Shown one piece after another: positions 1 to 39,299 of a stretch of DNA of 39,299 nt (the first letter of the stretch is position 1; each line of letters starts with the position of its first letter). The stretch comes from a virus. The DNA is taken from the IMG/VR virus record IMGVR_UViG_3300017917_002267, positions 1 to 39,299 of that record; one strand, written 5' to 3'. The notes beneath the pieces are model-generated. The model was not told the DNA's origin. It saw only the letters and a program-made list of their open reading frames with translations, and did not search any database. A program made the translations under genes and the position numbers.

Positions 1-662
1 GGAGACTCTTCTGTGGGCTCTGGAGCTAATTCTGGAGTTTCTTCTGTTTCCTCAATCCCATAAGTTTCAAAATCAACGACTGTGCCGTCATTAAGTCTAA
101 CGCCAGTTCTAGGATTATACTGTGGATATTCTGGACCAGATAGCGTATAAGCCATTGCAACAGATCCATCTGACAGAATTGCAGCAGTAATTACAATATT
201 TGTTGGCTCTGTCGCATTTTGTAGCCAAATTGGTCTAGCCGAAATATCTACCTGAAATCCACCATCGGATGATCGAATAATTAAATGTTCATCATTTCTC
301 CATCCTGGGTAAACAACCCAGTCGAAAGAGTAAAGAGATATTGATGGGGTTTGTGGGTAGTCCCAGTATGTTCCATCTGGAGCTCCAAAGGTGATAACAG
401 AGTTTGTTGTAGCGTAAACGCTGTTAAAGGTTCTTCCGTCAAAAGTCACATCAACAGATAGCGGAACCTGATAAGATGTATCATCTCCACCACATGTGTT
501 TATTTCTACAACTACTGGCTCTGTAGATGCATTTTGCTGAACAGCAGCCTCTGCGGCTTCTTGTCCTGGATATATACAATTAGCATGTGCTGCATCCGCT
601 ATGAGAAAAAGGGGACCAAAGGATATAGCAATAGCTAAGAAAATTCTAATTAGGGTTTTAAT
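1..662 (-). CDS. Secreted protein with Sec signal peptide, ATT start, cut by window edge
   Basis: The open frame runs off the left edge, so the C-terminus is missing. The only start that fits is ATT at 662-660. It sits 6 nt after the Shine-Dalgarno AAGGAG (674-669), and the frame has no ATG, GTG or TTG back to the upstream in-frame stop. Read from there, residues 1-27 form a textbook Sec signal peptide: K and R near the N-terminus, a hydrophobic core, then AAHA before NC. The mature part has two cysteines (about residues 29 and 57) and a beta-rich stretch (residues 60-200) rich in T, S, Y and W. It then enters a P/E/T-rich linker where the window ends. I do not recognise a named family. It resembles secreted beta-sandwich surface proteins of actinobacteria, which is inference. 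It lies 60 nt downstream of nrdF and has its own putative promoter. Confidence 0.75.
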   Translation of the reverse strand, partial: MKTLIRIFLAIAISFGPLFLIADAAHANCIYPGQEAAEAAVQQNASTEPVVVEINTCGGDDTSYQVPLSVDVTFDGRTFNSVYATTNSVITFGAPDGTYWDYPQTPSISLYSFDWVVYPGWRNDEHLIIRSSDGGFQVDISARPIWLQNATEPTNIVITAAILSDGSVAMAYTLSGPEYPQYNPRTGVRLNDGTVVDFETYGIEETEETPELAPEPTEES

Positions 663-695
663 TTTCTTCTCCTTGTTAGTTTTACAACTAACAGG
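663..695 (-). promoter_or_regulatory. Hairpin that covers the Shine-Dalgarno of the ATT-start gene
   Basis: On the minus strand, 695-686 pairs with 681-671 around a 4-nt loop (685-682), giving ten pairs with one bulged base at 673. The 3' arm includes the AAGG of the AAGGAG ribosome-binding site (674-669). In the folded RNA the site would be partly hidden from the ribosome. There is no T-run after the stem on either strand, so it does not look like a terminator. The layout suggests translational control of the secreted protein; that role is inferred. Confidence 0.5.
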
Positions 696-698
696 ATA

Positions 699-707
699 AT
701 TATAACA
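699..707 (-). promoter_or_regulatory. Putative extended -10 promoter (TGTTATAAT) for the ATT-start gene
   Basis: TGT followed by TATAAT reads 707-699 on the minus strand, an extended -10 element between nrdF and the secreted-protein gene. I see no good -35. The predicted start of transcription is near 692, so the RNA would begin almost at the base of the hairpin that covers the ribosome-binding site. Confidence 0.4.
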
Positions 708-722
708 TTTTATTTAAAGTGA

Positions 723-3773
<3,051 letters not shown>

Positions 3774-3781
<8 letters not shown>

Positions 3782-4175
3782 ATAACAGACCTAGCCTTTC
3801 TTTTACTTTAATAATGTCATCGTCTGTGCCGAATATTTCTACCCTGGCAATAACTGGTACTCCAGTCTTTTGTGCAATTAAGTCTGCAGCTTTGCAGTAA
3901 TTGTCACCAAAGTTTGTGTTTCCAAAACCCACTACGCCACGTAGTAGGTCTCTGTTTTCTTTGATATTAAGAAAACTTTTAACCTGCCTTGGTATTGCGG
4001 ATCTGTCAGAACCTCCGCCATAAGTTGGAACCATCAGAACATATTCATTTTTTGCATAAAGTGGTGAAGCAGGATCCCACTTTATTGGAATACGGATGGA
4101 TGAAGAGTCCAACTTTTCTACAAATCTTTTTGTATTTCCTGAGTAGTTAGAAAAGTAAATGATTTGTATAGACAT
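3774..4175 (-). CDS. nrdI: Flavodoxin-like NrdI
   Basis: NrdI is the flavoprotein that supplies oxidant for assembling the dimanganese-tyrosyl cofactor of NrdF. At 133 aa it has the flavodoxin-type FMN phosphate loop near the N-terminus ([12 protein letters not shown]), the [11 protein letters not shown] loop and the [15 protein letters not shown] segment typical of the family. A clear AAGGAG lies 9 nt before the ATG. It opens the nrdI-nrdE-nrdF run and is separated from the upstream secreted-protein gene by 79 nt containing a strong hairpin. Its presence indicates the phage enzyme is a class Ib system. Confidence 0.95.
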
Positions 4176-4211
4176 CTATTCTAACTCCTTTTTTAAATTT
4201 GGAGACAGCAA

Positions 4212-4238
4212 AGGGGAGAGCAATTTTATCTCTCCCCT
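4212..4238 (-). other. Perfect 9-bp hairpin between the Ig-like protein gene and nrdI
   Basis: AGGGGAGAG at 4212-4220 pairs with CTCTCCCCT at 4230-4238 around a 9-nt loop. It starts 17 nt after the stop of the secreted Ig-like gene and ends before the nrdI ribosome-binding site. On the minus strand the stem is followed by TTTGCTGTC, so the uridine run of a classic intrinsic terminator is lacking. It could be a weak terminator, an RNA-stability element or a processing site that separates the level of the surface protein from that of the reductase. Confidence 0.5.
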
Positions 4239-4254
4239 CTACCATCTTTAGCGA

Positions 4255-5181
4255 TTACTTAGAGCTAATTAGCTTTACCTTTGCACGTGGAAACTTTGCG
4301 TTCCACTTCTTAGCTAGGACGTTGTACTTCTTTCGATTGTCAACTGCCTTCTGCTCTGCAGCAGCTAGCTTTGCCTCAGCCTCTACAAGCTTTACAGTTA
4401 GTGCATCAACCTGTGCAGCGAGATCTCCCACAGAAATAGTGTATAGCACAGAATCAACAGGCTTTGGCAAACCAGCTACTGCTGTCGCAGTAATCTTTGA
4501 CTCTACAATTACATCACTTGCAGTTGCAGGGGCAGTAAGAGTTGCCTCATAAACCTTATCTGTTGAGTCATAGCTAAATGCACCAAGAGTTCCACGAATT
4601 ACTGTATTAGAAATAGTGGCATCTGTAATTGCATTACCGAATACGTCAGTTACTGTAGCAGAAACTGTAGCAGTCGCAGATAGGTTAGCAACCTTTGGTG
4701 CAACTACATTAAGGTTATATGCAGGACCAGCAACACCCTTTAGGTAGTATGTTGTTGACGATCCACCAACAGTAACAACAACAGATCCTGTTGTAGTCTT
4801 AGTAGTAAATGCATAGAATGTAGCAGTAGTTCCAGAACCACTGTTTACCTCAATGCTGGTAGCTCCAGCTGCTGAATTTACTGGTGCATCAGCTGAGTCT
4901 AGAGCAGTTACAAGCTTTGCGTCTGCCGCAGATGCTCGCACAACGGTTCCAGTTGCTACTGTAACAACAAACTTTACAGTGTCAGCAAGATCAACCTTGT
5001 TGTCTGATGGAACTGTTGGTGTTGCTGGAGTAGATAGAACCTTTGCAGTTGTAGCTACATCAGTTGCTCCAACAGTAACAGCTGCTGAAATTGTTGCATT
5101 AGCAGGAGCTGCAAGGATTGCAGAACCTACAAGCGCTACTGCAGAAGCAATAGCAATTAGTGGCTTCTTTAATGAAGTCAT
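4255..5181 (-). CDS. Secreted Ig-like surface protein with C-terminal coiled coil
   Basis: The 308-aa product starts with a Sec signal peptide: KK, a hydrophobic stretch of A, V, I and L, then APANA before T30. The mature protein is very rich in A, T, V and S and beta-strand-like. Around residues 160-250 is a bacterial Ig-like segment (VTDVFGNAITDATI, then a GTLG turn and YEATLTAPA) like invasin/Big_1 domains. The last 55 residues look like a coiled coil (LAAQVDALTVKLVEAEAKL) followed by a basic KKYNVLAKKWNAKFP tail. A strong AAGGAG precedes the ATG. Such proteins resemble actinobacterial surface-layer or adhesin-like proteins, so this may be a host-derived accessory gene that remodels the infected cell surface. 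It could also be a virion decoration protein, but the signal peptide argues against that. Two 60-nt lines counted by hand gave 24-26 G+C, against 19 for one in the terminase gene. Confidence 0.85.
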   Translation of the reverse strand: MTSLKKPLIAIASAVALVGSAILAAPANATISAAVTVGATDVATTAKVLSTPATPTVPSDNKVDLADTVKFVVTVATGTVVRASAADAKLVTALDSADAPVNSAAGATSIEVNSGSGTTATFYAFTTKTTTGSVVVTVGGSSTTYYLKGVAGPAYNLNVVAPKVANLSATATVSATVTDVFGNAITDATISNTVIRGTLGAFSYDSTDKVYEATLTAPATASDVIVESKITATAVAGLPKPVDSVLYTISVGDLAAQVDALTVKLVEAEAKLAAAEQKAVDNRKKYNVLAKKWNAKFPRAKVKLISSK

Positions 5182-5197
5182 ATTTTTTATCTCCTTA

Positions 5198-6970
5198 TTA
5201 TAATAAATTGAATCTATCCAAATATTCTTTAACTTCTTTTGGCATAGGTTTATATTCTATCACATTTGCAGGTAGTTCGTCAACTTGCTTTGGACGATCT
5301 CTGAAAGTGTGAATCTCTACTTCAAGGTTTTGATCTCTTGGCGTATGAGAAATTGCTCCAAAGATTGCTCCGCAGACGGCATCTGCAAGGTCTTTAGAAA
5401 GTTTTCTAGGGTGATCAACACGATTATTTTTCATAATCTTTAGCTCAGTTAATTCTTCAAACAAAAGCTCAATGGCTGGCATAGCAAGTCTTTCTTCATA
5501 TATTAACATTGCCATATCTTCATAATGTTTTTTAGCTACAGAAACAGTTTCAGTTCTCATTCCAACTTGTTTTAATTCATTCTGTATATCAAAAGATTGC
5601 CAGCGGTCAAATGATACCATGCCGATATCAAATCCCTGCCTTCTTAAATTTTGAATCCACTGCTTTACTTCTGAAAGATTTACTGGCCCCTCTATTCTTG
5701 GTTCCCAATAAACAACTGCATCTACAATTACCATTGGAACCACCTGTTCATAATCTTTCATTACTTGAACAGATACCCACTTTTCTACGTGTGCAATTGC
5801 TACAGCACACTTGTCATGTTTTTGTGCAAGGTCAGCATGGACAAAATATTTTTTAGTTGGGTCTGGCTTGAAAGTTTCATCAAATCTTTTAGATGAGTCA
5901 ATCGGGTTTCTAATAGTCATGCAGGCACGAACTTTATCCCTTTGTTTAAAAAATGCATCAGACGCAAAGGTTGGAACACAAGCAAAACGTTGCATCGCAT
6001 CGCCCATATCAGTATAAAATGCTAACTTGAAATCATCAATTTTCCTAGTTGGGTTTACAACCCAGGTTGGTCTTTTAAGTGCAAAAACACCAGGATATTT
6101 ATATGATGTGATGGTATCCTCATCCCATTCAATTTCTAGAGAATTTCCCTCTGCATCTTCTGGTAAATCTGGATTCATGATAAACTTATGAGTTTTTGTT
6201 ATAACATCCTTTTCTGCAATTACTGCATCATATCTAGTTGATATAAAGTCTCCAGGAAAACGTGGGAATGATAGTAGTGCTACTTTTCCAAGATCTGGAA
6301 AACGAGAATCTACAGAGGCACGGAACGCCTTATAAATATTATCTGCCGTTTTTCCCTGATCATTGCCAGTGCCAATCTCTGTAGCAAATCCAGATATCTC
6401 ATCAAGAACTGCAAGGATTAGGTTAAGTCCTTCGTGTGATTCTCGCTCAGAATGTCCAGAGTAAACTGTGATCGATTTATCAAACTCAATCGATTCTGCC
6501 TTGGGATTATACTTTCCTGCAAACCATGGAGACTTTTCTATCTTTGTTTTAAATCCTTTGAAGAAAACATTTTTAGCTTGCTGAGCATTGATAGCCACAT
6601 TAATGATATCAATCGCATCGCCACTTGGTTTGCCGAAATACCTTGCTGGGTCTTTAAGACAAAGGAGTTTGTATACGATATAAGAACACGCAACAGTAGA
6701 CGTGAAATCCTTGCCAGATCCCTTCCCAAGTTGAAGAATAACTTCATTTTTTGTGTATTTTTTATAGTATTTTGTTCCATCTTCTTCTCCCATTAAAGTA
6801 ATAAGATCTTCAAGCTTATAAATTTGACTCATCGCCTCAACAATATCATACTGAATATCAGATAGTGGTGGCTGAGCTAAGTACGCTTCGCCCTCAACAA
6901 AGGTTTTTGCATCTACAGGATATTCCTCAAAGTTATCATCCTTTAAAACTTCTAAAAATTCATCAAACAT
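5198..6970 (-). CDS. terL: Terminase large subunit
   Basis: This is the DNA-packaging motor and nuclease that cuts concatemers and fills proheads. The Walker A motif LGKGSGKDF has its lysine near residue 87, and Walker B LILAVLDE has D190 and E191. A coupling-type segment follows. The C-terminal half holds an RNase H-like nuclease: FVHADLAQKHDKCAVA (first acid, about residue 380), VSFDRWQS in the middle, and LADAVCGAIFGA near the end. The length (590 aa) is usual for a large terminase. I prefer the ATG at 6970, which overlaps the upstream oxygenase stop as TAATG, over an in-frame TTG at 6979. It lies far downstream of the tail genes and after the replication block. The start of the secreted Ig-like gene follows 16 nt later. 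Confidence 0.93.
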   Translation of the reverse strand: MFDEFLEVLKDDNFEEYPVDAKTFVEGEAYLAQPPLSDIQYDIVEAMSQIYKLEDLITLMGEEDGTKYYKKYTKNEVILQLGKGSGKDFTSTVACSYIVYKLLCLKDPARYFGKPSGDAIDIINVAINAQQAKNVFFKGFKTKIEKSPWFAGKYNPKAESIEFDKSITVYSGHSERESHEGLNLILAVLDEISGFATEIGTGNDQGKTADNIYKAFRASVDSRFPDLGKVALLSFPRFPGDFISTRYDAVIAEKDVITKTHKFIMNPDLPEDAEGNSLEIEWDEDTITSYKYPGVFALKRPTWVVNPTRKIDDFKLAFYTDMGDAMQRFACVPTFASDAFFKQRDKVRACMTIRNPIDSSKRFDETFKPDPTKKYFVHADLAQKHDKCAVAIAHVEKWVSVQVMKDYEQVVPMVIVDAVVYWEPRIEGPVNLSEVKQWIQNLRRQGFDIGMVSFDRWQSFDIQNELKQVGMRTETVSVAKKHYEDMAMLIYEERLAMPAIELLFEELTELKIMKNNRVDHPRKLSKDLADAVCGAIFGAISHTPRDQNLEVEIHTFRDRPKQVDELPANVIEYKPMPKEVKEYLDRFNLL

Positions 6971-7545
6971 TATCGCCAAAACCCTACAATCGCATATTTT
7001 GTTCCAGACTTAATGACATTAGCCGTATGGCGATACTCCTCTGAAGATGGGAAGACTATCATAGAGTTGCTCTCTGGCTTAATCGTAATACCTAAATTAG
7101 AAAAGAAGATTTCTCCTCCTTCATAATCATCGTTAAAGTAATAAACAGTAGAAAGCTTTCTTGGAAATTCTTCTGTAGCATCTGCATGATCTTTAAAGTA
7201 TTGGCCAGCAGTATACTTTACTACTTGATACCCCTCATGAGAAGTTAGAGACATTGGCCTTGAGCTTATGTACTCTGATTCACATTTATCAAATGATTCA
7301 TTCAAAATTTTACTAATGGCTTTAACATCATCACTATCATTTTCTGATGTTTCAAATGGAACGTATTTAACAGATACATCTCTTATTGGGCCCTCATCTG
7401 CATAATCTTTATATCTTGATGCAGCTACGCCCCCCTGATCCCAACCCTCAGCAATATTTTCTATCAATTCTAAAATAGCTTTAGGATTTTCTAAAACATT
7501 TCTATACACAACAATATTGTGAGTAATATCTTCTATCTTCATCAT
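6970..7545 (-). CDS. 2OG-Fe(II) oxygenase, prolyl-4-hydroxylase type
   Basis: This 191-aa protein has a double-stranded beta-helix oxygenase core. The iron triad is H120 and D122 in YFKDHADA and H173 in EYRHTANV, with K183 in SGTKYAIVGFW placed to bind 2-oxoglutarate. The segment STVYYFNDDYEGGEIFF is characteristic of the P4H-type family common in phages. It probably hydroxylates a protein side chain or nucleic acid; the substrate cannot be read from sequence. It is embedded between the small and large terminase genes, overlapping both. GGAGG lies just upstream, and the second ATG (7542) has the better spacing. It is only distantly like the three tandem oxygenases at 10709-12739, which use Arg instead of Lys. 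Confidence 0.9.
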   Translation of the reverse strand: MMKIEDITHNIVVYRNVLENPKAILELIENIAEGWDQGGVAASRYKDYADEGPIRDVSVKYVPFETSENDSDDVKAISKILNESFDKCESEYISSRPMSLTSHEGYQVVKYTAGQYFKDHADATEEFPRKLSTVYYFNDDYEGGEIFFSNLGITIKPESNSMIVFPSSEEYRHTANVIKSGTKYAIVGFWR

Positions 7546-8075
7546 TCCTCCGCAACAACAGTTAGAACCTGTTTTCCATTGGACACTTCGGATAGTCTTC
7601 TCATAATTTCATCACGAATCTGTGGATATTCTGATGCTATATCACGCAAAATATTAATAAGCACTTCCTGTTTGCGTTCAATCTCAATCATCTCTTCTGC
7701 TAACTCTTTATTCTCTAGAAGTCCAGCCTTTTGCAGCATGTCAATTCTTCTAGCCTCAATATCCAAGACTAGCTTAATTGCAGAGGTTTTAGCACTCAGA
7801 TTAGCGGTTGTTGTAGCATCATCAATTACTTCATATGCCTTACTAATCAGTTTATTGTAATGTGTGTCTGCACCAACCAATGCTTCCTTTGCTCTAGCAC
7901 GAATTGCTGCATTATCAGAGGCCATCTGCCTCCACTCATTAATATATCCAACCACTTTTTGTCGTGGCATGTCTAATTCTTTAGAGATTTGGGTTGGATC
8001 GCTACCCTTTAAATATTCTTCAACTACCTTATTAACCTGATCTAAATGCTCTATAAGATTATCTTCTGCTGACAT
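7542..8075 (-). CDS. Probable terminase small subunit or HTH DNA-binding protein
   Basis: The 177-aa protein is mostly helical. Residues 20-50 form a helix-turn-helix (VEEYLKGSDPTQISKELDMPRQKVVGYINEW). The rest is long amphipathic helices rich in E, K and R, as in small terminases that bind the packaging site and oligomerise. It sits directly upstream of the oxygenase and the large terminase, the usual position. The call rests on context and fold type, not on a recognised family signature. It overlaps the upstream gene by 17 nt, with AGGGG before the ATG. Confidence 0.6.
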   Translation of the reverse strand: MSAEDNLIEHLDQVNKVVEEYLKGSDPTQISKELDMPRQKVVGYINEWRQMASDNAAIRARAKEALVGADTHYNKLISKAYEVIDDATTTANLSAKTSAIKLVLDIEARRIDMLQKAGLLENKELAEEMIEIERKQEVLINILRDIASEYPQIRDEIMRRLSEVSNGKQVLTVVAEE

Positions 8076-8346
8076 TTCGTCTACCCCTTTTTATTGGTAT
8101 CAGTCTAATTCTATCAATCTTAAAAGATCTCCAAGCAGAGACAATGTTTTTATTAATTTCAAAACAGTCTATCCATTGTGAACCAGTCTCAACATTAGTC
8201 ACTAAACTAGAAAACTTAAACCTGCCACCATGCTCTCCATGAATCTTTATCATATCTCCAGCAGTTATGGTTCTACCATTAACAGTAAGTTCTGGAGTCC
8301 TTTTAAATTTAGTCTCTTTAACGGCAACGACATTTTTCTTATTCAT
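8059..8346 (-). CDS. Small basic phage protein, unknown function
   Basis: This is a 95-aa protein with a basic N-terminus, a short beta-rich core (LTVNGRTITAGDMIKIHGE, then GRFKFSSLVTN) and a very basic C-terminus ending KRGRRNVSRR. The core reads like a small SH3-like barrel, and the tail could bind nucleic acid. I do not recognise the family with confidence. It is translationally coupled to its neighbours: its ATG overlaps the upstream stop (ATGA), and its 3' end overlaps the probable small terminase gene. Its position next to terminase could mean a packaging or DNA-maintenance role, which is inference. Confidence 0.8.
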   Translation of the reverse strand: MNKKNVVAVKETKFKRTPELTVNGRTITAGDMIKIHGEHGGRFKFSSLVTNVETGSQWIDCFEINKNIVSAWRSFKIDRIRLIPIKRGRRNVSRR

Positions 8347-8609
8347 CGCAGCTCTCTCTCTTTTGAAATCTTCAGAAGGATCAAATAGCCAATCAAATCG
8401 TTTATATCATTATCTCCAGGATAGCTTTTGCCCCTGGCAAATCTAGATAATTTGTCATCAATCCTTACTAGAAGCTGTTCAGTTTGATTTGCTTTTGAAA
8501 AAATTCTAACTGGATTAAGGGCAGAATCTCCGTATGCCAAATTTTTATTCATTAGCATATCTTTTATTTCGTTACAAACTCTGTTTATGTCATTAACTGT
8601 GTTGTTCAT
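8343..8609 (-). CDS. Nmad1-type (DUF1599) nucleotide-modification-associated protein
   Basis: The 88-aa sequence carries the signature of the Nmad1 family: NLAYGDSALNPVRIFSKA, then RIDDKLSRFARG, then DINDLIGYLILL. This alpha-helical family is widespread in phages and has been linked by context to nucleotide or base modification. A biochemical activity is not established to my knowledge, and it shares the compact helical style of MazG-like proteins. Its ATG overlaps the stop of a 51-aa HTH gene, and AAGGAAATC lies upstream. It lies within 4 kb of four 2OG-Fe(II) oxygenases, which makes a link with DNA or nucleotide modification worth testing. Confidence 0.8.
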   Translation of the reverse strand: MNNTVNDINRVCNEIKDMLMNKNLAYGDSALNPVRIFSKANQTEQLLVRIDDKLSRFARGKSYPGDNDINDLIGYLILLKISKERELR

Positions 8610-8761
8610 CTGCGTGATTTCCTTAATCCAAATTTAGCAAGATATACATAAATTGTTTCTACGCTCACCTTGCACTCTTTTGCAATCTCCTCTGGGGTTT
8701 TTTTATCTAAATGATATCTTTTCTTGAGCCATACCTCAGATGTATATAGTTTACCAGACAT
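8606..8761 (-). CDS. 51-aa helix-turn-helix protein
   Basis: This small gene fills the space between the resolvase and the Nmad1 gene. The ATG at 8761 follows the resolvase stop by 3 nt, and its TGA overlaps the next ATG. The product has a helix-turn-helix: TPEEIAKECKVSVETIYVYL, followed by a basic tail ending LRKSRR. The length is just one HTH unit with flanking basic residues. It may be a phage regulator or a DNA-binding accessory to its neighbours. The reading frame is supported by tight coupling on both sides and by the clear HTH pattern. Confidence 0.75.
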   Translation of the reverse strand: MSGKLYTSEVWLKKRYHLDKKTPEEIAKECKVSVETIYVYLAKFGLRKSRR

Positions 8762-8764
8762 AGC

Positions 8765-9340
8765 CTATTTTGTCAACCTTTCCCAATTATCAACGGCATA
8801 GTGACCTATCGCAATAGCATCAGCAATGTCATTATCATCAATAGCTTTATCATAATAAGTATTGATAAACTTAATTGTTCTTTGTTTTCTAAATTCTCTT
8901 TCAAGTGTTTTTAGGGTTGAAGCGGCTTTGCCTGGATTGGCCTTGGCAAATTCTAGCTTTTCTTGTGGACTTAATTTTTTATTTCCAATATAGTTTTGCC
9001 AAGTAATTGGACTAACAGATCCAAAATTTTTAATCCCAGTTATTCTTGCTGCACCCAAAAGTCCGCCCTGAACTAATGCTAAATCTGCAGCAGTTTTTGG
9101 ACTATTCATAAAAACTGTATGTTCAATTGCTATGGCATCTATTTTAAATTTTTCAAATAGGGCTAAAGATTTTCTAGCAGCATCACCTACTCTAGAATAA
9201 ATATCTGGACCCGCAAACTTGATTTTGCCACAAGCAATCAGTTTTTTATTTTGGAAAATTGAAAAAGCTAAGCTATTTGTACTTGCATCAATAGCACAAA
9301 TATTTTCTGGTTGTGGCCTTAAGAGATTAATCTTTACCAT
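8765..9340 (-). CDS. RuvC-like Holliday junction resolvase
   Basis: This 191-aa protein has the RuvC-type RNase H fold acids in order: D18 in CAIDASTNSLAFSIF, E73 in IAIEHTVF, and D171 with D174 in DDNDIADAIAIGHYA. RuvC-family enzymes cut four-way junctions symmetrically. In phages they resolve branched replication and recombination intermediates before packaging. GAGG precedes the ATG, and the gene overlaps the end of the upstream zinc protein. Basic stretches (KTLEREFRKQRTIKF) fit DNA binding. Confidence 0.88.
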   Translation of the reverse strand: MVKINLLRPQPENICAIDASTNSLAFSIFQNKKLIACGKIKFAGPDIYSRVGDAARKSLALFEKFKIDAIAIEHTVFMNSPKTAADLALVQGGLLGAARITGIKNFGSVSPITWQNYIGNKKLSPQEKLEFAKANPGKAASTLKTLEREFRKQRTIKFINTYYDKAIDDNDIADAIAIGHYAVDNWERLTK

Positions 9341-9611
9341 TTGACAACCTCTTCATATCTTTTAATGCACTAGATATTTCTGCTGGATTAATTATACATT
9401 TGCTACAAATTTGTTCATCATTGTATATAGAAAGATTTTGACCACAAGTCTTGCATTTTCTGACTTTTCCAGACCTTCTACTAATTCTAGATATCTGATA
9501 TCTTTCTGCAATTTTTTCTTTGGTTGCAAAATCCCTACACTCAGGAGAGCAGTAAATTTGATAAGAAACATTTGTTTCAAAAGTAGTATCACACCATTGA
9601 CAGTGTTTCAT
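9327..9611 (-). CDS. Double zinc-ribbon protein
   Basis: This 94-aa protein has two four-cysteine zinc sites: C4, C7, C21 and C25 (CQWC, then CSPEC), and C53, C56, C69 and C72 (CKTC, then CSKC). They are joined by a basic helix (AERYQISRISRRSGKVRK). The layout suggests a DNA- or RNA-binding zinc protein. It could also be a degenerate HNH-type nuclease, but I see no HNH histidines. It lies between the Cas4-like nuclease and the RuvC-like resolvase and overlaps both, so a role in the same DNA-processing step is plausible. Confidence 0.82.
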   Translation of the reverse strand: MKHCQWCDTTFETNVSYQIYCSPECRDFATKEKIAERYQISRISRRSGKVRKCKTCGQNLSIYNDEQICSKCIINPAEISSALKDMKRLSNGKD

Positions 9612-10395
9612 CTAAAGGCTCCAGTGACTTGATCTTTATGTCTCCAGAACCCGCTAGATCACAAGTAGCCCTGATTGGGCATGTCTTGCAAATTTTTGAA
9701 TTAGACCTATAGTTTTTCTCAGGCAGAGTTTTATTCTCCCATGCCTTTCTAACTGTTCTCATCCATTCAAAAGCGTTCTCTACCCACTTAAAAGAATACT
9801 CATTTAATTCTACAGGAAAAATCAAAAGTTCGTGATTATTTTTGTTTTCATAAATTAAAATTGCTTTATTTTTATTTAAAATCTTCATATAAATAAGGAG
9901 CTGAACTAAGTGTCCAACCTTTGGTTTGCCAGCTAGCTTCCTATATTCAAAGCCCTCATTTGGCATTGTTTTGATTTCTCCCAAAAGCTCGCTGCCTGCC
10001 CAATCCAAAATAACATCTCCGAATCCAAAAATTGGTGGATCACTATATGTAACCTTGAATTCTGAGTCTTTTAGGATTCCAGCATTTTGCATAGCCTCTT
10101 GAATACGCTCATGCGACTTTGTTCCAGCAGTCATGTTGGCCCCGCCATAGGCGTCTGCATTGTCAACAAATACGGCTCCTTCAAATGCTAGATACCAATA
10201 TCTTGGACACTCTCCATGAGAGTATGCGATTGTACTTGGGGCAAATGAATTTTTCTTTGTAAACTTATCTACACGATTAATAGTATAGCCAGAATTAATT
10301 TTTTCAATTAAGGCTTCTTTATCTACAAAGGATGGTTTTGATAAAAGCTTATCCTCTGTTTTTAGCATTATTTGTTGCAGCAAACTTTTTGTCAT
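9589..10395 (-). CDS. Cas4/RecB-like PD-(D/E)XK nuclease with Fe-S cysteines
   Basis: The 268-aa protein has all parts of a Cas4-type nuclease. H95 begins the motif set, D127 is in GFGDVILD, E140-I-K142 in LLGEIKTM forms the D-ExK metal site, and Q165 is in LVQLLIYM. Four cysteines (C63 in GECPRYWYL, then C236, C239 and C245 in CKTCPIRATC) match the family iron-sulfur cluster ligands. There is no CRISPR array or other cas gene here, so it is a stand-alone phage nuclease, probably acting in recombination or end processing with the RecA-like protein and resolvase. It has its own upstream promoter of classic form. Confidence 0.92.
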   Translation of the reverse strand: MTKSLLQQIMLKTEDKLLSKPSFVDKEALIEKINSGYTINRVDKFTKKNSFAPSTIAYSHGECPRYWYLAFEGAVFVDNADAYGGANMTAGTKSHERIQEAMQNAGILKDSEFKVTYSDPPIFGFGDVILDWAGSELLGEIKTMPNEGFEYRKLAGKPKVGHLVQLLIYMKILNKNKAILIYENKNNHELLIFPVELNEYSFKWVENAFEWMRTVRKAWENKTLPEKNYRSNSKICKTCPIRATCDLAGSGDIKIKSLEPLDETLSMV

Positions 10396-10420
10396 TTAAA
10401 ACTCTTTTCTATATTCTTCT

Positions 10421-10449
10421 AGTATACACTATCTGGCGATGTATTTCAA
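10421..10449 (-). promoter_or_regulatory. Sigma70-type promoter TTGAAA-17-TATACT before the Cas4-like gene
   Basis: On the minus strand TTGAAA (10449-10444) and TATACT (10426-10421) are separated by exactly 17 nt. Transcription would start near 10413, giving an 18-nt leader with a GA-rich GAAAAGAG stretch before the ATG at 10395. The -10 end (TAGTGTATACT, 10431-10421) is identical over 11 nt to the sequence before the tail chaperone gene at 38776. Confidence 0.6.
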
Positions 10450-10728
10450 CGCTGATACCAAGTTATTAATAGACTCTGCTGCTGTGTAGTAAAGGTTTTT
10501 CTTTCCCCTGTCACTTTTGTCAACATTAGCCATCCATGTTGCTTTAAATGCCATTTTTGCTGCAATGGCTTGCAATCTAACTATTTCTACAGTAACAATG
10601 TTTAGCGGAATATCTGGTTTTAAAATTACTTTAGCAATAAAGGTAAGAGCTGTATTTAGCTCTTCGTCATTCATGTACTCCGCAATTTCTGATAACCCAT
10701 TAATTGATTCAATTGTTGTTTGTTCCAT
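10429..10728 (-). CDS. Conserved-looking helical phage protein, unknown function
   Basis: This is a 99-aa all-helical protein: an acidic N-terminus (SEIAEYMNDEELNTAL), a central hydrophobic helix around LKPDIPLNIVTVEIVRLQAIAAKMAFKA, and a C-terminal KKNLYYTAAESINNLVSALKYIAR segment. I have the impression of similar small proteins next to RecB- or Cas4-like nucleases in other phages, but I cannot name a family. It starts inside the end of the third tandem oxygenase (20 nt overlap) and ends just before the Cas4-like gene. The -35 and -10 of that gene's promoter overlap its last codons and stop. GGAAAG lies upstream of the ATG. Confidence 0.82.
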   Translation of the reverse strand: MEQTTIESINGLSEIAEYMNDEELNTALTFIAKVILKPDIPLNIVTVEIVRLQAIAAKMAFKATWMANVDKSDRGKKNLYYTAAESINNLVSALKYIAR

Positions 10729-11509
10729 TTTTTATCTTTCCGTGATTATGTTCATTAATACCTATTTGTAAGCCTAATTCGTTATAAAGATTCCATGCCT
10801 CAATAAACTCTGATCGTGTTTTAAGATCTGCCATGTATTCGTTTATCCTGTCTTGGTGAAATCTTGGGTCTAGTGGATCCATGCCATTAGCTTGGAATCT
10901 CCAGTCATCAAGTGGTGAGTAATCGAAAGTCAAAATTTCACAGAAATCTCCCTCCCGCCACTCTCTTTTTGGTCTCCAATGAACCTGATTGATGGCACTA
11001 AAAACTAAGGCATCTCCAGCTTTAAGGTCATACGCCTTATTGTCTACATAAATTTCCCAATCAATATTAGTATCTAAGCAATAATTAAAAGTCACTAGGG
11101 TATTTGCACTATCAATATGCGGTGGCAAGGATGGAAAATATCTATTTTCACCATACTTCATATTATAGTCTAAATAGCTGTAATGTGCAAGCTTAATTGG
11201 CTCCTTGTAAGCTGGCAAAACATAAGAATTCATAACCTCTTCTGCCTCTTTAGTACATTCAAACTCAATTACCATTCTTGACATATGCGTCATTATTCGT
11301 GGATCAAATCGATCCATGCTCATAAACTCTTCTTTATCCCCAGCAGCTGGCATTGAGGCTAGTGGCCTATTGTTTCTGGAATCTTCGACTATTTTCCTAA
11401 GGTCTGCAACCTGTTGATCAGTAAAGGGTTTTTCTACATAAAACGGTATATCTACATTAAATTTATCAAAGCCAGACAAATAATCATGCATTCCATCAAT
11501 TTTGGACAT
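10709..11509 (-). CDS. 2OG-Fe(II) oxygenase, third of a tandem trio
   Basis: This 266-aa protein has the oxygenase triad H131 and D133 (PPHIDSANTLVTFNYCL) and H177 (NQVHWRP). R179 is two residues after the distal His, as in its two upstream paralogues. The pattern W.IYVD...Y.L..GDALVFSA..QVHWR is shared with them. An extra N-terminal 60 residues and a longer C-terminus (residues 205-266) distinguish it. The substrate is unknown. Soluble, with no signal peptide. GAGGAG precedes the ATG, and the gene overlaps the end of the second oxygenase by 14 nt, so the trio is coupled. It probably arose by tandem duplication. Confidence 0.87.
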   Translation of the reverse strand: MSKIDGMHDYLSGFDKFNVDIPFYVEKPFTDQQVADLRKIVEDSRNNRPLASMPAAGDKEEFMSMDRFDPRIMTHMSRMVIEFECTKEAEEVMNSYVLPAYKEPIKLAHYSYLDYNMKYGENRYFPSLPPHIDSANTLVTFNYCLDTNIDWEIYVDNKAYDLKAGDALVFSAINQVHWRPKREWREGDFCEILTFDYSPLDDWRFQANGMDPLDPRFHQDRINEYMADLKTRSEFIEAWNLYNELGLQIGINEHNHGKIKNGTNNN

Positions 11510-12101
11510 TGCTCAACTCCTCATTATAAGTTTTTGTATACTTTTCTATTTTAGCTTCCACAACACTCTTTTCTTCCTCTGAATATTTGGCAGAATTAAT
11601 TTTTCTTAAATGGAAAAATATCATGTCAATATATTCATCATCTTCAAAAATCTTTGGCTTTCTCCAATGAACTTGATGAGTTCCACTAAATGTTAGGGCT
11701 TGGTTATTTTTTAAAGAAAAATCTTTTTCTTCTACGACAAGATCCCATTGGGTATTTCCACCAACCTGGTAATCAAATGTAAATCTGGGTTCTTCAAATG
11801 TAAGATCACAATGTGGAATTAGATTTGGTCGTAATAATGTGTTTGATTCTTCATCAAAAACATTTTTATATCTTGCAAACTGGTATTCTGCTATCTCTAA
11901 ATTATCTTGTCCAGAAATTTCTTCGCAATAGGAAATAATCTTGCGCTCTATATCTTGTGGTAAATTAAAGTCAGAAATTGTTTGTGTAAAAAATTTCATA
12001 ACGTAAGTGTTATTTGGATTTTCTAAAATTGAATAGATTCTAGAAATTTCTTCTTCAGAAAGAACTTCTGTTACGATTATATTTTTTTCATCAGTTTTCA
12101 T
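11496..12101 (-). CDS. 2OG-Fe(II) oxygenase, second of a tandem trio
   Basis: This 201-aa protein has iron ligands H97 and D99 (IPHCDLTFEEPRFTFDYQV) and H145 (THQVHWRKP), with R147 following. It is the most compact of the trio, with the core and little else. It shares with the first copy the frame H.D.....R.TFD.Q......W.L.V....F.L...AL.F.GT.Q.HWR and the downstream DMIF.HL segment. The start ATG overlaps the upstream stop (ATGA). A TATAAT lies 3 nt before this ATG, but that spacing does not fit a start of transcription at or before the codon. The substrate is unknown. Confidence 0.88.
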   Translation of the reverse strand: MKTDEKNIIVTEVLSEEEISRIYSILENPNNTYVMKFFTQTISDFNLPQDIERKIISYCEEISGQDNLEIAEYQFARYKNVFDEESNTLLRPNLIPHCDLTFEEPRFTFDYQVGGNTQWDLVVEEKDFSLKNNQALTFSGTHQVHWRKPKIFEDDEYIDMIFFHLRKINSAKYSEEEKSVVEAKIEKYTKTYNEELSNVQN

Positions 12102-12739
12102 ATCATTATATTCTCATTGCTAATACCTAATCTGTCCATTAAGAATATAGCTCTTTCTTCTAAAATGTCTTTCTGTCCATCATCCAGTGGCTTTTCTGTA
12201 ACAAAATTTAAATGACAAAAGATCATATCTATTTCAGCATCTCTTGCTATTTTTTTATTTTCTCGCCAATGAATTTGTTGAGTTCCAGCAAATGCCAATG
12301 CCTCATTATCATTTAATAAAAATCTTTCTCCCTCAACATATAAGGCCCATGGTTCACTTGCTCTTAATTGAATGTCAAAAGTTATTCTCTGGGTCTCTCT
12401 TGTATCATAATGCGGAAAAAGCTTACATTCATATCCAAATTTTGGGGAATACCTTGCAAACGAGTAGTCATATTTTAGATCAATATCTTCGCCTACGGCT
12501 TCTCTTGCCATCTTAGTGATTCGTTCTTCTACAGACGAAGAAAAGTGTATATCTGAAAGCCTATGCCCAGCCCATGGCTGCACCCTAGTGTTGCTATCTG
12601 GGTTTCTGTTTACTGCCTCATAAATCTCTTCGATATGTTCTGGTAGCAACACATTCTTGACTATCCTTGGCTTAAAGTCTTGATTACTGATAAATAGCTG
12701 AGATTCTACAAGCTTCTTATACTCATCAAATATTTCCAT
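12098..12739 (-). CDS. 2OG-Fe(II) oxygenase, first of a tandem trio
   Basis: This 213-aa protein has H110 and D112 (LFPHYDTRETQRITFDIQL) and H157 in TQQIHWRE, with R159 beyond it, the iron and cosubstrate framework of the 2OG oxygenase fold. I start it at the ATG at 12739, not at an in-frame start at 12760. TATAAT lies exactly 6 nt before this ATG and there is no Shine-Dalgarno, which predicts a leaderless transcript. The upstream region overlaps the stop of the nuclease-like gene. It heads the three-gene oxygenase run. No membrane or export signal is visible, so it acts in the cytoplasm. Confidence 0.88.
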   Translation of the reverse strand: MEIFDEYKKLVESQLFISNQDFKPRIVKNVLLPEHIEEIYEAVNRNPDSNTRVQPWAGHRLSDIHFSSSVEERITKMAREAVGEDIDLKYDYSFARYSPKFGYECKLFPHYDTRETQRITFDIQLRASEPWALYVEGERFLLNDNEALAFAGTQQIHWRENKKIARDAEIDMIFCHLNFVTEKPLDDGQKDILEERAIFLMDRLGISNENIMI

Positions 12740-12745
12740 GATACC

Positions 12746-12751
12746 ATTATA
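12746..12751 (-). promoter_or_regulatory. Leaderless-type -10 TATAAT before the oxygenase trio
   Basis: TATAAT at 12751-12746 is followed by 6 nt (GGTATC) and then ATG at 12739. No AGGAG-like site is present. The stop codon of the upstream gene lies inside the element. The expected start of transcription is at or next to the A of ATG. I see no convincing -35. Confidence 0.5.
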
Positions 12752-13031
12752 CATTATCAATTAACTGTTCTAGAATGGACATTTCAATAATTGCCAGTCT
12801 AGTTTTTATACCAGATTCCCCCAAAACAACTACTATGGCTGGATCGTTTCCGTTTCTAATGGCATCTGTAACTGCTTTTGCCCACACATCCTTATTTATA
12901 GTAAAGGATTTTCCGACTTCTTTAAAATCAATAGTGAAGTTTTCCCAGGAGGCATCGCCTTTATGAGTACCACGACCAGAATTTTTATGCTTTTTAGCCC
13001 CCAGCCTTTTGCTCTCGCCTCTTTCACTCAT
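12747..13031 (-). CDS. Possible PD-(D/E)XK junction nuclease
   Basis: This 94-aa protein has a basic N-terminus (SKRLGAKKHKNSGRGTHKGDA), then D26 and a D35-F-K37 motif in ENFTIDFKEVGKSFTI, a helix (KDVWAKAVTDAIRNG) and a strand (PAIVVVLGE). The order of D, DxK, KSFT, helix and PAIVV strand resembles small phage PD-(D/E)XK nucleases related to Holliday junction resolvases. The match is by pattern only. It lies between a zinc protein and the oxygenase trio in the recombination block, and its ATG overlaps the upstream gene's end. Confidence 0.6.
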   Translation of the reverse strand: MSERGESKRLGAKKHKNSGRGTHKGDASWENFTIDFKEVGKSFTINKDVWAKAVTDAIRNGNDPAIVVVLGESGIKTRLAIIEMSILEQLIDNV

Positions 13032-13194
13032 AATCTTTTTTACTCTTCTTGGTATTTAAGTTTACGGTACTAATATGTTTATCTGGACACATCCACGTTA
13101 ACAACTTTTCTTCTGTGTATTGTCTTAGCGAAGTAACTTCTTTCTTACAAGTATGGCACTGAAATTTACCATTAATGACGTTATATTTAGCCAT
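13024..13194 (-). CDS. Small zinc-finger protein
   Basis: This 56-aa protein contains C13 and C16 (FQCHTCKKEV) and C36 with H40 (WMCPDKHIS), a likely single zinc site, plus a lysine-rich tail. The ATG at 13194 overlaps the recA stop and has GAGGAA 7 nt upstream. I prefer it over the in-frame TTG at 13209, which would put the ribosome-binding site inside the gene. The function is unknown; such tiny zinc proteins in phages often bind nucleic acid or polymerase. Confidence 0.7.
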   Translation of the reverse strand: MAKYNVINGKFQCHTCKKEVTSLRQYTEEKLLTWMCPDKHISTVNLNTKKSKKDYE

Positions 13195-14194
13195 TAAGCT
13201 TTTCCTCAATAGATTTCTGTAGGTCTAGATCTTCTCTTACACGATTAATAAAAGCATCTCTGCCTTGCACTTTAGAGCCATCAGGAAGAATATACCATGC
13301 TCCAGTACGCTCTACAATACCCTTAAGCTCTGCAGTATCAACAAGGTCACCAACAGAGTCAATCCCAAGATTATCTCCTCTAAAGTAAAAATCATATTCC
13401 CCAGATTGGAAAGCTGGCGATGTTTTAGAAAATTGAATTTCCCAACGAACTTTTCTACCAATCTTTTCTTCAATTAACTTATCTCCTATCTTGATTTTGC
13501 CCTTCAATGCCTGATTGTCAGACTCAGAAGAGAATAGCTTAATTACTGTTGAAGAATAGAATTTAACTGATTGGCCACCAGTTGGCTGTTGACTAGTATA
13601 CATTGCACTAATATTATTTCGAGATTGAGAAATTAGTAACAACAAAGTTGGCTTAACCTTATTATTTGCATAGTTTAGCATTTTAAGTGCATTACTAAAA
13701 TCTCTTGATTCAGCGCCAATCTGCTTTGTATTTTCCAATTGCTTAAGCTCATCAGAATCTTTTTCAAAATAAATAGCTGGCAAAAGAGATGTGATTGAGT
13801 CAACCACGATTAGATCTACTCCAGCATTCATCAAGCTAGTTCCAACCTCTACCATCTCGTTAATAGTTCTGGCCTGTGAAACAATAAGATTATCTGTATC
13901 TACGCCTAACGACTTTGCCCAATCTTCAGAGTATGACATTTCGGCGTCAATCCAAGCACACAGCTTACCCTCTTTTTGAGCCAATGCAATTGTTTGTAAA
14001 CAAATAGATGATTTTGCTGATGATTTACTTCCCCAAATTAAAACCTGTCTTCCATATGGCAGACCACCATTAAGAGCCTTATTCAAGCCAAAGCTTGGTG
14101 TTGGCTGGTATTCAATTTTAAATCCAACACCAGTAGACAGTCTTTTTCTAATTTTAGGATCAAGCGATGCTAGTGCCTCTTCAATTGTTGTCAT
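13187..14194 (-). CDS. RecA-like recombinase
   Basis: This is a strand-exchange ATPase of 335 aa, close to bacterial RecA length. Walker A is GSKSSAKS (residues 55-62), WIDAEMSYSEDWAKSLGVD contains the catalytic-type Glu85, Walker B is DLIVVDSI (D132), and LLLLISQSRNN matches the region leading into loop L1. PTGGQSVKFYSSTVIKL corresponds to the segment after loop L2. The usual glycine before the Walker lysine is alanine, as also varies in T4 UvsX. The start overlaps the redoxin gene stop (TAATG). It would drive recombination-dependent replication with the phage ssDNA-binding protein. Confidence 0.93.
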   Translation of the reverse strand: MTTIEEALASLDPKIRKRLSTGVGFKIEYQPTPSFGLNKALNGGLPYGRQVLIWGSKSSAKSSICLQTIALAQKEGKLCAWIDAEMSYSEDWAKSLGVDTDNLIVSQARTINEMVEVGTSLMNAGVDLIVVDSITSLLPAIYFEKDSDELKQLENTKQIGAESRDFSNALKMLNYANNKVKPTLLLLISQSRNNISAMYTSQQPTGGQSVKFYSSTVIKLFSSESDNQALKGKIKIGDKLIEEKIGRKVRWEIQFSKTSPAFQSGEYDFYFRGDNLGIDSVGDLVDTAELKGIVERTGAWYILPDGSKVQGRDAFINRVREDLDLQKSIEEKLNG

Positions 14195-14415
14195 TATTCT
14201 GCCAATCCAGAAATCTTGTCTGGATTAAATCCAGCCCAAGAATCACTATCAGTTATTACTACTGGAGCTGACTTAAACCCTTTTGAAACTATCATCTCGT
14301 ATGCATCGTTATCCTGGGTAATGTCAATTGCCTCATATTCGATATTTAGCTTATCCATCATTCTTTTTGTTGCATCGCACTGCACACAGGCAGGCTTTGT
14401 ATATATTCTAACCAT
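14194..14415 (-). CDS. nrdH: NrdH-like glutaredoxin
   Basis: This 73-aa redoxin has the active-site C10-V-Q-C13 (KPACVQCDATKRMMD), the SAPVV cis-proline loop and the WAGFNPDKI C-terminal motif typical of NrdH. NrdH uses thioredoxin reductase electrons to re-reduce the CxxC of NrdE. Here it is not beside nrdIEF but 10 kb away, between the MazG-like gene and recA, with TAATG overlaps on both sides. Its partner is presumably the phage NrdE, whose C-terminus ends CVSCQL. Confidence 0.9.
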   Translation of the reverse strand: MVRIYTKPACVQCDATKRMMDKLNIEYEAIDITQDNDAYEMIVSKGFKSAPVVITDSDSWAGFNPDKISGLAE

Positions 14416-14732
14416 TAAAATTTCACTCCATGCTTCTCTGGTCTTGTTTTGTTATACCCAGTTTTTTTCTCAAAGGCATCATCAAGTGTGCCATTTACAT
14501 ATTCGTATTCCCTAAGTCCTGCGTAAAGATCTAGAGTACGAATAAGAATATCTGCCATCTCATCTGCCACAGCCTCTGGACCATGAGACTTTCTAATAGC
14601 TTCCATGACTTCTACAGCCTCTGAAACAATCATCATTAGCTGCTTAGTAATAAAGATATCGTCAACATTTTCTGACCAAAACCCTTTTTCTATGGCTACC
14701 TCATGTAGCTCTTTTGCTATTTCATCAAACAC
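14415..14732 (-). CDS. MazG-like nucleotide pyrophosphohydrolase
   Basis: This 105-aa helical protein has the paired acidic motifs of the MazG/all-alpha NTP pyrophosphohydrolase fold: ITKQLMMIVSEAVEVMEAIR followed by EAVADEMADILIRTLDLYAG. These Glu and Asp residues bind magnesium. Such enzymes hydrolyse (d)NTPs or alarmone-type nucleotides; the exact substrate is not readable. The start is GTG at 14732, overlapping the DNA polymerase stop, with GAGG 9-10 nt upstream. It is grouped with polymerase and redoxin, fitting nucleotide pool control. Confidence 0.87.
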   Translation of the reverse strand: MFDEIAKELHEVAIEKGFWSENVDDIFITKQLMMIVSEAVEVMEAIRKSHGPEAVADEMADILIRTLDLYAGLREYEYVNGTLDDAFEKKTGYNKTRPEKHGVKF

Positions 14733-17700
14733 TTTCTACATCCTCCATAATAACAGTTCCATCTTTTGTTTTACCAAAGCTAAATTTATATGAACTACCC
14801 TCTTGAATCTTCATATACGCCTTTGGAAAAGCGGTAGGAAATACCGTTACAGAGTGCAAGTCTCTCGCAGTGTCTGCTAGGGTTAGCGATGCCATCTTTT
14901 TTCCAGCTTTAGTTACTCTAGGCTTAAATGATACCACAAACATTTCATCTTCTTTATATGGCAGCTGCTTATATCCCAAGAATTTTACTAGGGCATTGGA
15001 TGATTGCTTAATCTCATCAACAGGAATAGCAGTAACGATCCGATTATTGTCACATAGTACGAGATAAGTGCGACCAGGCTCAATCGTCGTTTGTTCTTCA
15101 TCAAATATACCTACGCTTCCAGTTTTATCAAGGATTTCTACACGTGACCATCCTTTGCCACGCTTAATTGATTTTACCATTCCCATCAAAATAAATGCAC
15201 CCTTTTCTTCAAAGTCTTCTACTGAGTTAATGAATGCGTAATAATGTGATGGAACTGTAATATTGAACTCTGGCAAATTTAAAAACTCATAAAGATTTTC
15301 CTTAATCTCTGCATCATTTCTAGGATTATCTTCAAAAGTTGCTGCGCCAATTACCCTGAGGGCCTGTAGCGCTCTACTATTTACGCCACTTCCCTTCGTA
15401 AAAGTAAACTCTTCTAGCTGCTTATAGTTTTTAAAAGGCCTTGCAGCAATATATTTTGAAGCAATATTATCAGAGATATATTTAATTGCCGTAAGTCCAA
15501 ACCTAATACCCTTGCCCTCAATTTTAAAGTCTGCATCAGAATCATTAACGTGTGGCAGCTTAATTGCAATCCCCATACGCTTTGCTTCAATTAGATATTC
15601 TGTTCTTGCATCCTTATCCTTTTCATTCTTTAAAATTGAATACATAAATTCTAGCGGATAATAGTATTTAAGCCATGCTGTCCAATAAGATAATGTTGAA
15701 TAGGCTACAGCGTGAGATTTGTTAAAAGAGTATCCTGCGTGGGCCTCAAAATCAGACCAAAGATCACGAGCTACATTGGGTGCAACAAACTTAGATGCGC
15801 CCTCAACAAATTTATCTTTAAACTGATCAAATTCTTTAGCATCTTTCTTTTTACCAATAATCTTACGAACTTTATCAGCCTCTGCCATGCTCATTCCACC
15901 AAGCTCTGTACAGGCCTGCATTACCTGCTCCTGATAAAGAATGCATCCATATGTTTCTGCAGTAAACGCCTTCATTACTTGGTGGTGGTAAGAAATATTT
16001 TGCTTTCCATGTTTACGAGCAATATAGTCTTTTCCAATAGTATTCATGGCACCTGGACGAACTAGAGCATTAGATGCTGCAAGCTCTGCAAAGTTTTTGA
16101 CACCCATTTTTACTAGCAAATTCGTATACGGCGTAGCTTCACACTGGAATACACCTTTAGTATATCCAGATGATAGCATCTCATAAACCTTTGGGTCTTC
16201 CATATTAATAGATAGCAAATCAATCTTTTTCTTGTGTCTATCTTCAATAATGCCAAGAGTGTCCTGAAGCACACTCAAGGTTTTTAGACCAAGTGCATCA
16301 ATTTTAATTAACCCAATTCTTTCTGCTTCAGCCATATCTACTGCAACTACTGGAATTCTTTCATCAGATCCTGGTGAAGATCTGGTTTCCATTGGTGCAT
16401 ATCTAAAAATTGGTTCTTTAGAAGTAACAACACCAGCTGCGTGAATACCAGTACCACGAATTCTTCCACGGAGTTGCTCTCCATATTTTTCAATCTCTGG
16501 ATACTTTTCACGGAACTCTGCTGTTTGCTTTGAGGTGCAATACTCATCCCATGTATCTACAAGCTTCATTACTTTATTAACATCTGGCAAAGGAATGTTT
16601 AGCACACGAGCAATGTCACGAACAACACCCTTATCTTTAAAAGATAAAAATGTAGCAATAGATGCAACATGTCGATATTGCCTTACCAAATAGTCTTTGA
16701 CCTCTTCACGACGATTGTCCTGAATGTCTGTATCAATATCTGGAAAGTCATTACGCTCTGGATTAATGAATCGGAAAAATAGAAGTCCGTGTTTGATTGG
16801 ATCAATATCAGTAATCCCCAAAGTATAGCAAAGCAAAGATCCTGCTGATGATCCACGGCCTGGACCAACCATAATATTTTCTTTCTTTGCCCAAGCAATC
16901 ATGCTTCGAACAACCAAGAAATATGGCCCAAACTTTTTATCTTTAATCACCTTTAGCTCTTCATCAAGCCTATCCAAATATTCTTGATTAGAATCTAAGC
17001 CTCTTGACTTTAACCCATCCATCGCTAAAGATCTAAGCTCTCCGTCTGGATCTTTATACTGAACTGGCAAAAGATTTAGATGATCTTTAATCTGATAGTC
17101 TTCAATCTTGTTGGTAATCTCAATAGTATTCTCATACATGTCATCACGATCAATACCCTGGGCTTCCATGGCACGACGCATTTCATCATTTGATAGCAAG
17201 TGTATTTCAAACTTATTAAAGCTCATCTGTCTATCTGCACCATACAAATAATCTAGTCTATCCATTAAGTTGTCAAACTTTTTTGACTTTTCATATGTTG
17301 CATCTTTTTCAATTTTATTTGAATAGGTGTTAAGAATAAGCTTAAGCTCTTGGATTTCTTTTTGTGCTGGATCAGAGTGATGGCAGTCTGGAGTAACTAC
17401 AGGCTTAATGCCAAATTCATCTGCAAGTTGCAAGATTGTTTTATTAATTTCTGGTGGATTGTGCGGCATTACTTCAAGGTAATAATCATCACCAAAAGTA
17501 TCCTTACACCACTGGATGTGGCTCTTTGCAAAAGCTAAATCATCTGCCTCAATTGCTTTAGCCAAAACACCACTAAGACATCCAGAAGTTACGATTAGAC
17601 CTTCTTTATATTGCTCAAGTACCTTCCAGTCAATTCTTGGTTTCTTGAAGAAGCCCTCTGTCCAAGCAATTTCATTTAGCTTATTAAGGTTTTCTAAACC

Positions 17701-18003
17701 CTTGGGATTCTTGGCAAGAAGGATAAGGTGGTTATAAACTAGATCAAGTGGCCCAGTTCTTTCGTCTTTATCACGACGGTCAAAACGATCCTCCGTTATA
17801 TATCCTTCTATGCCAAGGATTGGCTTAATGCCTTTTTCTTTTGCAGCACGGTACATTTCTCTATGACCAGACAGAGAACCGTGGTCAGTGATTGCAATAG
17901 CAGGCATCCCTAATTCATGTGCACGATCAACATATTCCTGAGGCGTTGCGATGCCATCAAAAAGAGAGTAGTGTGTGTGAACATGTAAGCCAACGTATCC
18001 CAT
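14725..18003 (-). CDS. dnaE: DNA polymerase III alpha subunit (DnaE-type)
   Basis: This 1092-aa polymerase is somewhat shorter than bacterial DnaE1 (about 1160-1180 aa). It has an N-terminal PHP domain (H7 and H9 in LHVHTHYSLFDG, ITDHGSL, TPDCHHSDP) with all expected metal ligands in place, so proofreading may be intrinsic. The palm has FPDIDTDIQD with catalytic D422 and D424, and KIDALGLKTL with D569. Helix-hairpin-helix and OB-like segments follow (VGIFDEEQTTIEPGRTYLVL). It replicates phage DNA with the helicase and primase encoded next to it. AGGTAACC lies upstream of the ATG. No intein interrupts it. Confidence 0.96.
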   Translation of the reverse strand: MGYVGLHVHTHYSLFDGIATPQEYVDRAHELGMPAIAITDHGSLSGHREMYRAAKEKGIKPILGIEGYITEDRFDRRDKDERTGPLDLVYNHLILLAKNPKGLENLNKLNEIAWTEGFFKKPRIDWKVLEQYKEGLIVTSGCLSGVLAKAIEADDLAFAKSHIQWCKDTFGDDYYLEVMPHNPPEINKTILQLADEFGIKPVVTPDCHHSDPAQKEIQELKLILNTYSNKIEKDATYEKSKKFDNLMDRLDYLYGADRQMSFNKFEIHLLSNDEMRRAMEAQGIDRDDMYENTIEITNKIEDYQIKDHLNLLPVQYKDPDGELRSLAMDGLKSRGLDSNQEYLDRLDEELKVIKDKKFGPYFLVVRSMIAWAKKENIMVGPGRGSSAGSLLCYTLGITDIDPIKHGLLFFRFINPERNDFPDIDTDIQDNRREEVKDYLVRQYRHVASIATFLSFKDKGVVRDIARVLNIPLPDVNKVMKLVDTWDEYCTSKQTAEFREKYPEIEKYGEQLRGRIRGTGIHAAGVVTSKEPIFRYAPMETRSSPGSDERIPVVAVDMAEAERIGLIKIDALGLKTLSVLQDTLGIIEDRHKKKIDLLSINMEDPKVYEMLSSGYTKGVFQCEATPYTNLLVKMGVKNFAELAASNALVRPGAMNTIGKDYIARKHGKQNISYHHQVMKAFTAETYGCILYQEQVMQACTELGGMSMAEADKVRKIIGKKKDAKEFDQFKDKFVEGASKFVAPNVARDLWSDFEAHAGYSFNKSHAVAYSTLSYWTAWLKYYYPLEFMYSILKNEKDKDARTEYLIEAKRMGIAIKLPHVNDSDADFKIEGKGIRFGLTAIKYISDNIASKYIAARPFKNYKQLEEFTFTKGSGVNSRALQALRVIGAATFEDNPRNDAEIKENLYEFLNLPEFNITVPSHYYAFINSVEDFEEKGAFILMGMVKSIKRGKGWSRVEILDKTGSVGIFDEEQTTIEPGRTYLVLCDNNRIVTAIPVDEIKQSSNALVKFLGYKQLPYKEDEMFVVSFKPRVTKAGKKMASLTLADTARDLHSVTVFPTAFPKAYMKIQEGSSYKFSFGKTKDGTVIMEDVESV

Positions 18004-18017
18004 TTTTAGGTTACCTA

Positions 18018-18674
18018 CTACCAGTCAATGTTAGTAGATGAACCTGCTGATGGGGTGTCAAAGCCCAAGTAAAATGCCTCTTGCTCTGCATAAGGAATCT
18101 TTCTTAGAGCTGACTCTAGAGGGAATGCCTCTACGCTATCCCACTTAAATGGCTCAGAATCTGGGCCTGATGGAATAAGGGTATATGTTGTTTCTGTACC
18201 CTGACCATTGCGCTTTAGCTTCCAGGTTAGATTTGAGATGCTGCCAGTTTCAAGAGCATACTCACGAATAGTGTTGAATGCTGACTGCTTGCTAATTCCC
18301 ATGGACCAAATAGCAACATATGGCTCTTCAATTCCATCATCAACTAGAACGTTGCAGTAAAAACGAAGACGTGCCTTCCATCCAGCCTTTGGGTCCTTAC
18401 GGTGCATCTCTTCTGCCCAGTCACGACCCTCAGTATCCATCGTGTCTACGGCCTTACGCTTATAGTCCTTTGGATTTGTGTGCTCTTTAACTACGATTGC
18501 AAGACCACGCTTTGCATCATAATTTGGCGAATCTTCATCTAGCTCTTCAATGAAACGAATCTTTACAGACTGTCCATCAGCTAGCTTGAGCCAGCGAACC
18601 TTGCTAGCTGTTCCTTCATACTTTGGTTTGTCAAGCAGGGCATTGATATCTTTTAGTCCCTTTACTACGCTCAT
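18018..18674 (-). CDS. Single-stranded DNA-binding protein
   Basis: This 218-aa protein fits the phage ssDNA-binding type with one OB fold: a basic and aromatic core (KVRWLKLADGQSVKIRFI, GWKARLRFYCNVLV, YVAIWSMGISKQSAFNTIREYA) and a loose C-terminus ending SSTNIDW. The C-terminal tip is less acidic than in typical SSBs. The position directly before the polymerase and after the primase supports the call. AGGAGA precedes the ATG, and a strong promoter lies in the end of the primase gene, fitting the high dose a coating protein needs. Confidence 0.72.
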   Translation of the reverse strand: MSVVKGLKDINALLDKPKYEGTASKVRWLKLADGQSVKIRFIEELDEDSPNYDAKRGLAIVVKEHTNPKDYKRKAVDTMDTEGRDWAEEMHRKDPKAGWKARLRFYCNVLVDDGIEEPYVAIWSMGISKQSAFNTIREYALETGSISNLTWKLKRNGQGTETTYTLIPSGPDSEPFKWDSVEAFPLESALRKIPYAEQEAFYLGFDTPSAGSSTNIDW

Positions 18675-18704
18675 ATTTTTTCTCCTATTTATTATTTATT
18701 TTTC

Positions 18705-19649
18705 TTATTGTAGCATATTGGCAATGGCATTGTCAAATTTGAATTCTAATGCTTTGATGTCCTCATCTGACATATCGCCAATATCCTTATATTTATTATT
18801 TAGTTGTATTACAGAAACACGAGATCCAAGCTTTTCTAGCAATCTGTTTTTCATGTTTCCGCCTGCCTCATCATTATCAGCAATGACAATAATATCATTG
18901 AAATACTTTTGAAGCAAGTCTATTTGCATCCCAGAAACGTTAGCACCCAAAGTGGCAACTGCTGGGAAACCTATTTGATCAAGTCGAATTGCATCAAATG
19001 ATGATTCGACCACGTATACTTTATTAGCTGTTTTTACACGATTAAGATTGAACAGGGTTTTGCTTTTAGGTAAGCCTGGAGTATTTTTAAAATCTTTACC
19101 CTCAATTGATCTTGCAACAAATCCTAATAGCATACCATCTGGAGAGTGCACTGGCACAGTTACCATATCTTGTTTTTCAGAAAATCCTAAGCTAAACTTA
19201 TTAATAGATTCTAGACTGATTTTCCTTCCAGCAAAATAATTAATTGCTCTTGGAGAATCAATTGCTTGCTGGTTTAATCTTTTAATCTGCAGCTCATCAT
19301 ATGGAGCATAGTCTGGCTTATCGTATAGTTGCTTTACGATTTCTTTTTCAATATCAGTTTCCTGCTCTTTACTTTTAATAAATCTAATTGACTCAAAGTA
19401 TGTTCTGCCAGATGTAAACATTACAAACTCTACAAGATCAGAAATTTTGTGGCAAGAAAAGCAATAAAACATTCCAGTCTTTTTATCAATTTCTCCTGCT
19501 GGACTTCTGTAATTATTATGAAATGGACAAAAGATTATGAAGTCAGAGTCTACTTCGGACTCTACATCTATACCTGTTCCCGCAAGGATTCTTTTAATTT
19601 GCTCTCTGGTATAGATATTATTTTGGTTCCGTCTAGTCCTATTATCCAC
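18705..19649 (-). CDS. dnaG: DnaG-type primase
   Basis: This 314-aa primase has an N-terminal zinc-binding domain (C41 and H44 in FCPFHNN, C63 and C66 in YCFSCH), an RNA-polymerase core and a TOPRIM domain (VYVVESSFDAIRL, then IVIADNDEAGGNM). It lacks the C-terminal helicase-interaction domain of bacterial DnaG, which would be another 150 or more residues. It makes RNA primers for the lagging strand. The start is GTG at 19649, well inside the upstream gene (82-nt overlap), with only a weak GA-rich site before it. I found no better in-frame start before the zinc domain. Confidence 0.92.
   Translation of the reverse strand: MDNRTRRNQNNIYTREQIKRILAGTGIDVESEVDSDFIIFCPFHNNYRSPAGEIDKKTGMFYCFSCHKISDLVEFVMFTSGRTYFESIRFIKSKEQETDIEKEIVKQLYDKPDYAPYDELQIKRLNQQAIDSPRAINYFAGRKISLESINKFSLGFSEKQDMVTVPVHSPDGMLLGFVARSIEGKDFKNTPGLPKSKTLFNLNRVKTANKVYVVESSFDAIRLDQIGFPAVATLGANVSGMQIDLLQKYFNDIIVIADNDEAGGNMKNRLLEKLGSRVSVIQLNNKYKDIGDMSDEDIKALEFKFDNAIANMLQ
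18707..18736 (-). promoter_or_regulatory. Strong promoter TTGACA-18-TACAAT with extended -10 before the ssDNA-binding gene
   Basis: A consensus TTGACA (18736-18731) and TACAAT (18712-18707) are spaced 18 nt apart, and TGC directly precedes the -10. The element lies in the last codons of the primase gene. Transcription would start near 18700 and give a leader of about 26 nt with AGGAGA before the ATG at 18674. It is the best promoter match in the window. Confidence 0.6.
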
Positions 19650-19894
19650 TCTGTTCTTTTCTTTCCTATATATATTCCGTAAACTGATAACTTAAACTCA
19701 AATATTGCCGCTTTTTCATTATACCTTATTGTGAAGTCTGGGTCAATATCAAATCTTGGGACATACCCCAGAATTCGCATCTCAGAAACCAACAATCTTA
19801 TATATTCATTTTTTAGCCTTATAATAGCAGAATCATCATAGATATTGCCATCTAGGTCAAACTTTTTAATCGGTTTATGATGTAAATTTTGCAT
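19568..19894 (-). CDS. Hypothetical protein overlapping the primase gene
   Basis: This 108-aa protein of mixed alpha/beta type has alternating charged and hydrophobic strands (FTIRYNEKAAIFEFKLSVYGIYIG). I do not recognise it. Its ATG at 19894 has TATAAT 5 nt upstream and no Shine-Dalgarno, so a leaderless transcript is predicted. Its last 82 nt overlap the primase start in another frame, which is long for this genome. Both frames look protein-like, and the region before the overlap has no alternative gene, so I keep it. It sits between helicase and primase, suggesting a replication accessory. Confidence 0.65.
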   Translation of the reverse strand: MQNLHHKPIKKFDLDGNIYDDSAIIRLKNEYIRLLVSEMRILGYVPRFDIDPDFTIRYNEKAAIFEFKLSVYGIYIGKKRTEWIIGLDGTKIISIPESKLKESLREQV

Positions 19895-19899
19895 ACACC

Positions 19900-19905
19900 A
19901 TTATA
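19900..19905 (-). promoter_or_regulatory. Leaderless-type -10 TATAAT before the 108-aa gene and primase
   Basis: TATAAT at 19905-19900 sits 5 nt before the ATG at 19894. The 12-nt gap after the helicase stop is just enough to hold it. No ribosome-binding site is present. It would drive the hypothetical gene, primase and downstream genes. Confidence 0.45.
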
Positions 19906-19906
19906 A

Positions 19907-21127
19907 CTACTTATCTTCATAATCCTTATATTTGTACCAGCCCTTATCAAAATCAGCTTGTACTAAAAAGTCTCCCATAAATCCATTACGGTTTTTTCTA
20001 AAAACACATTCTAGAATGTCGCTATTTGTAGCCCTACCCATTGCCAAGACCCAGTCAGCATCATAGGCAATCTGGCGTGACCAAGCTGTTTGCCCAAGAG
20101 TTGGCACAGTATCAAGTTTAGTTACATCGTCTGGTGTTGCAGACGAGATAGCCATAATTGGAACCTCTTCACTAATTGCCATAAGCTTAAGCTCACGTGA
20201 CAAATTTTTCATACGAACAGTTTCATTATCAGACTTCTGATTAGGACTCATTAGTTGCAAATAGTCAACAATAACAAAGTCTGGCTTATACTGATCAATT
20301 TTTCCACGCAAAACAGATGGAGTAATATCTCCACCAGTATCATTAGAGATAATGTGAAACTCTGGCTTTCCCTCAACGTTTGCCTTATGCCAACGCTTTA
20401 GATCTTCGATTTCAATTTCACCATTGCTGATTTTCCGATGAGACCAAAGCCCTTCTCCCATAATTGTGAATACACGATTACGGACTTCTGTTTCTGACAT
20501 TTCAAGGCTGATTACCATTGGAGACTTCCCCTGTTTCCAGGCCTGTACAGCAAAATATAGAGATAACCAAGATTTACCAATTCCTGGATAAGCTAGAAAC
20601 ACCCCCAACTGTCCTGGCATAATTCCAGCAGGCAAATAGTTATCAAATCCTGGCAAACCAGTTTTAATTCCTGCAGCGCCAATAGCCTTTTGCCTTTGTA
20701 CATTCTCAAAATATGCCACAGCAGAATCAATATCCGTTACGTCAATGTCTCTGATTACTGCAGTGTTTTTCTTTAGTTCTGATGTTTTCGTAATTAGTTC
20801 TTCTAGCGCCTCCGCACCCTTTCCGCCTTGGACATCAGATGCAGTTGACATTAAAATGTTTTTTAGGCTATCATTTAAATATTCTGCCTGTAGTTCTTCA
20901 AGGTGATGCTTAGTAGCTCCAACCTCTGGAACTATTGTAAAATCTCTAAACTTTTCTACCACAAGGCTTGATGGTGGCACTGTGCCATTAGCTTCTGTAT
21001 ATTTTCTAATAAATTGCCAAACGTCATTATGGCTTTGCAAAATATTTTCAACGTTTGCTTGTAGCAAAACGTGAACCTGCTTGTCTTGCAAAACAGCAGA
21101 AATTAATCTTGCTTCTGTATTACTCAC
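19907..21127 (-). CDS. dnaB: DnaB-type replicative helicase
   Basis: This hexameric helicase of 406 aa has an N-terminal helical domain of about 100 residues, a linker, and a RecA-fold motor. It has Walker A AYPGIGKSW (K185), VISLEMSETEVRNRVF (motif H1a), FVIVDYLQLMS (Walker B) and MAISSATPDD before an arginine-finger region (LGQTAWSRQIAYDADWVL). It unwinds DNA ahead of the phage polymerase and recruits the primase encoded next. The start is GTG, overlapping the stop of the upstream small gene. Confidence 0.94.
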   Translation of the reverse strand: MSNTEARLISAVLQDKQVHVLLQANVENILQSHNDVWQFIRKYTEANGTVPPSSLVVEKFRDFTIVPEVGATKHHLEELQAEYLNDSLKNILMSTASDVQGGKGAEALEELITKTSELKKNTAVIRDIDVTDIDSAVAYFENVQRQKAIGAAGIKTGLPGFDNYLPAGIMPGQLGVFLAYPGIGKSWLSLYFAVQAWKQGKSPMVISLEMSETEVRNRVFTIMGEGLWSHRKISNGEIEIEDLKRWHKANVEGKPEFHIISNDTGGDITPSVLRGKIDQYKPDFVIVDYLQLMSPNQKSDNETVRMKNLSRELKLMAISEEVPIMAISSATPDDVTKLDTVPTLGQTAWSRQIAYDADWVLAMGRATNSDILECVFRKNRNGFMGDFLVQADFDKGWYKYKDYEDK

Positions 21128-21428
21128 TTAGCCACTCTTTCGCTTTCTTTCTTCTTTCAAATCTTTCTCTTAAGTCTTGCACTAGCTGCTCTCTAGCAGT
21201 AATTATAGTATCTGCATAATTAGCAAAATACTTCCAGTTAGGGCTTGGACTTACATCAAAATAGTATTGCAATAGATCATAGCAAACCTCAAGCCCAAAT
21301 GACTCAATAAGTGCATCTGCGGCCCACTGCTCTACATTCAAATTAATAATTGGCTTTTCTTCATATCTAAGCTTATGAAGCTTGCTGTATCTACTTAGCA
21401 AAGCCATACGGTCTTTGCGATCAGCCAT
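21120..21428 (-). CDS. Hypothetical helical protein, possible helicase loader
   Basis: This 102-aa, mostly helical protein has a basic C-terminus (LRERFERRKKAKEWLSE) and a central motif FDVSPSPNWKYFANYAD. I do not recognise a family. It is directly upstream of the helicase and overlaps it by 8 nt, and its size and charge would suit a loader or adaptor. That is position-based inference only. Its ATG overlaps the upstream stop (TAATG), with GAAGGT before it. Confidence 0.75.
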   Translation of the reverse strand: MADRKDRMALLSRYSKLHKLRYEEKPIINLNVEQWAADALIESFGLEVCYDLLQYYFDVSPSPNWKYFANYADTIITAREQLVQDLRERFERRKKAKEWLSE

Positions 21429-21643
21429 TATTTACCTTCGATTTCGGCGGAAGCCTCTTTAACCTTTTCAGCTAGCTTATTCTCAATGAATTCGTAAACA
21501 CGCTCAAATGCTTCATTTGTGTTTTCGTTTTCACGCTTATTGTCAGAAACCTCTAGGTCAATCCTAAGAGACTGAAAGTTTCCTAGATTAAGAGTGTAGC
21601 CTAAGGCAACCTTTACTCTAGTATTTTCGTTTTCCATACCCAT
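21428..21643 (-). CDS. Small hypothetical protein
   Basis: This is a 71-aa protein starting at the ATG at 21643, just after the upstream stop. An open frame extends further upstream, but that part lies in the preceding gene. It has a strand-rich N-terminal half (VKVALGYTLNLGNFQSLRIDLEV) followed by a charged C-terminal helix (EAFERVYEFIENKLAEKVKEASAEI). The GYTLNLGNF.S.R...EV pattern looks familiar from other actinobacterial phages, but I know of no function. An alternative ATG lies 6 nt downstream at 21637. Confidence 0.7.
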   Translation of the reverse strand: MGMENENTRVKVALGYTLNLGNFQSLRIDLEVSDNKRENENTNEAFERVYEFIENKLAEKVKEASAEIEGK

Positions 21644-21653
21644 CTTCTTTCTA

Positions 21654-22196
21654 CTAAATAGATTCAGACCAAATTGGAATGAATCGTCCATCTTCTGTTT
21701 TTGTATAAGTCAGTATACCATCCCCCATGCGCCTTGTCAACTCTTGACGAGTGGGGGTTATATCATTGGTTATAAGCTTATCATTTCTTGGCCTACCAAT
21801 ATGGTAGGTTGCAAGTATATCACGAATTTCACGTACCTGAGATTCTGAATAATAAGATCTAACCTGCCAACCTGTTTGGCCGCCTTTTTGAGACCCAGTC
21901 GGAAATGGAATTACTCCCCTATTCATTAGGCTTGGCATATATTTTTTATGTCTATTTACAAGAGATGCGGTTTCTCCAACAGTGTATGCCCTCTCTCTAT
22001 TTTTTTTAAAATCAGATATTAGGCAGCTTTCTATGCGATCTTTTATAATATTATAAACAGACATAATTCCATTTGATTTATTTAGGTGATGAGCTCTAAC
22101 TAAGTCACCATTTAAAAACCAGACTTTTTTATTTCCATAAATAGGTGGAGCAGCATTATACTCCTCCATGCTCATTGGACCATGCTTTTTAGCCAT
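21654..22196 (-). CDS. MerR-like winged-helix DNA-binding protein
   Basis: This 180-aa protein has a central MerR-type winged helix-turn-helix at about residues 88-150: AYTVGETASLVNRHKKYMPSLMNRG, then a wing region, then RSYYSESQVREIRDILATYHIGRP. A preceding segment (VWFLNGDLVRAHHLNKSNG) may add a second DNA-contact unit. There is no obvious ligand-binding domain. It is the first non-structural gene after the tail genes, so it could control the switch between modules or act at a replication origin. The function is inferred from fold only. Confidence 0.7.
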   Translation of the reverse strand: MAKKHGPMSMEEYNAAPPIYGNKKVWFLNGDLVRAHHLNKSNGIMSVYNIIKDRIESCLISDFKKNRERAYTVGETASLVNRHKKYMPSLMNRGVIPFPTGSQKGGQTGWQVRSYYSESQVREIRDILATYHIGRPRNDKLITNDITPTRQELTRRMGDGILTYTKTEDGRFIPIWSESI

Positions 22197-22201
22197 ATTG
22201 C

Positions 22202-22645
22202 TTAGTTTGGGATACCAACAGCGATAATGTGAACCTTTAGAGCCAAAGACCCACCAGTATTAAACCTTACAATTCCAGTGACAGATGAGTTTGTAATACT
22301 TTGAATTACAATAGAAACATCCTGACCAGAAGAAGTTCCCTCAATCAAAACTGGAGTAACAGTCACAATTGGTGGGTACTTATATTCACCCTTAAAAGAA
22401 TAAGAGAATGACTGAGTGCTTTCAGCAGTAACGTTAGTTAATGTTGGATAAATAATCTTTTCTCCAGCAACTACCTTTGTATCAGTTAACAAAGTGCTCT
22501 CTGTTCCGCTGGTAGTATCAATAGATGCATACTTATACCTTGCAGAGGATATCTGAGAGGCCAGGTCGTTTACTGCCTCTACAATTTGATACACATACGA
22601 AACATCTAGTGGTTGTCCCCTATCTGGGGTTGGAATCTTGGCCAT
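22202..22645 (-). CDS. Minor tail or fibre-like protein
   Basis: This 147-aa protein has an N-terminal helix (LDVSYVYQIVEAVNDLASQIS) that could trimerise, and a beta-rich C-terminal domain (SFSYSFKGEYKYPPIVTVTPVLI, then SVTGIVRFNTGG). The arrangement suits a small baseplate or fibre tip, similar in style to lectin-like tail proteins. It is the last of the tail genes. There is no Shine-Dalgarno; TATAAT lies 6 nt before the ATG, predicting a leaderless message. Confidence 0.65.
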   Translation of the reverse strand: MAKIPTPDRGQPLDVSYVYQIVEAVNDLASQISSARYKYASIDTTSGTESTLLTDTKVVAGEKIIYPTLTNVTAESTQSFSYSFKGEYKYPPIVTVTPVLIEGTSSGQDVSIVIQSITNSSVTGIVRFNTGGSLALKVHIIAVGIPN

Positions 22646-22651
22646 ACGTAA

Positions 22652-22660
22652 ATTATACCA
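22652..22660 (-). promoter_or_regulatory. Leaderless-type extended -10 (TGGTATAAT) before the 147-aa tail gene
   Basis: TGG plus TATAAT reads 22660-22652, and the hexamer is exactly 6 nt before the ATG at 22645. The TG makes it an extended -10. No ribosome-binding site is visible, and the 24-nt gap between genes holds only this element. Confidence 0.5.
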
Positions 22661-22669
22661 TAAACAAGG

Positions 22670-23305
22670 CTAGATTGTTACAGGTGACGGAGACTCAAAT
22701 ATTTCTAGCACTGTAGACAATGCCTTTTCCATCCCATGTATTTGAACAATAGCTTCTACGGATTTTGCTGATAAATTTGCTAACAATCCATAAGAGTGAG
22801 TAGTTGAAGTTCCGTGATATAAATATCCAAGAGTAACAGATCCGCTAGATCCACCATAAGATATATTTGAATTGACAACACTATAGCTAATAGACTTATT
22901 TGCTGTAGATATTGCTGTTACCTTATGTACCCCATCAAATGGAACTCCTACACCAGAAACAGTTATTGTATCGTTTACCGCTATATCGGTTAAATTTTTT
23001 GTAAATATGGTAGCAACATTGCTTGTTAGCTGTTTATGCTCAACATCAAAATTAAATTTAATAAAAATATCATATCCAGGACTCATATTCTGATTTCCCC
23101 AAACAACTGTAATGGCATTTTGATTAATTAAAAGATTGCCACTTACCGTTGAAATTAACGGCTTTGCATCTACCTTATAAATGGGAGACCAGTGTGAGCT
23201 TCTATTTTTATCTTCTGATAAAATTCTATACCTCAAAAGATATTCTCCATCTAATGAAAGTGGTGGAAGCTCTTGCTTTTTTATAATTGCTTTTTTAACT
23301 GACAT
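22670..23305 (-). CDS. Minor tail protein with fibronectin-like segments
   Basis: This 211-aa beta-rich protein has an N-terminal segment (EYLLRYRILSEDKNRSSHWSPIYKV) that reads like a fibronectin type III strand set. A middle domain (NDTITVSGVGVPFDGVHKVTAIS) has a repeat style common in phage tail proteins. A helix near the C-terminus (SAKSVEAIVQIHGMEKALSTV) may mediate assembly. The start overlaps the upstream tail gene by 11 nt. The exact role at the tail tip is unknown. Confidence 0.72.
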   Translation of the reverse strand: MSVKKAIIKKQELPPLSLDGEYLLRYRILSEDKNRSSHWSPIYKVDAKPLISTVSGNLLINQNAITVVWGNQNMSPGYDIFIKFNFDVEHKQLTSNVATIFTKNLTDIAVNDTITVSGVGVPFDGVHKVTAISTANKSISYSVVNSNISYGGSSGSVTLGYLYHGTSTTHSYGLLANLSAKSVEAIVQIHGMEKALSTVLEIFESPSPVTI

Positions 23306-24464
23306 TATCCATATCCAAATTAATATCTAAAGCAAACCTAAACTCCACAAGACTTGTGGTGTTTGGTATTTTTACAATTGGCAGGGCATCTTGGGATCTA
23401 GCGACAGAGTAACCAGTAAGTCCATATAATGGGTTAGTGGCAGTTACATTTTCAAGCCTGAGGGCATCAAGAGCTACATAGTAGTCATCAGTTGGATTAT
23501 TTGTCGAATCTAAAACCGATGCCCAGATTTTCACAACGCTGACAGAACTCCATGTAAATCCTGCGCTTTTTATTAAATCTCTGAGTGCTATTGACTTTAC
23601 TACATATCGATTATTTTCAAAATCATGCTGACCTTCTCCAGTTCCATTTTGAATGTCTACCTGAAACTGGGCATAATTTACTGGTGCATTGCTATCTGCT
23701 GACGCAAACTCTACTAAAATTCTAACACGTGACGGGTCGACAGAATTATATGCCTCTTTATTTATAATAGAAAATGCAAGACGCAATTCATCAGATGCAG
23801 AGTTTTTACTGAAGTCAACGCTAGTGCCAGTTAGGTGAATGTGATTGGATTCTTCTGACGGAACCATCTTTATACCATCATAAGTTATCTCTGCCTCATC
23901 TCCAGAAATTAAAATTATATTATTTAAATATCTACATGGCTCATATCTAGCAATTCTAGATTCCTCTAGCAATGCTTTATTATCAACATTAGTCTGAAAT
24001 ACTGGAATTGTTTGAATAATATCATCTGGATTTTCTTGTGTTCCCAAAGGCTCTATGATAGAAGGAATAGTTATTGCTGCATTTTGATCATGATATTCCC
24101 AGTTTTCAGATTTTGTAAAAGAGTATACTGTTTTGCTGTCAGAGGAGCCAGCAGTTGGATTTGATCCAGCAGAATATATACCAATTTCAGTGATTCCATA
24201 TCTTTCTGTTGTTGGCAATTCTGCAGTAAGGACTATTTTTGAAACCCCATCCTCATTGATATATCCCCTGGAAATAATTGGAACACGAAACATTTCAAAA
24301 TCGAGTTCTTTCTTGCCTAGAGTTTCTGAAATGTCATCATTTGTAAGCACATAGTCTGCGTCTTTTGGAGTTGCACCACACCCAATAGCGATATGAGAGG
24401 CATATGCTGGAGCCTGCCCAATAAGATATTTTGCAAGAATATTCTTGCCAGTATTAGTTATCAT
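23295..24464 (-). CDS. Minor tail protein, possible receptor-binding protein
   Basis: This 389-aa protein has an N-terminal domain (NTGKNILAKYLIGQAPAYASHIAIGCG, then TAELPTTERYGITEIGIYSAG) of the kind that begins many tail-tip proteins. A jelly-roll-like domain follows (HIHLTGTSVDFSKNS, RILVEFASADSNAPVNYAQFQVDI) that could bind a surface carbohydrate. Receptor binding is inferred from the domain style and the position after the hub protein. The ATG overlaps the upstream stop, with GAGGAAATC before it. Confidence 0.75.
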   Translation of the reverse strand: MITNTGKNILAKYLIGQAPAYASHIAIGCGATPKDADYVLTNDDISETLGKKELDFEMFRVPIISRGYINEDGVSKIVLTAELPTTERYGITEIGIYSAGSNPTAGSSDSKTVYSFTKSENWEYHDQNAAITIPSIIEPLGTQENPDDIIQTIPVFQTNVDNKALLEESRIARYEPCRYLNNIILISGDEAEITYDGIKMVPSEESNHIHLTGTSVDFSKNSASDELRLAFSIINKEAYNSVDPSRVRILVEFASADSNAPVNYAQFQVDIQNGTGEGQHDFENNRYVVKSIALRDLIKSAGFTWSSVSVVKIWASVLDSTNNPTDDYYVALDALRLENVTATNPLYGLTGYSVARSQDALPIVKIPNTTSLVEFRFALDINLDMDNVS

Positions 24465-25252
24465 AGGATTTCCTCTTCATATATTGTATCATTAAAAATT
24501 TTCCCAGAAGTTATCATTTGAACCTCTATTTGATAATCACCTTTAAGGTTGATTGCTTCAATAATAACATTGCCAGTAGTCTCTTCCAGATATACATTCG
24601 CTGGTGGTACAGGGGTATCTCCCTGAACGATGTGAGACTCTAGCTTGATTGGAAAGTTTTTAAAAAATGCATCTGAGCTATCTGGGATGTTAATAATATT
24701 TTGTGGATTATAGCTAATTGCTAAATCTGACATATTTTTTATAGGTTGATAAATGACATTCTGACCATTTACTATGTCATGCCTAACTAAACTTATAAGC
24801 TCTTGTGCCCCAATTTTTTCTAGAGTTAATTTTAGGATCAGATCAATTGGCAAATCATTTTGATCGACCAAGATAATATCTGGTGTTGCAGATTTTACAC
24901 TTTTATCCTCTTTAGGTGGTGGTGGCAATGGCACATTAGGTGTTGGCTGTGGCCTAGAACTGATAACACCACCCCCACCACTAGACTGAGTTGGAACAGA
25001 TGATCCTAAAAAGTTATACTTATTTGTATCGCTTGGATCAACCAGTGTTCCGAGTGCTTTAGTTGTTCTCTTGCCAACACTAAGAACCATATCAGAAATT
25101 AGGTCTTGACCAGTTTTTAAATTATTTTTATCTTTTATTTTTTGAGTAAGTTTTTTAATCTGCTCTTCTGTACCCTCATTATCAAGAAGCTGCCTGGCCA
25201 ATGCCTTTGCAGATTTCATTGTTTTGCCAGTTTCGATTTGTACCTTAGCCAC
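24461..25252 (-). CDS. Minor tail protein
   Basis: This 263-aa protein has a basic, helical N-terminal third (SAKALARQLLDNEGTEEQIKKLTQKIKDKN). A proline- and glycine-rich linker around residue 105 (SSGGGGVISSRPQPTPNVPLPPPP) leads to a beta-rich C-terminal domain. The linker suggests two independently folded parts, perhaps an anchor and a displayed tip domain. The start is GTG, overlapping the hub gene's stop by one base. I recognise no specific family. Confidence 0.72.
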   Translation of the reverse strand: MAKVQIETGKTMKSAKALARQLLDNEGTEEQIKKLTQKIKDKNNLKTGQDLISDMVLSVGKRTTKALGTLVDPSDTNKYNFLGSSVPTQSSGGGGVISSRPQPTPNVPLPPPPKEDKSVKSATPDIILVDQNDLPIDLILKLTLEKIGAQELISLVRHDIVNGQNVIYQPIKNMSDLAISYNPQNIINIPDSSDAFFKNFPIKLESHIVQGDTPVPPANVYLEETTGNVIIEAINLKGDYQIEVQMITSGKIFNDTIYEEEIL

Positions 25253-28200
25253 TATGACACCTCACTCAAATATAGCTTCATTCTTGGACCAGAAACATCT
25301 TTTTCGTGTTCGATTGAATAAATAATAAATTTCTGATCTGTTTTAAACCAAACAGAAGAATCTTTTTCAACGTAATCTATGGCAATAATATCTCCAAGCT
25401 GCAGAGTTGGTATGGAAAATATTTCTACCCCAACAGCCTTTCTTGGCTTTGATGTTTTAGATATTATCCATTCCATCATAGAGGTTGCCTGGTCTCTGTT
25501 TTGAATATAAGCTGAGTCTAAGGAAAACTCATTTCTTCCATATGTGATTCTACTATTTTTAATATCATTAAATAATTCTTTTTGTCTTATTGGAGAAATA
25601 ACTAACTCATTATCCCTAATTTGAGGATTTGAAAAATCTGATGTTTTGTCAAAGTAATCATCTACTGTTAGATCATTTCTAGAATCTTGAGTAAAGGTTA
25701 TTCCCTGAATTCTTAAATAGTTTCCCACTGTTTCATCCATAAACAAGAATGTGTCTGTAGCATTAAACACTAGGAATTCAGCCCCGTAGGCACCAGCAAA
25801 GAAGCCAGAAACTGTGTATCCACGAATTTTATTGAATGTTGGAGACACCATTGCATAAAGAGCTGGATAGGCCTTATCATACTTAATATTAAAGTATGCT
25901 ACTTCACGCATTATTGAACCAAACTCATCATAATATATACTATATCTTGGTGGCTCTGTTGAGCTAATTCCAGACAGGTATGTTGGCTGCACTATACCGC
26001 TAATGGCATACTTTCTAAAAGATTCATTTGCTGAAATATCCATCTTGTTAGTAAATACTGAATTTGCAACTGGATCTAAAATGAAATTAGAGTTCTGGCT
26101 ATAGTTGTTAGCAAGAGCATAAACATTTTCAAACATGCACTGAGATGATCCACGAATAAACAACGCTACATTGTTTGAATTAATTAGCGGCAAAGGGGAT
26201 GCATCATCTACTGTCGCAATTTGAGTATCATTTAGATATAAATAGAACCTTCTGAATGTTTCAAAATCTTGATATTCTACTGCTAGATCATAGACCTTTG
26301 TTGTTTCTTCTGCAACAACTCTTGCCTGCCCTGCAAAATTACCATCATCTACAACAATTGTTGTCAGACCACTCCACAGCTTAACTGGTATTCCAGCTTC
26401 ATCTCTTTCTAGAATCCATTTTGAAGTAGATGATCCAGTAGCAATTACCTTGTAAAATCCATTTTGATCTTCGATTGTTTGGTATGCAGCTTTAATCCTA
26501 TCTCCAATTTTTACTGGAGATCCGCCAATTACCAAAGTTCCATTATCTTGTGCAACTAGGCTGTTAGCGCTATATGCTCCAGCTAAGTTGCCATCTACCT
26601 CTTTGTCAAATGTTACGTTTTGAACTATTTTATAAAAGAAAACATTTGCTACGCCATCCTCAGTTGAGTATTTATCAATATTGCTTTCAGACAAGGCAGC
26701 TATCTCAAAGTAATATCCATTATTTGTTTTTGGATTTAGCAGTGTAGCGATTCCTCCGCTACCACCAGTTATAGCAGAACTTTCGTTTGGGTTGTTTGTT
26801 TGAACACTGTAGTATGTGGTTGCTCCAGCCGCTGTTTGAACTGATGTTTGATTGTTTTCAATTTTACCTAGAATTCTCATCCTTGTTCCAAAATGTTTAA
26901 AGGAGCCAGTGAGTGGTTTGCTTACATAAGAAATAAAATTAATTGGAGATTCCTGAGCAGAAAACGATGGGCCATTCATAACCAATGCTGAAGACTGAAC
27001 TGTTTCAGATGTTGCTGACAAATAATTTTTTCTAGAAAGCTCTTCATTATAGGAAAATGATAAGTAATTCTTAATCAGGCTTGATCTAGATGTTTTAGTT
27101 GCTAAAGATTTATTTTCTCCAGCTCTACCTGGACCAACTTGCTTATCAAACGGTACATTGCCAAACAGGTATTTAGACTCCATGTCGCATCCAAAAACAT
27201 TTTCATTGCTTGTCCAGTGTGGGTTTAACCCTGCAAAATGGTCTGTTATTTCTGTGCCAAATTGTCCACGTCCGTGTTTTGCTACTGGACCGTTTGACAT
27301 TATTGTTGCACCATTTGCAATTTCATAATTTGGCTCTGCGTATATCCTTACACGTCCAGTTGGATAAATCTTTCCATTAAAAGATAGTTTGGCAAAATAG
27401 TCTTCATATTCTTGCGCACTAGTTATCCAAACATTTCCACCAGTAAATCCAGAATTGTTAACACTTGATGGCAAAACAGAAACATTGTATTCTACTGCAT
27501 CATATTTTATGACTTCTCCATTAGAATAAAAATATCCATTATATCTTCCGATATATAATATGCCGTCTCCTAGATCAATAATATTATTAACAATTTCATG
27601 ATTTACCACTTCAGGCAAATCTTTATTTAAGTTTGAGTTCAGCGGTATGGCAGCTAATGCATATCTATTTGATGTGGCGGTTTGCCCATTTGTTGGCTTT
27701 AGGTTTTCTGTACCAGATACTTCCCAGAGCAATGCTGGCTTATATATCCAAGAGATATCCTTGTCAGCAACATAGGCCTGCTTAATAGAACCCATAGTTT
27801 TTTGAATATAACGATTAATGTAGCTAATCTTTCCATCATTATAAACATTATTATCTTGTGAAGTAATATCTATAATGTTGCTAATGGTAGAGAATGATTC
27901 GTCTGATAAGTTTTCAACAATACCGCTTTTAATTTGGTCATTCGTTCCAACTAATACAAAATCAGTACTCCTTTCATTATTGCTTGGCAAAACATAATTT
28001 TTTGTCATTAAAACAAAGTTGTTGTATTCATCAAAAAACATAGCTGTCTGTGTTGCTCTAGCTAGTTCCTGCAAAACCTCTGCCACAGTTTGATCTGGAG
28101 ATATAAAGAAATATGGAATTATGTAATCTGGTTCTCCAGGCAATCTCTTAAAAATATAATTTGAAAAACCAATGCTATCAAATAATGTTGCTATGGCATA

Positions 28201-29844
28201 TGATAAAGATACATTTGGAATTAAAATTTCTGGAGCAGTCTGCGATTCAAAATAGAAAAATAGATCTCTTAGTTTTATTGAAACTTCCCTAGTCTTAGAA
28301 TTTGATTCTGGGAAAAATTCAGAATACAGAGTTTTCACTGGAATATAAAATGTTTTACTTATTCTATTAAATTCTGATTCTGAAATAGTAACATCAGAAA
28401 TTATTTCATAAAATTTAATTTGTATATTTTTATTTATATATTCTGAAATAATACTGCCAGTTTGTGTTTGTGGATTCCATGCATTATTTTTATTAAATGA
28501 TTGATCATAGTCAAATAAGGTTAGATCTCCAGTTCCAGCTAAAAGCTGACCAACTGGCAATCCGCTAATTCCGAGATCAGACGCACTTTTCTGTATTTTA
28601 TACGAAACTGTTTTTTCAGTTAAGTCCACAGCCAATCTTGGTGATAATTCTATCAAATCAAATGTAGAGCCAAACTTATTCATTGTGTCTACAACTACTC
28701 TCAATCCAGAAATGAAAACAAATTCTGTATAATCAAATATTCCATTTTGAGAAGCAGCATTCTTTATTGGATTTGTTGCCTGCGTAACAAAGTTTGTAAG
28801 TTGATCAACATCCTCATCTGACACATACCATCCATATTTTGGGACAAAGGTTTCATACTGCCCGTTATTCCAGACATAATAAACACCAATGTCAGACTCA
28901 TCAGCTTTTACCAAATATGCCTGTCCATTTTCATTTTCTATCGGCAATACTGATGTCGAAGAAACAGTTCCATTACTGATAAAAATTTCTCTAAATCTAT
29001 CTGGAACAATTAAACCATATCCAACCTCTAAAAATCCGTCTGACCCAAAAATCGAATCGCCATTGCGTCTTTTAGAAGATTTATCAAACAATATTGCATC
29101 TATCCAGTTTCCGTCTTTTAAATACTGAATCTTCCATTTTTCTGGAACAGTTTTATTATCTTCTCCATAAAATGGATCTGGGAATATTCTTGATGGTTCA
29201 GAGAAGGGGCCAAGGTCAATGTCGCCAGTATTTGTTTGTACTTTTATGACAATTCTATTAGCTGGAATTGGTTTTTTATAAACTACATATGGAGCAGCAT
29301 CTTCTATATAATGAGCATCGTTAACAGTATTGTTTGCTATACCATATTCTTTGCCATCCTCTGTCCTATAAGATGTCCAATACTTAAACTTATCATTTTT
29401 ATCTGGCATGTAATATCTTGGGCGATTAAACATATCTGGATTGCTGTGGTGTAAATATTGATTTTGAATACCATACCTTAGCTTGTTTATACCAGATCTT
29501 GGCCTAAATTTGCCAAAACAATCTTCTAGAGAAAACAATAGTTTTTCTTTTTGCTTCGATGTTTTAAAAAGAATTGGGGTAGTGCCATCATCTTCAAAGC
29601 CACCATCTATTACTACATCTGCATCAGTTGCATTAGTATAAAAATATCCAGAATCAATCGGATCATAGCTAGTTGGGATTGTCCCATATTTTTCAGATAT
29701 TCCAAGCAAAGGCCTATAACGATAATTTCCAATACTAGATATATTTTCAAAAAAATTCATATTCCATTCTGCAATTACTGCAGTTTGAGATTTGACTGTT
29801 GATGATGTTTTTAGATGATCGTTTAATTCTTTATTTACAAACAC
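25252..29844 (-). CDS. Large tail hub protein with LamG-like insert
   Basis: This 1530-aa protein, second in size only to the tape measure, follows the Dit-like gene where the hub (Tal-like) protein is expected. Residues near 200-300 resemble a discoidin-type sheet (VPEKWKIQYLKDGNWIDAILF). Around residue 600 is a hub-like stretch (TVAEVLQELARATQTAMFFDEYNNFVLM). Residues about 975-1245 look like a LamG/concanavalin-type sandwich (FGTRMRILGKIENN, DLAVEYQDFETFRRFYLYLN). The C-terminus (LGDIIAIDYVEKDSSVWFKTDQKFIIYSIEHEKD) is another hub-like unit. It probably forms the tail tip and contacts host glycans. The start is GTG straight after the upstream TAA. No catalytic motif is evident. Confidence 0.82.
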   Translation of the reverse strand: MFVNKELNDHLKTSSTVKSQTAVIAEWNMNFFENISSIGNYRYRPLLGISEKYGTIPTSYDPIDSGYFYTNATDADVVIDGGFEDDGTTPILFKTSKQKEKLLFSLEDCFGKFRPRSGINKLRYGIQNQYLHHSNPDMFNRPRYYMPDKNDKFKYWTSYRTEDGKEYGIANNTVNDAHYIEDAAPYVVYKKPIPANRIVIKVQTNTGDIDLGPFSEPSRIFPDPFYGEDNKTVPEKWKIQYLKDGNWIDAILFDKSSKRRNGDSIFGSDGFLEVGYGLIVPDRFREIFISNGTVSSTSVLPIENENGQAYLVKADESDIGVYYVWNNGQYETFVPKYGWYVSDEDVDQLTNFVTQATNPIKNAASQNGIFDYTEFVFISGLRVVVDTMNKFGSTFDLIELSPRLAVDLTEKTVSYKIQKSASDLGISGLPVGQLLAGTGDLTLFDYDQSFNKNNAWNPQTQTGSIISEYINKNIQIKFYEIISDVTISESEFNRISKTFYIPVKTLYSEFFPESNSKTREVSIKLRDLFFYFESQTAPEILIPNVSLSYAIATLFDSIGFSNYIFKRLPGEPDYIIPYFFISPDQTVAEVLQELARATQTAMFFDEYNNFVLMTKNYVLPSNNERSTDFVLVGTNDQIKSGIVENLSDESFSTISNIIDITSQDNNVYNDGKISYINRYIQKTMGSIKQAYVADKDISWIYKPALLWEVSGTENLKPTNGQTATSNRYALAAIPLNSNLNKDLPEVVNHEIVNNIIDLGDGILYIGRYNGYFYSNGEVIKYDAVEYNVSVLPSSVNNSGFTGGNVWITSAQEYEDYFAKLSFNGKIYPTGRVRIYAEPNYEIANGATIMSNGPVAKHGRGQFGTEITDHFAGLNPHWTSNENVFGCDMESKYLFGNVPFDKQVGPGRAGENKSLATKTSRSSLIKNYLSFSYNEELSRKNYLSATSETVQSSALVMNGPSFSAQESPINFISYVSKPLTGSFKHFGTRMRILGKIENNQTSVQTAAGATTYYSVQTNNPNESSAITGGSGGIATLLNPKTNNGYYFEIAALSESNIDKYSTEDGVANVFFYKIVQNVTFDKEVDGNLAGAYSANSLVAQDNGTLVIGGSPVKIGDRIKAAYQTIEDQNGFYKVIATGSSTSKWILERDEAGIPVKLWSGLTTIVVDDGNFAGQARVVAEETTKVYDLAVEYQDFETFRRFYLYLNDTQIATVDDASPLPLINSNNVALFIRGSSQCMFENVYALANNYSQNSNFILDPVANSVFTNKMDISANESFRKYAISGIVQPTYLSGISSTEPPRYSIYYDEFGSIMREVAYFNIKYDKAYPALYAMVSPTFNKIRGYTVSGFFAGAYGAEFLVFNATDTFLFMDETVGNYLRIQGITFTQDSRNDLTVDDYFDKTSDFSNPQIRDNELVISPIRQKELFNDIKNSRITYGRNEFSLDSAYIQNRDQATSMMEWIISKTSKPRKAVGVEIFSIPTLQLGDIIAIDYVEKDSSVWFKTDQKFIIYSIEHEKDVSGPRMKLYLSEVS

Positions 29845-30546
29845 TTAAACCTCTTCTAAAGTTACTGATATATTCCAAAAATCATAGTTAGAACCACCAC
29901 GTTTTTGAACAGAATAATTAAAATCAGAAATATACATTTCTATAATTTGATTATATTGAGCCAACCTAGAATACTTATCCTCATCTTCGTCTTCAAAGTT
30001 AGAATACTTGTCATAGGCTAAATAAACCCAAAACGAATTTTGGTGAGAATTGTACCAATCTAAAATTTCTACACCACCTGCGCCACCGTCTGTGGTATAT
30101 TTTTCTGCCAGCAATGTTTCATTTGGAAGAATTTTAAATGATGTATCATCTCCAGGTTCACGCAATCCTGATTCTCTAACTGTTGGCTCAGCAGTCTCTT
30201 CATCAAAATCTGGAAGTCTAGAAAAAGATCTAGACGGTAACATCGTCCAAGATGTGGATATTGTAAGCTTATCTGCAATATGGTATGACCTCATCCGACC
30301 ATTAATCATACGCTCTCTTCTTTCAAGCCTTAGTGGTTGAAACTCTAAAGGACTTCTGTTATCATCTGATAAGATTAGGAACTCGTTCAAAAGTTGTTCT
30401 TGCTCTGGTGTAGACGCAGTCTGTCCAACTTCAAGTCCATTGGGGATATAAAACCCATCTTCAATAGTGCCTGGATTATTTGCCCACAACATAGCCTGAG
30501 GACGTTGATACTTTCTTCTGCTGGTCATATATACATTTGTTGCCAT
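29845..30546 (-). CDS. Distal tail (Dit)-like protein
   Basis: This 233-aa protein lies between the tape measure and the hub gene, the usual place for the distal tail protein that joins tube to tip. It is beta-rich, with a polar N-terminus (TSRRKYQRPQAMLWANNPG) and a C-terminal strand set (IIEMYISDFNYSVQKRGGSNYDFWNISVTLEEV) typical of Dit or gp17-like proteins. The ATG overlaps the tape measure stop as TAATG. The call rests on order plus composition. Confidence 0.7.
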   Translation of the reverse strand: MATNVYMTSRRKYQRPQAMLWANNPGTIEDGFYIPNGLEVGQTASTPEQEQLLNEFLILSDDNRSPLEFQPLRLERRERMINGRMRSYHIADKLTISTSWTMLPSRSFSRLPDFDEETAEPTVRESGLREPGDDTSFKILPNETLLAEKYTTDGGAGGVEILDWYNSHQNSFWVYLAYDKYSNFEDEDEDKYSRLAQYNQIIEMYISDFNYSVQKRGGSNYDFWNISVTLEEV

Positions 30547-33500
30547 TAGAACCTATTTCCCCTTATTCTTTGTGAGTCTACCCTTCTAATCTGCGCCATT
30601 ACTGTTTGTGCAATTTGGTTAGGATCAGACATAGAAGCGACATTAACACTTAGGTTATAATTATACACTGAGCTATTGCTAATTGCTTGAGTTTGTGGTG
30701 CGCTAGCTACAACTGACATTCCGTCTCCTGTAGAGAATCCAGGCTCAATAAATTTTCTTGCATTTGCAAACATAGCCCCACTATTCAGACTGTCCAAAAG
30801 CTTAGTTCCCAATTTGTTTACTACAGGCCTTCTAACTACATACTCTCCTGGAGTTAGCATTGCTGGAACTTTATCCGTTCCCCTGTTCTTAAAGCCATTA
30901 AGTGTTTTTAGTTTTCCACCATTTTTAAGGTACTGTGGAACCATGCCTCCAGATGCTACTGCCATCACACCCTTACCAGCGCCACCGCCAGTAGTTTTTT
31001 TAGCAGGTGCTGGCTTGGCTCTTTCAAGTTCTGCAGGTGTAGCTAGTGCAATTTTTATATTTCCAGTAAGTCCAGCTCTTTCGTTAGCCTTAATAATTGG
31101 TTTATTTAAATCATCAAGCTTTTGCTGTGTTGTTCTTGTATCTTCTTTTGTACCATTATTTGTAGGTGTTCCAGTATCGATTTTGCCAGTGGGGGCATCA
31201 GCAGAAACTTTAACTTCTCTAATTGTTAGCGTAACTTCTTTGCTGCTAATACCATTCCAGGCAGCTACTAGCTGGTTAACAATATTAAGAGCTTCTTGCA
31301 TAGCATCCTTATATTGCTGACTATTAACACGTGCAAGATCAATTGTATTCTTAATGGTTTCCCATTCAACCTTGGTTTTTCCTAGAACGGTAATTTCAGA
31401 AATTCTTTTATCTAGTTCTAGCTGAGCCAATCTAATACGCTCATTTGCTGGCTCAAGAGTTTTTTCTTCAATATAGAAAATATCATCAGAAAGCTTTTTA
31501 ATCTTTTCCTGAATTTCAACTCTAGAAAGTCCACTTGCAGACCTTACCTGACCAAGTGCTTTTTCTTTAGCTGCCTGAAGTGCTGATGTTTGACTTGCAA
31601 AATATCCAGATGCTGATGTCTCTCTTACCTGCTGTGCTGCTTGTGCTGCTGCTGCAAGGTCACCACGGGTAATTGCTTCTGCAACAGACAGCCTTCCCTT
31701 TTCTTGATCTAGAATCTTTTGATTTGCAACACGAACCTTTTCTAGGGCTTCCAGCTTGTCATCGTAAGTCTTATTAATTTTTTCTTCTTGATCTTCAATG
31801 CCCTTTAGATCTGCCTCATAATCGTCAATGATGTATTGTATTTTAGCAATTTCATTTTCTGCAGCTGTAATTAATGCTCTATCGTCTTTTACCTTTACAT
31901 CAAATTCAAGAGTTAATCTCTTTTCTTCTGCCTCAAAAGCTTCCATTGCCTTGTTAAAGCCGTCATCAAAGACTTCCTGAAGTCCTTCTGGAGTAAGCCT
32001 TGCGGCTTGTTTCATTGCCTCATTTGCAGCCCTAAGATCATTAAGCATTTGATCCATTTGCTTCTTTGTCATTGTGCCGCTAGCAATGGCTGCAGCAACA
32101 GCAGCTTCTTGAATAACCTGATAAGCCTCTGCAACAGAGTATCCTGCAGCTCTTAGTTTTTGGAAGGCTGCGACCTGATTCATAGATTCTTTTGCAATTT
32201 TTTGCTGTTGATTTACAAATTCACCAACTGAAATAGAGGATAGTGCCTCTCCAATATTCTTTAGCTCTTTCTTAAAGCCAATTATGTTTCCAGCTTTATC
32301 AAATTTAAATAACTTATTCTTTCGCTTTTCAAATTCTTTTGGATCCATTCCAGCAATTAGAGTTATTAGGTCTTCGCCAGCACCTAGCTTTCTCATATCT
32401 TGCTCAATACCGCCAAAGATATTTATTGTTTTACTGCCACCAAAAAGCTTATCTAAAGTTTTTGCTGATTCAGTCCATCCTTCAGTAACCTTAATCTGGT
32501 TTTTTCTGACATCTCTCAGCCTTTTTACTATGTCATCAAGAACAGACTGTGGTCTTGCCCCACCAGCTGATTTTGGAGTTGGTTTTGGTGTAGTTGCTGC
32601 TGTCGAAGTGTCAACAGTTGTTTCTGTTACCTTAACAGCCTTAGCAATCGCAAACTCTTCAAACATTTTGCCAGCATTGCCAGGCTCTTGCAACCAAAGC
32701 CTATATGCATCTTGCATAGCTTTATCGCCCTCAAGTACCATAGTATTTGTAAATACTGACATAAAAGTCTTTTGCTGTACTGGATCTAGGGACTCAAAGT
32801 AAGCTTGATTCCTTTTAAATATTTCAAACTGCTCGTTGCCAATAAGATTTTGAACAAAATCCATTGTCATCTTGCCATCAACAGCATTTATTTTATCCAT
32901 CATTGCTTGGAATTGTGCAGCAGCGGCTGGATTATTATTATAAAAGCTTAGAATTGCACTAACTTCAATTCCACCTGCACCAGCAAGCTTACTAGCTTCT
33001 GAGAATAGATCTAAGTATCTCTTTGCTTGTTCTGGGGTCTTAGCATCTAGGTTTGCAATAAATTTCTTTTGCTGAACTGGGTCTGCCTTGCCATTTTTAT
33101 CAACAAACATATTCATGAGCTGAACTGCCCTATTTCCTTCAGCAGCGCCCAGGTTTGTCATGATATTTAAGATAGTTGTTAGTTGTTCTCCGTCTTTACC
33201 AAATGTGTTCAATAGGCCAATAACTTGCTGTGGATCTAAGTCTCCAGTAGCAAGCATAATCTTCATCTGATATTCTTGTGTATTATCTAATCCAGATGCA
33301 GAAACTATCTGATCTCTTGCTCCAACAGCAAGGGCTTTTTGTAGTGGATCGTCAGCGTATCTATCCTCAATTGCCTTGTCAATAGCCTGCCCCATAGCTC
33401 CCTGAGCAGCTCCGCTAGCTTCAGAATAAGCTTTAAGAACTTGTTGCGTAGTAGTTGCATTTTCAGCAAGCAATGTCTTGCGATCTCTCATGTGCTGATT

Positions 33501-36500
33501 GATTAATTCTTCTGCTTTGGCAGTATCTCCAGCAGCTTTAGCTTCTGCTATTCTTCTTTCATACTGTAAGTCTAAAGAATCTAACATTTCTTGTTGCTGC
33601 TGCAGAGCAATTATTCCAGAAGCTACAACTGCTCCAGATGCAGTACCCATATTTTGGAATGATGTGACAACATCTCCAGCTGTCATTGCAAGCCCTGCAA
33701 TTGTGCCTGCAACTGCACCAATTCCAGTTCCTGCTGGGCCAAAGGCGCTTCCGATTAAGGCTCCAGTACCAGCTGCTGCACCAGTAATTGATGCTGCCCT
33801 ACCCAAAGAGAAGAATGGGTCTACTTGTTGTTGCATGTTTGAAGCAGCAGCGCCTAGTGTTTTTTGGGTATCTCTAATTAGTTTTACTCTAACCTCAAGA
33901 GGATTGTTGAGAAGGTTTTCACCATTTGGACCAAGCAACTCTATAAGCTTTGCATTAACGTTAATTCCAAAAGAGGCATTACCAATTTCCTGTGCAATAT
34001 TGGCAGCAATACTTCTTGCCTGTCCAGCATCTAACGCACCTGAACCAACTGCAGTTACTAATTGGTTAACCAGTTGAGACTCTGTAGCTTTAGCTCCAAC
34101 AGAAGAAATACTTTGTCTTGTTGATCCTACCATTGCTTTTCCAGCCTCTGACTGAACAAAAGATTCTCCAAACGTAGTCTTACCAGTTTTAACGCTAAAT
34201 GGACTTAAAGCAGTAGCCCTTCTTTTATCCATAATCTGACCAGCAGAAACTTTTCCAGCAAACTCAGCAAATGAATTAATGGAGTCTGTTCCACCGCCCA
34301 TAGCCATTGTAAGGCTCATAGACTCATCCTGTGCCTTGTCAAAGGCACCTTTAAGAGCAATTGCTCCAGCTGCTAAGGCACCAATTGCGACAGCTGCAAT
34401 TTGAACTGGCCCCTTCATCATTGGCAAAATCATAGATGCTAGCATAGTTGGCATCATAAGATCTTGAGACATTTTTCCAATATCTCCTGGAAGCATTGAT
34501 CCAGCCATAACTGCAGCGGAAGCCGCCATGCCAATTCCTCCGCCACTCATTCTCATTCTAGGTTTTGGCTGAGTTGCTGCAGTTTTAGCAGAAATAAATC
34601 TTCCATCTGGTCCTCTTTGTGGGATTGGTCTTACAGATGCCTGCTGTTTTTTAGCAGCAGTTTCAGCCTTAGTAGTTTTTGTAGCTGTTTTTTCAACCTT
34701 TGTTTTTTGATTAACAGCCTTTGTTGCATTTTTTGCTTCTTGAGTTGCTCCACGCATAGCACGTTCTTTTTTAACTTCTTCTTTTGTGGCTTTTTTAGTT
34801 GTTGCAATAGACTGCTCTTTTGCCTCAATTTCTTTTAGCATAGATGCTCCAAGAGGAGATCCTGGCTTTGCTAGTCCTCTAGCTTCTTCTGGCGACAAGC
34901 GTTCTGCATTTGTAAGATGTGCCATATGCATACCAGCTGGGTCAAAGGCTTTACCGTTGTTTAAGAATTGTGCCATTTGGCCATAGCCAGCCTGCTTCTT
35001 TGTGTATGGCGTTATGCCGCTTGCAAAAATTCCTCTGCGGCTTCCAGTGCTTGTTCTAACAGTAGTTTGCTGCTCCATGATACCCTTGACAAGCTTTTTA
35101 TCAATTCCAGAAGCAGCTGCAGCTTTATTAACAACGCCTTCTGATATCTTTGCAAACTCTCTTTGGTTTATGTTTTTAATTCCCTTAGCCGAAAGGTTTG
35201 CTAGTTCAGCAGACATATTTTTGTTAAACTCATTAGCAAAAGTTTGTAGCTTTTTAGCAGTTTGTGGGTTTGCTATTGCTGCCTTAACCCTTCCCTGACT
35301 TGTCTTTGCCGCTCTTCCAGACTGAGATCCTAGCTTTTCTGCAATCTCTGCAGTAATTGGAGCAGCCAGTGCAGCACCTCTACTACGAATTGATGTTTGC
35401 AAATCAGATATTTTCGCACCCTTTGCCCTGTCTAGATCTTCATTAAATCTAGCTGGGGTGTACATTGTTGCATTAGTAAATGTTCTAATTCTTGGATCTC
35501 CACTAACTGCCCTTGGCTCTACTGCATTACCAGCTACAAGATTTTTAATTGTTTCAGGATTTTTAGCAACAGATTTTGCAGGAATGACAGCTTCTCCAGG
35601 AGACAGGTTCGCTGGAACTACATCTCCTGCACCCTTTGGTCCTGGAACCTTTTCAATTCCCTCAGAAAGGTTTAGTCCAGACTGACTCTTGCCTGGCTTG
35701 CCACCCTTTCTGACCATTGGTGTTCCCATAAATCCTTGCTGCTTAATAATTGCATTCTGGTATGCCGCTGTAAGAGCATTAACAGCTGCAGTTTCAGATG
35801 TGAATGTTTGTCTTAATCTTTGATGAACCTGATCAAGCGAAGCTGCTACGGCAGATGCCTCTAGCTGTTGCTGTGTCATATAGTCTGTTTGCATTCCAAG
35901 CTCTGTGCTTGCAGTACCAGCTTTATTCAAAGCTGTTTTAAAGAATGTAAACATCTTAATCACGTTTGCCACACCGTTAGCAATTAGACCAAATCCCATC
36001 AAGAATATTGGTCCTATTACACCAGCAATGGCTGTTAGACCAACAACAAATCCTTTGGCACCTTCATCAAGCTCATTAAACTTTTCTAAAATCTTTGTTC
36101 CAAATTCAAGCAGTGGTGTTACAGCTTTTAAGAATGCTTCTCCAAGAGGAACTAGAGTAACCTTAATATCTTCTAATGCTTTTTGGAACTTAAACATTGG
36201 AGATTCTTCAATACGCTTAAGCTCTCGTTCAGAAAGGATTGCTAGCTCTTCAGTAGTTGCATTAGTTAGCTTTAGGACACGACTAGCCTGATTACCCTCT
36301 TTAATTACGTTTTGGAATAAGGTAGATAGACGGGCAAACTGGAACTTGCCAAATAGCTGCTCAATTGCCTGGGCACGATTCAGTGGATCAAGCGTGTCTA
36401 AAGCTTTGGCAAAATCTATGACAATGCCCTTGACATTTCCTTTATTAGCATCAACAATTCCTCTAAGATCAATACCAAATCCAGCAAGCATTTGAGAGGC

Positions 36501-37679
36501 TTTTTCTGTTGGGTTGATCAATGACGCAAGACCAGACTTTAGTGCGTTAGCACCTTCAGAAGCATTAATTCCACCTTCACGCATAGCAGTTAAGAAGAAT
36601 GTAAGATCTCGTACATCTCCACCAAGCTGCTGAACTACTGGCCCAGCTTTTGGAATTGCAACAGTCAAGTCTTCAATGGATGTTACAGTTTGGTTTTCAA
36701 CTGCGTTTAAAAAGTTTATTTTTCCTGCTAATTCTTCAGCGGAAGTTCCAAAAGCATCAGTAAGTGAGATTGTAGCTTTCAATGCCTCTGCCTGCTCTAC
36801 ACCACCAAGAATAGCAAGGCGTGTAGCTTGTGCTACCTGAGCAGTAAGATCTGCTCCCATTTTACCAGTAGCTGCAATGTCAGCAGCTAATGACATTGTA
36901 TCTGCAACTGCAACACCATACTTAGTAAATTCACTAGCAAGGTTTTTAACTTCTTGCAAAGCTTTGTTGGTTTCTTCTGTTGTGGTAAACATTTCACCAT
37001 AAACACGCTTAAATCTAATTGCCTGCTTTTCCATTTCCATGAAGGTTTTGCTAGCAACAGATCCAAGCATTACAAGCGGAATTGTAAAACCAACCATAAG
37101 CTGACGACCAGCCCACTGAGTATTTTTACCAAAATTTAAGAGATTTGTAGATCCCTGCTTTAGCATTTGATTTAATAATGCTTGTCGTTGAGCGGCGATC
37201 TGAGTTTTTGTTGCAAGGTTTTCCATGTCAAGCGCTAGAGGCCTGACAGCTATAGCCTTCATTGCACCGTTTGCATCACGGCCCATTTTAATATATTGTG
37301 TCTGAAGGTCTTTTACTCGCTCACGAGCTACTTTATTAACAGTCTCAAACTCTGTCTTAAAAAATCTTCCAAATGTTTTTGTTGCTGCTCCAGAATACCT
37401 AAAGTATTCACGCATAGAAAGCTTATTCTTTTCTAGTGCATTTGTAAAAGATTCTGTTGTAGTTTTTACAGTTCTAAGGCTTGCAGAAAATTGACCAGTT
37501 CTATTTATACTATTAAGCAAGCTTTGCTGTAGCTGCAATGACGACGCTGTCGCTGCAGCTCCAGACTTTGCTAGAGATGTGTGAAAGGTAGATATTTGTC
37601 GCTGAAGATTTTTGATGTTGGCTAACGCAGCAGCCGTATCAATATCGACTCTTATTCTGGCATTGGCATCTTCAGCCAT
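30546..37679 (-). CDS. Tail tape measure protein
   Basis: This 2377-aa protein sets tail length and is ejected with the DNA. The conserved TP901-type core is near residues 190-480 (KTFMEMEKQAIRFKRVYGEMF, VQQLGGDVRDLTFFLTAMREGG). Three hydrophobic or glycine-rich segments lie near residues 545-580, 1075-1115 and 1295-1330. A lysine- and alanine-rich linker (about 960-1045) contains GPDGRFISAKTA, and long coiled helices occupy residues 1900-2150. Two copies of a VPA.L.PGE.V motif occur near residues 680 and 2275. By the 1.5-angstrom rule the tail would be roughly 350 nm. AGAGGTG precedes the ATG. The frame is intact throughout. Confidence 0.95.
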   Translation of the reverse strand: MAEDANARIRVDIDTAAALANIKNLQRQISTFHTSLAKSGAAATASSLQLQQSLLNSINRTGQFSASLRTVKTTTESFTNALEKNKLSMREYFRYSGAATKTFGRFFKTEFETVNKVARERVKDLQTQYIKMGRDANGAMKAIAVRPLALDMENLATKTQIAAQRQALLNQMLKQGSTNLLNFGKNTQWAGRQLMVGFTIPLVMLGSVASKTFMEMEKQAIRFKRVYGEMFTTTEETNKALQEVKNLASEFTKYGVAVADTMSLAADIAATGKMGADLTAQVAQATRLAILGGVEQAEALKATISLTDAFGTSAEELAGKINFLNAVENQTVTSIEDLTVAIPKAGPVVQQLGGDVRDLTFFLTAMREGGINASEGANALKSGLASLINPTEKASQMLAGFGIDLRGIVDANKGNVKGIVIDFAKALDTLDPLNRAQAIEQLFGKFQFARLSTLFQNVIKEGNQASRVLKLTNATTEELAILSERELKRIEESPMFKFQKALEDIKVTLVPLGEAFLKAVTPLLEFGTKILEKFNELDEGAKGFVVGLTAIAGVIGPIFLMGFGLIANGVANVIKMFTFFKTALNKAGTASTELGMQTDYMTQQQLEASAVAASLDQVHQRLRQTFTSETAAVNALTAAYQNAIIKQQGFMGTPMVRKGGKPGKSQSGLNLSEGIEKVPGPKGAGDVVPANLSPGEAVIPAKSVAKNPETIKNLVAGNAVEPRAVSGDPRIRTFTNATMYTPARFNEDLDRAKGAKISDLQTSIRSRGAALAAPITAEIAEKLGSQSGRAAKTSQGRVKAAIANPQTAKKLQTFANEFNKNMSAELANLSAKGIKNINQREFAKISEGVVNKAAAASGIDKKLVKGIMEQQTTVRTSTGSRRGIFASGITPYTKKQAGYGQMAQFLNNGKAFDPAGMHMAHLTNAERLSPEEARGLAKPGSPLGASMLKEIEAKEQSIATTKKATKEEVKKERAMRGATQEAKNATKAVNQKTKVEKTATKTTKAETAAKKQQASVRPIPQRGPDGRFISAKTAATQPKPRMRMSGGGIGMAASAAVMAGSMLPGDIGKMSQDLMMPTMLASMILPMMKGPVQIAAVAIGALAAGAIALKGAFDKAQDESMSLTMAMGGGTDSINSFAEFAGKVSAGQIMDKRRATALSPFSVKTGKTTFGESFVQSEAGKAMVGSTRQSISSVGAKATESQLVNQLVTAVGSGALDAGQARSIAANIAQEIGNASFGINVNAKLIELLGPNGENLLNNPLEVRVKLIRDTQKTLGAAASNMQQQVDPFFSLGRAASITGAAAGTGALIGSAFGPAGTGIGAVAGTIAGLAMTAGDVVTSFQNMGTASGAVVASGIIALQQQQEMLDSLDLQYERRIAEAKAAGDTAKAEELINQHMRDRKTLLAENATTTQQVLKAYSEASGAAQGAMGQAIDKAIEDRYADDPLQKALAVGARDQIVSASGLDNTQEYQMKIMLATGDLDPQQVIGLLNTFGKDGEQLTTILNIMTNLGAAEGNRAVQLMNMFVDKNGKADPVQQKKFIANLDAKTPEQAKRYLDLFSEASKLAGAGGIEVSAILSFYNNNPAAAAQFQAMMDKINAVDGKMTMDFVQNLIGNEQFEIFKRNQAYFESLDPVQQKTFMSVFTNTMVLEGDKAMQDAYRLWLQEPGNAGKMFEEFAIAKAVKVTETTVDTSTAATTPKPTPKSAGGARPQSVLDDIVKRLRDVRKNQIKVTEGWTESAKTLDKLFGGSKTINIFGGIEQDMRKLGAGEDLITLIAGMDPKEFEKRKNKLFKFDKAGNIIGFKKELKNIGEALSSISVGEFVNQQQKIAKESMNQVAAFQKLRAAGYSVAEAYQVIQEAAVAAAIASGTMTKKQMDQMLNDLRAANEAMKQAARLTPEGLQEVFDDGFNKAMEAFEAEEKRLTLEFDVKVKDDRALITAAENEIAKIQYIIDDYEADLKGIEDQEEKINKTYDDKLEALEKVRVANQKILDQEKGRLSVAEAITRGDLAAAAQAAQQVRETSASGYFASQTSALQAAKEKALGQVRSASGLSRVEIQEKIKKLSDDIFYIEEKTLEPANERIRLAQLELDKRISEITVLGKTKVEWETIKNTIDLARVNSQQYKDAMQEALNIVNQLVAAWNGISSKEVTLTIREVKVSADAPTGKIDTGTPTNNGTKEDTRTTQQKLDDLNKPIIKANERAGLTGNIKIALATPAELERAKPAPAKKTTGGGAGKGVMAVASGGMVPQYLKNGGKLKTLNGFKNRGTDKVPAMLTPGEYVVRRPVVNKLGTKLLDSLNSGAMFANARKFIEPGFSTGDGMSVVASAPQTQAISNSSVYNYNLSVNVASMSDPNQIAQTVMAQIRRVDSQRIRGNRF

Positions 37680-37698
37680 CCATCAACACCTCTTTAAT

Positions 37699-38019
37699 TT
37701 AATTATTTAAGACGCTGAGGGCTGTCTCACCTAGCTTTACGCCAGAAGCTTCCTCAACAATCTTATAGACCGTTGGCAAGTCTAGAATCTCTTCTAGGGC
37801 CTTTAGGTCTTCAGCCAGTTCTGGCTTGTACTGCTTCATTGCAATCTGAACACAATCCATCAAAATACTCATTGACTTGTCGTTATCATCTGCTACCTCT
37901 GCAATGCCCTCAAACTTTTTCATAAAAGGACGTAGCAGAGAAATCTTTAGTGGACGCACCTTAATTTCTGTACCATCAATTAGCTTAATAGTCTTCTCTT
38001 CGTATACTTCTGTACTCAT
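37699..38019 (-). CDS. Tail assembly chaperone, short form
   Basis: This 106-aa protein is the gene directly before the tape measure, the standard place for tail assembly chaperones. Its whole length matches the first 100 residues of the neighbouring 233-aa protein: LIDGTEI, PLKI, LR.FM..FE, IAMKQ and DLP..YKI are shared. It thus corresponds to a stand-alone G-type chaperone. AAGGAT precedes the ATG, and an extended -10 lies upstream. The tail assembly role is inferred from position, size and pairing with the long form. Confidence 0.78.
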   Translation of the reverse strand: MSTEVYEEKTIKLIDGTEIKVRPLKISLLRPFMKKFEGIAEVADDNDKSMSILMDCVQIAMKQYKPELAEDLKALEEILDLPTVYKIVEEASGVKLGETALSVLNN

Positions 38020-38056
38020 ATTTTTTGTATTATCCTTCCGCTATGAGGCTTTATCA

Positions 38057-38065
38057 ATTATAACA
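38057..38065 (-). promoter_or_regulatory. Putative extended -10 (TGTTATAAT) before the short chaperone gene
   Basis: TGT plus TATAAT reads 38065-38057, just after the stop of the long chaperone gene. Transcription from about 38050 would give a 30-nt leader containing AAGGAT before the ATG at 38019. No -35 is evident. It would let the short form and the tape measure be transcribed apart from the long form. Confidence 0.4.
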
Positions 38066-38074
38066 CAAATAGCT

Positions 38075-38776
38075 TTATTTTTTAGGCTTTTTTGTTAGAT
38101 CTTCGTAGCCTAAGCCCATGCCAATACCGAAACCAGCCTTCTGAGCATTTACCCCCTGCAAAGCAAGAACATCATTAGAATCTTTGGCTTTGCCACCACT
38201 AAAGACTCTTGCCTTCATTTCTTCCCACTTATTTCCAGAATCTTTCCCAGAATTCTTATCTAAATCTACTCCTTGAATTGCTGCTAAAAATTTCTTTTCT
38301 TGATAGTCTAATTCCCTTTTAGATTCTAAAGTTGCTATTAATTCAGGCATAGAGAGTGATAGTTCTAATTCTTGGTAATCTTTCCATATCCCCAGCAAAA
38401 ATACCTCTGCTTCTAGCTTAGCCAGATCAAGATTATCCCAAGAAGATCCTCCGCTTTCAGCCTGATTTTTTACTGGATCTTTAGATTTTTCATCAATCTT
38501 AATTCCAGCAGCTATATCCAAAATTTTATAGATTCCTGGCAAATCAATGCTGTCCTCTAATTGTTCTATTGTAGATATTGCTGGATAAAATTGTTTCATG
38601 GCAATAGTTGCACAATTTGACAAAAAGATAATCGCCTCTTCATCATTATTGGCTGTTTTTACTAGCTCAAAAGCACTCATAAATTCTCTTAAATATTTTA
38701 TTTTTAATGGGATCAGGTTGATCTCTGTACCATCTATTAAGCGAATATTTTCAGAATCATATATTTTTGTTGCCAT
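38075..38776 (-). CDS. Tail assembly chaperone, long form
   Basis: This 233-aa protein has an N-terminal domain (residues 1-100) that is a paralogue of the short chaperone. Its C-terminal extension of about 130 residues starts after a linker (NQAESGGSSWDNLDLAKLEAEVFLLG) and ends with a basic GLGYEDLTKKPKK tail. The domain plan equals the frameshift-fused GT product of other phages, here encoded as one continuous gene. I use the ATG at 38776; the frame opens at a TTG at 38800, which lies within the terminator. There is no Shine-Dalgarno, and TATACT lies 6 nt upstream, predicting a leaderless mRNA. Confidence 0.75.
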   Translation of the reverse strand: MATKIYDSENIRLIDGTEINLIPLKIKYLREFMSAFELVKTANNDEEAIIFLSNCATIAMKQFYPAISTIEQLEDSIDLPGIYKILDIAAGIKIDEKSKDPVKNQAESGGSSWDNLDLAKLEAEVFLLGIWKDYQELELSLSMPELIATLESKRELDYQEKKFLAAIQGVDLDKNSGKDSGNKWEEMKARVFSGGKAKDSNDVLALQGVNAQKAGFGIGMGLGYEDLTKKPKK

Positions 38777-38782
38777 TTGATA

Positions 38783-38788
38783 AGTATA
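38783..38788 (-). promoter_or_regulatory. Leaderless-type -10 TATACT before the long chaperone gene
   Basis: TATACT at 38788-38783 is 6 nt before the ATG at 38776. The 11-nt stretch TAGTGTATACT (38793-38783) also occurs at the Cas4-gene promoter. It lies immediately after the intrinsic terminator, so transcription can restart here after the tail tube gene ends. Confidence 0.5.
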
Positions 38789-38790
38789 CA

Positions 38791-38827
38791 CTAAAAACAA
38801 AACTGCCCAGCCTAAAAGACTGGACAG
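38791..38827 (-). terminator. Intrinsic terminator after the tail tube gene
   Basis: On the minus strand CTGTCCAG (38827-38820) pairs with CTGGGCAG (38810-38803), eight pairs including one G-U, around a 9-nt loop. It is followed by TTTTGTTTTT (38802-38793). It ends transcripts of the abundant tail protein 31 nt after its stop codon. This is the clearest terminator in the window. Confidence 0.8.
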
Positions 38828-38857
38828 CTTCGTATTATTAAGTTATATATTTAGTTA

Positions 38858-39299
38858 TTAGGATACTGCTGGGATGGTGCGGTCTACGATCTTACCGTAG
38901 GATGCATCATCATTTGGCAGTAGACGGAACGAAACCTCGTACATAGTTGGCTCGTCACGCTTAGCTGATACTGTAACACTCTCAATAGAAAGTGCACGGT
39001 ATGCTACATAGATACGCTCAATCTGCTCGTCTGGGTCACAGTCACCTGTACCTGGACCAACAGCAACAAGACCACGCTCAACTGGACATTCACCAATGTC
39101 ACCAGCAGATAGGTTTAGGGTTGGAGATCCAGCCTTAATACCTGTAGCACCAGCACTTGCGGTTAGGTCATCGTCCTTACCAGCTAATGAGAATAGCAAG
39201 TTCTCTAGTGTTGCCTCAGCAAAAGCAGTGTTCAGGTTAACCTGCATACCCTGCTTGTATAGCTTAGCAACGTCAAGAACCTGGTCTACCTGCACTTCA
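38858..39299 (-). CDS. Major tail (tube) protein, C-terminal part
   Basis: The frame is open to the right edge, so the N-terminus lies outside; the GTG near 39295 is not a likely start. The visible 146 residues (VQVDQVLDVAKLYKQGMQVNLNTAFAE onward) show the pattern of a siphovirus tube subunit: an early helix, TLENLLFSLAG, a loop with two cysteines (GECPVERG and GTGDCDPDE), and strands (RIYVAYRALSIESVTVSAKRDE, YEVSFRLLPND). The position before the chaperones and tape measure supports the call. It is followed by a strong terminator, as expected for a very abundant protein. Confidence 0.8.
   Translation of the reverse strand, partial: EVQVDQVLDVAKLYKQGMQVNLNTAFAEATLENLLFSLAGKDDDLTASAGATGIKAGSPTLNLSAGDIGECPVERGLVAVGPGTGDCDPDEQIERIYVAYRALSIESVTVSAKRDEPTMYEVSFRLLPNDDASYGKIVDRTIPAVS

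Follow-up and report, generated by a model that had tools for sequence, protein, structure and literature searches.

A distinct, widespread family of phage 2OG-Fe(II) oxygenases with an unusual active-site signature, organized in tandem arrays and misnamed ferrochelatase

What is the function of three adjacent, related oxygenase genes in a phage genome, and do their products act as one pathway? The question is raised by a locus within a 39,299-nucleotide stretch of viral DNA (IMG/VR record IMGVR_UViG_3300017917_002267), the whole of which was analysed and is called the window here. Three open reading frames, designated A, B, and C, are arranged head-to-tail on the minus strand (Table 1), and the short overlaps between neighbours (4 nt for A/B, 14 nt for B/C, and 20 nt for C and the next gene) agree with a previous sequence-only reading of the window, which had described three adjacent overlapping genes. 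Gene A starts with the ATG at 12739, with the TTG at 12760 as a mechanical alternative. The identities of the proteins in BLASTP comparisons are 37% for A and B (E 3e-31), 21% for B and C (E 1e-13), and 31% for A and C (E 2e-13). These E-values put the relationship far beyond chance, and, judged by their sequences, A, B, and C are paralogues. The motif frame previously proposed for the trio was retained in part: HxD, a tryptophan, and QxHWR are common to the three proteins, but R.TF is present in A and B only, C containing LVTF instead, and the motif given as W..YV is actually W..[YV]V across the trio.

Table 1. Features of the oxygenase locus and of other window regions discussed in the text
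Feature	Position	Strand	Remarks
Ribonucleotide reductase small and large subunits	723-4175	(-)	flavodoxin beside
PF13640-type 2OG-Fe(II) oxygenase, separate from the trio	6970-7545	(-)	no HxR past the distal His
Homologue of Streptomyces phage Coruscant putative RNA polymerase sigma factor	7542-8075	(-)	in 169 examined loci
Cas4-type exonuclease	9589-10395		follows PHROG 9818
PHROG 9818 protein	10429-10728	(-)	downstream boundary of the array
Oxygenase C	10709-11509	(-)	266 aa; HxD residues 131-133, HWR 177-179
Oxygenase B	11496-12101	(-)	201 aa; HxD residues 97-99, HWR 145-147
Oxygenase A	12098-12739	(-)	213 aa; HxD residues 110-112, HWR 157-159
TATAAT -10 element	12746-12751	(-)	leaderless, 6 nt upstream of the A start codon (ATG); shares sequence with the resolvase stop codon
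Holliday-junction resolvase-like protein (PHROG 2002)	12747-13031	(-)	upstream boundary of the array

AlphaFold2 models of A (pLDDT 97.5) and C (pLDDT 93.6) are predicted to contain the double-stranded beta-helix of 2OG-Fe(II) oxygenases. In Foldseek comparisons with the PDB, the best match of A is PHD2 (E 4.5e-7, TM ~0.52), and ALKBH6, NMAD-1, and OGFOD1 were also identified. The top matches of C are EvdMO1, PiuC, a Shewanella oxygenase, SnoN, a Bacillus prolyl 4-hydroxylase, and AviO1. TET/JBP structures are absent from the 50 best PDB matches listed for A and for C. A library of viral structures returned the 'ferrochelatase' E3SI68 of cyanophage S-SM1 as match number 8. The predicted fold of A and C, combined with the invariant HxD...HxR residues described below, supports the assignment of the trio to the 2OG-Fe(II) oxygenases made in the sequence-only reading.

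Sequence profiles separate the three proteins from the described members of this superfamily. No Pfam family scored above the cut-off for A, B, or C. The Tet_JBP profile did not match the trio or 24 members of the family, and the AlkB-type profile 2OG-FeII_Oxy_2 (PF13532) did not match A, B, or C, so that the resemblance to AlkB is in the fold only. The PHD and prolyl 4-hydroxylase profiles PF13640, PF13661, and PF13759 gave no match either, and the Asp/Asn beta-hydroxylase profile PF05118 gave only sub-threshold matches (E 0.026-0.11). The likeness to the solved PHD2/prolyl 4-hydroxylase and AlkB-type enzymes consists of the predicted double-stranded beta-helix and the HxD...H triad, at TM ~0.5 and 10-15% identity. 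The profile that matches all three proteins is PHROG 2954, annotated as 'ferrochelatase' (E 3e-7 for C, 2e-4 for A, and 1.3e-3 for B), and it is also matched by 20 of the 24 family members. A, B, and C are members of a single family that has the 2OG-Fe(II) oxygenase fold but no Pfam entry; it is named HWR oxygenases here.

Searches of viral contigs that used the trio, C, and A as seeds identified 226, 205, and 64 relatives, and the top 80, 80, and 64 loci were taken forward; an iterated profile collected 631 family ORFs, 337 of them distinct. Single-sequence scans, with B alone against viral contigs and with B and C directly against phage isolates, found nothing, indicating that alignments are needed to detect the relatives. 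HxD...HxR is present in all 327 distinct members examined, in 261 of them in the HWR form. The HxR spacing was sought by pattern, and an independent profile (HMM) alignment placed the same residues at at least 99%. The iron triad HxD...H is also seen in alignments of 24 and 75 rows, and no loss of it was found among the relatives. An arginine at position +2 of the distal histidine is invariant in the 327 members, and no lysine or arginine is conserved at +9 to +14. In 2OG oxygenases, the carboxylate of 2OG is commonly bound by a basic residue about +9 to +14 past the distal histidine, at +9 in PHD2, although the position of this residue differs between subfamilies. We infer that 2OG is held here by the +2 arginine and an invariant tyrosine preceding HxD, instead of by the basic residue that is usual on the last strand.

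In a tree of 166 representatives, A, B, and C of the window each fall into a clade of their own, together with orthologues from many other phages. The duplication is therefore old, and the earlier suggestion of duplication followed by divergence agrees with this topology. The family proteins are strongly acidic (median pI ~5.1). Two HWR oxygenase domains are joined in one chain in two loci (L009:2244-3446 and L030:3884-5050). A pattern scan of limited sensitivity detected no cellular relatives in 84,980 genomes.

The family extends to cultured marine phages, where it carries another name. The S-SM1 protein SSM1_061 has relatives in 150 records of Synechococcus, Prochlorococcus, and Pelagibacter phages, and most of them, among the matches listed, are annotated as ferrochelatase. 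PHROG 2954, or its pelagiphage members, have accordingly been read as ferrochelatase genes (PMC11561400, PMC9599517). Eight such 'ferrochelatase' proteins from seven phages retain HxD, W, and HWR, and a profile built from the eight aligns with the window family with a probability of 98.1% (E 7.7e-14) in a profile-profile comparison. PF00762, the profile of true ferrochelatases, does not match the labelled proteins, and PF00762 proteins are absent from ten whole phage records, whereas a control search was positive in 8 of 14 genomes. The cyanophage and pelagiphage proteins named 'ferrochelatase' in PHROG 2954 thus belong to the HWR oxygenase family, and the label is wrong. PHROG 2954 corresponds to gene cluster 615 of T4-like cyanophages (S-SM1 SSM1_060/061), in which HxD, Trp, and HWR are likewise invariant. 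The S-SM1 genes also form a tandem pair, located inside a run of 2OG oxygenases; the same run includes a 4Fe-4S ferredoxin-like protein (SSM1_058, L004:1843-2541). A fusion protein of cyanophage ACG-2014f combines an HWR domain with a PF13640 oxygenase domain. Compared with the window array, the marine members are single genes or pairs at another genome position, and their identity to the window proteins is ~15-25%.

The array of the window occupies a fixed site. Arrays of one to five genes are inserted between the gene for the resolvase and those for the PHROG 9818 protein and Cas4. Of 90 distinct complete arrays, 88 contain C, 77 contain B, and 33 contain A; B and C are direct neighbours in 69, an uninterrupted A-B-C run is seen in 32, and array size varies from singles and pairs to five genes; because the loci were found through family members, these proportions describe arrays and not phages. 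C is the most constant array member. The optional and variable content speaks against a pathway of three obligatory steps, and the serial scheme proposed in the sequence-only reading was rejected on this basis. Up to ten family members are encoded per phage, at several sites.

A survey seeded with Cas4, which was blind to the oxygenases, identified 75 relatives with a complete site. The site is occupied by an array in nine of them and array-free in 66, with the same gene order, so the array is an optional cassette in a phage recombination operon. Most of the array-free sites contain a gap of ~27 bp, and the others a gene for an exonuclease-like protein of 202-210 aa. This slot gene was considered as a further oxygenase and rejected; it reads by eye as a DnaQ/DEDD-type exonuclease, and is found instead of, or besides, the array (L228:3838-4452, L285:6074-6682, and similar loci). 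The site of the Streptomyces phages BillNye and Coruscant contains no oxygenase. Terminase and PolIII alpha of the window share 54-57% identity with their counterparts in Streptomyces phages (Stanwilliamsviridae), and the gene order DnaB-primase-SSB-PolIII-RecA-resolvase-PHROG 9818-Cas4-RuvC...terminase is common to both, which suggests that the window phage may have an actinobacterial host.

The array had been proposed to possess its own leaderless-type promoter. The -10 element before A is perfect and leaderless. Of 117 first array genes, 65 have a TATAAT 5-7 nt before the start ATG, where 0.2 would be expected, compared with 22 of 202 inner array genes and 1 of 762 core genes. However, array-free relatives have the same TATAAT over the resolvase stop codon, followed by a Shine-Dalgarno leader of ~26 nt with an AAGGA-like site and then by PHROG 9818. 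The element is thus not the array's own, and the array is best read as inserted between the -10 element and the old leader.

What the HWR oxygenases modify was considered in the light of the gene company of the family. A, B, and C would be Fe(II)/2-oxoglutarate-dependent hydroxylases, the paralogues acting in parallel on different substrates rather than in series. They would place hydroxyl groups on virion (fibre or tail) proteins or on their glycans, and some of these hydroxyls would then be capped by O-carbamoyl-, sulfo-, and glycosyltransferases of the same phages. This reading is favoured tentatively, at somewhat below an even chance. The parallel substrates, for which the old separate clades and the combinatorial array content speak, and the hydroxylation of virions, preferred because of the gene company, are its least certain parts. 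Hydroxylation of different proteins, one of the candidates named earlier, is close to this reading, which is our best guess.

The gene company was determined in 50 long contigs, 38 positive for the family and 12 controls (six of them long); one control (G011) contains a single family member outside the array site. PF13640 oxygenases (PHROG 61), which belong to the same superfamily and occur in the same phages but form a separate sequence family, are present in 37 of the 38 positive contigs and in 1 of the 12 controls. The O-carbamoyltransferase PF02543 is encoded in 24 of the 38 positive contigs and in none of the 12 controls (p 1e-4; 0/6 and p 0.005 for the long controls only), although, because the contigs are related and none is known to be complete, such co-occurrence tests overstate independence. 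O-carbamoyltransferases modify hydroxyl groups, and a representative of the PF02543 proteins matches novobiocin O-carbamoyltransferase (E 2.9e-55). In 16 of the 24 contigs, PF02543 is at most 1.1 kb from a PF13640 oxygenase, where random placement would give 2.5; such neighbours, a possible hydroxylate-then-carbamoylate pair, are seen in G016, G017, G018, G019, G022, G034, and others. Neighbouring genes of cyanophage P-RSM4 encode a Nol-like carbamoyltransferase, a 2OG oxygenase, and an HWR oxygenase. A sulfotransferase-like protein, with a weak PDB match (E 0.011), was found in five of seven positive and none of four negative contigs. The enrichment of PF11397 glycosyltransferases in positive contigs is not significant, and a 337 aa protein exclusive to positive contigs resembles PF11397 by eye, whereas phmmer against the PDB gave nothing. 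In G014, two PF00590 tetrapyrrole-methylase-family proteins (L312:4094-4849 and 6482-7246) are encoded near an A-type oxygenase gene.

Several observations count against virion hydroxylation. The array is located among replication and recombination genes and not among structural genes; the adjacency to carbamoyltransferases is a property of PF13640 oxygenases, with the HWR family taking part only in P-RSM4; and positive contigs show no enrichment of collagen-like proteins, and none of PF11397 glycosyltransferases that reaches significance. In favour of the reading, family members at second sites are near collagen-like G-X-P-G fibre genes in about ten contigs. However, collagen repeats occur in 28 of 38 positive contigs and 5 of 12 controls (5 of the 6 long negatives), with more copies in the negatives, and G015, the nearest long relative of the window, encodes no collagen-like proteins. 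Collagen as the substrate was therefore given up and is retained as no more than one candidate. In the array-free relatives L319-L337 (G001, G002, G003, G012), as many as 14 collagen-repeat matches were counted, and the proteins that contain them reach ~1000 aa. A broader proposal, that HWR arrays and PF13640 oxygenases form a modular toolkit hydroxylating virion proteins or glycans, with O-carbamoyl-, sulfo-, and glycosyltransferases capping the products, is possible but rather doubtful.

The array genes diverge rapidly compared with their flanks. In the closest relatives, RecA is 87-88%, PHROG 9818 94-96%, and Cas4 87-88% identical to the window, whereas B is only 51-58% and C 61-78% identical. 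This divergence, like the optional insertion, was also counted for the favoured reading of hydroxylation on different substrates. An optional cassette of variable content that diverges quickly and has a consensus leaderless promoter has the pattern of host-facing accessory genes, and the oxygenases might modify host proteins, disarming defence or redirecting host machinery. Nevertheless, B and C are very constant array members, which is unusual for anti-defence cargo, and an association of the array with a defence target was not found. We regard such a role as unlikely.

The rapid divergence is also frequent in anti-restriction genes, and the array could protect the phage from restriction by oxidizing its DNA bases or free nucleotides in the manner of TET/JBP or thymidine hydroxylases. 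The surrounding replication and recombination block (PolIII alpha, SSB, RecA, resolvase, Cas4, RuvC) and the resemblance of the fold to AlkB homologues agree with this. However, the C5-DNA-methyltransferase PF00145 was present in none of the 50 related contigs, a scan covering phage-encoded enzymes only, and this weakens TET-like oxidation, which was set aside as the chemistry of the array. The lack of Pfam matches to TET/JBP or AlkB, the absence of TET/JBP structures from the best fold matches listed, and the optional, combinatorial array content also count against it, as does the acidity of the proteins, albeit weakly, since the SSB and helicase of this phage are likewise acidic. Oxidation of DNA bases or nucleotides has a low probability on this evidence, and the serial base oxidation suggested earlier is not supported by it, although thymine-based or free-nucleotide chemistry is still conceivable.

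Phages rich in 2OG oxygenases have been described before, and auxiliary metabolic roles have been proposed for such genes. S-SCSM1 encodes 24 2OG oxygenases, whose function was not investigated (PMC9602691), and S-CREM1 encodes ten (PMC9964418). Like the phages with HWR oxygenases, they contain many enzymes of low mutual identity, but the genes are divided among pfam13640, 13661, 13759, 05721, and TIGR02466, and the portions of these two reports considered here do not single out the Pfam-less HWR family or its arrays (PMC9602691, PMC9964418). As auxiliary metabolic genes, the HWR oxygenases would adjust the 2-oxoglutarate, iron, or small-molecule metabolism of the infected host, in line with published proposals on cyanophage 2OG oxygenases (PMC9602691) and on the co-occurring 'ferrochelatase' of pelagiphages (PMC9599517, PMC11561400). 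The iron and heme argument depends on a label that fails, however, and up to ten fast-diverging paralogues per genome fit a diversity of substrates better than bulk consumption of 2OG. Together with the absence of cellular relatives at the sensitivity of the scan, this makes a metabolic role improbable. The missing basic residue at +9 to +14 might suggest that the proteins have lost oxygenase activity and serve as structural or inactive versions of the fold. This is very improbable, because the three iron ligands and the arginine are invariant in 327 of 327 sequences, which indicates selection for catalysis.

The HWR oxygenases are thus a distinct and widespread phage family in the 2OG-Fe(II) superfamily; it lacks a Pfam entry, and sequence comparison found no relative with a solved structure. 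Since the proteins labelled ferrochelatase belong to this family, ideas of phage iron and heme manipulation that rest on the label (PMC9599517, PMC11561400) need to be revisited. The presence of the family in cultured cyanophages and a pelagiphage makes the role of phage 2OG oxygenases directly testable. If the toolkit of hydroxylation and capping exists, it would provide phages with chemical coats that change quickly and thereby determine the host range or help to escape recognition.
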